In this document: positions 1 to 64,000 of the stretch, piece by piece
Layout of the letters: the number at the start of each line of letters is the position of its first letter
Position numbering within the stretch: the first letter of the stretch is position 1
Notes under the pieces: generated by a model
What the model was told of the DNA's origin: nothing
Database searches by the model: none
What the model saw: only the letters and a program-made list of their open reading frames with translations
NCBI GenBank assembly: GCA_009829735.1
Contig: CM020619.1
Span: 10,654,375 to 10,718,374, forward strand
Source of the DNA: Pyropia yezoensis
Taxonomy: Eukaryota > Rhodophyta > Bangiophyceae > Bangiales > Bangiaceae
Direction: 5' to 3'
DNA length: 64,000 bases
Translations under genes and position numbers: made by a program

Positions 1-1308
1 GTCCTCCGCCTCTTCCTGATGGGCTTGCGTAAACTCCTCGACTTGAGAAGCCAACGCTGCCTCATCAACCATGGCTCTCAACAACCAGTTGACGAGCTCC
101 AAATAGGACGTCACCTCCCCAGCGCCTCCACTTGAGGAGCTGGGCATGACGGACATAAGTTCTGTCCGCAGGTCTCCCTTCGTAAACTCCTGTAGCATGT
201 AAAAAGCCATGCCTTCACTTATGGCATTGTCGTCACAGGCTTTTGTGAAACGACGTAGGAACTCAAAGACACGGAGGGGGGGAGTTCCATCCCACTCCGC
301 TCTGTGCCCAAAAGAATGAAGTGCATTCTTCTTGGCACGGCCCATAGCTCGGGCCTGGTCAGGACCATACGCCACCGACTTGTTGTGGAGGGCGTAGGTC
401 TCACAGTCAAAGATCCGCTGGTAGACCGGGTTGGCTAGCTGAATCTTGGGCGGCACCTCACGTTGAGGGAACAGCCGCTGTGGCACTGGGGTAAGTCCAC
501 CCTCAGTGCCTGTAGTCTGGTACGGCGAGCTTGGTGTAGCCGCCGGCGTTTCCGAGGGGAACTCCCCCGTGAAGGGCGTACGCCCCACCGCGTATGGTGT
601 GGCTCCCTCGTTGGGAGTCACAGGTGTCGCCCCCAGTTCGGGGCGACCCGAGGTAGGCGTCAGGAGAGATTCCCCCTGCGCCTGTGGGCTCGAAAGCACC
701 AATCCGGTCTGGACATTAAGGCCATCTGGCAAACTCGCCACAATTTGATTCAGAATAGTATTCGTCATCGTGACCACCAGGTCCGGCAAAGTCTGCCGCA
801 ACACATTGGTCGCCTCCCGACGGACAGTTTCCTCGAGGAGGGGATTGACGACTCCAGTTGAGTCTCGGTCCGCCTCCGGGAGTCCACCTGAGGGGTAACC
901 ACGTTCCTCAGGGGTTTCAACCGGGGGCCTGGGCGCGAGCCCATCACCGACCAACGGAGGTCCGCCGTCCTCCGAAAGCCTAGTTGGCGACGGCTCCAAG
1001 CCAAAGTTGGCTCCAACCCGAGTGGAACCCGCGGGGACAGTCCTCACCCCTTGGGACGTTCCCGTTGAGTATACCACACGGTGGCCAGACTTCGGCCCAC
1101 CCACATCAGAAGTGTCACCCGAGTGAACTCCCGACTGAGTCGGGGTGGCCTGTTGCCCGCCTGCACGTCCAGTCCTGCTGGCTTGAGGGACCTCCAGTCC
1201 CTTTGCGTCCCCAGGTAAACCCACCTGTGTCTCACCAGTATTCAAAGGCACTGAAGTACGTGCGTCACCCGTGTACTCCCCGGACGACGGGGGGTCCGAG
1301 CTAGCCAT
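1..1308 (-). CDS. Gag-like protein of an LTR retrotransposon (5' part, runs off left edge)
   Basis: An open frame on the minus strand starts at an ATG (1306-1308) and stays open for about 436 codons to the window edge. The first 250 residues are Ser/Thr/Pro/Gly-rich and look disordered. The last 150 are a compact helical region with a stretch reading FGHRAEWDGTPPLRVFEFL followed by a helix-rich segment, which resembles the capsid-like core of retrotransposon Gag proteins. It lies just inside a 469-bp LTR with a primer-binding-like site, which is the main reason for the call. The next in-frame upstream stop is at 1399-1401 with no other ATG between. No protease or zinc knuckle is visible because the element continues off the window, so Gypsy versus Copia cannot be decided. 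The many ORFs on the opposite strand here are antisense shadows. Confidence 0.72.
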   Translation of the reverse strand, partial: MASSDPPSSGEYTGDARTSVPLNTGETQVGLPGDAKGLEVPQASRTGRAGGQQATPTQSGVHSGDTSDVGGPKSGHRVVYSTGTSQGVRTVPAGSTRVGANFGLEPSPTRLSEDGGPPLVGDGLAPRPPVETPEERGYPSGGLPEADRDSTGVVNPLLEETVRREATNVLRQTLPDLVVTMTNTILNQIVASLPDGLNVQTGLVLSSPQAQGESLLTPTSGRPELGATPVTPNEGATPYAVGRTPFTGEFPSETPAATPSSPYQTTGTEGGLTPVPQRLFPQREVPPKIQLANPVYQRIFDCETYALHNKSVAYGPDQARAMGRAKKNALHSFGHRAEWDGTPPLRVFEFLRRFTKACDDNAISEGMAFYMLQEFTKGDLRTELMSVMPSSSSGGAGEVTSYLELVNWLLRAMVDEAALASQVEEFTQAHQEEAED

Positions 1309-1408
1309 GTTGGCTGACGATCCGTATGACACGGTCCAAGACCACCGTTCCTCTGAGACAGAGGGCCCCCTACACCCGGGTGCACCCGGAGGTAAAGTTT
1401 ACCTCTGT

Positions 1409-1425
1409 CCCCTGCTGCTCCACCA
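1409..1425 (-). other. Candidate tRNA primer-binding site
   Basis: On the minus strand, two bases after the LTR end (GCCACA at 1428-1433 read in reverse), the sequence TGGTGGAGCAGCAGGGG begins with TGG, the complement of the CCA end of a tRNA. Position and TGG start fit a minus-strand primer-binding site; the tRNA species is not identified. Confidence 0.45.
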
Positions 1426-1427
1426 AA

Positions 1428-1896
1428 TGTGGCAAAAACCACAAGCACACACGGCACCCAAGTTGGGGCGGTGTGCTAGGGCTGCCTCCCGTGTCGGGGG
1501 AACCGGAAGAAGTGCAAGTCGCACACACTCTGTCCCTGTTGTGGGGCAAACCCCCCACGGACAAACAAGAGGATGGTGTGTGGTCCAACAGTTTCTTGGT
1601 CGGGACGGGGACGCAGGGCCAAGCCCCGCTGTCCCTCCCCTTATCCCCCCAGGGTCCACTCAGAATCTCGCCACTCAGAATCTCCCACCCCAGCACCTGC
1701 CCACCGGGCCACACGAAAATTCAAGACGATAAATGCAGAAAACCCTCAAATCCAAGTTGGATTTACTACTAAGCTAACTATCCCAAACTTAGGGAATATG
1801 GACCCAAATGCAGGGGGAGGAACGGATCAGGCTAGTGGCCTGCCGCCCCTTGCATGGCACGTGTTGCCCCCCTACCTGGGGGTCAATACTGCCACA
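1428..1896 (-). repeat. 5' LTR of the left-edge retrotransposon (469 bp)
   Basis: Read on the minus strand the segment starts TGTGGC (1896-1891) and ends GCCACA (1433-1428), a perfect 6-bp terminal inverted repeat of TG...CA type. It is followed directly by the primer-binding site and then the Gag frame, in the expected order. It holds a 15-bp tandem duplication (1656-1685). The 3' LTR and target duplication lie outside the window, so the boundaries rest on the inverted ends and context only. Confidence 0.6.
1656..1685. repeat. Tandem 15-bp duplication inside the LTR
   Basis: CCACTCAGAATCTCG occurs twice head to tail, with the last base changed in the second copy. It lies in the middle of the LTR and may be a duplicated regulatory site. 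Confidence 0.7.
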
Positions 1897-1918
1897 CCCC
1901 CCCAACCCCCCGGTCGCC

Positions 1919-3851
1919 ATGGACGCCCTGCCCTCTAGGATCGTGGACTTCCTCAACGTGGCGGCGAGCGTCGACTCCGACCTGCAAGAGCCTTCCCACG
2001 CACTGGCTGTGTGCGGTGCTGCTGTCCGGCTGTGTGCGCTTGGGGATGGTGCTTCGCTGCTGGACTGGGTGGAAGCGGTCGTTGCCCTGCTTGACGCTCT
2101 CGAACCTGGCGACCAGCACAGTGGGGAGCTGCTCGGTGCTCTGCGTACCTTTTTTTCTGCCTATCTGGGGGGGGTTGAGGGTCGGTGTGGTGCGCGCGAG
2201 CTGGAGGACCTAGCCGAGCTGGCTGACTTAGCTGATATCTGTGGTCAGACAAACCGGTGTGCACCGCGCGCGCGGGATCTTGTGGGTCGTTTCTTTAGAA
2301 AGAGCATTGAGCAGGGCGCTTTTTTCCGAGATGTGCCTATGACTCCGACGCACTTTGACGAGCTTGTGGCTCGTGCGACTCCTTACCGGCCTGCTTCTTC
2401 TCGGGGGCCGGCGGCCATTCCGCCTCAATGGAGACGCTTTGCCGTTTTGTTTTGGCTGGCGCAGGGCGGCCGGCAGCGTGTCGTTGCTCGGGCTGTGGAT
2501 GTGGCCGAGTCTACCTTGGCCAAGTTTTGCGCCCCCGTAGTGCACGCAATGCTGCGTGGCCTGCCCCCCCCCACCTGGCCGGACAAGGTGGAGCGCAAGA
2601 GGATCGGTCTCGAGTTTTCTCGTTTGACCGGTGGCAACCTGACCGGGTGGCGTGGCATGTACGTGTACTTTTCCTCTCTGTTTCTTGTTTCTGATTGCGC
2701 TGCCAGGGGCGAGTCCCTTTGTGGTTTGGCTGCCTATCTGGCATGTACTGACGTGGCTTTGCGTTTGGCTCCGCTTTTCTCTCATTCTTGTTGGTGCAGC
2801 TGCGGAGCTGTGGATGGTTGTCACACACCTCTGCTCACCCCTTTTGGTGAGCATAAAGAGGACTTTACCGACCGCTATCAGCGGTGCTCTCCCCTTTTGA
2901 TTGCCATCACAGACACGCGGCTGGTGCGCTTCTTCGTAGGGGGTTTCCCTGGGTCGCTTGGGGACCCAGTGGCCTTCAAAGGGCGGTCATGGTATCGATC
3001 CATGCTTAACCCCGGCAGCTCCCCGCCCCCATTGGAAGACGGGGAGTTTATTCTCGGGGATGCCAGCTATGCGCTGGCTCCATTTCTGGTGAGTTGCTCG
3101 TCAGGGATGGGCGGGGACGCGTCTCAGTGTCGGGGGGGGGGTGGGGGACCTGCTACTTTGGGGGTCGGCGGGCGTGGTGGGGTGGAGAGGTGGGGGGGAC
3201 GAGGTCGGCGGGGAGGTGCGGGGGGGGGGGAGGGCGGGGAGTGGAGGGAAGGAAGAGTAAGGGGGGAAGGTCCTTCAAAAGGGCGTTTGTTGCGCGCGCC
3301 GTGTGCGCGTGTCGTAGGCCGACCTCTGTGTTTCGGCGACCAATGGATCCTGACCGCTACTTCTCTATAGGTTCACTGGGTGGCTGCTGTATCCCCCCCC
3401 GCGCGCCATGCCTGTCATGCGTTATATGCCTGTCTGCTGTGCCCTCCCCCCCCCCCCCTTCCCCTCCCTTTGATAGATCACCCCGATCCGGGAGGCGGAC
3501 ATGCACGGCCCCAACGTGGTGTCAATGAGATGGTTCAACCACCTGCACGCCAAAATGCGGGTCGTTGTAGAAAACGCGTTTGGGAGGCTGAAAGGACGCT
3601 GGCATGTGCTGCGCATGACGAACGCACACCCAGCCCTCGCTGCCAGGGTGCAGGAGCTCTGCGTTCTTCTCCACAACTTTTTGGAGGAGCGCAACGGTGC
3701 ATATGACGAGGAGGCAGGGGCGGACTCTGAGGAGGAGGAGCTCGCTTACGCTGCGCCTGACTGTGGCGATGCGGTATCTTCGGTCGGCACCCAGCGCCGT
3801 ATCGAGCTGGTCAAGGCTCTGAGGCTGCCGTGGGTGGACCATGCCGAGTAG
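1919..3851 (+). CDS. PIF/Harbinger-type DDE transposase (three exons)
   Basis: Exons 1919-2658, 2800-3088 and 3477-3851 give 1404 nt, exactly 467 codons plus stop. Intron 1 (2659-2799) has donor GTACGT and acceptor GTGCAG; intron 2 (3089-3476) has donor GTGAGT and acceptor TGATAG after a C/T tract. Spliced, the DDE_Tnp_4-type core reads in order: GAVDGCH (first Asp, residue 252), PGSLGDPVAF (second Asp, 302), ILGDASYAL, and VVENAFGRLKGRW (Glu, 375). The N-terminal 150 residues are a helical leader and the tail is acidic (EEEEL), usual for the family. The start chosen is the ATG at 1919 in context GCCATGG. It acts by cutting and joining element ends in the nucleus. The partner Myb-like gene is convergent downstream. 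The LTR element ends only 22 bp upstream of the start codon, so the natural promoter may be displaced. Confidence 0.85.
2659..2799 (+). other. Frame-preserving intron 1 of the Harbinger transposase
   Basis: The intron is 141 nt, divisible by three, with no in-frame stop, so its retention would add 47 mostly hydrophobic residues just ahead of the first catalytic Asp. Splice sites fit GT-AG consensus and splicing restores the family motif pattern. Confidence 0.7.
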
Positions 3852-4250
3852 CCATCGTTTGCAGCCGGGGGAGGGTAAAGGCCGGCGGGGCTGGAAGGGC
3901 GGGGAGTGGACTGTGGTAGCAGGAACGAGCGGCGCCCATCGCAGGGTAGAGCGGGGGGGGGGCTCATGCAGGGGCGTCGGTGGGTAGTGTGGTGGTGAGG
4001 CCCCCACTACACGTATGGGGCGGTCTTTGTACATGGGTTATGGGGAGGGGGGGGGGGGGGGGAACACGCGTAGTGGATGGAGCCAGGCGGAGACTCGGAA
4101 CCGTGGCAGTCACTGGTGAGGGAGAGGGGTAGTCATGACGGCGATTGGACCACATTGCATTGCGTGAACCGGCGCTCGCGTGCACTTTTATTGTTTGCAA
4201 AGCGAAGTGGAGAACACGTACGTCCAGAAATCTTGATGCGAAACCTGTGC
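3852..4250. other. Convergent gap between the two Harbinger genes
   Basis: Holds the 3' ends of the transposase and Myb-like genes and a run of G at about 4048-4061. I see no gene or clear terminator in it. Confidence 0.4.
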
Positions 4251-5138
4251 CTACCCCCGACGCGCCTTGTCGGCATACGCATTGATCATATTCACCAGCG
4301 CTTGGCGCACATCGCTGTCAGTCGTGCCCCCCGCCTCGCCGACAGCCGCGGGGCGCATCTTCTCATAAACGTATTCGCGGAAGAGCCCCACGGCAGTGTC
4401 CCGCTTCGCCTTCTTGGCCGGCGATGCGGCCGCAGCAATGTCAGCAGCGGTGGCAGTGCGCCCAGCGCCACCATCACGGGGGGCCGTCTCAGGCGCGCTC
4501 TCGGCGCCGCTCTCCCCATCCACATCCCCATCGCTTCCGACGCTGCCCCGATCGCTGCCGGGCCACTCATCCTCCTCCGCGTCATCAGCGCCGTCGCCAC
4601 CGGCGTTGCCGGAACCAACAGGGCGTACAGCACTCCCGGCGCCGGGGCGCGGCGGCACGACAGCGGTGGAGCCCTTCTCGCCAGCGACGGTCGGCACGGC
4701 GGCAGAGAGGTCCACCGGCTCACGCACTGTCAGCTGCGGCAACACGTGGGACGCCTTAAACGCCTCCCGAGCCAGGTCATACAGCTCGGCTCCCCCAAAC
4801 TTGATGAGGAGGTCCTCGCGCTTGGCCGTGCTGATAACCGTCCACTTTAGCCCCTGACACGTGTCCATGTAGCGGGAGCGCATATTCTTGATCTTCTTGT
4901 TGATGCTGTCCGCCGTGCGGGTGAGCGCTAGGCGGCGGTCCTTGGCCGGCGTCGCGTTGACAAACGTCTCCAGCAAGGCGGCGCCAGACCGGCGCTTCTT
5001 GTCGCCTGTGCGGCTGCCCCGGTACGCCGGCCAGTGGGTAGTAGCTGCCGTCAGCACGCCGACGCACTCCCCGGCAGTCAAGTTCTTTGATCGAGGGGTC
5101 GAGGCCGCGCCACCCGTCCAAGTCTTCTTGCCCGCCAT
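4251..5138 (-). CDS. Myb/SANT-like DNA-binding partner protein of the Harbinger element
   Basis: 295 residues from the ATG at 5136-5138. The frame extends further upstream as a Pro-rich stretch without a better start, so this start (MAGKKTWTGG) is preferred. The N-terminal 140 residues carry a tryptophan-spaced helical domain (LTAGECVGVLTAATTHWPAY, then DSINKKIKNMRSRYMDTC), typical of the Myb/trihelix-like ORF2 of PIF/Harbinger elements. The middle is a Gly/Asp/Glu/Ser-rich linker and the C-terminus has a basic patch (AKKAKRD) and a short helix. In the family this protein takes the transposase into the nucleus and to the element ends. It is convergent with the transposase, 399 bp away, the common layout. 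The exact element ends were not found. Confidence 0.7.
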   Translation of the reverse strand: MAGKKTWTGGAASTPRSKNLTAGECVGVLTAATTHWPAYRGSRTGDKKRRSGAALLETFVNATPAKDRRLALTRTADSINKKIKNMRSRYMDTCQGLKWTVISTAKREDLLIKFGGAELYDLAREAFKASHVLPQLTVREPVDLSAAVPTVAGEKGSTAVVPPRPGAGSAVRPVGSGNAGGDGADDAEEDEWPGSDRGSVGSDGDVDGESGAESAPETAPRDGGAGRTATAADIAAAASPAKKAKRDTAVGLFREYVYEKMRPAAVGEAGGTTDSDVRQALVNMINAYADKARRG

Positions 5139-6224
5139 GCCGCCGGGTACAGGCAGACGGTCTTCTTGAGATGGGGAAGGGGGAAGGATGCTTGGAGGGG
5201 GGGGGAGGGGGAGGGAGTGGAGGAGGGAGGGGGAGTCGCGGGCGAGCGGGAGGGGGGTGGGTGGAGAGGGGAGGAGGGGGGCGGGCAGTGCAGCACAAAC
5301 GCGGGAGGAGACAAGAAGGCACGGCCCACAGGTACGCGAAAAAGAGTGCAGGGGGCGCGTGCGTCTCTTTACAAAAGACACTCCCACCCTCTTTCTGCCC
5401 AGATGGCTCGGCCACTACTCCACAAAGCAAAACTGGCGCGCGCGCGCTGAGGAAAACGTAAAGGGCGCGACCCTGCTGTGCAAAAAATGGCGCGCTCACC
5501 CTCGGCCGATGCAAAGGGCGGGCAAGCCGCGGACACGGGCGACTTGGTGACGCGTCTTGGGGCGCGCTGAAAGGTAAAGCACGCCGCGGGTGCGCTTGGT
5601 TGCCAGCAGAGCCGTCGGACTGCGATCAGTTGAACTCCAGACAAGGACCATATATAAATCCATCTAAGTAGCATGTGGAATCTGGGACGCAAGTTGAGTC
5701 CGGTCTTAAGACACCAATAACCGTGAATCGCCCTCAGGCCGTATCAAAGTGGGATCACGGCCACGGGCGGGCACATCAAAGATGGACTTGATGATCAAGT
5801 AGCCCCCAACATGCTCCCCATCGAGCACATTCAATGTCCACCTGATCTGACGGCGCATCTTCTGCGGCCAGCCAGCCCAGAAGCGCACACCTGTTCGGGG
5901 CACTCACTGCTATGAAAGTTCGACGCTCATGTGTGTCTTGACACGTTCTGCAGTCACGCCACTTGTCAAGACATGTTCACAGGCAGGCGAGCGCACTTGA
6001 AGTGTACAAAAGTGCCCGATTTCACTGGGCTCGTGACGCCGAGAATTTTCTCATGCCTGCCTTGTACAGCAAGCAGACATGCTTGTCACAGAAACAGAAA
6101 GCCTGTGAGTTGCTTTTCCTCTTGGAAAAAGAAATGTGTAAAACGGGGCAGGAGCGCCTGAGCTAGAACCGATCGAAAGTGGACCGTGCAAACCGGCCTA
6201 GCTAAATGGAATCCACCTTTGGAA
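5139..6224. other. Intergenic stretch, less GC-rich, with unrecognised short ORFs
   Basis: From about 5640 the GC content falls. It contains a TATATAAA (5651-5658) and two short frames with coding-like composition: minus 5706-5903 (ATG-started tail with KMRRQIRWTLNVLDGEHVGG) and plus 5963-6166 (ending in an amphipathic helix). Neither matches a family I know. The outer end of the left Harbinger element could lie here, but I could not find a TIR. Confidence 0.35.
5706..5903 (-). CDS. Short unrecognised ORF, possible gene fragment
   Basis: A 65-codon frame whose C-terminal 50 residues have a balanced, folded-protein-like composition (DGEHVGGYLIIKSIFDVPA), unlike the low-complexity shadows around it. 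No start context, domain or partner is evident. It may be a fragment of a mobile element. Confidence 0.2.
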   Translation of the reverse strand: MPRTGVRFWAGWPQKMRRQIRWTLNVLDGEHVGGYLIIKSIFDVPARGRDPTLIRPEGDSRLLVS

Positions 6225-7778
6225 AGTGTCTATTCCACTGCGCATGAGCCTCAAATGAGGCAGTTCGGAGCCTCAAATGAGGCTCCACCCGGATCACCAG
6301 AAATCGTCGATTTTGACCTTTCTGAGAAAGAAGAGGCCCCCGGTACCCTCCCCAGACAGCTTCTGCTCGGCCTGCGGCCCCCCCTGTCCGCCTCCCCCCG
6401 CTTCTCTCCCACTGTGGACACTCCCCACCCCCTCCCCTTCCCTTTCTGTGGTGGGGTCTGGCTGCGGCGGCGGCTGCGGCGGCGGGGGCGGCGGCGGGAG
6501 CGGCGGCACCGGCGGATCCTACGTACCACCAGTCGACCGCAGACGGGAAATTGCGACCCGTCCGTGCCGCTGTGCCAGGCCGCTGGGTAGCAACAGGTTT
6601 CGTGGGTCAGTAAGAAACGTTGGGGGGTGGGCGGGGGAAGTCCCTAACGCGGCTAAAGGGCAACCGCCGGCAGGCTTTACAGTTTCCTTCCCTGGGGGGG
6701 GGCGGTGGGTGCGTTTGAGGGGAGTGGGGCCGTGAGGGGGAAAGGCAGGAGTATGCAAGAGAAGAGGCGGGCGGGGGAGGGGGCAGAAGGAGGGGAAGGA
6801 GGGGGGGGGGTCTGCGGCTGGACCGGCGCGAGGAGGGAGTGGACCCGCGCTCGCGTGTCGCGGGTGCCGTGGTACGAGACCGCCCCCTCCTCCCCAATTG
6901 CGTGAGGACACCACCAGCCTCTCCCTCTCCCCCCAGGTGGTGCTCTAACGCCGTTATCGCCGTTCCTCCTTGTGGGGCGCCTGCCAATAGTGCATACGGC
7001 AAAGGCAGTGGCGACTGCGGCGGCGTGACACGTCATGTCGACAGTACGAGCGGCGGCGGCGCCGGTCTGATAGTCCTCAGAGCGGGGGTGGTACCGTCCG
7101 TGGAGAAGGAGTGGGCCGTGACGCGTCACCGCGTCTGCAAGGGTGTGATGGGTCGGCACCAGGCGGTGGCAGTTGTTGGGGGGGGGGGCAACAAAGCTGG
7201 AGCGGGGGTGGCGGGGGGGAGCGGCCATGTTGTGTTGCGCTGCGCGGGCGAGCACGAGCAGAGAAGGAAGCGGGCGGTGCAAGCAATGAAAAATACACAC
7301 AAGGGAGGCGATCGGGGCGGGCGTAGCTGACGGTCGCGCCTCGCCCTTTGTTGCAGGAGAGGAATCGAGAGGGAAGGAAGGGGGAGGTACGGCTTCGAAA
7401 AGAGGGAGAATGGTGCGAAGTGAGGCACTGGGAAGGAGTACAAGCGTGTCGGCTAGGAAAGAGTGCAGACGCGGACAAAGTCAAGGGAGGTGGGTACTGT
7501 CCATGTGGGTGGCCTTCTGGACGCTCTCCACGGCGATCTGGGTGGTCGTTGCAGCGCCGGAACGCGTGTCGACGGCGCGGGAACAAAGGCGCCGACCGAT
7601 GACTTTTCGTTGTCCTCGGGCGCTCTCCGGTTCCCCGAAGAACAAACAGACTGCGCTGAGTCCATTTCTGGCGTCAGAATCCTTCTCCGATTAGCGCAAG
7701 ACCTTGAAAAAGGGTACCGAAAAACCGCCTTAAATGAGGCGAATCGCCTCAAATGTGGCGAGCAGTAGAATAGACACT
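6225..7778. mobile_element. Non-autonomous TIR DNA element, 1554 bp
   Basis: The left end AGTGTCTATTCCACTGC (6225-6241) and the reverse complement of 7762-7778 agree at 16 of 17 bases. Each end is followed inward by two copies of a 14-bp palindrome, GCCTCAAATGAGGC: 6248-6261 and 6270-6283 on the left, 7746-7759 and 7727-7740 (one or two changes each) on the right. The GC-rich interior has no recognisable transposase. No target duplication is evident at these borders, so the superfamily is not assigned. Confidence 0.65.
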
Positions 7779-8131
7779 ACACAGTATGTACAGTTACACA
7801 CGCGTACACAGTATTGAATACATGCACGGTTGGTAACGACTCCTCCCACCGACCCCCCCCCACCCCCTCTCGCCCTCCCCTTGCCACGACGCTGCCAGGG
7901 GTCCGAGGTCGCCCCTACGTGACAGGGCACATAGACATATGCATGCGTCAAGTTGTTGCTGTCGGTCTTGTGTCGACGGGTTGATTTTCGCGGCCAGTCG
8001 GTCATTGACATGGCACGTACAAAGAAGACCAGAAACACACAACATGAACCCGCCCCCCTGCAGCTACGCGTCGCGCCAGGCGCTGCTCCCGTGCGTCGCA
8101 CACCCGCCTTTGCGGACGACCCCTACCAGAC
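7779..8131. other. 3' flank of the oligopeptidase gene
   Basis: Intergenic; contains C-runs and no convincing ORF. Downstream side of the minus-strand oligopeptidase gene, so it should hold its polyadenylation site. Confidence 0.3.
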
Positions 8132-10522
8132 TCACGCTGTTTTCCCGTGGCGGGCGAGGAGCCACGCCAGCTCCGCCGCCTGCCGCCGCCACGAGAGAAA
8201 GCGGTCCGACGGGTTAAAGTGGCCGCCCTCGAGGTCGACGCGCAGCACCACGTCGGCGCCCCCCCCCGTCTGGTGGGCGGCCCGCAAACGGGCGGCCATC
8301 TTGGCCGCCTCCCAATACCCCACACGCGGGTCATTCAGGCCAGCGGTGAGGAGGACGGGTGGGTAGGCGGTGCCCGGCCGCACGTTGGTCACGGGCGCGT
8401 ACGCCGCGATCGTCTCGTAGCCGTCCTGGGTGTTGGGGTTGCCCCACTCGCCCCACTCCCCGGTGGTCAACGGGATGCTCGGGTCGGCCATGGTCACAAG
8501 AGCGTCCACAAACGGGACGACCAGCATGGCGCCAGCGCCGGCTAGGTCGGGGGCCATTGTCAGCACCGCCCCCACCAGCAGACCCCCTGCCGAAGCGCCC
8601 TCCATGCTGAGGTTTGCGGGCGTTGTGACGTTTCGGGCCACCAGCGCCCGGCCCACGGCAATGAAGTCGGAAAAGGTGACGTTCTTGGAGTCCAGCCGCG
8701 CGGCCTCGTACCACGTCCAGCCCATTTCACCACCCCCCCGCACGTGCGCAATGACGTCCACGAGGCCTCGGTCCAGCAGGGGCAGCCGACTGGAGGAGAA
8801 CGACGGTTCGACGGAAATTCCATAGCTGCCGTAGCCGTACATGTGGCACGCCTGGGGCTTCCCGGCCGCCGCGCGCAGGTCCGTGCGGTAGACAACGGAG
8901 ACGGGGATGGTCGCGCCATCGGCCGCCTCCACTTCCCACCGCTCGCTGGCGTAGAGGCTGCGGTTGTAGCCAGGCACGGGCTGCTCCTTGAGCAGCGTCC
9001 GGTTGTGCAGCACGCCGTCGTACGCCCACGTTTCGGTGGGCGTCGTCATGGACGTGTAGCTCAGGTGAAAGGCGCGCGACTCGTAGGCGCCCGCGCCAAG
9101 CCTCACCGTGGCGGCTTCCTCGGGGAAGGCCAGCTCCACCGCCGACGACAGATTGAGGGCCCGGCTGGGGCCTTCTGCATACGCCACGACAGACAGACGG
9201 GTGTAGCCGCCCCGCCTAGCCGACAGCACCGCAAAGCGCTCAAAGGGCGTCACGCCAGTGATGGCGACCGACTCGTTGTACGGTGCCGCGTCGGTCCAGT
9301 TGGCCGGGCCAGGGGCGCCCACCGTAGCGACAGCCAGTTTGAAATTGGCCGCCCCGCCCGCGTTGGTGACCACCACCAGGTCATCACCCCCCGTATGCGA
9401 GACCGAGTAGAGCAACCCCAGGGTGCGTGGAGCCACCAGCTTCGGCCCCGGTGGCGTGGTGCCCGCCGCCCGTGCCGCGGCGTCCGCCTGCAGGTCTAGG
9501 AGAGACTGCTCGGTCGAGTTCGAACTTCCAGAGGCGAGGATAAGGAATCGACCCGACCGAGAGATGGAAAAGCCCGCCGCGTACTCCCTGTCGTCCTCTG
9601 TGAGCAGCAGCTCATCCACAGCAGGCGCGGGGGAGGAAGAAGGCTCCCCGCGAGCACTGAGCGTCCGTCGCCACACCTTGTCGGGCCGCTGGGTGGCGTC
9701 GGCGGTGGTGTAGAAGAGGGTCCGATTGTCCAGGCCCCACTGGATAGAGCCGCCGCCCATGCGGGGCACCACGTCCTCGGGGCGCTCCTCCCCCGTCTCG
9801 ATCATCCGCACGCGCCCCTCATACACCTCTGCCCCCGTCGTGTCCACAGCGTAGGTCACGAGGGTGTGGTCCGGGGATACGTTCACGCCCCGAACGTTAA
9901 AGTAGGGAGCGTCGCCCGCAAGGGCGGTCACGTTGAGGAACACCTCCTCTGGCCCTAGCTCCCCCTCTGTCCACGTCACCTGCCCATTGTCAGGCACGGT
10001 GACGCCGCCCACCTTGCCGTCAACGTCCCGGCCGAGGATGCGGCGCCGCACGAACAGCGGGTACGACGCTCCCTCAACCGACCGCGAGTAGTAGATGTAC
10101 CCCCCAGAGCGGGCCGGCAACGACGCGTCCGCCTGCTGCACAGCAGAGACCAGCTCGTCAAAGATCGTCTCCGCTAAGCCCTCTTCCCCGGCGCCGCTGC
10201 AGTTGGCATACGCATTCTCCGCGGCCAGGTGGGCTAGCACATCGCTGTCGTTGCGCGCATCGTCACGGAGCCAGTAAAGGTCATCGCGTACGACGAGGGG
10301 GGGGTCCATGGCGCCCGCGCCGCGGTCCTCCCCGGGGACCACACCGAAAGTCACATTGTGGAGGCGCAGCTCCGCCACGGGCGGCACGCACTGCTGCGCC
10401 GCGGCGCCGCACGCGGCGGCGACAGCAGCGGCGGCGAGCAGGGCGGCGGTGGCAGCGACGGCCTTGACGACCGTCGCCACCCGTCGGGGGCGCCCCGTGG
10501 GGAAGGGCGCCACGCCCGCCAT
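8132..10522 (-). CDS. Secreted prolyl oligopeptidase family (S9A, oligopeptidase B-like) serine peptidase
   Basis: 796 residues, single exon, ATG at 10520-10522. Residues about 16-45 form an Ala/Val-rich hydrophobic segment after basic residues, a signal peptide or anchor. The seven-bladed beta-propeller covers roughly 60-520 and the alpha/beta-hydrolase domain the rest. The catalytic triad is visible: Ser644 in EGASAGGLLVG, Asp731 in GLNDPRVGYWE and His768 in LEGGHFN. NPNT and YWEAAKM around these are typical of oligopeptidase B rather than prolyl oligopeptidase. It should cut short peptides after basic residues. Many NxS/T sites (NVT, NRT, NYS-like) fit the secretory route. Most family members are cytosolic, so the leader is unusual. 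Next gene upstream is a same-strand Myb-like gene about 1.1 kb away. Confidence 0.9.
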   Translation of the reverse strand: MAGVAPFPTGRPRRVATVVKAVAATAALLAAAAVAAACGAAAQQCVPPVAELRLHNVTFGVVPGEDRGAGAMDPPLVVRDDLYWLRDDARNDSDVLAHLAAENAYANCSGAGEEGLAETIFDELVSAVQQADASLPARSGGYIYYSRSVEGASYPLFVRRRILGRDVDGKVGGVTVPDNGQVTWTEGELGPEEVFLNVTALAGDAPYFNVRGVNVSPDHTLVTYAVDTTGAEVYEGRVRMIETGEERPEDVVPRMGGGSIQWGLDNRTLFYTTADATQRPDKVWRRTLSARGEPSSSPAPAVDELLLTEDDREYAAGFSISRSGRFLILASGSSNSTEQSLLDLQADAAARAAGTTPPGPKLVAPRTLGLLYSVSHTGGDDLVVVTNAGGAANFKLAVATVGAPGPANWTDAAPYNESVAITGVTPFERFAVLSARRGGYTRLSVVAYAEGPSRALNLSSAVELAFPEEAATVRLGAGAYESRAFHLSYTSMTTPTETWAYDGVLHNRTLLKEQPVPGYNRSLYASERWEVEAADGATIPVSVVYRTDLRAAAGKPQACHMYGYGSYGISVEPSFSSSRLPLLDRGLVDVIAHVRGGGEMGWTWYEAARLDSKNVTFSDFIAVGRALVARNVTTPANLSMEGASAGGLLVGAVLTMAPDLAGAGAMLVVPFVDALVTMADPSIPLTTGEWGEWGNPNTQDGYETIAAYAPVTNVRPGTAYPPVLLTAGLNDPRVGYWEAAKMAARLRAAHQTGGGADVVLRVDLEGGHFNPSDRFLSWRRQAAELAWLLARHGKTA

Positions 10523-11664
10523 CAGATGCGACCCCTTTGGCCGCGGTCAGTCGGCGAATTTCGAAGGCGGATAGGGGACGCGGACCGACGAGGCGGCCGG
10601 GGTTGTCTGTACGCAGCTGCACGGGGAGGGAGGGACCGCAGCGGGCCTCCTTCCAGGAGAGCGCACGGGAGGCAGCGGCCGCGGGAGGGCGGTGATGGCA
10701 GCGAAGGTGGGGTGGTGGCACGGATGGCGGCAGAGGCGCCGATGGCGCTCTCTCTTGAGGTGAAGGGCCGCAAGACCGATCGCCCGCCGGCCGCCTCGCA
10801 AAGCGGGCGAAGAGGGCCTCATGAGAGGCAGACACTGCCAGCCGCCGGCGTCGTCCATTGGACGTTGACGAGGAAAGCGGGCGGTGCAGAGGACGGCACG
10901 CTCCGTGCGGCGGGACCCCAGTCGAGCGCATATCCCCGATTAACCAGCTGCCCGACACACTGTGGCGACAACGGGCAACCACCCGCGCGGGCGAGGGCCG
11001 TCGTCGCCCCGCCTTGGCGGGGCCCCCCTCGGGCGGGGGGGGGGCGCTTTGGCGGCACTCCACGTGGCGGGGGCGCAACGAGCGGGGGGGCTCTTGTTCC
11101 AGGCGGGCCTCCAACCTAAGCTGTTTGCGGCGAAGCGGAGGTGCGGAGGGTCGGCTGACATACCCCCCGCTGTTGCACGTTGCATCATCATGACGATAGA
11201 GTGTGTACGTATGTAAGAGTAGAGTACAGCATCGGACACGTCCGAGATGGCGTCTTATTGATGAAGACGCCTTGGCGTCCAGCACACAGCCCCCCCGCGA
11301 TTGGCTCGTCCCGCCTCTACTCCCACCAAACAATCTCCTATCCTTCCTACCGAGGCTCCTCCGCCAGGGTGGTCAGAACGAGTTGCGGGCCCTACGTATC
11401 GGCAAGCTACAGTACCGGTGCATGGATGTGGACAAGAAGAAACAGGTGGCTTCCACGCCCCACGGTCAGTGGTTTTTGTGGTTTTGAATTCGGTCGCTGG
11501 GTGTGATGAACGATGACACGTGTGAGCGAATCTCGCTAAGAGTTGACAACTTCAATTCGGTGTTGGTGTTCGGCGGTCAGTGGACTCATTTTAGGAAGGG
11601 TCTGGGGACAACGTTCACCTCCGCTCTGTCAGCCGACGTCGCCCGACGCCACTGCCTACGGTAC
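10523..11664. other. Upstream region of the oligopeptidase gene
   Basis: About 1.1 kb between two minus-strand genes. Should hold the oligopeptidase promoter. Contains GTAC-rich sites (GAGTACAGC near 11224, ACAGTACCGG near 11409) but no clear TATA box and no gene I can support. Confidence 0.35.
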
Positions 11665-12997
11665 CTACCGCACCCCCCGCCGCATGGTCTCCCTAATGGC
11701 CGGGTCGAGGCGGGCCAGCCACATGGCCTTGCTCCGTACCGCCTCGGGGGTGCGGCCTGGGAAGTGGCGTGCTGACCACTCTGGCCACCACCCCCACCCC
11801 ACGGGCGTGCGGAGGAGCAAACGCAAGAGGTTCACCTCGTAGGGAGCCCACGGGCCCACGCCGGTCGGGGTGGCACCCCCTGCCGCGGCCTCAATCGCCG
11901 CCACCGCCTGTGACCGCGCGGCAGCCACATGGTTGTCCGCCTCGGCGATAGCCGCGGCCGCGGCGGCCACCGCGTCGGGCGACCGGCGGACGCTCAGGAG
12001 GTCCCTCCACACGCGCCACAGCGACCAGCCGCCGCCGAGGAGGGCGAAGCGTAGTTTAGCCACATCCTCGACGGGCCAGCCGGCAAGGCTGCTGCTGCTG
12101 CTGCCGGCGGCCGCCGCCGCCACCTCCCGGGTCCTGCGCTCGTACGATACGCCTCTCTCGTCGGCTCGAAGGAGCGTGTGCTGCCACTGCGATGGGGGCA
12201 TCCCAGCGGTGGACGCCGCGGAGCCGCCACGCACAGGCGGTGACTGCGCCGGCGACGGTGGCAACGGCGGCAACGGCGACAGCGGCGACAGCGGCGGCAG
12301 CAGCGGTGGCGGCGGCGGCAGCGACGGCGGCGGTGGTGACAGCGGGGGCGATAGTGGCGTGGTCGGAAGCGGTGGCGGCTGCGGCGGCGGCAGTCGCGTC
12401 TGCGGCGGCTGCAGTCGCGGCGGCGGTGGCGGCAGTCGCGACCGCGGCCTATGCGACACGCGTTTATCATTGGCGGGGGCGGCCACCGCTGCGGACGGAA
12501 GGCCCACTGGTGGGGGCCGTAGCCGCCGCCGCCGCCGCTGACCGGCGGGCCAGCCTTGCGTAGCGATGGCCGCCATTGGCGGCGGCGGGGCGGCGGGGTG
12601 GTCCGCCACGGGGAACATGGCGGTGGCCGCCACGGGGAACATGGTGGTGGCCGCCACAGCGGTTGACGACGGGTGGGGGCCCGGCAGAGGGGCGACGGTG
12701 CCTCCTCCCACCACTCCATGGCCGATAGCGCCGCTGGCATCCGCGCCGGCTGCCAGGGCGGCGCCGATTGTTTCCAATCCCCCACTCCCCGCTGCCAGCC
12801 CCGTCACTGGGCGTGCCGCGACGGCGCGGACGGCGGCCACGGCAGCGTCGATGGCGTGCCTGTCGGCGACTACCGCCGGTCGCACCGCCTCTACCTCTGC
12901 GACCGCCGCGGTGGGCGGCTGCCCCGACCGGGGAAAGGATGTCAAGAGGCCCGCCTGCACCAGACACACCACCGCAGAGTCCGCTGCAAGGGCGAGA

Positions 12998-13039
<42 letters not shown>

Positions 13040-13476
13040 TCGCCGTCGACGCCGACGCCGACACCACCATCACCGCCCGTCACAGCCGCGGTGCCCGCCG
13101 CGGCACCGGTGGTTGGCCACCCCGGGGGTGACAAGAGGGCGGCGGTCGCCGCCCCCCCGACAACGGCGGCGTTGGCCCACCGCACCGCCGCGGTGGCGGC
13201 GGTGAGCAGGGACGGTCCCGCCGCCCCCACTTGCAACGACGCCCCGGCAGCGGCGGCAGTGTCCTCGTCGGCGTCGGTGTCGGCGGCGGCGTCTACGGCG
13301 GCGGCGGCCAGGGCGGCCCACGGGGGGACGCCAATGAGCAGCCCCAGGTGGCGGAGGGTATCGACCACCTCCGCGGCTGCGGCGCGGACGGCGGCGACAT
13401 CGTGGGGGGGCGGGAGGCGGCGCGTCCCTGTGGATGGGGAGGGGGGGCGGGGGGCTGCGGCTGGGGGGAGGGCCAT
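11665..13476 (-). CDS. Large low-complexity protein with two C-terminal Myb/SANT-like repeats
   Basis: 603 residues from the ATG at 13474-13476 (context CCATGG); the longer frame to 13632 begins with GTG only. Most of the protein is Ala/Gly/Pro-rich, with a glycine run encoded by a (GCC)n tract near 13010 and a long Pro/Leu repeat. The C-terminus has two helical repeats with spaced tryptophans: residues about 466-510 (GWPVEDVAKLRFALLGGGWS) and 542-590 (PWAPYEVNLL then HFPGRTPEAVRSKAMWL). The second has the W...YE...L and FPGRT..AVRSK pattern of a Myb/SANT repeat. A nuclear DNA- or chromatin-binding role is inferred. The target is unknown. Confidence 0.6.
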
Positions 13477-14027
13477 GGTTGTTGCTGGGACGCCGGAGCG
13501 TGCCGATGGCCAGACTCTCCGAGAGAAGGGCTGGGGTCCAGCGGCCGGGCGTGAAGGACGGGAAGGCACGCGCGGAGCCGCGAAGATGAGAGTAGCTGGG
13601 ACAAGGAGCTCGCGCCGGCCGACTGTGGGCACCGTGGACGCGGCGGGAGGGGGAGGCGGTGGAGGGCGTGCACCTGATGCACGTTGGCACCCCTCAGTTG
13701 TGCCCTTGCCGTGCGGTTGTGGCTGCGCTTTCCGTATGCTTGTCGCGCGCGCCGGCGCGCATCCTCAGCCGCGGGCGACAGCCGGGGCGGGCCAGACCCC
13801 CCCCCCCCCCCCCCAGAAGGTCTGGCCACCGGTGGCCCCGGCATGCCATGGGCATACTGTATGCTCCCCGACTCGATTGCCACCCGAGATGCAGAGGGCC
13901 CCGCCCACAGACCCCGACGTGCGCCTCCCCCCGTTTCCATCGGGAGCGGGGGCGAGGCCGGGGGCGGGGGTTGTGTGCTCTGGGAGAGAACGGGGAGCCG
14001 CCCCCGGCCAACCGAGCACGCCCTGCA

Positions 14028-14049
14028 ACACCCCGCCGCGGCGGGGTGT
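14028..14049. repeat. Perfect 22-bp palindrome
   Basis: ACACCCCGCCG is followed immediately by its exact reverse complement. It sits in the GC-palindrome cluster. Confidence 0.85.
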
Positions 14050-14203
14050 CCCGCGGCCGGTGGGCGGCGCGCGCGCGCCGCGACGCGGCGTCGCGACCTG
14101 ACACGGACCCGGCGTCGGCCGACGTTGTGTCGGAAGGTTCCGGGGCCCCCGAAAAGCGGCGGGGCCCCGCCGCCCCGAGGCGTGGCGCCCCGCCCGGGCG
14201 GGA

Positions 14204-14231
14204 GCACCTCCCCCACGCGGGGGGGAGGTGC
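14204..14231. repeat. Perfect 11-bp hairpin arms with short loop
   Basis: GCACCTCCCCC (14204-14214) pairs with GGGGGAGGTGC (14221-14231) across a 6-bp spacer. A GCGGGCCCGC palindrome follows directly. Confidence 0.8.
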
Positions 14232-14842
14232 CCCGCGGGCCCGCGGGGCCCGCGGGTGGACGCGCCGCCGCCTGCGGTGACCGGTCGCCGGCGGGACCCC
14301 CGCCGTCCACGACTCGTGCCGCCACTCCGGCGGGGGAGGTGCGGGTGGGAGGGAGCCGGGGCGGCGATTCGACGTGCCCGCCGCAGCTGCGGTGCCTGGC
14401 CCCGTCTTAGGTGTTGAAAGTGTACTGTACCGAATATGCAATGTTGTTTGCCCACAGGATAAGCGGTGTTTGGCATACAGTTCAGTACGCCTGGGTGGTG
14501 CAGCCAGGCCCGTGGCTAGGCTCGGCGCCCACAGCCGTCCGTTTGGTGGGGTAAGGCGGGGGTTGGCTACGCTCCGTGGCCTGTTTCCTCTTCGTGGACG
14601 CTCCGCCCACCAGCGCCATCGGGACGCCGCGGTTCCGCCTGCTCACGTCGCTTCCATTGCCATCACCTGTGCGTTCCTATGCGCCCCGCCTCTCCCTGAC
14701 TGCCCTCCCCCCCGACCCCCTTTCGCCCCTCCCCACTTCTTCGCCCTCTTTGTCTCTGCCCCCCTTGCCTACTCCTCCCTCTTCCATTCGTCCTCCTCCT
14801 TTCCCCTCTTTCCCACCCCCCCCGACCCGCACGCCGGGCGCC

Positions 14843-16479
14843 ATGGGGACGACGGCGGCGGCACCCCCGACGGCGGACGCGGCGACGCTCCCCCCCCCCC
14901 CAGCGGTCCCCCCCCCCTCGGCGACGGCGGCGGCGGCCGGCGGACCCCCCCCACGGCGCCCACTGCCGCAGACGGGACGCTGCTCGTCCCCCCTGGCGGC
15001 TACGACGTTATTGTTGTGGGCGCGGGGGTGGCGGGCGCGCCGCTGGCGGCGGTGCTCGCCGCCGACGGCCGGCGGGTGCTGCTGCTGGAGCGGGACCTGG
15101 CAGAGCCCGACCGGATTGTGGGGGAGCTCCTCCAGCCGGGGGGGGTCGCGTCGCTGCGGGCGCTCGGCCTGTGCGCCGCCGTGGAGGGCATTGACGCACA
15201 GGTCATCCGGGGGTACGGCATGTTTCTGGGCGACAAGCGGATGTGCGTCAAGTACGTGGCACCGGGAGGCACAGGGGCGGCGGCAGCGACGGCGGCTGGG
15301 GGCGCTGCGGCTGGCAAGGGGGGGGACGGCACCCCGGCGCCCCCATCCCCCGACGCCCAGGCGGCTGGTCGCAGCTTCCACAATGGCCGCTTTGTGCGGC
15401 GGCTGCGGGAGCTGGCCGCCGCCACCCCCGGGGTGGCCCTCGCGCAGGGCACCGTCCTGTCGCTCGTCGAGGACCCCGCTACCGGCACCGTCACGGGGGT
15501 GCGGTTCCGGGACGGCGGCCCCGGTTCCGCCGTCCAGACCGCCACCGCGGCGCTGACGATTGCGTGCGACGGGTGCTTCTCGCGCCTCCGCGCGGCGGCG
15601 GTGCCCCCGCCGCCCGGCGCGGGGCCGCCCCCCATTGAGGTGGCCTCCCGCTTCGTGGGCCTCCTCCTCCGGGCCGGGAGCCTCCCCTACCCCGCCCACG
15701 GCCACGTTGTCCTCGCCGACCCGTCGCCCGTCCTCTTTTACCCCGTCTCATCGACGACGGTGCGGTGTCTGGTCGACCTGCCCCCGTCGCTGCCCGCCAC
15801 CACCGACCTCCGCTCCCACATGCTGGGCGTCATTGCGCCGCAGCTGCCCGACGGCCTGCGGGAGCCGTTTGAGGCGGCCGTCGCGGCGGGCGGCTGGCGC
15901 AGCATGCCAAACCGCACAATGGTGGCGCCCCCATCGGCGCGGCCCGGGGCACTCCTCCTGGGCGACGCGTTCAACATGCGCCACCCGCTGACGGGTGGCG
16001 GAATGACCGTGGCGCTCGCCGACGTGGGGCTTCTCCGGTCTGCCCTGGCGGGCGTCCCCGACCTGACCGACACGGCCGCGGTGGCGGCCGCGCTGGACGG
16101 CGTCACCGCCGCGCGCAAGCCCCTGTCGTCCACCATCAACATCCTGGCCAACGCGCTGTACGCGGTCTTTTCACCGGGCCCTGCGGCGAGCCGCCGCCAC
16201 ATGCGCGACGCGTGCTTTGACTACCTCGCCCGGGGGGGGCGCTGCGCGACCGACCCGGTGGCGATGCTGGGTGGCCTGCGGCCGGCGCCGTACCTGCTCA
16301 TTGGCCACTTTTTCGGCGTGGCCGTGTATGGGTGTGGCCGGGAGGTGATGGTGGGGGGGGGGGTGGCCGCCGCGTGGCGCCTCTTCCGGGACGCGTTTAA
16401 TATTGTCAAGCCCCTCATTGACGGGGAGGGTGTGACGGCTGTGCGGTGGATCCCGCTTGCGCGGCTTGGGGGGGCGTAG
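14843..16479 (+). CDS. SQE: Squalene epoxidase (squalene monooxygenase), start in a different frame
   Basis: FAD-dependent enzyme that turns squalene into 2,3-oxidosqualene, first oxygen step of sterol synthesis, on the ER membrane. Visible in order: dinucleotide fold VIVVGAGVAGAPLA (from about 15010) ending LLLERD, the family motif GELLQPGG, the DG motif IACDGCFSRLR, and the second FAD motif LLLGDAFNMRHPLTGGGM (from about 15952), then a hydrophobic C-terminal region. The catalytic part is intact to the stop at 16479. The good start ATG (14843, GCCATGG) is one frame off the catalytic frame; a one-base change in the C-run near 14890-14902, or a 5' intron, would join them. Without this the frame can be followed upstream to 14374 but reads like untranslated sequence. 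An Ala/Gly-rich insert of about 35 residues follows KYVAPGG. Confidence 0.88.
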
Positions 16480-17062
16480 GCGGTGGCAGGGGGGGAAATA
16501 GGAGAGTGGGCGGGCGCGCAAGCGGGCGGGACTGTTGGTCGGTGGGTTGGGGTGGGGCTGGAGGGAGGGCATGGCTCAGAGCTTGGTTTTTTGTTTTCGT
16601 CGTGAGGCAGTGGTGACGCAAAGGAGAGAGAGGCGGGGTGGGGTAGAGTGGCGGCTGGTGTCGTGTGCTCCGCAGTGGCGGGGCGACGAGCGCGTGGCTG
16701 GTCCAGTCCTTTTCTTTTTCGACCTACTGTACCCTCTGCGACTTGACTGATTGCCCCACCCGGTGCACTGCGGAAGGAGGCAGGGCAGCGTCGCTGGCGC
16801 AATGCGGCGCGGCGGCGCAGCTGCCCATACCGCTGTCTGGTCGCGCCGACGGCGGGCGGCGTGACAGGCGCAGCCGCAGCGGCGGTTCCCCCCCCCCCGC
16901 CCCGCCCGCCGCGGGCCCATCACCGCGACCGCACGCCACGCCACTGGGCGCGACCCGGCTGGGGCGGCACGGCGCTGCGCGGCACAACCCGCTCCCCCCA
17001 CCCTCCCCCCCCACCCTCCCCCTTCCCTTCCCCCCCGGTGGTGACTGACCCCCGACCGCTCT
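16480..17062. other. Convergent gap between squalene epoxidase and phytol kinase
   Basis: No gene seen. Contains TACTGTAC at 16725-16732 and several G/C runs. Must hold the 3' ends of both neighbours. Confidence 0.35.
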
Positions 17063-18166
17063 TCACAGCAGCACCGCCGCGAGCGCCGCCGCCACCACCG
17101 GCACGCTCACATTGTCATCAACCCCCCCCCACAGCTCCGCCGCCGCACACGCGGCGGCAATCCCCAGCAGGCGCGGCAGCCCCTCCCCCCCAAGCACCCC
17201 CCCCGCCAAGCCCAGCTCGGCGAGCACCCCCACACTCGCGGCGGCCCCCCCCAGCACAAACGCGGCGCTGCCCACAATGGTCTTGCCCCCCCCCCCCTGC
17301 CGCCGCCGCCGCCGGCGGTCAGGCGGGACCACTCGGTGCCGCGGCCCCAGCGGCGGCCGACCACCTCGGCGGCGCCGTCCCCCCCCACCAGCATGCCCAG
17401 CGCGACCGCCGCGACGGCAGAGCCCCGCCAGCCGAGCAGCGTTGCGGCGGTGAGGACGCCCACGTACGCCAGCGGGCCGCCGCCCGCTTCCGCCGCAGCG
17501 CCGCTCCGGCTGACCGCCGACGCCAGCACCTCTGCGGGCGCACCCACCGTGGGCGTGGGGGCGGCGGCGGCGGCGGTGGCTGCGGCGGCGGCGGCAGCGG
17601 CAGCGGCGTCGGCGGGAGGAGAGGAGGACGCGTCGCTGCCGCCGCCGTCGCCGGCGCCGGTGCTACTGCCCTTATCCGAGGCGGCGGTGGCGGCGGCGGC
17701 GGCGGAGGCGCTGTCGCCGCCGCCGCCGCCGCCCCCCCCGCGGGAGGCGAGGAGGAGCGCCAGCCCAAAGCCGACCGGCAGCGCCGCCGCCACGGCCCGC
17801 GCGGCGGGGTGCGGCGAGTAGGCCGCCCACGTGGCGACGTAGGCCGGGGCGGTGGCAAAGTGGACGGCCTTGCGGGCGGCCGTCCCGGTGAGCACCCCCG
17901 CCCGGCGGGCGGCGGCGGCGGCGGCAACGGCGGCGGCGGCGGCGGCGGCGCTCGCCGCCGCAACGGCCGCGTCGGCGACCAGGGGGGGGATGCCGGGGAG
18001 GGCGTCGGCCAGCGGTGTCAGCAGTGCCGCCCGGGGGGGGGGGGGAGGGCGGGGGGGGGGGCCCGACCGCTGCGCGCCGCCGCCGGGAGGGGGGGGGGTG
18101 GCGCGCGCCCCGCCGGCCGAGCGGCAGGCCACCACCACTCCCCCACGGGGACACAAACGCCGCCAT
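17063..18166 (-). CDS. VTE5: Phytol/farnesol kinase family membrane protein, frame broken twice
   Basis: Member of the dolichol/phytol kinase (cytidylyltransferase-like) membrane family. In plants it phosphorylates phytol from chlorophyll for tocopherol synthesis in the plastid envelope. Key blocks: RKAVHFATAPAYV, then LLGWRGSAVAAVALGMLVGG with GDGAAEVVGRRWG, and in a second frame KTIVGSAAFVLGG and ELWGGVDDNVSVPV. The order and the GDG..E.VGR.WG, K..VGS and DDN.SVP motifs match phytol kinases. The first two blocks lie in one frame, the last two in another; the switch falls in a G12 run (C at 17286-17297). The best start, MAAFVSPWG at 18166, is in a third frame that switches in C-runs near 18023-18060 and would supply a transit-like leader. 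Symbol is by family similarity; substrate is not proven. Confidence 0.65.
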
Positions 18167-19120
18167 GCCCCAATAGAACAGAGGGGGAGGGGGGGGGGGG
18201 GGGTGGAAGGGAACTATGGGGAATGGGCGGGGCGAAGGCGGAGGTAGCCGGCGAGGGGGGGGAATGGCAGACGTCCGGCTGTACGCGGTCTGAGGACAAG
18301 GCGGGGGCGAGGAGAGGTGGGAGGGGCCGAGCGGTTGGGATCTGGGCGCCCGTGGAGGCCTGTGGCGCCGCCGCTGGTCACCTTCGGGGTTGGGTTGGGG
18401 GTCACGTGGTGTTACCCACCGCTTTGTCCACTCCTTTGCCCACCCGTTCGACCACCCCTTCGACCACACCCCTTCGACCACTCCTTTGCCCACCCCTGTA
18501 CCCGCCCACCTCTGCCACTCGTGCACTGTGTCGAGGCATACGTGCATGCATGGACTCCTTCCTCGTGTGGTTTTTGTTTGTTTGTGGTGCGGGCGGAGGG
18601 GGGGGACGGCGCCCACCCGCCAGCCCGCCCGCCCGTTTGCCAGCCCACCGCCCGCCCGCCCGACCGACCCCGTCGCGGTGCCTCTCACGCACAGTTCCAC
18701 CGCCCGTTCTGTGGCCACCGCCGCGCCGCGCCGCGCCGCGCCGCGCGACCGCCGGCGGGGGCGGCCACCCAACAAGGAAAAACAGGCGCACGGGCGTGTG
18801 GATTCCCGCCTGGTGGAAAACGACGCGCGCCGGGAAGACGGGCGGGGACCCGCGAGGGGGGGTGGCGAGCGAGGAAACAGAGCGGGGGGGTAGCCCCTGC
18901 GCCGACAGTTCAAACACAGCGGGCGCCACCCCGCTGACCGCGCCGCACCCGCAGCCTCCCGCCGCGGTCAGCACTACGGATGGCCGCCAAAAAGGGGGGC
19001 GGCGGACAGCGCCCCCCCACACTCCGCCGTCTCCCCCCACCGCAGATGCAGGCCACGCTCATCATCCCGTCGCGCCCCCCTTCGCCTCCCCCCCCTCCGC
19101 CCCCTACTATCCTCCCTCAC
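18167..19120. other. Upstream region of the phytol kinase gene, repeat-rich
   Basis: Between two minus-strand genes. Contains an imperfect CTTTG/CGACCACCC tandem at about 18421-18495 and a CCGCG microsatellite near 18721-18748. The long plus-strand frame here is low-complexity and not supported. Confidence 0.35.
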
Positions 19121-21307
19121 TCACACCGTATACAGCTCCGTTTTGCGATCACCCTGCGCGGCCGCCTCGGCGGCAGCGGCGGCGGCGGTGGCGGCGGGCC
19201 GGCGCGGGCGCCCTCCGCCCCCCGGGCCTCCCCCCTCGTCCTCCCCCCCTCCCTCCCCCCCGCCAACCCCCCCGGGGGCGGCCTCCCCCGCCGCGGCCGC
19301 GCGGGCGATCGCCAGCTCCCGCTCCGCCGCCGCTGCGGCGGAGCGCACGTCGGCGGTCGCCACCACCGCCCCCCGCACATACCGCCCCGCGTTGGTGTCG
19401 GCCTGCCCCAGCACATACCGGTAGTTGACCATGACGCCGTGGCTCTCTGCCTCCCGAGCGGCGCTGGCGTCGGCGCCCACATTGACGCGCGCCACCGTCG
19501 CGCCGTTGCGGAGGTGAAAGTGGGCGACCGCGTCGAGCGCGCCGCCGCGGCGCTTGGCGTGGAGGAGGTACCGCGCGGCGTGGCGGTGGAGGTAAGCCGC
19601 GCGGCGGCGGTTGCCCTCGGCCGGCGGGGGGGTCGGCAGCGACCGCAGGTACGCGGCAAAGCCGGGCATGGGCGACAGCGTCACAACCTGGCGGATGGCG
19701 CTCTTGACGGCCAGCCAGGTGCCCGCGGGGCCGAGGACGCCCAGCTCCTCCGCCACCACCCGCCGAATGACATCGCCGCCCAGCTCCATGCCCGCCAGGC
19801 CCGCCTCGCACCCGACCAGCGAGTAAAACGCGAGCGTGTCGAGCAGCTTGTGCGCGTCGCCGCCCGCCGACGGGGCCTGCTCGGCAAACACGTCCGTGAC
19901 AGTGGTGGGCATCTTGGAACAGTAGGCCACCTCGACAAATACCAGTGGCACCCCATCCATGCCCGCGTGCATCAGCGCGTAGGCACGAATGCGCGGGTGC
20001 TGAAGGCGGGTGTAGAGGCCCTCCATCCCCGACGTGACGGGCTGCGGGGAGGACGCTGCCGACACGGCGGCGAGGCGCTGGATCAGCGCCGCGGGCGACG
20101 CGGGCGTCACGGCCGTCAGGGAGAGGCTGCCCGCCGACAGCCACATCCGCAGAGCGGCGGTGACTTCGGTGCAAAAGGCGCGGAGCGGGGGGGTGAGCGC
20201 GTCACGGGGCGCAGACAGGATGTCTGCGCGGAGGGTGATGAGGAAGGCCAGCCCGCCCGGCGCCGACACCAACCGCGTCAGCAGCGTCGTGTACGAGGGG
20301 GACAGCGCAATCCGCGCCGCCCGCTCGGCGTTGCGCACCCGCTCACGAAGGATGCTGGCCTGGGCGGCGGTTACGGGCGGGTGGGGGGCGGATGCTGATG
20401 CTGCCGCCCCTGCCGACCCGTCGTCGCCCGTCGCAATCGCGCCCGCCCGTTCCGCCTCGTCAAGCGCCCCGAGCAGGCGGGTCGTCGCACGGCGCACATC
20501 CACCGGCACGGGGCGGAGGTCCTCGGCGACGACCGACAGCAACCGCAGCCGATCTTCAACGGGCAGGAGTTTGTATCCAGCAATCACATCTGCGACGAGG
20601 CGCGCCGAGAGGGCGTCGTCGGGGATGCGCCCGCGGGAGGCGGTGGCCGACGAGGGCGGCTGCGTCGATGTCGGCGACGACGACGCTGCCGAGACGCGGC
20701 GCAGCAACGCGCGCACGCGGGCGGTGACCTGATCATGGTGTGGGGCCGCCGCCGCCCCCTTCGAGGAAGGAGAGGCGGCGGCGGACCCGGCACCGGCTCC
20801 GGAAGGGGGGGCGGCGCCCTCCTGGACGCCGCCGCCGCCGCTGCCACTGCCAACAATAGGCGCCACCGCTGCGAGGGCGGCGGCGGCAGCCGGCGACAAC
20901 GGCACCGACGCCGGCGGCAGCGGCGACCATGGCGCCGCCGCCGACGACGACGAAGGCGACGGCGGCGACGACGGCGTGAACGGCGGCACCGGCGCCGGCG
21001 GCGCCTCTACCACGTCTGGCGCGAGGACGGGCGGCACGGGAGGCGGCGGCGGCGGCGGGACGGCGGCGAGGAGCTCCGCCGCGACCGGTGGCACGGGCGG
21101 CGGCGACGCGGCCACGGCAGCGGCGGCACGCTCGGTGGCGCGCTGCCAGTAGCCGCCGAGGAGGCGGGCGCGCCAGTCGCCACCGGGTGCCGGCGGGGGG
21201 GGCGGCGGCGACGTTGGCGGAGGCGGGGGAGGCGTCGGGGGGGGAGGGCTGGCGGTCGATGATGTTAGCAGCCGCCGCAAAGGGAGGGTGCCGGCTGCCC
21301 GCCGCAT
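19121..21307 (-). CDS. MLYCD: Malonyl-CoA decarboxylase, probably mitochondrial
   Basis: 728 residues from the ATG at 21305-21307; the frame runs open upstream but this start gives a classic mitochondrial leader (MRRAAGTLPLRRLLTSS). Residues about 25-260 are Pro/Ala/Gly-rich and probably disordered, longer than in animal enzymes. The catalytic part follows: GYKLLPVEDRLRLL and related helices, then the GNAT-like half with FYSLVGCEAGLAGMELG (Ser496, matching the catalytic Ser), TLSPMPGF, HFHLRNGATVARVN (His598, matching the catalytic His) and VMVNYRY. The enzyme releases CO2 from malonyl-CoA to give acetyl-CoA, controlling malonyl-CoA levels and fatty-acid oxidation. No C-terminal SKL is present, so no PTS1 peroxisomal signal is seen. 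Divergent from the large fusion gene. Confidence 0.9.
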   Translation of the reverse strand: MRRAAGTLPLRRLLTSSTASPPPPTPPPPPPTSPPPPPPAPGGDWRARLLGGYWQRATERAAAAVAASPPPVPPVAAELLAAVPPPPPPPVPPVLAPDVVEAPPAPVPPFTPSSPPSPSSSSAAAPWSPLPPASVPLSPAAAAALAAVAPIVGSGSGGGGVQEGAAPPSGAGAGSAAASPSSKGAAAAPHHDQVTARVRALLRRVSAASSSPTSTQPPSSATASRGRIPDDALSARLVADVIAGYKLLPVEDRLRLLSVVAEDLRPVPVDVRRATTRLLGALDEAERAGAIATGDDGSAGAAASASAPHPPVTAAQASILRERVRNAERAARIALSPSYTTLLTRLVSAPGGLAFLITLRADILSAPRDALTPPLRAFCTEVTAALRMWLSAGSLSLTAVTPASPAALIQRLAAVSAASSPQPVTSGMEGLYTRLQHPRIRAYALMHAGMDGVPLVFVEVAYCSKMPTTVTDVFAEQAPSAGGDAHKLLDTLAFYSLVGCEAGLAGMELGGDVIRRVVAEELGVLGPAGTWLAVKSAIRQVVTLSPMPGFAAYLRSLPTPPPAEGNRRRAAYLHRHAARYLLHAKRRGGALDAVAHFHLRNGATVARVNVGADASAAREAESHGVMVNYRYVLGQADTNAGRYVRGAVVATADVRSAAAAAERELAIARAAAAGEAAPGGVGGGEGGGEDEGGGPGGGGRPRRPAATAAAAAAEAAAQGDRKTELYTV

Positions 21308-22311
21308 CGTGGGTGGGCGGGTGCGCCCACGGCCAAACAGAGGGAGGGGAGGGGATGGTCGGGGACGGAGACAAAGGGAGGGGAGGCGGGGGCCCCAGGA
21401 GGGGGAGACAGCAGGAGGGGGCGACGACGGCGCCGCGGCACTTGCACTTGGCCCGCTTCGCCCGCGTCGAGAGGGGAGCGCGCCCCGGCGCGGCCGCGCC
21501 AGGTGTAGAGCCTTGGATAGGCCACGCGCAGCTGCCAGCTGGCGCGGCAGCCACCACCTGGTGCAGCGGGCGCGGGCCACGCCGCGGCCACCTTCGTCTG
21601 TGCCCGTGGGGAGGTGGGGGGGGGGAGGTGCGCCGCGTGGCGTGCAGAGAGCTGCCGCCGCGGGTTGGCGACGGTGTCCTCGTTGACGACGAGACCCCGT
21701 CTGGGGAGTGGGTCCGGGGGGTTGGGGAGGGGAAGCGGGTTGGCCGCGCGCTGAACTCGCAGTCGCTGCGGTTGGGTAATGGATATGGGATGCGCACGCG
21801 ATGTGAGGTCGGGGCGTGGCGACCAGACGACTAGAATTTGACGGTGCGTGGGAGTTGGACCAGCAGCCACGATCCACCGGCCGGCCACGTGGCTTGTACT
21901 CCGTTCATGCGTACTGTACTGTACAGTACTTACGAGAACGGGGGAGGCAACCGCCTCTCCCCGTCGGAGGGACCTCTCCCCATCGCTGGGCACTGCACGT
22001 GGCCCCTCTCCGCGAGGCACGTCCATCGCCCACGCCTGCCCGTCTGGGACGTCGCCCGCCCGCTGTGCCTGCCCCGCCGGTCTGCTGTGCTCGCCGGCCG
22101 CCCTGCTCGGCATCCTCCCTTCATTTTTCTTTTTTGGTCGCACGGCGCGGGGTTGGGGATCTGTCCCGGCGTCGGCGTCTGCAGTGCGGCCCCGGCCCCG
22201 CCCGCCGCCCGTCCCCGCCCGCCTCCGCCCGCGCCGGCCGGCCTGCCTGCGGCTCTGCCCGTTTTGCCCACCGCTGCCTGCAGTGGCCCGCCGCCCGGCC
22301 ACTGCCTGGCC
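21308..22311. promoter_or_regulatory. Shared divergent promoter region of the decarboxylase and fusion genes
   Basis: One kb between two head-to-head starts. Contains the densest copy of the GTACTGTAC motif: GTACTGTAC at 21911-21919 overlapping a perfect 14-bp palindrome GTACTGTACAGTAC at 21916-21929. No TATA box is obvious. A bidirectional promoter is inferred. Confidence 0.45.
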
Positions 22312-25300
22312 ATGGACGGCGAGGCGACAGCGGCGGACTGGGCGGGCCCTCCGCCCACCGGCGCCGTCCCGCCAGCGCCGTCTGCCGGCAGCGGTTGGGG
22401 CTCTGGCTCTCGCGGCACGGCTCCCCCGATGGCGGCGGGGGCAGGACTGGCAGAGGCGACAGTAACGGCCGATGCAGCGGCGACGGTGGCGGCGGCGGCG
22501 GCGGTGACGGCGAGGGCCACGGCCACGGCCGCCCGCCCAGCCACTTCAGCGAAAGGAGCAGAGGTGGTGGCGGCTGCGCCCCGCGAGGCGGACGGGGCGC
22601 CCCCCCTGGCCACGCCACCGGCGGCAGGAGCTGCCAAGGGCGGATCCACGGGCGACACGACGGCGCCGGCGCGCAAGCAGCGGCCGGCGGAGAATGTGGT
22701 AATCCTACCGTCGGGGCTCGACTCGGGGGATATCGTCCTCTTCAACCGCCGCTGCCTGTCCATGCCCCCGTACGGCGCGGCGATCTGTGGGGTGGCCAAA
22801 CTCTTTTCCAACAGCTCCTGGGACCACGTGGGCATTGTGGTCCGCCGCCCCGCGTCGGCGACGGCGCCCGACGGGGCGGCGGTGGGGGAGGAGGAGGAGG
22901 AGCTCCTCTTTCTCGAGGCCGACCTGGGAGGCGTCAAGCTCCGCTCCCTCCGCGAGCGGCTCGCCCGCTCCAAGTCGAATGAGATTGCCATCCGCCGCCT
23001 GTCGGCGGTGCGCACGGACGAGATGCGGGAAAAACTCTATTCATTTGCACAAGACATGCTGGGCACCCCGTACGAGACGGGCACGGGGCAGCTCATCTCT
23101 TCCATCATTGACCCACAGGCCAAGCAGGAACGCGAGCGCCTCCACGCGCTGCTGTTGGATAAGCGGGTGCAGCTCAGCGAGATTGACCGGGAGCTATCCG
23201 AGGCGGCACTCACCGCTTTTCAGCGGCGGACTCTGGAGAAGGAACGGGCACGGGTGGACGCGACCCGGCGGGCTATCCACGACCGGCTGGCGGCGGAGCT
23301 GTCCTCGTCGGCAGACGGGTACTTTGAGTCCAAGGACGACCTGTCGCGGGTGTTTTGTTCCGGGCTGGTCGCGGCGGCCTACCAGCGGGCGGGGCTACTG
23401 GAGTCGTATCCGCCCGCGGCGGGGTACTCGCCAAAGGACTTTTCTTCAGAGCAAACCAACCCCCCTGGCGTGTACCTGCTGCGGGGAGCTCGCCTCAGCG
23501 ACGAGGTGTACGTGCGGCGGACGCCCAAGAAGCGGACCGCCGATGGGGACGTCGCCGAGGACGCTGACGCGGCTGCGCCTGTCGTACCAGCACCCCGTGT
23601 GGGTGGCGTCACGACCGGCGACGTGCCGTCCCGGTCGTCGCGGCTGGTGATTAGCAGTGCGATCAAACGCACACCGATTGACAGTGTGCTGTCGGACCAG
23701 TACAAGCGGTCGGGCTTTGTGCGCGCGTTCCGGGCAGTGGTTGTAGAGCCGGGTGATCTGGTCTTTCAGCAGGGCTCGTATGGAGACTCGCTGTACGTGG
23801 TCGAGTCTGGCTCTCTGGACCGGTTTGTAGCTAAGGGGTCTGGGGACCCTAAGCTGGTGTCGACACTTGGGCCGGGCAACACGTTTGGCACAACCGCCGT
23901 CATGTTCAACAGCCCCCGCATGTCGACCCTGCGCGCAAAAGAGCGGTGCCTGCTGTGGGCAGTCTCCCGCCCCACGTTGGAGCGCATCAAGGACACGACA
24001 GACAATGTCCAGGATATTCTCTCGACGGTCGACACGCGACGGCTCCGGACGTTGCTTCGGGACCACTTTCTCTTCAAGCGCCTTGACCGGCTCGGGCCCC
24101 AGGAGCTCAACCACTTCTTCCTTGTCAAGTTTCGTGCTGGGGAGGAGGTGTTTAAGCAGGGTGACCCCGGGGACAACTTTTACATCATCAAGAGCGGTGA
24201 GCTCGAGCGCCACATCCGTCACCCAAGGCCAGGCCGAGGGTCCCGACTCGCGGGGGGGGTGGCGGGTAAGGGCGGTATTGGCGATACCGGTCGCGGGCTG
24301 CTGTCACGCGACGGGCGAAGCCTTGATGATGATGAGGACGATGAGGAGGAGGACGACGAGGAGGATGAGCAGCAGGATGGCTCCAAGGTGGGAGGCGCTG
24401 GGGACCGCAGCGGTGGCAAAGGCGGTGGGGGCAGTGGAGGCGGTGACGGGGCCGCTCGTGGCCGCCGCAAGGGCCGTCAACCAAAGCGGCGGCGCAGCTC
24501 TCTGGTCGACGATGACGATAGCGACTCGGGCGGTGCGTTTGGAACTGGCTGGGCGGAAAAGGAGTACCGGACCCTGTCGCTCACGCTTGGTCCTGGTCAG
24601 TCGTTTGGGGAGCTGTCCCTGATGTACAACGCACCCCGTGCGGCGACCGTTCGGGCGCGAACAGACGTGGAGTGCTGGGCCATCAGTGCCGAGTCGTTCC
24701 ACCGGCTTCACTTGGGCGGCGGTGCCAACTACCTACGCTCTGTTTTCAAGACATCGGCGAGCGTCACCCGCGACGGCCAGTCGTACATGACGCCCGCAGA
24801 CGTACTCTCGTTTGCCAATGTGGACGCGCTGCCGGCGGCTGACCGGGAGCGCCTGTCGTCGTTGTTGCTCGCGCTGGTGTCCTGCCATCGGGACCGGTCG
24901 CGGGACGATTCGATCGACGAGGCTGCCTTGGCGGCTGGCAGCGGCGGCAGCGGCATCGGCGGTAAGCGTCGCCGCCGCGCCCGTCGCTCGGATGCGGGGC
25001 TGGTAGACTTTTGGGAGTTTGTGCGGTTTGACATTGTGCTCAACCAGCCCGCTGCAGAGCTGGACTTTGCCTTTCGGCTGGCGGACAAGAACAACTCGGG
25101 CTTTGTGGACCTCGAAGAGATCCAGTCCCTGCTTGCCGAGTACGCGCCCGTGGACGAGCAGGCGCGGCAGCTGCTGTCGGGCCCGTCCCCCGCGCTCGTG
25201 CGGGTGTTTGGCCCCGACGGCACACGGGTGCTATCGTACAAGGAGTTTTGTGCGGTCGGCGATGACTTTCTGCCGCCCACCTTTCGCCGCGACATCCGCA

Positions 25301-26703
25301 CACTGGCTCGCCATCTGTTGCACGACACGTCCGCAGAGACGCCCGCCGGGGGGGCGCCCACGGGAGAGGTGTTTGAGCCGGCGTCGGCGTCACTCGCCGC
25401 CGACGCGGCGCTGACGGCGTCGTCGTCGCCCAAGGTACGGATGGAGTTTAGCCACCTGTTTGCGGTGGCCGTGTCGGGCGCGCTTGCCCGGACGGCGGTG
25501 GCGCCGTTGGACCGCCTGAAAATCCTTCGGCAGGTCACCCCGCCGTCGACATCGCCGCGGTGGCTTCGACGTCAGGCGGCGACGGCGGCGGCGTCCAACG
25601 GCGGCAGTGCCGCCGCCACGGCCGCGCGGCCAGCCGGCACGTGGGTTGGCCTCAAGGGGGTGGTGGACATGGTGCGCCGTGACGGCGGGGGCGTCCGCGC
25701 CCTCTTTCGTGGCAACGGCGCCAACGTCATCCGCATTGTGCCCGCAACGGCGGTGCAGCTGGCGGGTGTCGAGTACCTACGCACCCACCCGCTGGCGGGG
25801 GAGCTGGCGTCCGCGACGGGCGGCCGCGTGGGGCAAGCTGCCCCGTGGGAGACGGTGGTCATCCTGGGGGGGCTGGCGGGCATGGCCGCCGCGGCGGTCA
25901 CCTATCCGCTCGACGTCATCCGCGGGCGGCTGAGCGTGCAGTCGGCAGCGTCGTTTGCGGCGGCGGCGGCGGCTGTGCCCGCGGTGGTGCCGCCCGCCGC
26001 CGCCGCCGCCTCCACGACCGCCGGTGGCAGCGCGGCTGCCACGGTGGCGACGGCGACGGCGGCGGCGACGGCGGCGGCGGGCGCTACCGCCAGGCGGGCG
26101 AGTGCAACCTCCCCCCTTCCCTCCCCCGCACCCCCCCCACCGTACCGGGGCATCATCCACGGCCTCTCCACTGCCGTCCGCACGGAAGGGGTGGGGGTCT
26201 TGACTCGTGGCCTCCTGCCCACCCTCCTTGGTGTGTTCCCGTACGTGGGGATCAGCTTTGGCATCTACGAGGTGGTACGCCCCGCCCTCCCCCGCCGCAA
26301 CGACGGGAGTGGCCGCCCGACGGCCGGGTCGGCCATTGTGGCGGGCGCGCTCGCGTCGGCAACGGGCCAGCTGGCGGCCTTCCCCCTCGACACGTGCCGC
26401 CGGCGGATGCAGGTGGCGGGCTGGGCGGGCGTTGGCGGCGCGCCCATTGGCGGTGCCGGCGGCGACGCGCCCGCGCGGCTCGGCTTGACCGCCACGGTGC
26501 GGCAGGTGCTGCGCGACGGGGGCGTGCGGGCGCTCTTCCGGGGGCTGGTACCCAACCTGATCAAGGTCGTCCCGGCGTCGGCGGTGAGCTTTTTCGCCTA
26601 CGAGCACGCGCGTGCCGTGTGGCTGACCGTGCAGGCCACGGCGGGGGGGGGGGCGGGGGGGGGGGGGAGGGACGGCCGCGACGCTGTTCGCCGGAGCGTG
26701 TAG
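22312..26703 (+). CDS. Fusion: papain-like amidase, two cNMP-binding domains, EF-hands, mitochondrial carrier
   Basis: 1463 residues in one exon from the ATG at 22312 (GGCCATGGAC). Domains: (1) residues about 130-370, a YiiX/permuted NlpC-P60-like amidase with SGDIVLF, SSWDHVGIVV (His172), Glu202 and VFCSGLVAAAY (Cys349), broken by a charged coiled-coil-like segment; (2) cNMP-binding domain, about 455-565, with Thr527 in place of the usual Glu and Arg536 kept; (3) a second cNMP domain, about 590-800, with a canonical cassette FGELSLMYNAPRAATV (Glu767, Arg776); (4) an aralar/citrin-like EF-hand block with a canonical loop DKNNSGFVDLEE (925-936); (5) a three-repeat mitochondrial carrier from about 1045 with PLDRLK (1065), PLDVIR (1199) and PLDTCR (1358). 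It resembles Ca-regulated SCaMC/aspartate-glutamate carriers with extra second-messenger and peptidase-fold parts. Substrate is unknown; mitochondrial inner membrane is inferred. Confidence 0.9.
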   Translation: MDGEATAADWAGPPPTGAVPPAPSAGSGWGSGSRGTAPPMAAGAGLAEATVTADAAATVAAAAAVTARATATAARPATSAKGAEVVAAAPREADGAPPLATPPAAGAAKGGSTGDTTAPARKQRPAENVVILPSGLDSGDIVLFNRRCLSMPPYGAAICGVAKLFSNSSWDHVGIVVRRPASATAPDGAAVGEEEEELLFLEADLGGVKLRSLRERLARSKSNEIAIRRLSAVRTDEMREKLYSFAQDMLGTPYETGTGQLISSIIDPQAKQERERLHALLLDKRVQLSEIDRELSEAALTAFQRRTLEKERARVDATRRAIHDRLAAELSSSADGYFESKDDLSRVFCSGLVAAAYQRAGLLESYPPAAGYSPKDFSSEQTNPPGVYLLRGARLSDEVYVRRTPKKRTADGDVAEDADAAAPVVPAPRVGGVTTGDVPSRSSRLVISSAIKRTPIDSVLSDQYKRSGFVRAFRAVVVEPGDLVFQQGSYGDSLYVVESGSLDRFVAKGSGDPKLVSTLGPGNTFGTTAVMFNSPRMSTLRAKERCLLWAVSRPTLERIKDTTDNVQDILSTVDTRRLRTLLRDHFLFKRLDRLGPQELNHFFLVKFRAGEEVFKQGDPGDNFYIIKSGELERHIRHPRPGRGSRLAGGVAGKGGIGDTGRGLLSRDGRSLDDDEDDEEEDDEEDEQQDGSKVGGAGDRSGGKGGGGSGGGDGAARGRRKGRQPKRRRSSLVDDDDSDSGGAFGTGWAEKEYRTLSLTLGPGQSFGELSLMYNAPRAATVRARTDVECWAISAESFHRLHLGGGANYLRSVFKTSASVTRDGQSYMTPADVLSFANVDALPAADRERLSSLLLALVSCHRDRSRDDSIDEAALAAGSGGSGIGGKRRRRARRSDAGLVDFWEFVRFDIVLNQPAAELDFAFRLADKNNSGFVDLEEIQSLLAEYAPVDEQARQLLSGPSPALVRVFGPDGTRVLSYKEFCAVGDDFLPPTFRRDIRTLARHLLHDTSAETPAGGAPTGEVFEPASASLAADAALTASSSPKVRMEFSHLFAVAVSGALARTAVAPLDRLKILRQVTPPSTSPRWLRRQAATAAASNGGSAAATAARPAGTWVGLKGVVDMVRRDGGGVRALFRGNGANVIRIVPATAVQLAGVEYLRTHPLAGELASATGGRVGQAAPWETVVILGGLAGMAAAAVTYPLDVIRGRLSVQSAASFAAAAAAVPAVVPPAAAAASTTAGGSAAATVATATAAATAAAGATARRASATSPLPSPAPPPPYRGIIHGLSTAVRTEGVGVLTRGLLPTLLGVFPYVGISFGIYEVVRPALPRRNDGSGRPTAGSAIVAGALASATGQLAAFPLDTCRRRMQVAGWAGVGGAPIGGAGGDAPARLGLTATVRQVLRDGGVRALFRGLVPNLIKVVPASAVSFFAYEHARAVWLTVQATAGGGAGGGGRDGRDAVRRSV

Positions 26704-27168
26704 GGTGCTTGGGGGGGGGGGGGGGGGGCAAGCGGGGAGGCGGGCGGGGGGTTGCGGAGGCTAGGAGCGAGCGGGAGGGGCGCACGCGTATCGCCCACCG
26801 CCCGACGGCCGCGTGGGTGGGCAGCGGTGGCGGTGGCGATGTCGATTGCGGTGATGGTGGCGTTGGCGGTGGTGGTGGCGGTGGTGGTGGATGTGGCTGT
26901 GGTGGTGGCTGTGGCTGTGGCGGTGACGGTGGCGGTGGCGGTGGCGGTGGCGGCCGACTCCCCCGCCGCACGGCGCGGCGGGGAGGGGGGGCAACGAGAA
27001 CCCTTTTCTTTTTCTTTTTTTCTCTTGCTTGCTCGTCTGCTGCTCGGCCTGCGCCCCTGCCCAAACCGTAGTGGTGCGGTGGCGGGCAAGGCCGGGCGGG
27101 CGGGCGGGCGGGCGGGCGGCTTGGCTGGCTGGCGCGGGAAGTGGGAGGGGGCACTGCGCTAAGGACCG

Positions 27169-27201
<33 letters not shown>

Positions 27202-27218
27202 CGCGGCCGGCCCCCCCC
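26704..27218. repeat. Low-complexity convergent gap: GTGGCG repeats and poly-C tracts
   Basis: 26818-26957 is an imperfect GGTGGC/TGTGGC hexamer array. A C29 run spans 27171-27199 and a C run of about 20 lies at 27226-27246. No gene is supported; the apparent Val/Ala and Pro-rich frames come from the repeats. Confidence 0.6.
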
Positions 27219-28251
27219 TCAAGTCCCCCCCCCCCCCCCCCCCCCCAGCCGGCGGGCAGTGTCCCCCAGCGCCGCCGCCGCCGCCGCCGCCGCCACCCCC
27301 GCGTCTGGGTCGGCGGCCAGCGCCGCCGCCGCCGCCGCCGCCGCCCGCCGGGCTGCCCCGACGGTGGCGGCGGCGGGGAGCGCCGCCCCCCCCGCGGCGG
27401 CGGCTGCCCAGCCGCCCACCACCGCCGCCGCCGCCGCGACGGCCGGCACCGCCGCCGCGCGGACGGCGGGGCGGGCGTCGGCGGCGGCGGCCAGCAGTGC
27501 CGCCTCCGCGTCGGGTACCGCCCAGCCGTCGCCGGTCGCGGCCGCGCCATAGACGCTGCCCTCGGCGCCGTCGCCGTCGCCGTCGCCGTCGCCATCGCCG
27601 TCGCCGACGGCAACGCCGAGGAGGGTGGCGACCACCCGCGGGGACACGCGGCCGGCTGCGGTGGCGGCGGCGGTGCCGCCGCCGCCGACGGTGCCCCCCC
27701 CCCCCCCCCCCCCCCCTGCCGCCGCCGCCTCCCCAGCGAGCAGCCGGCCCAGGGCGGCGGCCGCGGCGACGCACACCCCCTCCTCCACCTCCCCCGTCAG
27801 CACATCCCCCAGGGCGACCGCGTCGGCCGCGGCGGCCGCCACCGCCACCGCCGCACGCCGGACGGCCACCGCCGGGTGGCGGGCGGCCGCGGCGGTCGCG
27901 GCGCGCACCGCCCCCCGCCAGCCGCCCCCCCCGTCCGCGGGAGCGGCGGCGGCGGGAGCGGCGGCGGCGGCGACAGCGAGGGCGGGGGCGGGGGCGGGGG
28001 CGGGGGCGGGGGTGGGGGCGGGGGGGCGGTGGCCCGCGTCGAGGGCGGCGGCCGCGACGGCGAGGGCGCGGGCGGCGACCGCGGGGGGCGGGTAGGGGGG
28101 GGAGCCCAGCGCGAGGACGACGCCGAGGAGTGGCGAGGGGGGGGGGGGGGGGCCGCCGGGGGGGGGGGGGGGGGCGTGCCAGCGCCGTGGCCGCCAGGTC
28201 AAGCACCGCCGCGGGGGTGAGCGCGCGGGGGGAGGGGGGGGGCGGGGGCAT
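27219..28251 (-). CDS. HEAT-like repeat protein, frame broken in a G/C run
   Basis: Alanine-rich helical hairpins recur through the frame: VRRAAVAVAAAAADAV, VCVAAAAALGRLLAG, VRAAAVPAVAAAAAVV and ARRAAAAAAAALAADPDAGV. The DPDAGV.AAAA.ALG phrasing and 30-40 residue spacing resemble HEAT/PBS-lyase-like repeats, a protein-interaction solenoid. The likely start MPPPPPSPRALTPAAVLDLA (ATG at 28251) is in a different frame; the switch falls in G-runs at 28141-28172. An Ala-Pro run comes from the (GGGGGC)n tract. No specific function can be given. Because GC-rich noise also yields alanine runs, confidence is moderate. Confidence 0.45.
27979..28028 (+). repeat. GGGGGC array, strong G-quadruplex potential
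   Basis: At least seven consecutive blocks of five Gs separated by single C or T on the plus strand. It lies inside the HEAT-like gene and encodes Ala-Pro repeats on the minus strand. Confidence 0.8.
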
Positions 28252-30469
28252 GGTGGTGATGGTGTGCTTTGGGCCTCGGGGGGGGTGGTTGAACAAAAGA
28301 ACGTGTTGGGGTGAGGGGGGGGAAAGACAGAGGGGGGGAGGGGAGGGGGGGAAGGGGGGGGGAAGTAGGGGGGGGGGGGGGACGGGCGGGAACGTCGGGG
28401 AGGGGGGGTGACGGGACGCGTGGGTGGTTGGGCGGGGACGGGTGGGGGGGGTGGGCCGTGGGTCCACCGCGCCCAAGGGCGGCGAGGGGGATCACGCCGA
28501 CAAGGGAGTGGCGTGCGGGTGACCAGGCCAGGCGGCGCCGCGCCGCGAGCCGCCAGCCACCAACGGCAGCGGCGCCCCGCCGCCCACCGCTCGCGTGCCG
28601 ACGGTCGGTAGCGGGCGGCGTCGCGCCCCGCGGCGCCGCCTCCCGTCCTCCCCCTCCCCGCCGCCCTCCCCCTCCCCCCCCCATTTTGTGTTTCGATGGC
28701 ACCCCCCTCTACTGCCACCGCCCATGCTGTGGCATCGCCGCCTTCCTTGACACGCCCTCCGACCCCTACGGCCATGTCCATGAGCGTCCAGACCGTCCTG
28801 ATGTCACGGCAGCGGACTACCCAATGCGGGGGGAGCTGTCCGAATGGTTATGGAGGCGGCTCCGCTTGCGCTGGCGGTGGGCATGGCGGTCGGGCTGTCT
28901 GGGCGGCCGGCGGCCCCTCGACGGCCCCAACCCCCGCCGCCCTCTGACCGGGGGGAAGAGCCCCCCACAGAGACGGCGGTGACGACTGCCGACTCGAAGC
29001 CGCCGGCACCTCGTGGGGAGGGACGACGGCGTGCCGTGGGCCCACCATGCGCCCGGCGCGGGCGAGCGGGGTGGCCCTCGCTACTCCCAAGGGGGGGGGG
29101 CGGGCGGGGCTGACGGGTGAGGCGCTGGTGTGGCGCTGGCCCCTCTGCTGACAGAAACACCGCCGTGGGGGGGTGGCGCCTCCTGCGCGGCGGCGCCCGC
29201 CCGCGTCGGGGGGATGGCCCCCGTTCTTGCACCCGCACCGGCCTGGCGTGTCCCCCCTCAAGTACGTTTGGCCCGGCAGCAGGGTGCACCCACCGCCCAG
29301 CGGCAACCCCCGCCGCGCAGCGGATTAGGTGCGCTGGTCAGGTTAGCTGCCGCTGCTCTCCACGACAGTGGGGGGGAGGGGAGGGGGAGAGGCGCGCCGG
29401 CCTTGGCCCCACCCCTTGCCCTGGAGGGCTCCCACGGTGGTGACTGGGCGTGGGCGGGATCCCGCAGCGCCCTCATTCGTGACGCCCAAGGCCGGCAACG
29501 CTGCCCTCCACAACCTCTGGCGATGGTGCGCGTCCCTCGCCCCCCCCCCCCCACCGTTGATGGCGCTCGCTTGGACTGGCCTCAGATGGAGCTTCATGCC
29601 TGCTCCATTGATAGCGTCTATCTTGTCTCGCCACTTGGTGACCCTTGTGGGGGTGCTATTCTCCCAAATCAACGGGCATGAGGAACATCTCCGTCGGGAC
29701 CACACGGACGCCAGTACTTCCGTCTGGCGTGGGGGCGCCCGCACTTGGAAGAATAAAGAAGCCACACACCTGTGACTGTGCAGCACAGAGACCGTGGGCA
29801 ACGAGGAGCCGCGCTGGTCAGCAAGCCACCCGCCCGCGCTATACGCCGCAGCAGCCAATAGGCGACCTGCCATCATTCTACAAGATGCCTGGAGAAGGAC
29901 ACCTCCCGAGCGAGGCCCCTATCCTGGGCGCAGCGGGACACCGCCCCCGTGGGGGCGGGTGGCGTGGGGGGTCTTGTCGCCAGCAGCGACAGCCGGGATC
30001 GATCATGGCCGCAGTAGGGATCGATCATCCCCGCTGGGATGGTGCGCGCCATGCTTTTGGCCTCCTCTCCGCTGGAGGCGACGCAGGGGGTGCAGGGTCC
30101 GCCGGGAGCACATCCCTCCCCCCCACGGGGATAAGGGGGAGTCGGGCGAGGGAGGCAACGTCGCGCCCGCCACCCCCCCCCCTTGTCTCTGAGAGATCTG
30201 TAGCGCGCGGGCCCGCGCCGCGGGGGCAGTGGCGAGCCACCACCGCCCGCGGGGCACCCCACCCCAGCCAACGGCGACGCAGCGCGCCGCGCCCCACCCC
30301 TGCCCCTCCCCGCTCCGCCCGCCCCCCCCTCGGCCAGAGGTCGCAGCCGGCCTGCCCAGCGGCGTCGGCCTTGACGGCACCTGCCGCCCCCCCCCCCCCC
30401 CCACTCTCTCGGCTTGCCGTGGAGCCCAAACGCATCCTGCCCCCTCTGGCCGCGCAGCCCCCCGCGAAG
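28252..30469. other. Divergent 2.2-kb gap, GC-rich, no gene I can support
   Basis: Lies between head-to-head HEAT-like and beta-lactamase-like genes. Holds G-runs (28310-28420), a possible short ORF (plus 28844-29113, with a hydrophobic start but no other support) and a minus-strand frame near 29560-29760 with folded-looking composition (KWRDKIDAINGAGMKLHL). AATAAA occurs at about 29754. None is convincing. Confidence 0.35.
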
Positions 30470-32827
30470 ATGGCGCCTGCCGGCACCGCGGCGCGGCCGC
30501 CACGGGTGCTGCGACGCGTGGCGGCAGCGGCTGCCGCCGTCGCCGTCGCCGCCGTCGCCGCCGCCGCCGCCGCAGCCGCCGCCGCCGCCACCACCGCCAC
30601 CGTCGCCGGTGCCAGCGCGTCGCTGCCGAGCGCGGCACCCGCAGGCGGCAGCGCCCGCTTCCTGGCCGCCATTGACGCGGCAGCGGCGGCGACGGCGGCG
30701 GCGGGCCCCCCCCGCGGCGGCGGCCACCCCTTCCTCGACGCCCTTGCCGCCGCGTGCCGGCGTGCGGTGGCCGCGCCCCTTCGCGGCGCGCCGCCGGGAG
30801 GGGCTGCCGCCGCCGCGCCCGCCGCGGGCCGGCAGGCGGCGGCTGCCGCCGGCGATGGCCTTGCCCGCCGCATCGAGGAGCTGCTGGCCGAGCCGCTCGC
30901 CGCCACCGGCGGGGGCATCTCGTACGCCGTCGCGCGGGGGGGCGTCACGATCGCCGCGGGGGCCCTCGGGGAGGCGGACGTGGAGCTGGGGGTGCCCATG
31001 ACAGCGGCCAGCCGCACGGACCTGGCGTCCGTCACCAAGCAGTTCACGGCGTTCCTCCTCTTTTGGCTGGACCACCGCGGCGCCCTGAGCCTGGATGACG
31101 ACGTGCGGACGTACGTGCCCGAGCTGCCGCGGTACCCCGGCGCCACCGTCACGCTGCGCCACATCGTGCACCACGCCAGTGGCCTCCTGGACCATTTGGT
31201 CCCGCTCTACCTCTCGCTGGGCGGCGTCGAAGACAACCTCCCCCGGCCGTCGCTGCTCGCGACCATCTTCCGGCAGACCCGCCTGCGCTTCCAGCCCGGC
31301 ACGGCGTGGGAGTACAGCAACACCAATTACGAGCTGGCGGGGCTGGTGGCGGAGCGCGTCACCGGCAAGCCGCTGGCTCGCCTCTTTCGCGAAGTGATTT
31401 TTGACCCCCTGGGCATGAAGGACAGCGACCTGTACGACTCGCAGCTGCGCATGTACTCGGGACTTGCGTCGAGCTACGACGTGAACATCACCGAGGCCCC
31501 CGTGCCAGGCGGGCCATTCGCTGTGTCGCAGGTGCGGGCGCCCCGCCAGGCCGTTGGCATTGGTGCGACTGGCATCGTCACCACCCCGGCAGACCTGCTG
31601 CGGTGGGCGGACAACTACCGCAACAACACCCTCGGTGGGGGTCGGGGCCTTGTTGAGGCTATGCTAACGCCCTACGTGCTGCGTGCTGCCAATGGCACCG
31701 CCCTTCCAGGGGACTACACGGGCTCGGGGGGGTACGGTGGGGGCCTCTTCATCGAGGACGCCCCCATCAATGAAACCACCACCGTGAGGTTGATCCACCA
31801 CGGCGGCGCCATTGCGGGCTACCGCAGCATGTTTCTTCTGGTGCCCGACGAGGGTTTGGCCATTGTCCTTCAGGCCACCTCGTCGGTCTTCGGCAGCGAC
31901 ATCTTTCAGGCGGCCGGCAAGATCGCATTGCTGACCGCCCCTGATGCTCTAGGAGGCGGAGAGGACGGCAACTCGCCCGAGCCGACGGCCGTCAAAGACA
32001 CCCCAGACGCCACCGACGAGCCGATGGCCACCCCCTCTCCGGCTCCATCGGTCGCGGTATCGCGCAAGGCGCTGGCGGCGGCGGCGGGGGTGTGGGTGAT
32101 GGATGGGGTGCAGGGCGCCGCCGGAACGTTTGAGGTGCGTGTGCACTGCAAGGATGTTGCCACCACCGGCGGGAAGAAGAGGCAGGCTGAGGGCGACAGC
32201 AGTAGTGACGACGACGATGACCGGCGAGAGTCTGGTGCCGGGTGCCAGCTGTTTGTGGACCTCGGCTGGCTGAGCCGTTCGCTCCTGACACCCGTCTCGG
32301 CCACCCGCTTTGTGGGTGACCTCGCGGGACTTCCCGGCGCCCTGAGCATGGAGGTGTCCCCTCCTGCGAACAGTACCACCACCGCCGAGCTCTCCGTGAT
32401 GCTGCCCGACCAGTCGGGCACGGGCACGGCCGCGCCAGTGACCCAAACCGCGACGCGGTTGCCGGCCCTGCAGGTGGGTGCGGCGGCGCTCGCCGCCGCC
32501 GCCGGCACTTACACCTCGGACGAAGTTGGCGTCACATACACTTTTGTCCCTCGTGGGGGCGGCCTTGGCCTGGTGGTGGACGGCGAAGAGGGCCGCCTCG
32601 GCTCCACTCTCCTCCCCTGCTGCGTCGACGCGGCGGGGGACTGGGGGGGGACCTACACGAGCGCCCGCCCGGCGCTCGTTTCGCAAGCCGAACTGGGCGG
32701 GAGGCGCCCGTGGCTGACCATGACCTTTCGGGGGGACGCCGCCGCGCTGGATGCGGAGGACAATGCGGACGGGCGGGGGGACCTCGCGGGCGTGCCGTTT
32801 CGTCGGGAGGGGACGTGCCCTGCTTGA
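30470..32827 (+). CDS. Secreted serine beta-lactamase-like protein (class C/PBP fold)
   Basis: 785 residues from the ATG at 30470; the frame is open further upstream but this start is followed by a basic then Ala/Val-rich signal segment. The beta-lactamase/transpeptidase domain spans about 140-480 with all three active-site motifs: ASVTK (Ser187, Lys190), YSN (Tyr282, Asn284) and HHGG (444-446, in place of KTG). HGG in motif 3 points to the esterase/D-aminopeptidase/LACTB-like side of the family rather than true lactamases. The C-terminal 300 residues look like two beta-rich domains, with an acidic SSDDDDDR stretch near 580. Many such eukaryotic proteins act on peptides or esters; the substrate here is unknown. 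Head-to-head with the HEAT-like gene. Confidence 0.88.
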   Translation: MAPAGTAARPPRVLRRVAAAAAAVAVAAVAAAAAAAAAAATTATVAGASASLPSAAPAGGSARFLAAIDAAAAATAAAGPPRGGGHPFLDALAAACRRAVAAPLRGAPPGGAAAAAPAAGRQAAAAAGDGLARRIEELLAEPLAATGGGISYAVARGGVTIAAGALGEADVELGVPMTAASRTDLASVTKQFTAFLLFWLDHRGALSLDDDVRTYVPELPRYPGATVTLRHIVHHASGLLDHLVPLYLSLGGVEDNLPRPSLLATIFRQTRLRFQPGTAWEYSNTNYELAGLVAERVTGKPLARLFREVIFDPLGMKDSDLYDSQLRMYSGLASSYDVNITEAPVPGGPFAVSQVRAPRQAVGIGATGIVTTPADLLRWADNYRNNTLGGGRGLVEAMLTPYVLRAANGTALPGDYTGSGGYGGGLFIEDAPINETTTVRLIHHGGAIAGYRSMFLLVPDEGLAIVLQATSSVFGSDIFQAAGKIALLTAPDALGGGEDGNSPEPTAVKDTPDATDEPMATPSPAPSVAVSRKALAAAAGVWVMDGVQGAAGTFEVRVHCKDVATTGGKKRQAEGDSSSDDDDDRRESGAGCQLFVDLGWLSRSLLTPVSATRFVGDLAGLPGALSMEVSPPANSTTTAELSVMLPDQSGTGTAAPVTQTATRLPALQVGAAALAAAAGTYTSDEVGVTYTFVPRGGGLGLVVDGEEGRLGSTLLPCCVDAAGDWGGTYTSARPALVSQAELGGRRPWLTMTFRGDAAALDAEDNADGRGDLAGVPFRREGTCPA

Positions 32828-34163
32828 TTGGGCCTACGGGGGAGCGGGAACAGGAGGGCGTGCAAAACCTGTTCAGAGCCCCGTCGGATGTGGTTGTCAA
32901 GGTCGTCTGCGGGTGAGGGGCGGCGAGCACAAGTGGACTCGGGATATGGGTCCGCGGAGACGCTACCGCGCCCAATGGCTTCCTGTAGCGCACATTGGAC
33001 GCTTCTTTTTTTGAATTTTGTCACCCCCACTGCGGCGTCGGGCATGCCGCTCGTGCTTCGCGACATTGACATTGGAGGACGGCTGTGCTGAGGGGCTTTG
33101 TCTTTGGTCTCAAATCAATCCGGACAGCTTTCGTCGCTAAAAAAAGGAACACTGACACTGCTGCTGCCCAGACGCAAACCTCTCCGTCATGGAGAGCGAC
33201 CCCACTGAACTGGAGTGGACAAGCCAGACGCACGTCCTGTTGCGGTCACTCTCACAGACACCAGCGGCGGGGCGCGTTGGGCAGGCGGGCGTCGGCAGCG
33301 GCAGGGCCGCCCGTGCCGCCTTGGCACCTCACCCCTCCGCCCCCGCCGCCGCCAGTTCCGCCTCTGCCTCCGCCGCCCGGGCGGCGCGGCCGCCCATGCG
33401 ACGGCAGCGAAGAGATCGCGGCGTAGTGGCGGGCGCACAAAGCGGCGCCCCACTCCACGTACGGCTGCAGCGGCGCGTACGCCGGTCCCTGCCCCCACCC
33501 ACCTCCACCAAACCTGGACCCACCACCGCACCGTCACACTCGCCGCTCGGCGCTTCCCCCGTCCACCCGCCGGCGCGGCAAGCATTGGCACTTCCCGCTT
33601 CCCCTCTAACCCTCTTCCCTTACCATTTTCTTCCCACTGGTGCGGCTGCCGGCGTCGATGCCCTTTCCGCTCCCCTCTCTGCCGTCAAGAACGACGCCAG
33701 CCGAGGGGGAGGATGGGTGCCGGCGAGCCCTAGCTGCCGGCCGCCGCCGCGACGTCGCCGCCGCCGCCGCGGCCGCCGCCGCGGCCCCATCCGAGGCGGC
33801 GACGCCGGCGGTGGCCACCCAGCAGCGAGCACCCCGACCCATCGACGGCGGCCGGCGCGGCGACCCCGCCCGCAAGGCACCGGCGTCGGTCCCCGCGTCG
33901 CCCTCCCCCACCCCGCTCATCGTACCCATGGAGGCGGTGATGCGGGTGCGGGGGGTGCCCCTCACGGAGGCTGCCGCCGTCGGCGACGAGCCGCCGCCAC
34001 CGGGTAGCACCCCCAACGCAGCCACGACCGCGGGTGCGGACAGCCGGCCGCGGCGGCCGGCCGCTGCCCGCGGTGGCACCCTCCCAGACTGCCCGCCGCA
34101 CGCGGGCGTTCGCGCCATGGCCGCTGAAGGAAAGCCCCCTGAAGAGGGAGGGTGGGGAAAGAG
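32828..34163. other. Intergenic, with one weak ORF start
   Basis: The ATG at 33189 opens a 272-codon plus-strand frame (MESDPTELEWTSQTHVLLRS) in a fair start context, but after 30 residues it becomes Ala/Pro/Arg-rich noise. Frames on the other strand are similar. I cannot support a gene. Confidence 0.3.
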
Positions 34164-34348
34164 ATGGCGCCGCCGCAGCAGACGCGCGTTAAGAGCCCCC
34201 CCGCCGCGGGTGGTGAGTCGTCCGAGGGCGCGGCAGCAGTGGCGGCAGCAGTGACGGTGGCGTCCGCGGCAGCCGGGGAGTGTTCCTATGCATAGTAAGA
34301 CGGCCACCGCTGGGACTTCAACGCGCTCGTGAGCCACGCCCACAACAG
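34164..34348 (+). CDS. Candidate first two exons of an unrecognised spliced gene
   Basis: ATG at 34164 in a good context opens 16 codons plus one base, ending at a strong donor (GTGAGT at 34213). An acceptor at 34298-34299 joins in phase to 34300-34348, which reads DGHRWDFNALVSHAHN and ends at another donor (GTGAGG at 34349). The phase match and the natural look of the second exon are the only support; the acceptor lacks a clear pyrimidine tract. Downstream exons were not found. Confidence 0.22.
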
Positions 34349-35526
34349 GTGAGGTGGCCCGGCGGGGGGGGCCGCCGCGAGTGACTCGGGTTGTGATTGC
34401 GGGTCGCGCATTTGTCGAGCGTGCCGCCGCCGCCACCGCCGCCGCCGCCGCCACCCCCACCCCCACTCGGGTTCCTGCCGCCGCTGCCACCGCCAACAAT
34501 CTACCGCAACGCACGCGGGGGAGCGCGGAACGGGCGTCTCCCAAGGGCGGCAGGGAGACCAGCAGCGCGAGCACAGCGGGGAACACCGCCACGAGCCCTT
34601 CCCCCCAACCCCGCACGCACGGTCACGCGCCACGTGGTGGCCGCCACGCCGGATCGGGGACCGCCGCGTGCAGCGGCGGCGGTGGCGACGGTGGCGGCTG
34701 CGGCGGCGGTGGTTGCCGCGGCCGGGGGGGGGGGTCGCCAGCGGTTGCGCGGTTAGTGAGGCGGGGGAGGCGGGGGAGCAGAGGGCGGCGAACGCGGGGG
34801 CGCACCAAACGGGGAATCCCATTTGGTGGACGGTCTGGCGCTGGGGGGCGCACGGGCGCGACTCGCTTCCGAGCGGGGTGGGCCGCCACCGTGGGGTGCG
34901 AGTCGCGAGCTGGCTGGTGTGCCAGAGGAGCGTTCGCGAGCCGGATGAAGACTGGCGAGGGCGCAGAGTCAGCTGGCCAGCTCTACCCGAGGAGGGCCCC
35001 CAGGCGACCGTGAGGCGCGCGCCGCAACAACCACTGGCCCGTCATGCCCCACCCGCCAGACGTGGCTCGTACCAAACAACTCCCTCGCTGTGAAAGCGGT
35101 GCCGCCCAGCCCGCACACTGGCCGTTGGGCTGGACAGACGTCGGGGACCGCTGCGTTTCCCTGACGGACTCCAGTCGGGTGAGCCAGGAGACCCGGCCCT
35201 GGACGGTGCCACCCGGTCCCCCCGGCGAGGCTGCCCACGTTAAATAGGTACGCTACGGACCCTCGCACCGGGCACGCGAGTTACGGCGTCGATCATTACG
35301 TTCTTGTTTCTTCCATGCCCCCCTCGCTGTCTCGTGTCTCGCCTCTCCCGCTGGATGCGGCCGCGGGCGGTCCAGCCCGACGCTCTGCATCGCGGAATTC
35401 AGAGGGTCGGCCATTTGCTTGAACAACAAAGACATAGAGTGCTGCTCCCGCCCCACCCCGTCTTGAAAACAGATACCACGCGGGTGCGCGGCGGCGGCAG
35501 CGGCAGCGGTGGTGGGGACATGGCAG
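34349..35526. other. Intergenic or intronic, repeats only
   Basis: Contains (GCC)n and CCACCC microsatellites near 34425-34470 and GC-rich frames on both strands. If the candidate gene at 34164 is real, later exons should lie here; I could not place them. Confidence 0.3.
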
Positions 35527-35685
35527 CTATTTAGTGGCGTGGTGACGTCCTACAGAGGAGGCGCCTACCAGCAAGGCGAGGGCGGGGGGGGTGCCAGCGG
35601 CAAGGGCCCGTGCCCCCAACAGCCCGCCCCCGTACGTGACAAACTTCACTGCGAACGCCCTGTCGCGCGGGCTTTCGGGCAGCAT
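35527..35685 (-). CDS. Small possible membrane protein
   Basis: A 52-codon ATG frame (MLPESPRDRAFAVKFVTYGG) with a basic-aromatic stretch followed by an Ala/Leu/Gly hydrophobic segment, then a short polar tail. The size and single membrane span recall small respiratory-complex subunits, but no motif proves it. Neighbouring sequence is repeat-rich. Confidence 0.2.
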   Translation of the reverse strand: MLPESPRDRAFAVKFVTYGGGLLGARALAAGTPPALALLVGASSVGRHHATK

Positions 35686-36494
35686 CGACCCCGCTCCAGC
35701 CCCCGCTCGCCGCGGGCGCCCCACTGCCCGCCATTTCAACCCCGTCCATCCCAGCCCCCGCGGGTCCTCACTCTCAGGCACCCTCCCCTCTTCTCCCTCC
35801 CGCCGCCCTCCGCCGCTCAACCGCCACAACTTGCCCTCGCCCCACCCCGCCGTGCCCGACGTGATGCTCGTTTTTCATTGAGCTGCCGCCGTCGAGAAAG
35901 TCGCGGAGGGGGGAGGGAGGCACCGCCGCCACCACCGCCGCCACCACCGCCGCCACCACCACCGCCAACGCCACCAAAACTACCACCACCACCGCCAACG
36001 CCACCGTCGGCGGCACGGATGCTTCACCCGCGCCTCAACCCCCCCCCTCATCTATCCGAGCCCCCTCTCCCATTATTCACACCGCCCTACCCCACGCCCC
36101 CCGCCCGCCCACTTCCGCTGCCGCGGATGGGCATCGTCAGCCTTGCCACCCCATACGCGCCCTCCCCAAGACGCGCGGGTCAGACTGGTAGCATCAATGC
36201 GCATGGCGCGAGGGGGGTCCAGGGGCTGCCTGCCATCGGCACGCTGCAAAAGCCACGCGTGGGCGGCACGACGCAGGTGGCGTGGCGACCCGCCGATACC
36301 GCTGCTGCCGCAGCTGTGTCCTTGGCCAGCCACGCTGCTCGATCGCTGCAGGCAGCAGCGTAAACCCCTCTCCGTGGATGGGCAGCCCCGCCCATCCCCC
36401 TGCGTGCCCGTTGGGGGCCGCCCGCGCGCACGCGCAGCGGCAGCGAGCCCACCCGCGCTTGTTTGTATCACACAGAGAGCACTTCTATTTCCCC
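35686..36494. repeat. Low-complexity gap with CCACCG microsatellite
   Basis: 35920-36006 is a (CCACCG/CCACCA)n tract. The Val-rich and Pro-rich frames over it are repeat translations. No gene seen. Confidence 0.45.
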
Positions 36495-38068
36495 TCAATC
36501 ACACACATTGTAGCACTCATTGAGCGCCCACGCGCCCACCAGATTGCCCGACGCGGGGGAGACGCCGACGGCCAAAAAGAGGGCGACCGCGGCCAAATAG
36601 TTCTCGTCGGGGCCCACCCCCTCCCCCCGCAGCGGATGAATGTTGGCAAAGTACACATGCCCGTCACGCACGTAGGCGCGCAGCGCCGCCAGCGCGCGAG
36701 CCGACGCGCGCATGTCGGCGCGCCTCCCCTCGGTAACTGCGCTGCTCGTCAGCTGCCCCGCCTCGTGGCGCCAAAAGAGGCAGTTGTTCTGCGTCACATC
36801 CGCGTGGATGTAGTCGATGCCCACCGTGAAGCGCCGCTCCAATGGCGGGGCCACCTGGTCCAAGTCCACGGTGGGGTTGCGGAAGTCAACGACGCGCAGC
36901 GCAGCCAGCACCGCCGCAGCGGTGGGGAGGACGGTGGGGGTGGTGGTGGCGGCGGCGGCGCACGTAAAAGGGTGGAGGGGCGTTTCGGGGCCGTAAAACG
37001 CCGTCGGCGGCAGCAACCAGGCGCGCAGGAAGGCGACGTCCGCCGCCACCCCGGCAGGCAGGGTGGGCGCATCAAAGCCGTCGAGGAACTGGTCCGCAAA
37101 CGTCACGATCCCGCCCTGCTTGACCAGCGGCTGGGCCGTCGGGGACGCCGCCTCCTCCCCGTCCCACTCAACCGGTATCTCCTCCCGCGTGTTCATTGTC
37201 GGCATGACGGCACCCGCACACGCGGCGCCTGACAAAAACAGAAGGACACAAGCAAGAGCCCAAAAAGCCACCGGACAGCCAAAACAGCAGCGTGAAAGGA
37301 GCAGCCAAAGAGAAAAGGTGCGGTCAGCACGATGGGTGGACAAAAACGGGTGGCACAACCGTACGCAAGTAAAGTGGGGACGGCTCGGAACTCAAGAAGA
37401 AAGGGGTCGGCTCCACGGCGGTGTGCGCGGACGACCCAACGTGCCACTTTGTGGGTGGTCGTGATGCGACACATACGCGATGGGCGCAGCGGCCAACAGC
37501 CGGCCAATCCCGGGGGGCCCCGCTGAGCACCCCCTGGGCAGGGACACCAGCAGATACGGCGGCGGTGGGTGGACTGCCTTCGGCGGGGCGATCCACAGAG
37601 GCGGCCACCCGCGGGGGACTCGCGGCGGACAAGGGAGCCCACCTGCCCGTGGGCGATCGGCACCAGCATGCAAGCAGCCGCCGACTCACCGCGTCGTTGA
37701 CGGCGCCGCGCCCACACGTCGCTTCGCGTGGCGGGGGGCGCGCACGCGGCGTGGCCGACGGCCGCCCTCCACGGCGCCCCCCGCACACGCACCAAGAACT
37801 GCGCCAGGCGCCCCCCCCGCCCACCCCCCCCCCCCCCCCCCCCCGCCTCCCCCCCGCTTCCCCGGCGCCTCCGAGAGGCGCTCTCCAAGCCTATGCGCCC
37901 TGCGTGTGGTCTGCGCCATCTGCGTGCGCGCACCCGCAAGCGAGCGGGTCGACCCCGCCGCCGCCTGGCACTACGGGGCCACACAGCGGAGCAAGCGTGG
38001 CAGGCTCTTTGAGCCGCGGACGTCACGGCCTGGTCAGCGGGCGCTGTCATAGGCTGGAGCTGGCACAT
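36495..38068 (-). CDS. Unrecognised two-exon gene
   Basis: Exon 2 is 37228-36495; exon 1 is best placed at 38068-37690. The acceptor at 37230-37229 follows a T/C-rich tract ending TTTTTGTCAG and the donor at 37689 is GTGAGTC. Together the exons are 1113 nt, 370 codons plus stop, in phase. Exon 1 is Arg/Ala/Gly-rich and could be an organelle-targeting leader. Exon 2 encodes a folded-looking protein with GGIVTFADQFLDGFDAP, RRFTVGIDYIHADVTQNNC and a hydrophobic C-terminal stretch ENYLAAVALFLAVGV ending near Cys. A frame reading through the intron mimics a signal peptide, which I reject. I do not recognise the family. Next gene (nuclease) is divergent. Confidence 0.55.
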
Positions 38069-38770
38069 TAGTTGAAAAGCCAGTGACCCAAAAATCTGCA
38101 CCACTCGCCAGGGAGTGATCCGGACGGCTGGCTGGGTACAGTACACTGTAGTGGATGACGCCAAGGGACTCCCCCGAAGCACTCGACGCGGAGCTGCCAC
38201 GGACTCCTGGTGACTCAGTGTGCTTGCCCGAAAACGATGCTGACCCGCCGCCGCCGGCGGCTCATCCCACACCGACCGCACTGAAGAGGACGCGCTGGCT
38301 GGTTTACAGACGGTGCGGCAGCTCCACACACTTCGATGCTCCCATTGCTGTGACCAAAAGGGCACTTGGCTCGCACGAGCGAGCCCCGCCTTTGTCTTCG
38401 CTTTCGCCACTGTGCTGAGTCTGAGGGATATGTGTACCCGTCGTGTGCGAGCTGGGGGACGTGGGCACCGGCCATGTACGACCTGGGGGATGTAGATACC
38501 TGTCGTGTGCGCTCTGTGTACCTCGGCGCTCCCGAGGCATTGTACTGTGCGAGCATTGGAAGACTGCAGGTCGGTTTGTGATTGAGGCTGCTGCGAGGGC
38601 GAGCGGAAACAAACGCGCTTCGCCAGCATTATAGACGCCCGACGCAGCCCGTCACCGCGACCTTCCGCCCCGTGAGTTGCAATCCACTCTTCCCATCCCC
38701 AGTGCCGTTGCCTCCATCGGACCTCCTGTTCCACTCTTCTTCCCGTGGCCCACACCGGCATCATTGCCTG
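38069..38770. promoter_or_regulatory. Divergent gap upstream of the nuclease gene
   Basis: Contains GTACAGTAC at 38136-38144 and imperfect GGGGGACGTGG/GGGGGATGTAG direct repeats at about 38450-38500. Short frames with Cys pairs (CSHC, CALC) occur in three different frames near 38320-38560; I could not build a zinc-finger gene from them. Confidence 0.35.
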
Positions 38771-39618
38771 ATGGCCCGGCATGGACACTTTGCGGCCCTG
38801 TCCGCGCTCGTCCTGCTCTTGGTGCTTGGCATATCCGTGTCCTTTCATGCCACCCACGCTGCTGTAGTTGTCCCATCTGCGCCTGCACCCACGCGGCGCG
38901 ACTCCGTGGATGAGACGCCCTGCATCAATCTCGGCTCTCGTGGGTCCACCGACCAAGCTCGCAATCGTCCTGATCAAGCTAAGGCCGGCTCAGGCGGCGG
39001 GTGGCCCCCGCTTCCCTTGTGCCCTCCTCCCGTTGGACTACCTCCGCCCCGGCCCCGCCCCACCCCCCGCCCCACCGCCGTGCCTGTGGTGGAGCATCCC
39101 AACCCACGGGCAGTGACCATCGCACCCGGGCCACAAGTAGTTCCCCCCAATGATGACCCCAACCATGGTTTCAACCGTTTGTGTGGCGGACCGTCAACAG
39201 CGAGCGGGTGGTGGAGTGGGCGCACGCGATCCTCGTGCGGGGCCAGCTAAACCGGGGCACCGCCACAACCGGCGACACACGGCGGCACGTGCGCGAATTT
39301 AGCCGCGCCGTCGAAGACGCGGCGGGACCCGCCGATGATGCGGGCCACATCCTGGGGCTGCGGCTCGGCGGACGGGGCGACCTGCTTTGGACAGTCTTCC
39401 CCCAAAACCGTCGGATCAACCGCGGCCGCTTCCGGGTGTGGGAAGGGCTGGTGGCCGACAGTTACTTGCCGGTGGCCGTGGGGCCGGTCCACTACTACGT
39501 CCGGTTCTTCTTTAACGATCCTACCATGCCGCTGCGGCCGACGCGCGTCGAGTCCGTCGCAGAATATACGACGGCCGACGGCGTCGTACACGTTGAAGGT
39601 CAAATCTTTGACAACTGA
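38771..39618 (+). CDS. Secreted DNA/RNA non-specific endonuclease-like protein, frame shift in middle
   Basis: ATG at 38771 starts a clear signal peptide (ALSALVLLLVLGISVSF then ATHA). A Pro-rich linker follows. The C-terminal 140 residues, in a different frame from about 39160, carry DDAGHILGLRLGG, then FPQNRRINRGRFRVWE, the order D..GH, PQN..N and E seen in the Endonuclea_NS_2 type of His-Me finger nucleases. The putative general base is the His of AGH and the metal ligand the Asn of RRIN. The two parts are joined only if one base is added near 39178, or by an intron I could not place. Nuclease domains of this kind are common in bacterial effectors. Here an extracellular or vacuolar role is inferred. 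Ends 111 bp from the convergent signal peptidase gene. Confidence 0.6.
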
Positions 39619-39729
39619 AAGCCGGCGGGGTCGAGACCCTGCTTTGTGCCTGCTGTGAGGGGGGGGAGGGGGGAGGAGAGGAAAGATGGTGGGGGTTGGT
39701 GCCCTTGGTGCGGGCGTCTTGCCGACCTG
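39619..39729. other. Short convergent gap
   Basis: 111 bp between the stops of the nuclease and signal peptidase genes; contains a G-rich run and no ORF. Confidence 0.5.
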
Positions 39730-40890
39730 TCAATGCCTGGTCCTTTGGTCTTCGTATTCATACCTGATCCATGTCAAGACCGGGTGCCAATCAAGTGCCC
39801 ATGGCTTTAAATAGGTATTTGTCAAACCGCTGAAAGGATGGCTGAGAGGTTGGTGTGCAAGCGAGCTGAAAGCGTGCTGGAGTGCAGTGGGCTGCCTCGG
39901 CTTCGCCGCCCGCGCGTCAGCGCCCCGCCGGGGATGGGCAGGGCGAGGCGGCCACATCCACGCCGCGGGCGGGCCAACCACATCCGCCACGGGCAGGAGC
40001 CCCCAGTAGCGGCTGTCGCAGCTGTGCGGCGCATTGTCGCCCAGGACGTACAGCTGGCCGGCGCTCACCGCCATGTGCGCGTCGGGAGGGGGGGCGCCGC
40101 CGTCGCCGCTGCCACCACCGCCGGAGCCGCGCCGTGACCGGCCAGCGGGTGGGGGCCCCGCCGTTGTCATGGCCGCACTGGCTGACGGATCCGCCACCGC
40201 CGCCGCCTCCGCTGCCGCTACCTCATACGCCGACTCTGCCACCACACTCGCCGGCTGCCGTGCGACACTGGCAGACACTGCAGCAGCAGCGGCTGCGGCG
40301 GGTGCCCCCCTTCCCCCGTCCAGCCGACACGCCCCCACCTCCCCCACGCGCACCCCATTTACTGACACCACCCCGGCTCGCACGTCAATCCTGTCTCCCG
40401 CAACCGCCACCAGCCACTTGACAAACGCGTTCTTGGTGTGGAGGACGGTGACATCTGCGGCGGCACGCTGCCGCAGCGCGGTAGGAGGGTGAAAGAGCAC
40501 GACCTCCCCAACGCGGGGGCCTTTGGGGGGGGGGCACCGTGGCCGCCCAACCGTCACCATCGCCTGCCGCGGTGGGCGTCGTGACGGATGGGGCAGCCGC
40601 CGTCCGGGCCGTCGGGGAAGGAACGCTTGACATGGCGGCGGCGGAAGCGACGGCGGCGGCAGCAGCAGTGGCGGGGGTGCCCGCCGGCCGGAGCCGCCGG
40701 ATGGACGGCTTTCCACCACCAGGGCGTCGCCCACGGCAACGGTGGGCTCCATGCTGGCAGAGTTCACCACATACACCGAGGAGATGGAGGGCCCCCCCAC
40801 GCCGATGGCCAAAAAGCTGGCCGCCAGCGCCAGCGTCACCCCCAGTGAGCACGCCTTGAGCGACAGCACCCGGCCGTTGGCCACGCCCAC
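39730..40890 (-). CDS. Type I (S26) signal peptidase, organellar IMP1-like
   Basis: 386 codons. After one membrane span (VTLALAASFLAIGV) come the family boxes: NSASMEPTVAVGD (Ser46), FVKWLVAVAGDRIDV (Lys158) and YVLGDNAPHSCDSRYWGLLP (GDN 284-286, DSR 292-294). The Ser/Lys dyad and DSR box define S26. WGLLPVADVVG followed by a WPP-like tail is closer to mitochondrial Imp1 than to LepB, but a plastid enzyme is not excluded. It removes targeting peptides at an organelle membrane. Two low-complexity inserts of about 60 and 90 residues are unusual. The frame opens with GTG directly after an in-frame stop; an ATG at 40904 lies in another frame, so the true start needs a frame fix or an upstream exon. 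Confidence 0.82.
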   Translation of the reverse strand: MGVANGRVLSLKACSLGVTLALAASFLAIGVGGPSISSVYVVNSASMEPTVAVGDALVVESRPSGGSGRRAPPPLLLPPPSLPPPPCQAFLPRRPGRRLPHPSRRPPRQAMVTVGRPRCPPPKGPRVGEVVLFHPPTALRQRAAADVTVLHTKNAFVKWLVAVAGDRIDVRAGVVSVNGVRVGEVGACRLDGGRGAPAAAAAAAVSASVARQPASVVAESAYEVAAAEAAAVADPSASAAMTTAGPPPAGRSRRGSGGGGSGDGGAPPPDAHMAVSAGQLYVLGDNAPHSCDSRYWGLLPVADVVGPPAAWMWPPRPAHPRRGADARAAKPRQPTALQHAFSSLAHQPLSHPFSGLTNTYLKPWALDWHPVLTWIRYEYEDQRTRH

Positions 40891-41526
40891 CTACACCGGC
40901 TCATAATTTCCCTCATCAGGACATGTAGAGCCCTAATCGTGCGAAAGGAGGGCGATTATGCGGCAGAAAGTCTCGACTTCTGCTCCGTGTTTCGATGTCG
41001 TGCGGGAAGAAGTGACTATTGCACCCTTTTCTCGACAACGATGCGACTCCGAGAAGGGGGCTACGGCAAATTCTTGCTTCTGCGTCCACTGCACGAGGTA
41101 CAAAGTACCGGGTGGTAAACCAACCCAGCACGAAAGTTAGCGAAGACCGTTATTTTTTCTCAATACGGAAGTGATTCCTATGGTCCGTTGCAGAAAAAAG
41201 ATACATCGAGGTTTTTCTCGGCTCGGGCCCGGGCAGGACAACGGCCGTGACGGGGTCCACGGCCGCTATGCTGACAGAAGGATCATAGAGGTCCTTGCGA
41301 ACTAATGAGGTCCTTGGGTCTCCTGGTTTGTGTACCGCTCTGAGGGACACCCTGAGTGGACCAGATGCTGACGAACCTGAAATGGGGCCTTTCTTTTCGC
41401 ATTGATTTGCACTGCTCGGGGGCTGATTCGGGCCCATGTCCTAATTGAGGCTTGGAAGGGGGGTAGTCGAGATAGGGGAGCTTCGCGGGGACAGCTGGAG
41501 GGCACTTTTTTCAGATTCTTTTTTCG
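40891..41526. other. Moderate-GC intergenic stretch, possible old mobile DNA
   Basis: GC is clearly lower than in neighbours. Minus-strand frames 40916-41131 and 41150-41437 have non-repetitive composition (for example YDPSVSIAAVDPVTAVVLPG) but no motif I know. Possibly decayed transposon. Confidence 0.3.
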
Positions 41527-41561
41527 CTCGCGAGACCTCGTGTATAAAATGGTCTCGCGAG
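41527..41561 (+). promoter_or_regulatory. TATA box framed by an 11-bp inverted repeat (TCTCGCGAGA type)
   Basis: CTCGCGAGACC (41527-41537) and GGTCTCGCGAG (41551-41561) are perfect inverted arms around TATAAAA (41543-41549). The right arm contains the full palindrome TCTCGCGAGA, a core-promoter element known in animals. No clear gene starts downstream. Confidence 0.55.
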
Positions 41562-43216
41562 AGGATATAGTTCCAACCAATGCGCTCGTGTGATTGGTCG
41601 ATGAGCAAGACTGGTGCTCATGCGTTAGTCATGCTTCGAGACCGTTAGCGTGCGCCCCGACGGTCCCCGATGAGGAAGCGGAGAGCGCTCTCTCGCCTTC
41701 TGGTTCCCTCTCATCGTCCTGCCCCTCCCGCCAGCCAGTGCCAAGCAACCCCTTCCACCCTTTCCTCCCGCCTGGCACGACAGGTCCATTGTTGGCGACT
41801 TAGGTGGTGCCAGCCTCGGTGCATCCAACGTGGCTCGGGGGATGGGGGGACGGGGTAACCAGGGAGAAGGTGCCGCCAGCCTCAACGTTAGATGAGCTGT
41901 GGTGGGCGTGCCAGGGTGAGGAAAACGCACCCCGGGCGTGTGGGCGAGGCGGGGGGAGGGGGATGATAATGGGAGGCAGACGGGAGGGAAAAAAAAAAAA
42001 AGCGGAACGCGACGGTCTGCATGGCTCTTGTGGTCTAGGGCCGGGGCGCAAAAGAAAATAGGGAAAAGAAGCGCCTGTTCTCTTTTGCGCGGGGGTGCGA
42101 GAGAGGGGGTAGTCTGCATGCATTGTGCGTTGCTCCGCCGCGCCCCACACTCCCGCCACCGATTTCCTGCACGAGACATTCTGGGATACCTTGCCTGGCA
42201 ATGACATCGTCGACAAGGCACCCATGACCGCCCTCCTTTACTATAGAAAAACAATCGTGCCGACGCCGGCGATTCACCCAGCGCTGGCGGCATCACCGCC
42301 CCTAACAACCCCACCAGCAACACCGCCACCACCTACGCTTCCCATCCCGTCACATAAATCACACCGCCCACGACCCCCCCCCCCCGCATACTGCCAACCT
42401 CTCCCCCCCTCTCCCAAACACGTGGCCGACCCCACCGTCAGAAAAAGCTCTCCGTCTCCACCGCCACCAACGCAAGCCCCCCACTCCACAGCCAAAGCTA
42501 CCAACACCCCCGTCGCCACGGATAACCCTGTCGCCACGGCCACACCCGTCGCCACGGCCACCCCCGTCGCCACCACCACCCCCGTCGCCACCGCCGTCGC
42601 CACCACCACGGCCGTCGCCACCGACGCCGCCGCCGCCGCCGTCGCCCCCGCCACCCCGTCGCCACCGCCACCCCAGTCGCCACCGCCGTCGCCTCCGCCA
42701 CGGCCGTCGCCCCCGCCACCGCGTCGCCACCGCCGTCGCCACCGCCACGGCCGTCGCCCCCGCCACCGCGTCGCCACCGCCGCCCCAGGCGCTACCGTCG
42801 CCACCGCCACGGCCGTCGCCACCGACGCCGCCGCCGTCACTGCCACCCCCGTCGCCACCGTCGCCACCGTCGCCGCCGTCGCCGACGCCGACCGCAGCAC
42901 CGGCGACACCCCTGGCGTGGCAACCGCGGCGGCCGTCAAAACCCTGCACACTTTCCCAAAAGCCTGACTAATGAGCGTGCACACCACACCCGAAAGGAGC
43001 CCACCATCAAGCAGGACCAGTCCATTACACCGGGGCAAATTCCCGAGGCACCTGATTGGCCGAGGGGTGTGGCCCGAACAACGCCGGAGAAGAAAGAAAA
43101 TAATGCTCGATGTATCTTTTTTGTGCAACGTACCATATCGTTTCCTTCATCTGTTAGGACATACACGAACAAGCACTAAATAACAAGTGACATGCTCCCG
43201 TTTTCAGCTTTCTCGA
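41562..43216. repeat. Intergenic with a CCGTCGCCACC minisatellite
   Basis: 42505-42900 is an array of GCCACC/GTCGCC-type units; the Pro-Val-Ala-Thr and Gly/Val/Ala frames across it are repeat translations. A-run at 41990-42001. No gene supported. Confidence 0.5.
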
Positions 43217-45692
43217 ACGATGTCGCCGTATCGCTGCTGGCCCAACCACATGGCGCCGTCCAACACCCTCTGCCTGCTCACGGCTGGTGCTAGTGTGGTG
43301 GGGCCTGCTCCCTCTACATCGCTATCGTACTCGACACAAAGGACGAGCGGCCTTCCCGGCACCCGCAAGGATCTGTCTGGGCAGGACGCAGCAGGCCGGG
43401 CGGCCGACGGGCTGTCTCGGCGGGCCGCAGCCGCTGTTGACATCGTTGCCCGTGGCCGCCGCGTAGCCGACGCGCCCCGCTGCCCGCCCCGGCCTGTCGA
43501 CGCCGCGCATGTCGGCTGCACCTCCCCCCCCTTCCCCCCAAAGCACCTGCTCGGACGCCGTCGGTGGGGCGACGCGGCGCCCGTCCCTCCCTACCACCGC
43601 CGACGGCGTCGTCACCTGCTCGTGTAATGGGAGCTTGTGCGCGGCGGTGCTGTTGGCGGTCACCCACGGCCTTTTGGTGGTCTTCCTGGAAGCGCACTCC
43701 GGCCTTGGCGGTGCCGCCGTCTCCTTCGCCCACCGCGGCAGGTACTCGTTTGACTCCGGCCTGCCGCTCTTTTCGGAGCTGTCGCCGTTGCCTGCATGGC
43801 GCCGTATGGGGGGAGTGGCAAGTCGCGTACCTGTGGCAAGCTGGCCACTCTTGTCTCGCGTGTGCGTCGCAGAGACATTGCTGCGGCTGCTGCCCTGGAC
43901 TCGGGGGGCGCTGACCCGCTGGCCCATTCCTCAACTACGCTGTCCGCGTGGGTGAAGACGCTACATATCGTTGGCATGAACTTCTACAGCTCCAGGTGGG
44001 GCTTGGGAGCAGAGGACCGGGGCCTGATGTCGTACGGCGTCTTCATCCCTCTCTACCTACGCATGCTCTTCTTCAAGATGGCCGACCTTACCGAGGACTC
44101 CTCATCTGAGCAGTGGCAGCAGCTCTGCAAGCGCTGCAAGACCCTCCTGGCGGCCGGCTTTATCGACCAAGAGACGCTGGCTGATGCCGTGTGCAACATG
44201 TTGTTGGACCTGGCAGGTCAGAATGCGCCTTTCCAGCCAGTCATCGCGCTGGTGGACGAGCTGCAGAAGGTAGCGGACTTTTTTTGTTGAATCAACTGAC
44301 GTTGGGGATTCATACCGCTCTGAGATCTGTCGGCTGATGGACACTGTCGGCGGCCATGCTGTGTTCTCGTCGGTAAGCTCTTTGCTGATGACGCGGGAAA
44401 GGAGTGCATCCAGGCGCTCTGTGAAGGAGCTGCTGCGCCTACCCCGCATCCCCGCCGTGGCCATCCTCCGAGACGCTCTGCGTCAGAACGCGGAGAGAGG
44501 GGTCTACCTTAGCTTCAACGGCACTGTGGCGACGTGGAGCTTTGTCGGAGTGGCCCCACCCGGCGCTGCCGTGCTTGCATCCCGAGGTTTGGCTGCACTA
44601 GCGTGCTTAGTCGGTGACAACGTGCGGTTTGCGACCTTCCTGGCTTTGCACATGACAACGGCGGAGGCCCAGACGGGTGAGGTGTGGGACGTGATTGCCT
44701 CTGCAGCTGATCGCGTTGGCTTGCCGGGTCTTGACCTCTGGGCTCAGCCCTACAGCCCGTCTGTCCTGGCGCACGTCTTGCTGAGCAAGCAGGTATTGTC
44801 CGAGGACCAAGTGCTGGACGCGGCCGGCCGCACTCTGGGCTCAACCTGGGGCACCCTGCAGCTGCGTGGCCACGTCCAGTCTGTTGGAGGCGAGCAGTTT
44901 GTGCCGGAGCTACCACTTTTTGTGGTGTGGTCCTTGCTCGGGGTGCCCGCTAAGCTGGAGAACGCCTTCATTTACCGGTCTATCGGCAAGATGCTGCAAT
45001 GGCGGTCGTCTGTCTTGTCGTGGTGCGGTTGGGAGCTGTTCTACCCTTGCTGTTTGATGGCGCTTGACAATGCCCGCGTCCTCGTCTACATGAGCTCCTT
45101 CACATCATCCTTGGCGGCGCTCTTCCCGACTTCTTCATTCATTGGACGTGGGCTTCTTCTGACGAGTGAGGCCATTGAGGCTGCGCAGCCTCGGCACAAC
45201 CTGCAGATCACTACCCTTCAACGCCTCATGGACGGCTTTATTGCCGGTGACGGTCGTCTTGTCAACTACGTTTGGCGGCTCAACCAGGAGGCGCCTGCTA
45301 TCGAAGCTGCCGTTGTGTACACCACGGCCGATGGGGAGCAGGTCCTTCTTTGCTTGCAGCTCAAATTCTCCCGTGCAGAGGCAGGGACGTCCACGACCTG
45401 GTCGCTGTGCTCCGACTGGGTCAAGGCCATGCGGGACCGCTGTGCTCAAGCGGCGGGCGAAGCCTGGCCCTGCGTGACGCAGCGGGTTGCCTTCTTGGTC
45501 GTTGCTCGTCGTGCCCGCGGAGCTGGTCTCCCACGCGAGCAGGGAGCCAACACTCCGTGGATGGACAATGCCCTTGTGCTCTGCTGGGAAGACTTGGAGG
45601 CCCACCTCGGCAGCTTCCTCTTTGGCCTCGCAAATCACGCGGAGACGCTGTTTGAAGCTGAGATCGTGGAGGTTGGCCATCAAGAGCACTAA
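43217..45692 (+). CDS. Crinkler-type effector: P-loop NTPase plus REase-like nuclease domain, frame breaks
   Basis: The solid part is 43796-45692. It has Walker A GGSGKS (43808-43825), an arginine/aromatic helical region (FIPLYLRMLFFKMADL) and Walker B ALVDELQK (ending 44269), the arrangement of Crinkler (CRN) NTPase domains. The C-terminus has a restriction-endonuclease-like strand pair VVYTTADGEQVLLCLQLKFS, where Q.K serves as the PD-(D/E)XK core, then a Trp-rich end. The frame switches once after Walker B, either in a T7 run (44279-44285) or by a 55-nt intron (44270-44324). Upstream, two further frames from the ATG near 43220 look coding but need two more switches, so the N-terminus is unsure. 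In other eukaryotes CRN proteins act in the nucleus as secreted effectors or in conflict. A CRN kinase gene follows beyond the inserted Harbinger. Confidence 0.62.
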
Positions 45693-46328
45693 TGGACGCT
45701 GTGGGCGAGCTTCTTCTCGGCTGGTCCGCATGTACGCTTGAGATGGGGATGTGGTCCTTGTTTCATGAACATCATTATGCTTGCAGACGTACACAGATTA
45801 TGTCGTTATCTATATGCGTCCGGGAAGAGCGGGAAGCAAAATAGAGAATAGAAGTGGACTCGAGGAAGTTGCCACCCGCCAGTAGGCGGCCAAGGCAGAA
45901 GCAGTGGAGACGCCGGGGAGCGGTAGCGAAGTTCTTGGATCAGAGGTAGGGCATGTGGGTGCTCTTGCCTTGATCCATTCCAGTGGCAGACGCAGCGCTC
46001 TCAGACAGCGTGGGAGATCAGCATCCTTATCTGAGTAAATGGCTGTGCTCAGTCGGACGAGATGGCGGCGGCCGCTTGCGGGGTGGTCCACTGGCTGGAT
46101 CGGGCGGGGAACACTCCTTCACCACTCGCCTCTCCCCAACCTGACCCCGGCGTCACGCGAAACGCCGGCCACTCGACCCCGACCCTCCAGAGTCCCACTA
46201 CAGGCGCTCATCTGCGCGCCCACCCCAACGTTCACCGACCAGCCGTGTCACGCCTGCACGCCGCCCAAAATCAGGCGTGCACCAAAACCCTACCCAACCC
46301 TATCCTGAGGGGGGGTCTCTCACACTAA
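45693..46328. other. Intergenic up to the Harbinger insertion
   Basis: Holds the 3' flank of the Crinkler NTPase gene. No ORF I can support; the Harbinger TAA target duplication is at 46326-46328. Confidence 0.4.
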
Positions 46329-46355
46329 GAGCACAACCAGCCACGTCCATCCCAA
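46329..46355 (+). repeat. Left TIR of the Harbinger element
   Basis: Starts GAGCACAACCAGCCACGT directly after TAA. Confidence 0.88.
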
Positions 46356-48294
46356 TGCCCCAAGTATTCATTCTAGGATTTCTCATATGGCACGTGGCGG
46401 CATGCGAGTGGAGTGCCCATTTTGATATCTCCTTCCCCAACCGATTCGGATGGACTTGCGTAGAGCAGCTGTTTCCGAGGGTAAATGATTGGGTCTTGAC
46501 ACACACAGCGACGTGCCATCTATTTTCCAATTTCAGAAATACTCTTTTGTTGTTGGACAGTGGCCTCTCGGTCTGGTGAGATGATGGGAAGAGGGGTCGC
46601 AATCGACCGGCAAATGTGGAGCGACCGTCACTCATTGTGGGCAATTTTACACAATATGGAAGCGATCATGGGCGGTCGTGGTGTATCTCGAGCGATCTTG
46701 GATGGTCCAGGAGCGGTCGTCGCTGGTCAATTTTCTTGAAACGGGGGCCGCCGCGTGCCACGTCGCGGTTCTATGATACCATCTCGCTCTGGGAGGGTGC
46801 ACATTGCATGTCCAGAGTTGCATCGTCCAATCGTATTACGCTATTGCTGTGGCGTGCAGACACTGTGGCCGTTGGGAGCACCGCGCGCCCTCGGCGCGAG
46901 ACCCGCCGAGGCTCTCACTAGATGAAGGGGTGCAGTTGTCCGTGCCACTCTCCCACTCCCCAGCAGGGCGCGCCCTACGTTTTCGCTCGACGTGGTCCAC
47001 CAGATGGGTGCTGTCCCGCACGAAGCGCAAAGGCCAGCTGTCAGCACCTGAGCGGACGTGTGCCGGCGTCATCCCGCCTCGCCGCGCCGAGCCCTGCAGC
47101 CCCGGCTATGCCTGGCGGGGGGGGAAGGCCGAAGACCCAGCAGCAATGCCCGGCCACCATGGTGGCGCCTGCCGGAGCGTCGGGGGTCGTTTTGACCCGC
47201 GCCACAGACCAGCCCTCCAATAGGGTTGCTGGGTACATCGGCGGGCGCGCCCGACCGCCACCACAGAGAGGAGGGCGCGCGGCTGACCGGTTTGGGGCTT
47301 CGCGGCCACCTTCTGGGAATGCTATGGGGGGGGTGGTTCCCGCAACCATTCTCTCGGATCGCATGCGGTGGGGGGGGGAACAGCGGTGGTTACTCTGGGC
47401 TTTCGCGCGGGCTTTCGCGCGGGTAGTGTGAGGCCTGGCAGCCGTCGCCCCCTCCCACGTGCCGTTGCGTTGCAGGGGGTGCGACGGGCCCCCCCCTCTG
47501 GCAACACCTCAGTGGGGAGGGCCGAGGGGGAATGCGGCGCCCCCCCCCCCCCCCCCAGCTTCCCTGATTGGGGGGGGCTGAAAAGGTGGGCGGCGCCCCC
47601 CCCGCGGTACCACCCGATTTGGGGGGTAGGACAACAGCTCCCCCTTTTGAGGAGGGGGGACAGCAGCTCTCGCTTTTGGGTCGGTGCTGTGGGAAGGAGG
47701 CGGGGCGACCCCCCCTTCCAAACCGCGTTTTGGGGGGGGTGGGCTTGTTGCCCCCCCCCTGCAATGTGTTCTGGGGGGGGTGGGTTGTGTCGGGGCGGGC
47801 TGCAACCCCCCTCGGATCGCCCTTCGAGGAGGGGGGGTGGTCGCACCCCCTCCTACGGGGCGGCTAGGGGGGTTGATTCACCCCGCCTGGATCTTTTTCT
47901 GGGCGGGGGGGGTTGCAACCCCCCCCAGGTCGCCCCCTGAGGAGGGGGGGTGGTCGCACCCCCTCCTGGGGGGCGTCTAGGGGGGTTCATTCACCCCGCC
48001 TGGACCACTTTCTGGGCGGGGGGGGTTGCAACCCCCCCCGGATCGCTCTTTGAGGAGGGGCGGGGGGGGCAACCCTCCTCGACTGGGAGTTTTTGGCTGT
48101 TACCTGGGCGGGAAACCTACCGCCCGGCCCGCCGCCGGCCGTCGTCGTGGCCATCTTCTTCCCGCCCCCTCCCCCCGACCCGCGCGCGCTCTCTGTTTCG
48201 CGCCGGCGGCCCGCTCTGCGTCCGCATTTGGGCGGCCCGCGCTGGGCTCCCCGCGCGCGGGTGGCGCCAACCTCTCCCGCCCCCACCACGCACC
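46356..48294. other. Left non-coding arm of the Harbinger element
   Basis: First 300 bp are moderate GC with GCGATC/GGTCG-rich repeats (46617-46720); from 47300 it is G/C-run rich. Contains the 113-bp tandem repeat. No ORF is supported. Confidence 0.45.
47790..48065. repeat. 113-bp tandem repeat, about 2.4 copies
   Basis: TGGTCGCACCCCCTCCT recurs at 47838 and 47951, and blocks CACCCCGCCTGGA, TTTCTGGGCGGGG and TTGCAACCCCCC recur in the same order at the same spacing. Third copy is partial. Confidence 0.75.
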
Positions 48295-48872
48295 ATGACG
48301 CACCGATACGACGGGTCGCAGCACCGTGCCGGCAGCGGCAAGCGGCCGCTGCGCGACTTCCGCGGCCCGTACCCCGATGAGTGGGACCGCTGGGGGGGGC
48401 CCCCGCCACACCCCCCCTGCTCCTGCCACTGCCACAACGGCTACGAGTGCCCTTGTCTGGCAACGGCGCGCTCTCGCTGGCCTTCTTCAGGCGGCGGGCC
48501 GGCCCACCCTCGCCCCTCCCCGGCACACCAGCACTCACCGCCGTGGGCGCCTGCCCGTCGCCACCTGCCTGAGCAAGAGCGCGAGCGCACGGGGGACCGA
48601 CGCCCTCAGCCGTACTACGAGGACACTGGTGACGACCACGGCTGGGCGCTGCCCCTTCCCCACGACGAGTACCTGCCAAGCCCTCCTCGCCCGCGCAACC
48701 GTGATCGCGGCTGGTGGTCGCCACCCGCCCACCGTCAAGCGGGTGGGCCATCCCACTACGGCCCGCCCTACCCGCGCCCTCATCGCCCTCCGCCGCAGCA
48801 GCGGTTTGGCGGCCGACTCGACGACGGCCGAGACTACGACCCTCGCCACCCGCCTCCTCCGCGGCCGTTTTT

Positions 48873-48944
<72 letters not shown>

Positions 48945-49050
48945 TCATCCTCGCGGCCCTCCGCCTCCCAAGAACGGCCGTGGGGGTGACGGCGACGATC
49001 GCCCTCGCCGCCAGGACCGGAGGCCTTCCCGCCCCCCTCCCCGCTACTGA
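48295..49050 (+). CDS. Pro/Arg-rich ORF of the Harbinger element, 10 nt before the SANT ORF
   Basis: 251 residues from an ATG with strong context (CACCATGACG). It is rich in Pro, Arg, Gly and His, has a Cys cluster (CSCHCHNGYECPC) and a proline run coded by (CCG)n at 48880-48948. The stop at 49048-49050 is only 10 nt before the next ATG. It may be an independent ORF, an upstream ORF, or an N-terminal part split off by an indel in the (CCG)n run. No known domain. Confidence 0.4.
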
Positions 49051-49060
49051 CGCCTCCACG

Positions 49061-50539
49061 ATGGGCTCTCAGCGGGGCTGGACCAAGGAGGAGTTGTCGC
49101 TGCTGTGTGAGGCGTTTTTGGCTGTGAGCAACGACCCCATCAAGGGGACCGACCAGAGGAGTGCTGAGTTCTGGGCGGCTGTGACGGAGGCGTACGACGA
49201 GGCGGTGACGGGCTCTGAGGTGTATGTGAAGCGCACGGTGAGTGCTGTGAAGAAGATGTTGGACAAGGCCAAGAAGGGGGTCAGCGCATTTGCCTCTTCC
49301 TGGCTAGCTGTGCAGCGAATGGACCTGACCGGTAACCCTGACGAGACGGCAATGATCATGGGGGCCTTGGCCCACAGCAAGGGCCATCCTGTGTACCAGG
49401 CCATCCAGGCCCACCAGCGGCGCTTGGACGGGTCTGCCACGGCGGCGGACAAGCGGAAGAGATACCACCTGGAGAAATGGGTGCCCTGCTGGAAGGTCAT
49501 GCGCAACTACGACAAGTGGAGCGGTGCCGCGGGGGCTCTTGCCGCCGGGCTTTTTGCTGTTGAAGACGACGACGACGACAGCGACAGCGACGACGACGAC
49601 TCGGAAGGGGACCCTGAGGGAGCTGGTTCGGGTGGTGGGCGGGCTGGTCCTGCTGGTGGCGCTGCAGGCTCTGGCCGCGCCTCTGATGGTGGCCCTTCTG
49701 GTGGGGGCCGCGCGGGTGGTGCTGGGGGTGCGGGTGGTGCTGCTGCTGGGGCGGCCGGTAAGTCGCGCGCCGGCCGCCCGTTCGAGCGCCGTCCCATTGG
49801 CAGCAAGGCCGCAAAGCGGCAGAAGGCCGAGGAGCTGAGCATGTCCAAGCAGATGAAGGCAAGCACGGCTGCGCTGCAGGCGATCGCCAACGCGTCGAAG
49901 GAGCGGTCCTCCATCCTCCTTTTCAATCTACCTGAGATGCGCTTTACTGAAGAGGCTAAGATTTTTCGTAAGGCCAAGGCGCGTGCGGCGCTGGTGGCAG
50001 CGGGCATCTCTCTGGAGCCCAACGACGCCGGCGCTTCGTCAGCAGTGACAGCTGCCACTACGACTGGACCCCAAGTGCACGAGATCCTGGACGACGATGA
50101 CTGGGAGCGGCCGCCCCCCCCCCCTCCTGAGGCCCCACCTGTCGTGGTCGCACCAGGACCGCCCTCCACCAGTGCTGTTGGACCTGATGGACCTGTTGTG
50201 GTGGCGCCGCCCCCGGATGGACCTGTTGCGGGGGCGCCGCCGCCTGATGGACCTGTTGTGGCGGCGCCACCGCCCTCTGCAGCTCCTACCGTGCCTGTAG
50301 CTGCTGCAGCGGCCGCTGCTCGGCCTTCTCGCCGAGCTCCTGCCCCCAACCGAAAGAAGCGGTCACGTGGCACGGTGTCCCAGCTGAGCAAAGCTGCCGC
50401 CGCAGCCAAACGCCTCAATACCACGCTGCACACTACCATACCTCTCTGTGACTCGGAGAGCGAGGCTCCTTCTGGCCCGCCCCCTGAGCTGAACGACATG
50501 TCGTCTGAGTCGTCCTCGAGCGGCTCGGATAGTGGCTAG
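49061..50539 (+). CDS. SANT/NAM-associated-like DNA-binding partner of the Harbinger transposase
   Basis: 492 residues from the ATG at 49061. The first 150 residues form a Myb/SANT-trihelix-like domain opening GWTKEELSLLCEAFLAVSND, with FWAAVTEAYDEA, and WLAVQRMDL and KWVPCWKVMRNYDKW further on. This is the pattern of plant-type proteins with a NAM-associated C-terminal domain used by PIF/Harbinger ORFs. An acidic run (EDDDDDSDSDDDD), a Gly/Ala linker, a basic patch (KAAKRQKAEEL) and a helix LFNLPEMRFTEEAKIF follow, then a Pro-rich tail with three PDGPV repeats and a second basic patch. It should bind element ends and help bring the transposase into the nucleus. Confidence 0.78.
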   Translation: MGSQRGWTKEELSLLCEAFLAVSNDPIKGTDQRSAEFWAAVTEAYDEAVTGSEVYVKRTVSAVKKMLDKAKKGVSAFASSWLAVQRMDLTGNPDETAMIMGALAHSKGHPVYQAIQAHQRRLDGSATAADKRKRYHLEKWVPCWKVMRNYDKWSGAAGALAAGLFAVEDDDDDSDSDDDDSEGDPEGAGSGGGRAGPAGGAAGSGRASDGGPSGGGRAGGAGGAGGAAAGAAGKSRAGRPFERRPIGSKAAKRQKAEELSMSKQMKASTAALQAIANASKERSSILLFNLPEMRFTEEAKIFRKAKARAALVAAGISLEPNDAGASSAVTAATTTGPQVHEILDDDDWERPPPPPPEAPPVVVAPGPPSTSAVGPDGPVVVAPPPDGPVAGAPPPDGPVVAAPPPSAAPTVPVAAAAAAARPSRRAPAPNRKKRSRGTVSQLSKAAAAAKRLNTTLHTTIPLCDSESEAPSGPPPELNDMSSESSSSGSDSG

Positions 50540-50661
50540 TGCCACGCTTGCTTTTGCTTTTCTTTTTGCTTTGTTTGATACTGCTGGCAATGGATGCGTT
50601 GTACCTGTTGGACCTGAAGGATATGTAGCGGTCGCAGTACCTGTGCCCGTAGTTGTGGATC

Positions 50662-50708
50662 AGCAAAGGTTTTTTTTTTCCCCATTCGGCAGGGGCTTTT
50701 TTTTTCCT
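50662..50708 (+). terminator. Shared 3'-end motif, copy 1 (after SANT ORF)
   Basis: AGCAAAGG, then T10, CCCC, a short GGCAGGGGC core and a second T10. About 90% identical to the inverted copy at 51431-51479. Each copy lies 35-125 nt after a stop codon, so a role in 3'-end formation or mRNA control is inferred. Confidence 0.5.
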
Positions 50709-51430
50709 ACCCTCTTTGTCACTCCACGTCCGCCACCACGCAACGGGCTGGCCCCGGCGCCCCGGCGCCCCGCCGGCACTCCCGCCGCCCCCTTCGTGGC
50801 TCCACCGAGGGGGGGGTTTCAGGTCTGCCGCGAAAAACCCCCCCACACCTCCGCCGCGCCCCCCTCTCTCCTCTCAATTCTCGCCGCCGCCGCTGCTGCC
50901 GCATTTAATGGCAGCGGCTGGGGCGCGGCGCGGGCGGCGGCGGTGCGGCGGCGAAGGTGAGGGTGGGGGGGGGGGGGTGAAAGGAACCAGGGCGGCCGCC
51001 ACCCGGTCGCCGAGTCGGCCGCCGCTTGCCAAGCAGTGGCAGAGGGGCTCCGCCGCCGCCGCCGCGCCGCCTATCCCCCAACTCCCCCGCAACCCCACGC
51101 ATCAGGGCCTAGTCCCCCCCCCCCTCCCCCCCATTCCGCTACGCCTCCGCCCCCCCCCGGCCGCTCCATTCCTCTCCACCCGTGCGCACACAACCCCTCC
51201 ACCCCGGCACACCCCCCCGCCCCCCCCCCCCCCCCGGCTGACCGATCGCTGCCACCACCAGCGGCCTACTGCCACCAGCACCAGCTGCCCCCCGGCACCA
51301 CTGCCACCACCACCACCGCCACCACCGCAGCCGCCACCTCCGCCACCGCCACCGCCGCCACCGCCGCCGCGGCCGCCACGTCCCGCAGCGGCAGCGCTTC
51401 CACCCGTGTGGGTCATGGCAAGAAATTCCA

Positions 51431-51479
51431 AGGAAAAAAAAAAGCCCCTGCCCAACGGGGAAAAAAAAAACCTTTGCTT
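51431..51479 (-). terminator. Shared 3'-end motif, copy 2 (after transposase)
   Basis: Read on the minus strand it repeats copy 1: AGCAAAGG, T10, CCCC, GGCAGGGGC, T11, CCT. It starts 35 nt past the transposase stop. Confidence 0.5.
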
Positions 51480-51513
51480 TGATGCCACACCCGTCCCAAT
51501 AGTCAAAGAACAC

Positions 51514-52958
51514 TCACAGGTAGTGCTCCAGCAGCGCCCCTCGCTCCTTGTAGATGTCCTCAGCCAGGTCATTGCGCAGAGCAACGTGCGCGGTACGGTT
51601 GCGCACCTCCTTCCATGCCTGCGCTGCCCGCAAAAAAGAATCCACAGGCAACTGCCCGATGGGATGAACAGCGGGAGGAGGGTGAGCAAGAACGGGGAGA
51701 CCCCCCAGAGCCCCGCCACCGGGTGCCCCAGCCCCAGCAGCAGGACCGCCAGGCCCACCCCCCAGACCTCCCGCACCTCCAGCACCCGCCCGAGCACGAC
51801 GCCGAGATAAATACCCGCCCCGCCGCACCTCAGTCACCATGTTGTGCAAAATGGCCACGGCCTTGACGACCATCGTAACCCGCTGCACGGTGGCGTACCG
51901 CGCCGGGTGCAGTGCGATGTGCCAGCGCGCCGTCAGCACAGCGTATAGCCTCTCCGCGTCCTTCCTCAGCGCCTCCTGCAGTCGATTGAAGATCCGCTTC
52001 TTCTCCGTGTTGGGGTTGGCATACGCCTGCACAAAGAAAGCGTAGTGGGGGTAGATCTTGTCCACGAGGAAGTACAGCAGCGTGCGTGTGACCCCATTAA
52101 CAGTAAAGGGCTGGTCCCGTGGCGGCCACAGGCCCGCAGTGACGTCCTGGTACAACGGGGACTGCTGCAGCACGTTGATGTCGTTCATACTGCCGGGGCA
52201 ACCCACAAAAAGATGCCAGATATACAGGTCCTCGTCGCATACCGTCTCCATAACAATGGAACGGCGCCCCTTCCGGTTCTGGAACGACCCCTGCATGCCT
52301 TTGGGACACGCCCGCCACTCCCAGTGCGAGCAATCAAGCGACCCAATGCAGCCCGGCATCCCCCTCTCCGCGTTCCGCTTCAGTAAAATCTGCAGCTCCT
52401 CGGCGTTCGGCTGCCGCAAATAAATAGGTCCAAAAATATCCACAACATAAAACACCAGGTCACGCACAGCATTGTCCACCGTCGAGCGCGAGATACGGCA
52501 GTACTCATCGGGACGATCAGTGGACTCCCCATACGCAAGCACGCGAAAAGCAGCGACCAGCTTCTCTAGCGGGTGTGCCTGCGGTCGGCCGGTGGCATCA
52601 ATGGACTGCTTAAACCCAGGCTTGTCCCTCACAGCCCGGTACACGCGCACAAACACAGACCGCGGGACGCCAAAGCGACGCTCAAAATCACCCTCGTCAT
52701 ACACAGGTGGGTTGCCAGCCACCCCAAAGTAGTCGATCAGAATGCTCTTCAACCCCCTCCCAAAGTTACGCTGCTTATTGGGCCGTTTCGAGAGGACAGA
52801 TCCATGGTACCGTCGCAGGCCGCCAACGCGGGCAGCTCGCTTCCTCATCCTCCAGTGGTGCAGTACGGTCAAATGGGCCGCCACAGCTTCCCAATATCCA
52901 TGTCCTCAGCGTCCTGCAGGAGAGCGTCTGCATCTAACAGCAACAGGTCCTCGGCCAT
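51514..52958 (-). CDS. PIF/Harbinger DDE transposase, frame break near N-terminus
   Basis: The main frame 51514-52884 holds a plant-transposon-protein type DDE domain: helical DNA-binding region (YDEGDFERRFGVPRSVFVRVY), then CIGSLDCSHWEW (first Asp), GCPGSMNDINVL (second Asp) and RKDAERLYAVLTARW (Glu), followed by an Ala/Gly linker and a C-terminal helix. The listed frame opens with GTG only; an ATG at 52958 (MAEDLLLLDADALLQDAEDM) in the adjacent frame overlaps it and would read into it with one added base near 52890-52900. Exon splicing is a less likely alternative. The enzyme cuts at the TAA-flanked TIRs. Convergent with the SANT ORF. Confidence 0.85.
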
Positions 52959-53898
52959 GGTGCGTAGGTCGCGAAAAGCAGGCGCGGTGCCGATGGCCGC
53001 GACGACGGTGGTGGCCGGGACGGTGGTGGCCACGACGGTGGGCACCTGCCCCGACCGCAGCAGGCCCCAGTTTGGCGCGCTCGGCCAGTGGCCCCCACTG
53101 ACCCGCTCAGCCAATCGTAGTCCGCCCCCCTGCCGCCCCCGCTGTGCGTGCATCTCGCCCCCTGTCCGGTCCGCAACTGTGCAGCGTCCGTCCAATCAAA
53201 AGCCTGAATATCTCCCGGAGGGCGGCGCGTGGAGGGAAAAAGATTGCAGCGCCAGAACCGACGACCCACTTCCACCACGTATCTACCCTGCGTCGCTGGC
53301 GGACGCTGTGGCGGCGCGCCACCGCTGCCACGGAGGCCACGCGACTGGGCGCGGTATGTGGCCCCGCGCCACCGCAAGCCAACGAGCGACTGTCTGCCCC
53401 ACGCCCAATGCCTGTGGCGCGGGAACAGAGCAGGGCCACCACCTGCCTGCCCGTTGTGATTGTCGCGCGAGTGCGGCACGCCATACGCCCGCCCCCCCTA
53501 GTGGCAGATGAGCCCAGAAGCGACGGCGATCGTGCCCCGGCCGTGGCCGACCGTCCACGGCTAGATTGATATTGCAAAAAATTGCCATGCGGCGACGATC
53601 TGCCACGTTGCCGAGCCCCAACCGGCCCGCAAGAATGGGGAATGGGGATGGGGATGACCCATTTCCGACCGGATTGGGGTGTCCCCATTCCCATTTCCCA
53701 ACGGGGCCCCGAACATGCCCCAAATCATGGAGGAGTTACATGAAATGGGTTCCGTCGAATCCGATGCAGAAGCGTCGGGATATTGGCGTTGACGTCACTA
53801 TGTGACCCCCCGCGAACTTTATATGCTCTAGAAGAGAGATTTGAGACCGTTTTGAGCCGATTCGCGGTCCAATTACGTGCCACGTTTGCATATTCCGG
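52959..53898. other. Right non-coding arm of the Harbinger element
   Basis: Includes the 5' region of the transposase, a long imperfect hairpin at 53635-53705 (GGGAATGGGGATGGGG versus CCCCATTCCCATTTCCC) and moderate-GC DNA to the TIR. No ORF supported. Confidence 0.45.
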
Positions 53899-53925
53899 TT
53901 GGGATTAACGTGGGTGGTTGTGCTC
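53899..53925 (-). repeat. Right TIR of the Harbinger element
   Basis: Reverse complement begins GAGCACAACCACCCACGT and is followed on the plus strand by TAA. Confidence 0.88.
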
Positions 53926-54012
53926 TAAGTATCCCAAATCGTGAATGGGGCTCTGGTCTGGCAGGCAAATTGATTCCTGTACGACTGTCCTTGCACGCGG
54001 TCATCCACTTCC

Positions 54013-54351
54013 ATGGCAGGTGCCATCCTGGCTGCTTCGCGTTCTGTGTGCGCGCCTGACGTTGCCCCCGGTGGTGTGTCCAGCGCTCTTCTCGCTGCCC
54101 AGCCCCCGCTCGGCCCCTTTGGACGATCCACAGACACCACCCGACTTCCAACACTGTTTGAAGCGGTGGGGCCCTGCTTCGGCCTTGACGGGCTTCGTTG
54201 CACGCATGCCACGACCATCTCGGCCTCCACGACCTTTGATGTGCATACGGTGTGGGTTTTGGTCGCCGCAGTGTACGTTGACTCCACCACTGCCATCGGC
54301 ATGTGTCTTGCTCGCGGTCATGATGCTCTCGACACCGTCGTCCGTGTCTAG
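54013..54351 (+). CDS. Small unrecognised ORF upstream of the Crinkler kinase
   Basis: 112 residues from an ATG in context TTCCATGG. Composition is balanced (TRLPTLFEAVGPCFGLDGL, then a hydrophobic VWVLVAAVYVD), unlike repeat frames. It could be a leader exon of the downstream gene or an unrelated remnant. No motif recognised. Confidence 0.25.
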   Translation: MAGAILAASRSVCAPDVAPGGVSSALLAAQPPLGPFGRSTDTTRLPTLFEAVGPCFGLDGLRCTHATTISASTTFDVHTVWVLVAAVYVDSTTAIGMCLARGHDALDTVVRV

Positions 54352-54436
54352 GCTTGTTGGAGGGAAAAGGTGCGTTGCGGGCGAGTGTCTGGAGCTGCCC
54401 TTTCTTGCTCCGGAATCTGGGCGATGTCTGACGACG

Positions 54437-54443
54437 TATATAT
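54437..54443 (+). promoter_or_regulatory. TATA-like box before the Crinkler kinase gene
   Basis: TATATAT in a moderate-GC stretch, 151 bp upstream of the ATG at 54594. Confidence 0.35.
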
Positions 54444-54593
54444 GGGCTCCTTCGTTTGTGCTTATGCTTTTCTCCCGTGTGATGGGTGTCTCCCTTCTCG
54501 TCTCTCATGTCGTGGTTGTCTCCGTGTCCTTTCTTGAACCCTCGATTGTGTAGTACTCGCTCGAACGAGCGTTGACCTTTGGCTGGGGTCGTG

Positions 54594-56254
54594 ATGGCGT
54601 CGGCGTCGGCAGGCGCCTCGGTCCTTCCGCCCGTCCGCGACCGCTTGGTAGCCGCCTATCACCGCCGTGGTGAGGTGGATCGCGCTCTCAAGGCCCTGCG
54701 GGAGGAGCGGGTTCGGCTTTGTGGTCGAGCGGATGCGCAGCGCCTGTGCGGGAGGGATCGTGACGACTTTTTGGTGGACTGTCAACGTCGCCTGGTTCAC
54801 GAAGAGGAGCGGCTGTTGAGCGCTGAAAGAGCCGTGGCGGTTTCAGAAGAGAAGGTGGATATGCATTCTGACGCAGAACAGAGTGCCCCAGTTTCATCTG
54901 CTCTCTTCAAGCTTCTCCGGTCTAGGACGGCGTTGATTGTTGAGTCCCCTGCGAAGAGGGACGACACGCTGCTGACATCCCCTTATGCCCACTTCACGCC
55001 TGAGATCCCGCTGACCGTCAACACCGAGCTGACATCCGCACACCTCAAGTCGTTCGGTAAGCTACCGGACGTGTACTCGGCAGGGCTTGAAGCGACGTAC
55101 CTTCAAGAAGCCCTTAGATTCTTGCCAACAGGGGTCGAGATTGCCGGCAGGTCGGGGGGATCAGGCAAGGTGCCCGCCTCACGTCTGTTTGAATCGCGCG
55201 GCTGCCAGGATCCTCCGTTTGTGAAGCTTCCATGGGGCTGTTTCCCGGAGCTTGCGGTGCGGAGCTGTCGCGGGTATCCTGGCTTCAACGCGGAGCTGAA
55301 GACCCTTCCGTCTGTCGCGTGGAATGAGGTTTTAACGTACGTGACTATGAGCATGCTGGATAGCCTGTTCCCTGTGCATGACGCGCGTCACGTGTACCAC
55401 TTCCAGCCGCCGGTTGGTTATGCCCTCTTGGCCGTAGGGGGCAGTGCGTTCTTTACTGCCGTCGAGTGGGTCGCCCGGCTCTTTATCGGACTCATCACGG
55501 AAGCTTTCGCCCTCGGCACGGAGCAGCATAAGGAGTATGTTGACAAGCTCTGCATGAACAAAAGGTGACCAGCTGGGTGGAGCTGAGCGACCTTCAGCGC
55601 GTCCAGGTGGACAAGTACCCCAGGGCGGCGAAGGATGGCGAACACCACGTGCTATGGTCGACATCTCCGGTGGAGATGGTCGTCTGGTCACAGCCAAACA
55701 ATGCGATTGTGGAGCGGCTTGGCGATCGGTTCATCAAGGTCATCACCCTCAATGCTTTTTCCCATCTAGCAGACCACCACGTGGTGTATCAGTTTCGTCA
55801 TTTGTACCGTGTGTATGAGAAGTACGTCGAGCTGTTTGACAAGGCGCCGGCGGGCAGTCGCCCCTCGGCTCTCGTTCAGGCCCGACTGTTGTACGGCGCC
55901 TTCTCCGTGTTGGTCGACATGCCATTTGTCCACGGCCGACAGGCCACCGAGGCAGAGCTGCAGCAAGATGGACCCGTGTTACGACAGCTGGCCGTTGCTA
56001 TCGCGTGGCTGGCGCATCGCGGCTTGCTCTACAGCGACTTGCGATCTCCAATCGTCGTTGTTTCGGGTGTACAGGCGGATGCGGTCGTCGCCCGCCTTGT
56101 TGACTACGACGACATGGTCATCGTTACGCCCGGTACGGTTCGGAGCACGGACGCGTTTGTCAGCGCAGTTCGCGAGCATGCGGGCGAGCACGGCTTGCGT
56201 GATTGTTCCGAGAGCATCGGCGGTTGCCAAGTGTTGCGGCAGCTCCTGGACTAA
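54594..56254 (+). CDS. Crinkler-type kinase-like protein, one frame break
   Basis: ATG at 54594. The first 100 residues are a charged coiled-coil-like region. The kinase-like part begins near 55360 with HVYHFQPPVGYALLAVGG and a hydrophobic helix, then ALGTEQHKEYVDKL. The second frame (from 55562) holds the C-lobe: a degenerate catalytic loop HRGLLYSDLRSPIVVV (D of DLR in the HRD position) and LVDYDDM in the DFG position. This arrangement fits the kinase domain of Crinkler (CRN) effectors. The frames switch at the A4 run 55560-55563; one missing base would explain it, since no intron signals are near. The N-terminal CRN header was not seen. Same strand as the Crinkler NTPase gene on the far side of the Harbinger. 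Confidence 0.6.
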
Positions 56255-58620
56255 GCGCTCGGCGAGGATTGAGGTGGCCAACGGCGCGTACGCGCCAGGG
56301 AGGCTCGGCTATGTTGATGGGGCCTCTGATCTCAAGTTGTACAGCTCTTGCTCTTTGTCCGCGGACGAGGCAGGTAGATGTTGGCTGACGCAGCCTCGCG
56401 ACGTTGGCCGTTGCTTTCGCGCTAGCATCGAGGGTACGTTCTGGGCCCCAGCCCCCTGTCTGGCAATGACAGCTGTGGGTGCTTCTCGACGCGGCGGGGG
56501 CATGCGCGTAAGGGCTGATACTGTGGCGGGCGTTGTCTGCGTCGTCCGTGAGGGGCAAGGGCCGGCGGTGGCGCCGGCACCTGGCTCCCCCGCGGAGGAC
56601 GCCTCGGCACGCTGTGCCGGCATGCCACCCTTGCCCCCCGCGTCGGCCGGTGGGGGGCGCCCGCCCCCAGAGGGCCCGACCGACGTAGCCGCTGCGGGCG
56701 GGCCGCCGCCCGTGGCGGCTCCCCCTGCCGCGGGGGATGAACCGCCTATGGGCGGGTCGTCCCCCCCGGGCTCCCCCCGTGGTTCCGTCGCCGGCATCGT
56801 TGGCAGCAGCGGCGACGGCGACAGAAACGGCGGTGGCGGTGGCGGCGGCGGTGGCGGCGGTGGCGGCCGCCTTCGGGAGCCACGGCCTATCAGGGCGGCG
56901 GCGGCGGCGCTCGGGGCGGCAGCGGCGGTGGTGCCCCAACCAAACGGCGGGGCGGTTGCCACGATCGCCGCCGCGGCGGCCCGCGGGGTGTCGGGCATCC
57001 CCCGGCGGGCGCCGCCCGGCGCCGCTGACGCCGTCTCTGTCGCGGCCATTGCCGCGGCGGCGGCCGGCAAGCGTGGCGGCGGCGGTGGCGGTGTCGTTGG
57101 CGGCGGTGGCGGCGGCGGTGGCGGCGGCGGCGGCGGTGGCGGTGGTGGGGCGGCTGGTGGTGGGGAGGGGGGTGGCGGCGGCGGCGGCGGCGGCACGGAC
57201 GATGGCTGGAAGGAGGCGATGCGGCAGCTGGTGCGGCGGCCGAGCGCGGTCGGCGCCGCCACCGCCGCCGTCGGCAAGCGCCTCGCAGACGGCCGCGGCG
57301 GCGTCGGCCGAGACCCGTCGCGGTCGCACTCGCTACCCTTTCCCGCCGGCCGCGTCGGGGGGGAGGACCGCCGCGACGCGGGAGGCAGACGCCCGGGGGG
57401 GGGGGGGCGGGTGTGGCTGGCATGGGGGGGTGGGGGTGCACCACGCCCGGCACGCCCGGCGGCGGCGGGGAAGGCGGGGGGGGGGGCGTGCCACGTGGCC
57501 GCCCAGACCTGAGCGCCGTGGGCACCTTCTTCTCGCCGCTGCGGCGGTCGGAGGGGGGGGCGGCGCCTGCGTCGTTGGGCTCCTCGCCGGGTGCGGGGAG
57601 CGCGTCGGGCGCCTTGCAGTCGGAGGGGGGCGGGGGGGGGGGGGGGGGAGGCGCTGCCGCCGCCGCTGCCGCCGCCGCTGCCGCTGCCCCCTGCGGCGGC
57701 GGTGCCGTCGGCCGGCTGGGTGGCGCGGCGGTCGCTGCCGGCGGTGGTGGCGGCGGCGGAGGCGGCGGCCGGGGAGGGTGCCGCCAGAGGGGGAGGGGGG
57801 AAGGGGAGGGCGGAGGGGGGGAAGAGGGTGCACCTGGGGGGGATCTGTTCAGGGCCGACGCCATTGCCGACGTTGCGGCAGAGGAGGCGGTTGAGTGAGG
57901 GGGACGGTGGCAGCGGTCGGGAGGCAAGGTCTTGGTTGGAAGGGAGGGGCCGGGAAGGGGGGGGGGGCGGGCTGTGGGCCCATGCGACAAAAAAAAAGGA
58001 AAACACCGCCACCGCCGTGTATACCCTCGAGGGTCCAGGGGCGCGGGGGGGGGCGGGGGGGGGGGGGGCACGGGGGCGGGCGCCGTGCTTCCGCCGCCGC
58101 GGGCGCTCCACACCCGGCGGCTGCGGTGGGGGGCGAGGCCGCGGGCGCGCCCGCGGGTGCCAAGGCTGAGGCCTCCCTTTTGCCGCCGCCGCTGCCGCAC
58201 CCAGGCCGGCTAGGAGGTGAGGGCGAGGGGGCGGCGGCCGTCGCCGCGGCGGCAACGGCGGCAGCTGCGGCGGTGGCGGCGGCGCTCGCCCCGCGGGTGC
58301 GGTGGGGGGAGGTGGCCCTCGCGGCGCCCGAGGAGGTGCCACGGCCGCCAGCTGCATCTACCACGTCCAGCGCTGCGGTCGCCGCACCCCCCACCCCTGC
58401 TACGGCAGCTGGCCCCTTCACCCCTGACGCGGCCGCCGCGGCCGCGACTCCCGCCGCCGCCGTCGCCCGTGGTGTGCGCAAGCGGCCGCCGCTGCCACGG
58501 ACGGCGCAGTGGGTCTTGACCCATGTACCTAGAATTCCGCGCATCGGGCCCGCATCTACGAAACAGGTTTTTGCATGGTGGCCCCTGTGGCCTCTGGAGG
58601 GCGAAAACCGCGCATAAAAG
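56255..58620. other. Low-complexity Gly/Ala-coding stretch, doubtful gene
   Basis: On the plus strand, frames from about 56622 to 57898 read as Pro/Gly/Ala-rich protein with a few non-repetitive islands (DDGWKEAMRQLVRRPSAVG; then in another frame RPDLSAVGTFFSPLRR and DLFRADAIADVAAEEAVE). A G-run near 57398-57430 separates the frames. A spliced nuclear-type low-complexity gene is possible, but I cannot define it. G/C microsatellites dominate the rest. Confidence 0.3.
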
Positions 58621-59243
58621 GTGCGCGAGCACCACCACGAGCTGGGTGGTTCTTTTTTCCTCTTCGTTTCTTGCCTACGACGACCAGGACGTGAAGGGCT
58701 TCGTCCTCATGTAAGAAGTGAAGCTTGTTGTTCAGTACCGGCTGAGATAGCCCAAAACCAACACGTATTTGCAGTGGATTCTCGCATGGAACAATCCGAA
58801 ATGCACATGTCCCGTGAGAGTCCAAACATCAGTGCGGAGCAATGTTCTGCAAACGCGCATCAACAATGCAGAATCAAACGAACACTCGATGCAAATTGGT
58901 GACCGTCAGCGCATCCTTTCACAAAGGGCGTGTCGTTTCAGACACGTTTCAGACACGTTTCGCTGCGCACTGTCCGCAAACTGTGCCACAACGGCGCTGA
59001 CGAAGTGCACCAGGTCGACTACACAGCATAGTAACAAATTATCGTCACGAGGGTTTACGATATTGTCATTCGTGTGAATCCATAGCTGATGGAACCTGCG
59101 TCACATTGCTGTCCGACGCGGCCCAGTCATCACTAGATGGTTCTGGATGATCTTGGATGTTGCGGTCGCTGCTGACAGTAACGCCACGCGAGTTCCATAA
59201 TGGTCGAAACCGTGATTGCGAATGATTCTGGAAGGTGATGGAA
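58621..59243. other. Moderate-GC flank before the Copia element
   Basis: No gene seen. A tandem TTTCAGACACG occurs at about 58936-58958. Confidence 0.35.
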
Positions 59244-59930
59244 TGTTACGGAGCCAATCGCGTGGTTCCATCACATTTCGTCAGCCGTGCTGACACATGT
59301 CGGCCGCGCTGGCAATTTGACGCTGCATCCTCGCGCTGCGTTGTGTGTTTGTTTTGCCTTGTGTGCATGCTTTGCCTATGGGGTGTGGAGTGCCGTCTCA
59401 CGCCTGTGGTGAGACACTCCGCGCCTATATAAGCGCTCCCTCGCATCGAGTAGCGAGGAGGGAGGAGGGGGAAGACAAGTGGGGATCATTGCATAGACTC
59501 GTGCTTGGGTGCGCGCGGACGACGGCCACCCTCTGCTCGATTGCCCGGTCGGTTCGAAGGCCGTTGGCTCCCACTTTCTACTTTCCAATAGACCCTTTCA
59601 CTAAGAATCCACATTCGCGAATAACGATCAAGGTGACCCTCAACAAGACGTGCGCCGGACGGGGACGGTGCACGGGAACAAGACGAGGACGCCGCGTAGC
59701 TGTGTACGGGCGGAGTACGTGTGCGCAAGGTGTGCACGGCTGTCAAGGTCGCGCCGCGCGTATGCACGGCGCAGTACAAGGGCAAGGGCACTTGAACCAA
59801 CGGGGGGACTGAGCGTGCGCGCGCCAGGTGCCTGGGGCGCCGGCCTTCGGGTCGGAGCCTGCCTAGAATCCTTGGCACGCGTGCGTGTTGACGTTTCATA
59901 AGGTCTACGGCCGACCCCCTCCGGGTAACA
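59244..59930 (+). repeat. Candidate 5' LTR of the Copia element
   Basis: Begins TGTTACGGAG and ends CTCCGGGTAACA, imperfect inverted ends of TG...CA type. Contains TATATAA at 59426-59432. It precedes Gag by 167 bp. No matching 3' LTR is in the window and no standard TGG primer site follows, so the borders are tentative. Confidence 0.35.
59426..59432 (+). promoter_or_regulatory. TATA box of the Copia element
   Basis: CCTATATAAGCG in a moderate-GC context upstream of Gag; likely the LTR core promoter. Confidence 0.5.
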
Positions 59931-60097
59931 CCGGTGCGCCGACAGGCTCGGGGAAGGACGCCCGCAACTCGGACGGGGTGTGTCTGCCTGCGTGCTGTGC
60001 TGTTGTGGACGCTCGGGTGACTGCGACGTCGTGTGTGTCTGCTGCCCGCGTGGTCTGCAGTTCCTGCTGTGCTGCGAGTGCTCGTTGACGCGCAACA

Positions 60098-61633
60098 ATG
60101 GCGGACGTCTCTGGGAATACTCATGGGGCGCTGCCTACCTTCATGGCGGCCGCGGACGACAGCCTGCTGAACGAGGAGCAGAAGGGCGTGGTGGCCTCTG
60201 TCCGCATGCTGGAGGCCGAGATGGCGGCTACGCCGATGTCGGGCGAGCAGGTCAAGGCTGCTGTCTCTGAGCTACTCCCGCCTGCCGTCCTCTTCAGCCC
60301 GAGCTTGGTGGCGTTGCCGTACCTTCATCGGGACCTGCGCAACTGGCTGAACGCGCGTGGTGCCAACCTGGAGCAGCATCCCTCACACCGCATCAAGATG
60401 ACGCTGGCGACGGCGCTGTACCCGGAAGCCGAAGAGCGGTCTGTCGCCACGGAGATGGCCTCGGAGGTGGAAGCGGCTGGTCGTCGTTCCCGTGTGGCGG
60501 GCGTGCAGCACGAGAGCGCGCTGTCTACTGCTACCAGCGCTGCGGCGTCGGGGGCCAGCGCTGATCGTGCAGCCCACAACGTCGCCATGCGCTTCCGCGA
60601 CCAAGCTGCCAAGTTCAGTGGTAACCTCGGCGAGAGCTGGAACGAGTATGTCGCCGAGTACCAGCAGGTCGCGCGTGACTACGAGCTGACTGCGTCCCAG
60701 AAGCTGCAGTACTTGCACAACCTGCTGCGCGGCGATGCCAAGCGCTTCTTCCTGGACCGTGTGCACGGGACCGCGGCTACGTTTGCGCAGGCCGTCGACA
60801 TGGTCAGTGCCGAGTACAACTCCATCGTCCGTCAAGACCGAGTCAAGAACTACCTGAGCGGCTTGCGACTGAGCTCCTTCGTCAAGGACGGGACCGACGT
60901 CACGGTGGCGCTGGAAAAGACGTACAAGACTATCAGTAAGCTGGCGCCCCAAGTGCCCCGGTCTCATCATGGCGAGTCCTACAAGGTGGAGTTCCTGCGC
61001 AACGCGGTTGTCGGCAACGCGTGGGCGACTGAGCCCCTGAGCCGCATCGCGACGCACCGCTTGACGTTCCAGCAGCTGTACGGTGAGCTGGAAGCCGCGC
61101 TTCACCTGCACAACGAGGCTCGCATGGCGGTCATGCGCGATGAGGTCGCGCGCGGACCTACGCCTGTGGAGGACAAGGTGCCCGGGATCCTGTTCGCTGG
61201 CCAAGGTCACTACGTGCGCCGGAACAAGGACTTCGGCAAGCGACACGGTGCAGTCAAGGGCAGCGGTAGCGAGCCGCGCTTCGACCCATTGTCCCTGATG
61301 TGATGCTTCAACTGCGACGATCGCTCGCACTCCCTTGGCAACTGCCCTCATCCCGTCAACGCCGTCAAGGCCGCTAAGTGTAAGCTGGAGTACTACGCCA
61401 AGAAGCGCGCTACGCAGCCCGCGGCCAGCGCCGTCTTGTACCAGCTATGCTCGCAGCTGGATGCGGCTGGAGTCACGGGTGAAGACGACGACGGCGACAA
61501 GGCTGACGAGAGCGACGAAGCGGGTGGCGCGGCGCAGAACGACGTCGACATCTTTGAGACTCTCGTGCAGGACTCGGAGCCGGCCGCCAAGGACGACGAC
61601 GGGGTGCAGAGCGACGAGTCGGATTTTGCGTAG
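60098..61633 (+). CDS. Gag of the Copia element, with in-frame UGA before the zinc knuckle
   Basis: From ATG 60098 the frame codes 401 residues, then UGA (61301-61303), then continues in the same frame for 109 more codons to UAG at 61631-61633. The first part has a Copia Gag-like core (AKFSGNLGESWNEYVAEYQQ, DAKRFFLD). Directly after the UGA comes a canonical CX2CX4HX4C knuckle (CFNCDDRSHSLGNC), then an acidic tail. So the stop separates the capsid part from the nucleic-acid-binding knuckle. It could be a UGG to UGA decay mutation, or a readthrough site. Pol overlaps the tail in the -1 frame. Confidence 0.8.
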
Positions 61634-64000
61634 AGGGCAGGAGTCGTCGACTTGCCCTCGCACACAGACGGCGGGGTCGACCCCCGCGTATCGAAGAGGA
61701 CCCCGGCTTCCTGACTCTGCTGGAGACGGTGGAAGACTTCCAAGGGGCGTGCGTCGACACTGGCGCACAACGCACCGTCATCGGCAAGCCGCAAGCCTAC
61801 GCGTACCTGAACTGGGCGGGACTGCCACGACGACTCAAGCGGGACAAGGTGCCCGAGGTGTACCGCTTTGGCGGAAGCCGGCACGCCAGTATTGGCACGC
61901 TGGCTATGCGCATCCCTCTGGCCGACGACTTCTTCATGCAGCTGATGGTGAACGTCGTGGACGTGAACGTGCCTCTGCTGTTCGGGCTGGACATCCTCGA
62001 CAAGTTCCGTATGTACGCCAACACCGTGCTCAACCGACTCGTGTGCGAAGCCTACTCCGTCACGGTGCCGCTGGTGCGCAAGCTTGGTCACGTTTACTAT
62101 GTCTGGGAGCAGAACGTGCTCTACACCATGCCGGAACTGCGCAAGCTGCACCGACACTTCTTCCATCCGCAGCCGGACCGCCTTTACGCCGTCATCAACA
62201 AGGCCGGCGGAGAGCACGCCAAGCCAAGCACCTTGAAGCAGCTGCAGGACGTGTCCCGTAATTGTGACCTGTGCCAGCGGCTCGGGAAGGATCCAAGTCG
62301 GTTCCGCGTAGCATTGCCACCTGGCGACATAGTCTTCAACCGGACGGTGCTGCTGGACATCATGTACCTCGACGGGAAGCCGCTGCTGCACGTGGTCGAC
62401 AAGGACACGCTCTTCAGTGCCGCGACCTTCCTTTCCAACGGCGAGTCGACGGAGGACGTCTGGCGGGCGTACGTGCGTTGCTGGGTGACTCCGTACATCG
62501 GCTATTCGGACTTCATGCACACCGACCAAGGACCACAGCTCGCGTCGGACGAATGGAAGGCGCTGCAGCTGTCTGCGGGCATCAAGCGACTGGAGTCCGG
62601 CGTGGAGTCGCACAACTCTCTTGGCGTCGGCGAGCGCTACCATGCCTTCCTGCGGCGGATCTACTGGCGGGTCAGGGCTGCTCACTCGGACTTGCCCGTG
62701 GAGGACGCTCTGGCACTCTCTGTGTGGGGCATGAACCAGACGGCTGGACCGAGCGGGCTCGTGCCGACTCTGATGGTCTTTGGGGTCCTGCCGCGGATGC
62801 CCGTGACGCCGGTAAACCTTCCTGGGCAACGCGACCGTGTCATGGCGATGCACGCCGCCCGGGACGAGATGGCAAAGCACGTCGCCAAGTCGCGGCTGGA
62901 GCGCGCCGCGCGCAGCCGCGTCCCCGCCTCTGCTGATGCTATCATCCGAGCCGGTATGTCCGTGTTGGTCTACCGCGAGAAGCCGGTTGATCGATGGTTG
63001 GGGCCGTACCGTGTTCTGTCAACCAATGGCAAGCAAGTGTGGCTCAACGTTGGCAACTCCGTGAAGCTCTTCTCCGTGGACAAGGTGAAGGAGTACCGGC
63101 CGGAGCAGGCCGAGGAGACTTCCACTACGGCTGCTGATCATGTGACGCCTGTGTCAGGCGGGCCTCGTGTTCGGGACGTCGTCGAGGTTGCTGAAGACGG
63201 ACAAGTCGTGCCGACGGCATCGGTACCTGCGACGGAGCATGCGCCGACCGCCCTTCCGCGAGCTACAGAGGTGTACGTGACGGAGGTGCTCAAGACTGGC
63301 GACGCGCGCATATCGTCAAAGATAATCCAAGACGCGCGCCGGGCTGAAGCAGAGGGACTCCTGAAGCGGAAGGTGTGGGTTGCAGTCAAGCGCAAGTCCC
63401 TGCCCCGTCACGCCAACATCCTGGGTGGCCGTTTTGTGCACGTGCTGAAGCACGTCGGTACGCCCGAGGAGAAGGGGAAGAGTCGCTACGTCGTGCAGGG
63501 CAACCGCGATCACGCCAAGCCGTTCGTCGTGCACAACCTGTCTACACTGCGGCAGCGGTCGACGAAGATCATCGTGTCCACCAGTGCTGTCTGCGGCTTT
63601 CGAGTCTTCTCGCACGACGTCAACCAGTCCTACCTTCAGAGCAAGGACAAGCTGTCTCGACCTGTGTACCTGAGTCCGAGGGAGGAGGACCGTACCATCC
63701 TGGGTGTCGCTGACGACGAAGTGCTGCGCATCCTCAAGCCTCTCTACGGCCTCTGTGACGCGGGAGACTACTGGAGCGCGACGATGACTTCCCACGTTGA
63801 GGGCGACCTGTCTATGTCGCCGCTGACGGGGGACCCGGCCCTGTACGTCAAGGACGGAGGTGGTGACGTCGACGGTCTTCTCGGCTCGTACGTGGACGAC
63901 ATGCTGCTGGGCGGGAACGAGGAGTTCCAGCGCCTGACGGAAACGACGCTGGCCCGCTTCGAGTCCAAGCCGCGTGAGTGGGACAACACGGAGTTTCTGG
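61507..64000 (+). CDS. Copia Pol: protease, integrase, reverse transcriptase (runs off right edge)
   Basis: Open from 61507 to the window end in the -1 frame relative to Gag; real translation likely starts by frameshift or processing within 61507-61633. Protease: VDTGAQRTVIG (Asp codon 61756). Integrase: zinc-binding His pair near 62150 and CDLC (Cys codons 62263, 62272), then catalytic Asp (62356), Asp (62524, in HTDQGPQL) and Glu (62632, in GVGERYH); the second Asp and Glu are 35 residues apart, a D35E spacing. Reverse transcriptase: KRKSLPRHANILGG onward with GFRVFSHDVNQSYLQS and the active-site YVDDMLL (63889-63909). RNase H lies beyond the edge. No stop interrupts the 830 codons, so the element may be fairly young. 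Confidence 0.9.

What the first reader, a model, noticed from the sequence alone, without database searches (positions are those of the whole stretch)
22312..26703. Single-exon fusion of papain-like amidase, two cNMP-binding domains, aralar-type EF-hands and a mitochondrial carrier
All parts keep their hallmark residues in one uninterrupted frame: amidase His172/Glu202/Cys349, cNMP cassettes, a canonical EF loop at 925-936 and three PLD..K/R carrier repeats. Ca-gated carriers (SCaMC, aralar) are known, but adding a YiiX/NlpC-type cysteine amidase and cNMP sensors gives a predicted carrier gated by both Ca and cyclic nucleotide. I do not know of a described protein with this full order.
Basis: partly seen in the sequence, partly recalled or inferred. 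Interest (0 to 1): 0.88.

Follow-up and report, generated by a model that had tools for sequence, protein, structure and literature searches.

The report
Red-algal signal-sensing mitochondrial carrier fused to enzyme
A single red-algal gene encodes a lipid-type thiol enzyme, a pair of cyclic-nucleotide sensor domains, a calcium-sensor module and a mitochondrial transporter in one protein, and relatives with the same arrangement occur in distantly related red algae, so it looks like a real and little-noticed signalling protein rather than a chance fusion.

Summary
Observation confirmed. ORF 22312-26703 (1463 aa) carries Peptidase_C92, tandem cNMP-binding, EF-hand and Mito_carr domains in that order. 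It is not a one-off: 50 of 53 proteins found by one homology search (one is this gene itself) carry C92, cNMP and carrier domains together. The permuted-papain tetrad His172/Glu202/Tyr254/Cys349 is kept in 52 of 52 aligned members (Asp for Glu in one). The second cNMP cassette keeps its Glu/Arg pair in 51 of 52; the first lacks the Glu in all 52. One EF loop is strictly canonical in 33 of 52. Models match BcPPNE/YiiX, PKA-R/PKG and mitochondrial carriers. The carrier's named neighbours are mostly ADNT1/SCaMC-type; the EF module is closest to aralar. Most likely it couples cyclic-nucleotide and Ca2+ sensing to a membrane-bound thiol acyl-enzyme and adenylate transport; gating, catalysis, transport and localisation are inferred. 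Judged a new variant of Ca-regulated mitochondrial carriers.

The parts
22312..26703 (+). whole single-exon ORF, 1463 aa (P0001)
22312..22695 (+). N-terminal low-complexity region (aa 1-128), not conserved; start codon not proven
22699..23511 (+). permuted NlpC/P60 (Peptidase_C92, YaeF/YiiX-type) domain, aa 130-400
22825..22827 (+). catalytic His172
   Evidence: 52 of 52; aligned to YiiX His
22915..22917 (+). catalytic acid Glu202
   Evidence: Glu in 51, Asp in 1 of 52; aligned to YiiX Glu
23071..23073 (+). Tyr254, the NlpC/P60 signature tyrosine
   Evidence: 52 of 52; aligned to YiiX Tyr; role from PMC3142127
23356..23358 (+). catalytic Cys349
   Evidence: 52 of 52; aligned to YiiX Cys
23080..23322 (+). 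helical hairpin inserted in the C92 domain (aa 257-337)
   Evidence: two long helices in the model; absent from 19 of the 24 other rows of alignment A5 by eye
23650..24027 (+). CNB-A with its N-terminal helices, aa 447-572; PBC Arg536 kept, ribose Glu absent (Thr527)
24028..24729 (+). CNB-B, aa 573-806, complete PKA-type cassette FGELSLMYNAPRAATV (Glu767, Arg776)
24229..24561 (+). low-complexity acidic/Gly-rich insertion inside CNB-B (aa 640-750), before the cassette; shorter in the relatives read
24730..25323 (+). aralar-like EF-hand module, aa 807-1004
   Evidence: best PDB sequence hit Aralar1 4p5x/4p60, E 2e-6
25084..25119 (+). canonical EF loop aa 925-936 (DKNNSGFVDLEE), equivalent to EF3 of aralar by the alignment
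25267..25320 (+). conserved helix between EF module and carrier (aa 986-1003), possibly amphipathic
   Evidence: hydrophobic moment 0.22-0.65 in the seven members computed
25435..26631 (+). mitochondrial carrier domain, aa 1042-1440, with Ala/Gly-rich loops
25504..25521 (+). carrier motif 1, PLDRLK (aa 1065-1070)
   Evidence: 49 of 50 ungapped rows
25906..25923 (+). carrier motif 2, PLDVIR (aa 1199-1204)
   Evidence: 46 of 50 ungapped rows; His in 4
26383..26400 (+). carrier motif 3, PLDTCR (aa 1358-1363)
   Evidence: 49 of 49 ungapped rows

Best explanation
It is a conserved red-algal signal-integrating inner-membrane protein. The carrier domain sits in the mitochondrial inner membrane and moves adenine nucleotides or a close relative (AMP/ATP as in ADNT1, or ATP-Mg/Pi or CoA-like). 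By family topology everything N-terminal faces the intermembrane space and so the cytosolic metabolite pool. There CNB-B binds a cyclic nucleotide, more likely cAMP; the EF loop reads Ca2+; and the permuted NlpC/P60 domain acts as a thiol acyl-enzyme (phospholipase A, acyltransferase or fatty-acyl amidase) on nearby membrane lipids or acylated proteins. CNB-A is a structural or allosteric partner, not a canonical cNMP site. Ligand binding would change the packing of the regulatory modules and release the enzyme, the carrier or both. Shown by computation: domain order, active-site and cassette conservation, folds, conservation across red-algal lineages. Supported by database labels only: orthologs transcribed as one mRNA. 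Inferred: binding, catalysis, transport, localisation, topology and coupling.
Against: No biochemical or localisation data. CNB-A lacks the Glu in all 52. The EF loop is strict-canonical in only 33 of 52 (43 of 52 leniently), and only 22 of the 52 proteins P0002-P0053 carry an EF-hand Pfam label, so Ca2+ sensing may be lost in several lineages. Cytoplasmic-gate charges on carrier helix 2 are poorly kept (D/E in 25 and K/R in 28 of 50), so transport by the usual mechanism is not assured. Residue 777 after the CNB-B Arg is Ala in 26, Gly in 13, Ser in 12, Tyr in 1 of 52, so cAMP versus cGMP is open. Contact-point residue 1308 varies (V 33, I 5, L 1, others 11 of 50). Inter-domain placement in the full-length model is unreliable (pTM 0.45).
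Confidence: 0.5

Rival explanations
1. The enzyme is the only output and the carrier is a membrane anchor that no longer transports: a cNMP/Ca-controlled lipase or acyltransferase tethered to the inner membrane.
For: C92 and CNB-B are the most conserved modules; carrier motif 2 has His for the basic residue in 4 of 50 rows, P0053 has Gln in motif 1, and the cytoplasmic-gate charges of helix 2 are poorly kept.
Against: Motifs 1 and 3 are kept in 49 of 50 and 49 of 49 rows, the positive contact points in 50 of 50 (H2) and 49 of 50 (H6: Lys 48, Arg 1), and the H4 and H6 gate acids in 48 of 49 rows each with the base in 42 of 49 and 47 of 50. A mere anchor would not need this.
Confidence: 0.2
2. 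The carrier is the only output: a Ca/cNMP-gated adenylate carrier, with the C92 domain serving as a non-catalytic lipid- or ligand-binding part of the regulator.
For: Known Ca-regulated carriers (APC, AGC) place regulatory domains N-terminal (PMC7611780, passages); an EF module and a conserved helix precede the carrier.
Against: All four catalytic residues are kept in 52 of 52 (Asp for Glu in one), which a non-catalytic domain would not need.
Confidence: 0.22
3. Assembly or gene-model artefact: two or more separate genes read as one.
For: Database gene models in this family do include run-ons (P0036 of Porphyridium continues into GTP-cyclohydrolase and DUF1688 domains).
Against: The window frame is continuous. 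50 of 53 hits from several sources carry C92, cNMP and carrier domains together, including P0008 and P0042, labelled complete ORFs of transcript sets. The tree groups Galdieria with the Cyanidioschyzon group apart from the other named algae, as vertical descent would give.
Confidence: 0.02
4. It acts as a PKA regulatory subunit: the tandem CNB holds a kinase at the mitochondrion and the other domains are scaffold.
For: The tandem CNB is PKA-R/PKG-like in sequence and model.
Against: Reading the sequences by eye I saw no conserved inhibitor (RRxS/A-type) sequence before CNB-A; the conserved KR-T/S-P-I stretch there seems to lie where the N3A helices of PKA-R lie (recalled). No kinase domain is present in this protein. 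Not tested by any dedicated search.
Confidence: 0.06

Closest known systems
ADNT1 (plant mitochondrial AMP/ATP carrier) and ATP-Mg/Pi carriers (APC/SCaMC, SLC25A23/24/25/41)
   Same: nearest named standalone carriers in the 120 listed rows, about 32-39% identity to P0003's carrier domain over 92-98% of it; APC also joins an EF-hand module to an AAC-like carrier (PMC6283063, passages)
   Different: APC has four Ca-binding EF-hands (PMC7611780, passages); here one canonical loop in an aralar-like module, plus cNMP and C92 domains
Aspartate/glutamate carriers (aralar/citrin, SLC25A12/13)
   Same: EF module's best PDB sequence match, including the YMTP-D stretch and the GL-V/I...EF segment
   Different: canonical Ca loop sits at the EF3 equivalent while aralar binds at EF2 only (PMC7611780, passages); aralar has eight EF-hands, here the whole module is about 200 aa; no AGC name among the 120 listed carrier neighbours (names are cut off in print and many rows have none)
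YaeF/YiiX-type permuted NlpC/P60 enzymes (Peptidase_C92; BcPPNE 3kw0, YiiX 2if6)
   Same: fold and catalytic tetrad
   Different: extra helical hairpin, fused to sensors and a membrane carrier; 21-25% identity in the structural alignments
PKA regulatory subunits and PKG tandem cNMP domains
   Same: two CNB domains in tandem, PKA-type cassette in the second
   Different: first cassette lacks Glu in all 52 aligned members; no kinase domain; no inhibitor sequence seen by eye

Membership tests
Mitochondrial carrier family (SLC25) | three P-x-[DE]-x-x-[KR] repeats, carrier fold | tested here: met
   fold on ortholog P0003
Mitochondrial carrier family (SLC25) | substrate transport across the inner membrane | not testable with these tools
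   needs liposome assay
Adenine-nucleotide subgroup (ADNT1/APC) | closest listed named sequence neighbours belong to the subgroup | tested here: met
Adenine-nucleotide subgroup (ADNT1/APC) | contact-point pattern and placement in a tree of carrier subfamilies | tested here: inconclusive
   Arg1141, Gly1307, Lys1418 kept but 1308 varies; no subfamily tree made
ATP-Mg/Pi carriers (APC/SCaMC) | N-terminal module with four Ca-binding EF-hands | tested here: not met
   one canonical loop
Aspartate/glutamate carriers | aralar-type EF module | tested here: met
   sequence match only; SCaMC-1 ranks lower (E 4e-4)
Aspartate/glutamate carriers | Ca2+ site at EF-hand 2 | tested here: not met
   by eye on the alignment, for this protein only: the EF2-equivalent loop has no acidic residue at positions 1, 3, 5
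Permuted NlpC/P60 (C92) | His / acid / Tyr / Cys in permuted order | tested here: met
   definition from PMC3142127
Permuted NlpC/P60 (C92) | fold | tested here: met
Permuted NlpC/P60 (C92) | thiol hydrolase or acyltransferase activity on acyl substrates | not testable with these tools
   bench assay
cNMP-binding domain (PKA-R/PKG type) | fold of both domains | tested here: met
   (model of ortholog P0003)
cNMP-binding domain (PKA-R/PKG type) | Glu and Arg of the phosphate-binding cassette in CNB-B | tested here: met
   51 of 52
cNMP-binding domain (PKA-R/PKG type) | Glu and Arg of the cassette in CNB-A | tested here: not met
   Glu in 0 of 52, Arg in 52 of 52
EF-hand Ca2+ binding | loop ligands at 1, 3, 5, 12 and Gly at 6 | tested here: met
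   met in this protein; 33 of 52 strict, 43 of 52 lenient in the family

The most novel reading that the evidence does not exclude
A red-algal cyclic-nucleotide receptor that is itself a mitochondrial membrane protein: cAMP and Ca2+ are read on the outer face of the inner membrane and directly switch both lipid acyl remodelling and the adenylate pool exchanged with the matrix. This would be a direct route from second messengers to mitochondrial function that bypasses kinases, present since the last common ancestor of living red algae.
Probability: 0.25. Interest if true: 0.87.

Novelty: new variant of a known kind. Interest (0 to 1): 0.7.

Why it matters
The review passages I saw name two kinds of Ca-regulated mitochondrial carrier, APC and AGC (PMC12410006, PMC7611780). 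A carrier fused to cyclic-nucleotide sensors and a thiol acyl-enzyme, found in red algae as far apart as Cyanidiales and Florideophyceae, would be a third regulatory design and a concrete candidate receptor for cyclic-nucleotide signalling in red algae. Because Cyanidioschyzon merolae has an ortholog (P0043), the question can be tested by removing one gene in a laboratory alga.

Tried and rejected
Artefact of a long GC-rich ORF: rejected, because several sources encode the same order. Lineage-specific oddity: rejected; named relatives span Cyanidiales, Porphyridiales, Stylonematales and Gracilariales. The tree (49 rows, 1013 columns) puts Galdieria with the Cyanidioschyzon group and the window protein beside a large group that includes Gracilariopsis; I rooted it on P0053 by choice and support values were not printed. 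Intact dual cNMP sensing: rejected, since CNB-A lacks Glu in all 52. Peptidoglycan-type amidase: disfavoured, because permuted members carry a hydrophobic S1 pocket (PMC3142127: abstract and two sections read). APC-type gating by four EF-hands: not met.

Literature. (mitochondrial carrier + cyclic nucleotide-binding + red algae + EF-hand): 0 papers. (mitochondrial carrier family + cyclic nucleotide-binding domain): 0. (mitochondrial carrier + Cyanidioschyzon merolae + EF-hand): 3; I read passages of one, PMC4375477, which concerns ADP/ATP carriers; 1 paper, on cation/H+ antiporters by its title; 2, on cyanobacterial CO2 uptake by their titles. Searches matched 409 and 641 papers, of which 15 and 12 were listed; none of the listed titles or abstract starts describes this protein. 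The library holds open-licence PubMed Central papers only, so a description elsewhere is possible.

Origin of the C92 domain: one scan of bacterial and archaeal genomes gave 13 loci (of 112 stretches matching the pattern), all with bacterial titles, best segments 28-51% identity. This shows bacterial relatives, not a donor. The fold search with the 1145-residue model showed no EF-hand structure among the 50 rows listed in either output; that is inconclusive. Whether this alga has a separate PKA regulatory subunit, or further copies of the gene, could not be tested because the genome search did not complete.

Full report
What is there. The ORF at 22312-26703 on the + strand encodes 1463 aa. Pfam assigns Peptidase_C92, cNMP_binding, EF-hand_1 and Mito_carr in that order, these four above their curated cut-offs. 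PDB sequence searches match PKG and PKA regulatory subunits for the middle part and ADP/ATP carriers for the end, Aralar1 for the EF part (E 2e-6; SCaMC-1 lower at 4e-4), and for the N-terminal domain YiiX and the Bacillus cereus enzyme 3kw0 as the top two matches, both weak by themselves (E 0.098 and 0.15).

It is a family. One search of 5.8 billion proteins (7978 candidates scored, words taken from residues 130-1440) gave 53 hits at E <= 1e-5. One, P0002, is this same gene (100% identity as rounded, 84% of the query). 51 others, P0003-P0053, are family members at 35-62% identity. The last, P0054 of Closterium, has a kinase domain, EF-hands and a carrier but no C92 or cNMP domain. 50 of the 53 carry C92, cNMP and carrier Pfam domains together; the exceptions are P0054 and two models without the carrier, P0050 and P0052. 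Six full-length members bear species names: Cyanidioschyzon merolae, Cyanidiococcus yangmingshanensis, Galdieria partita, Porphyridium purpureum, Rhodosorus marinus and Gracilariopsis chorda. I checked four of these in the taxonomy (Cyanidioschyzon, Rhodosorus, Gracilariopsis, Porphyridium) and all four are Rhodophyta; the other two are red algae by recall. Fragments labelled Galph1 (P0175) and Rhodochaete pulchella (P0060) also appeared. P0008 and P0042 are labelled complete ORFs of transcript sets. The tree of 49 members over 1013 columns separates the Galdieria/Cyanidioschyzon group from the rest and places the window protein next to a large group containing Gracilariopsis. One divergent protein, P0053, branches far outside and its host is unknown.

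Conservation of the working parts, on 52 aligned rows (the window protein plus P0003-P0053, three of them truncated; P0002 left out as the same gene, P0054 as no member). Enzyme: His172 52, Glu202 51 (Asp 1), Tyr254 52, Cys349 52. CNB-B: Glu767 and Arg776 together in 51, the exception being P0053. CNB-A: Arg536 in 52, Glu in 0. EF loop: strict ligands in 33, lenient in 43; only 22 of P0002-P0053 carry an EF-hand Pfam label. Carrier motifs: 49 of 50, 46 of 50 and 49 of 49 ungapped rows. Contact-point positions: Arg1141 in 50 of 50, Gly1307 in 49 of 49, residue 1308 V 33 / I 5 / L 1 / others 11 of 50, Lys1418 in 48 of 50 (the others one Ser, one Arg). Cytoplasmic-gate charges on helix 2 are poorly kept (acid in 25 and base in 28 of 50), those on helices 4 and 6 well kept. 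Mean pairwise identity over the 49 non-truncated members is 64.7% for C92, 68.6% for CNB-B, 58.9% for CNB-A with its lead-in, 54.5% for the carrier and 52.9% for the EF part. The enzyme and CNB-B are thus the most constrained modules.

Which carrier, which EF module. A profile of five carrier domains found 1616 proteins at E <= 1e-10, of which 120 were listed. The top rows mix fragments of this family (P0055, P0057 and P0060, read) with plant carriers. Among the listed rows 27 bear an adenine-nucleotide transporter name and 6 an SLC25A23/24/25/41 name, by my count of the printed names; many rows have no name. ADNT1 exchanges AMP and ATP (PMC10216781, abstract). The review PMC12410006 (passages) says that contact point II separates substrate classes and contact point III is nearly always positive. 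The assignment of individual residues to contact points rests on the alignment with AAC3 for helices 2 and 4 and on recalled AAC numbering. SLC25A42-like CoA transport is not excluded. The EF part is aralar-like, yet its canonical loop lies at the EF3 equivalent, whereas aralar binds Ca2+ at EF2 only (PMC7611780, passages). It looks like a carrier of one subgroup joined to a sensor of the other type.

What the enzyme may do. PMC3142127 (abstract, active-site section and discussion read) defines the His/acid/Tyr/Cys set and a hydrophobic pocket, reports a fatty acid bound in YiiX, and proposes cleavage of fatty-acyl amides. PMC12994826 (passages) reports phospholipase activity for another permuted NlpC/P60 protein, and PMC7387801 (passages) implicates one in lipoprotein N-acylation. 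I therefore favour an acyl substrate over a peptide one. This is inference by family.

Mechanism, with status. Shown: architecture, intact active-site letters, folds, conservation across red-algal lineages. From established knowledge: carriers of this family normally reside in the inner membrane with N-terminal regulatory modules on the intermembrane-space side (recalled). Inferred: cyclic nucleotide binds CNB-B, Ca2+ binds the one loop, and these control the enzyme, the carrier or both. The cassette PRAATV in this protein is of the cAMP type by recall; 12 of 52 members have Ser after the Arg.

Novelty. Two searches combining mitochondrial carrier with cyclic-nucleotide-binding terms gave zero papers each in 5.39 million open-licence papers. 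Relatives have been in databases under partial names. I file it as a new variant of Ca-regulated mitochondrial carriers, not a categorically new system, because each module is of a known kind.

Noticed in passing
window 19121-21877 (-): Divergent neighbour ORF is malonyl-CoA decarboxylase (PF05292, E 2.5e-41) in a long frame with a low-complexity N-terminus.
   Followed up: partly
window 14374-16479 (+): Squalene epoxidase in a long single frame (PF08491, E 8.5e-87).
   Followed up: no
window 29645-32827 (+): 1060-aa frame with a beta-lactamase-fold (PF00144) domain.
   Followed up: no
window 8132-10522 (-): Prolyl oligopeptidase (PF02897 and PF00326).
   Followed up: no
P0036 (Porphyridium purpureum): Database gene model runs from the fusion protein into GTP-cyclohydrolase and DUF1688 domains, named 'Uracil catabolism protein 4'; probably a run-on model of adjacent genes.
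   Followed up: partly
P0054 (Closterium sp.): Protein kinase domain, EF-hands and a mitochondrial carrier in one 1520-aa model; another possible signalling-carrier fusion or a gene-model error.
   Followed up: no
P0053 and P0176: Divergent members from sources without organism names; P0053 keeps the enzyme set (Asp for Glu) but has Ala for the CNB-B Glu and Gln in carrier motif 1. Host unknown.
   Followed up: partly
window aa 351 (23362-23364): Gly follows Cys349-Ser350 where 45 of 52 members have Glu; a 93% identical relative (P0177) shares the Gly.
   Followed up: no
P0188, P0194: C92 enzymes with a C2 domain in the same protein, another membrane-targeted arrangement.
   Followed up: no
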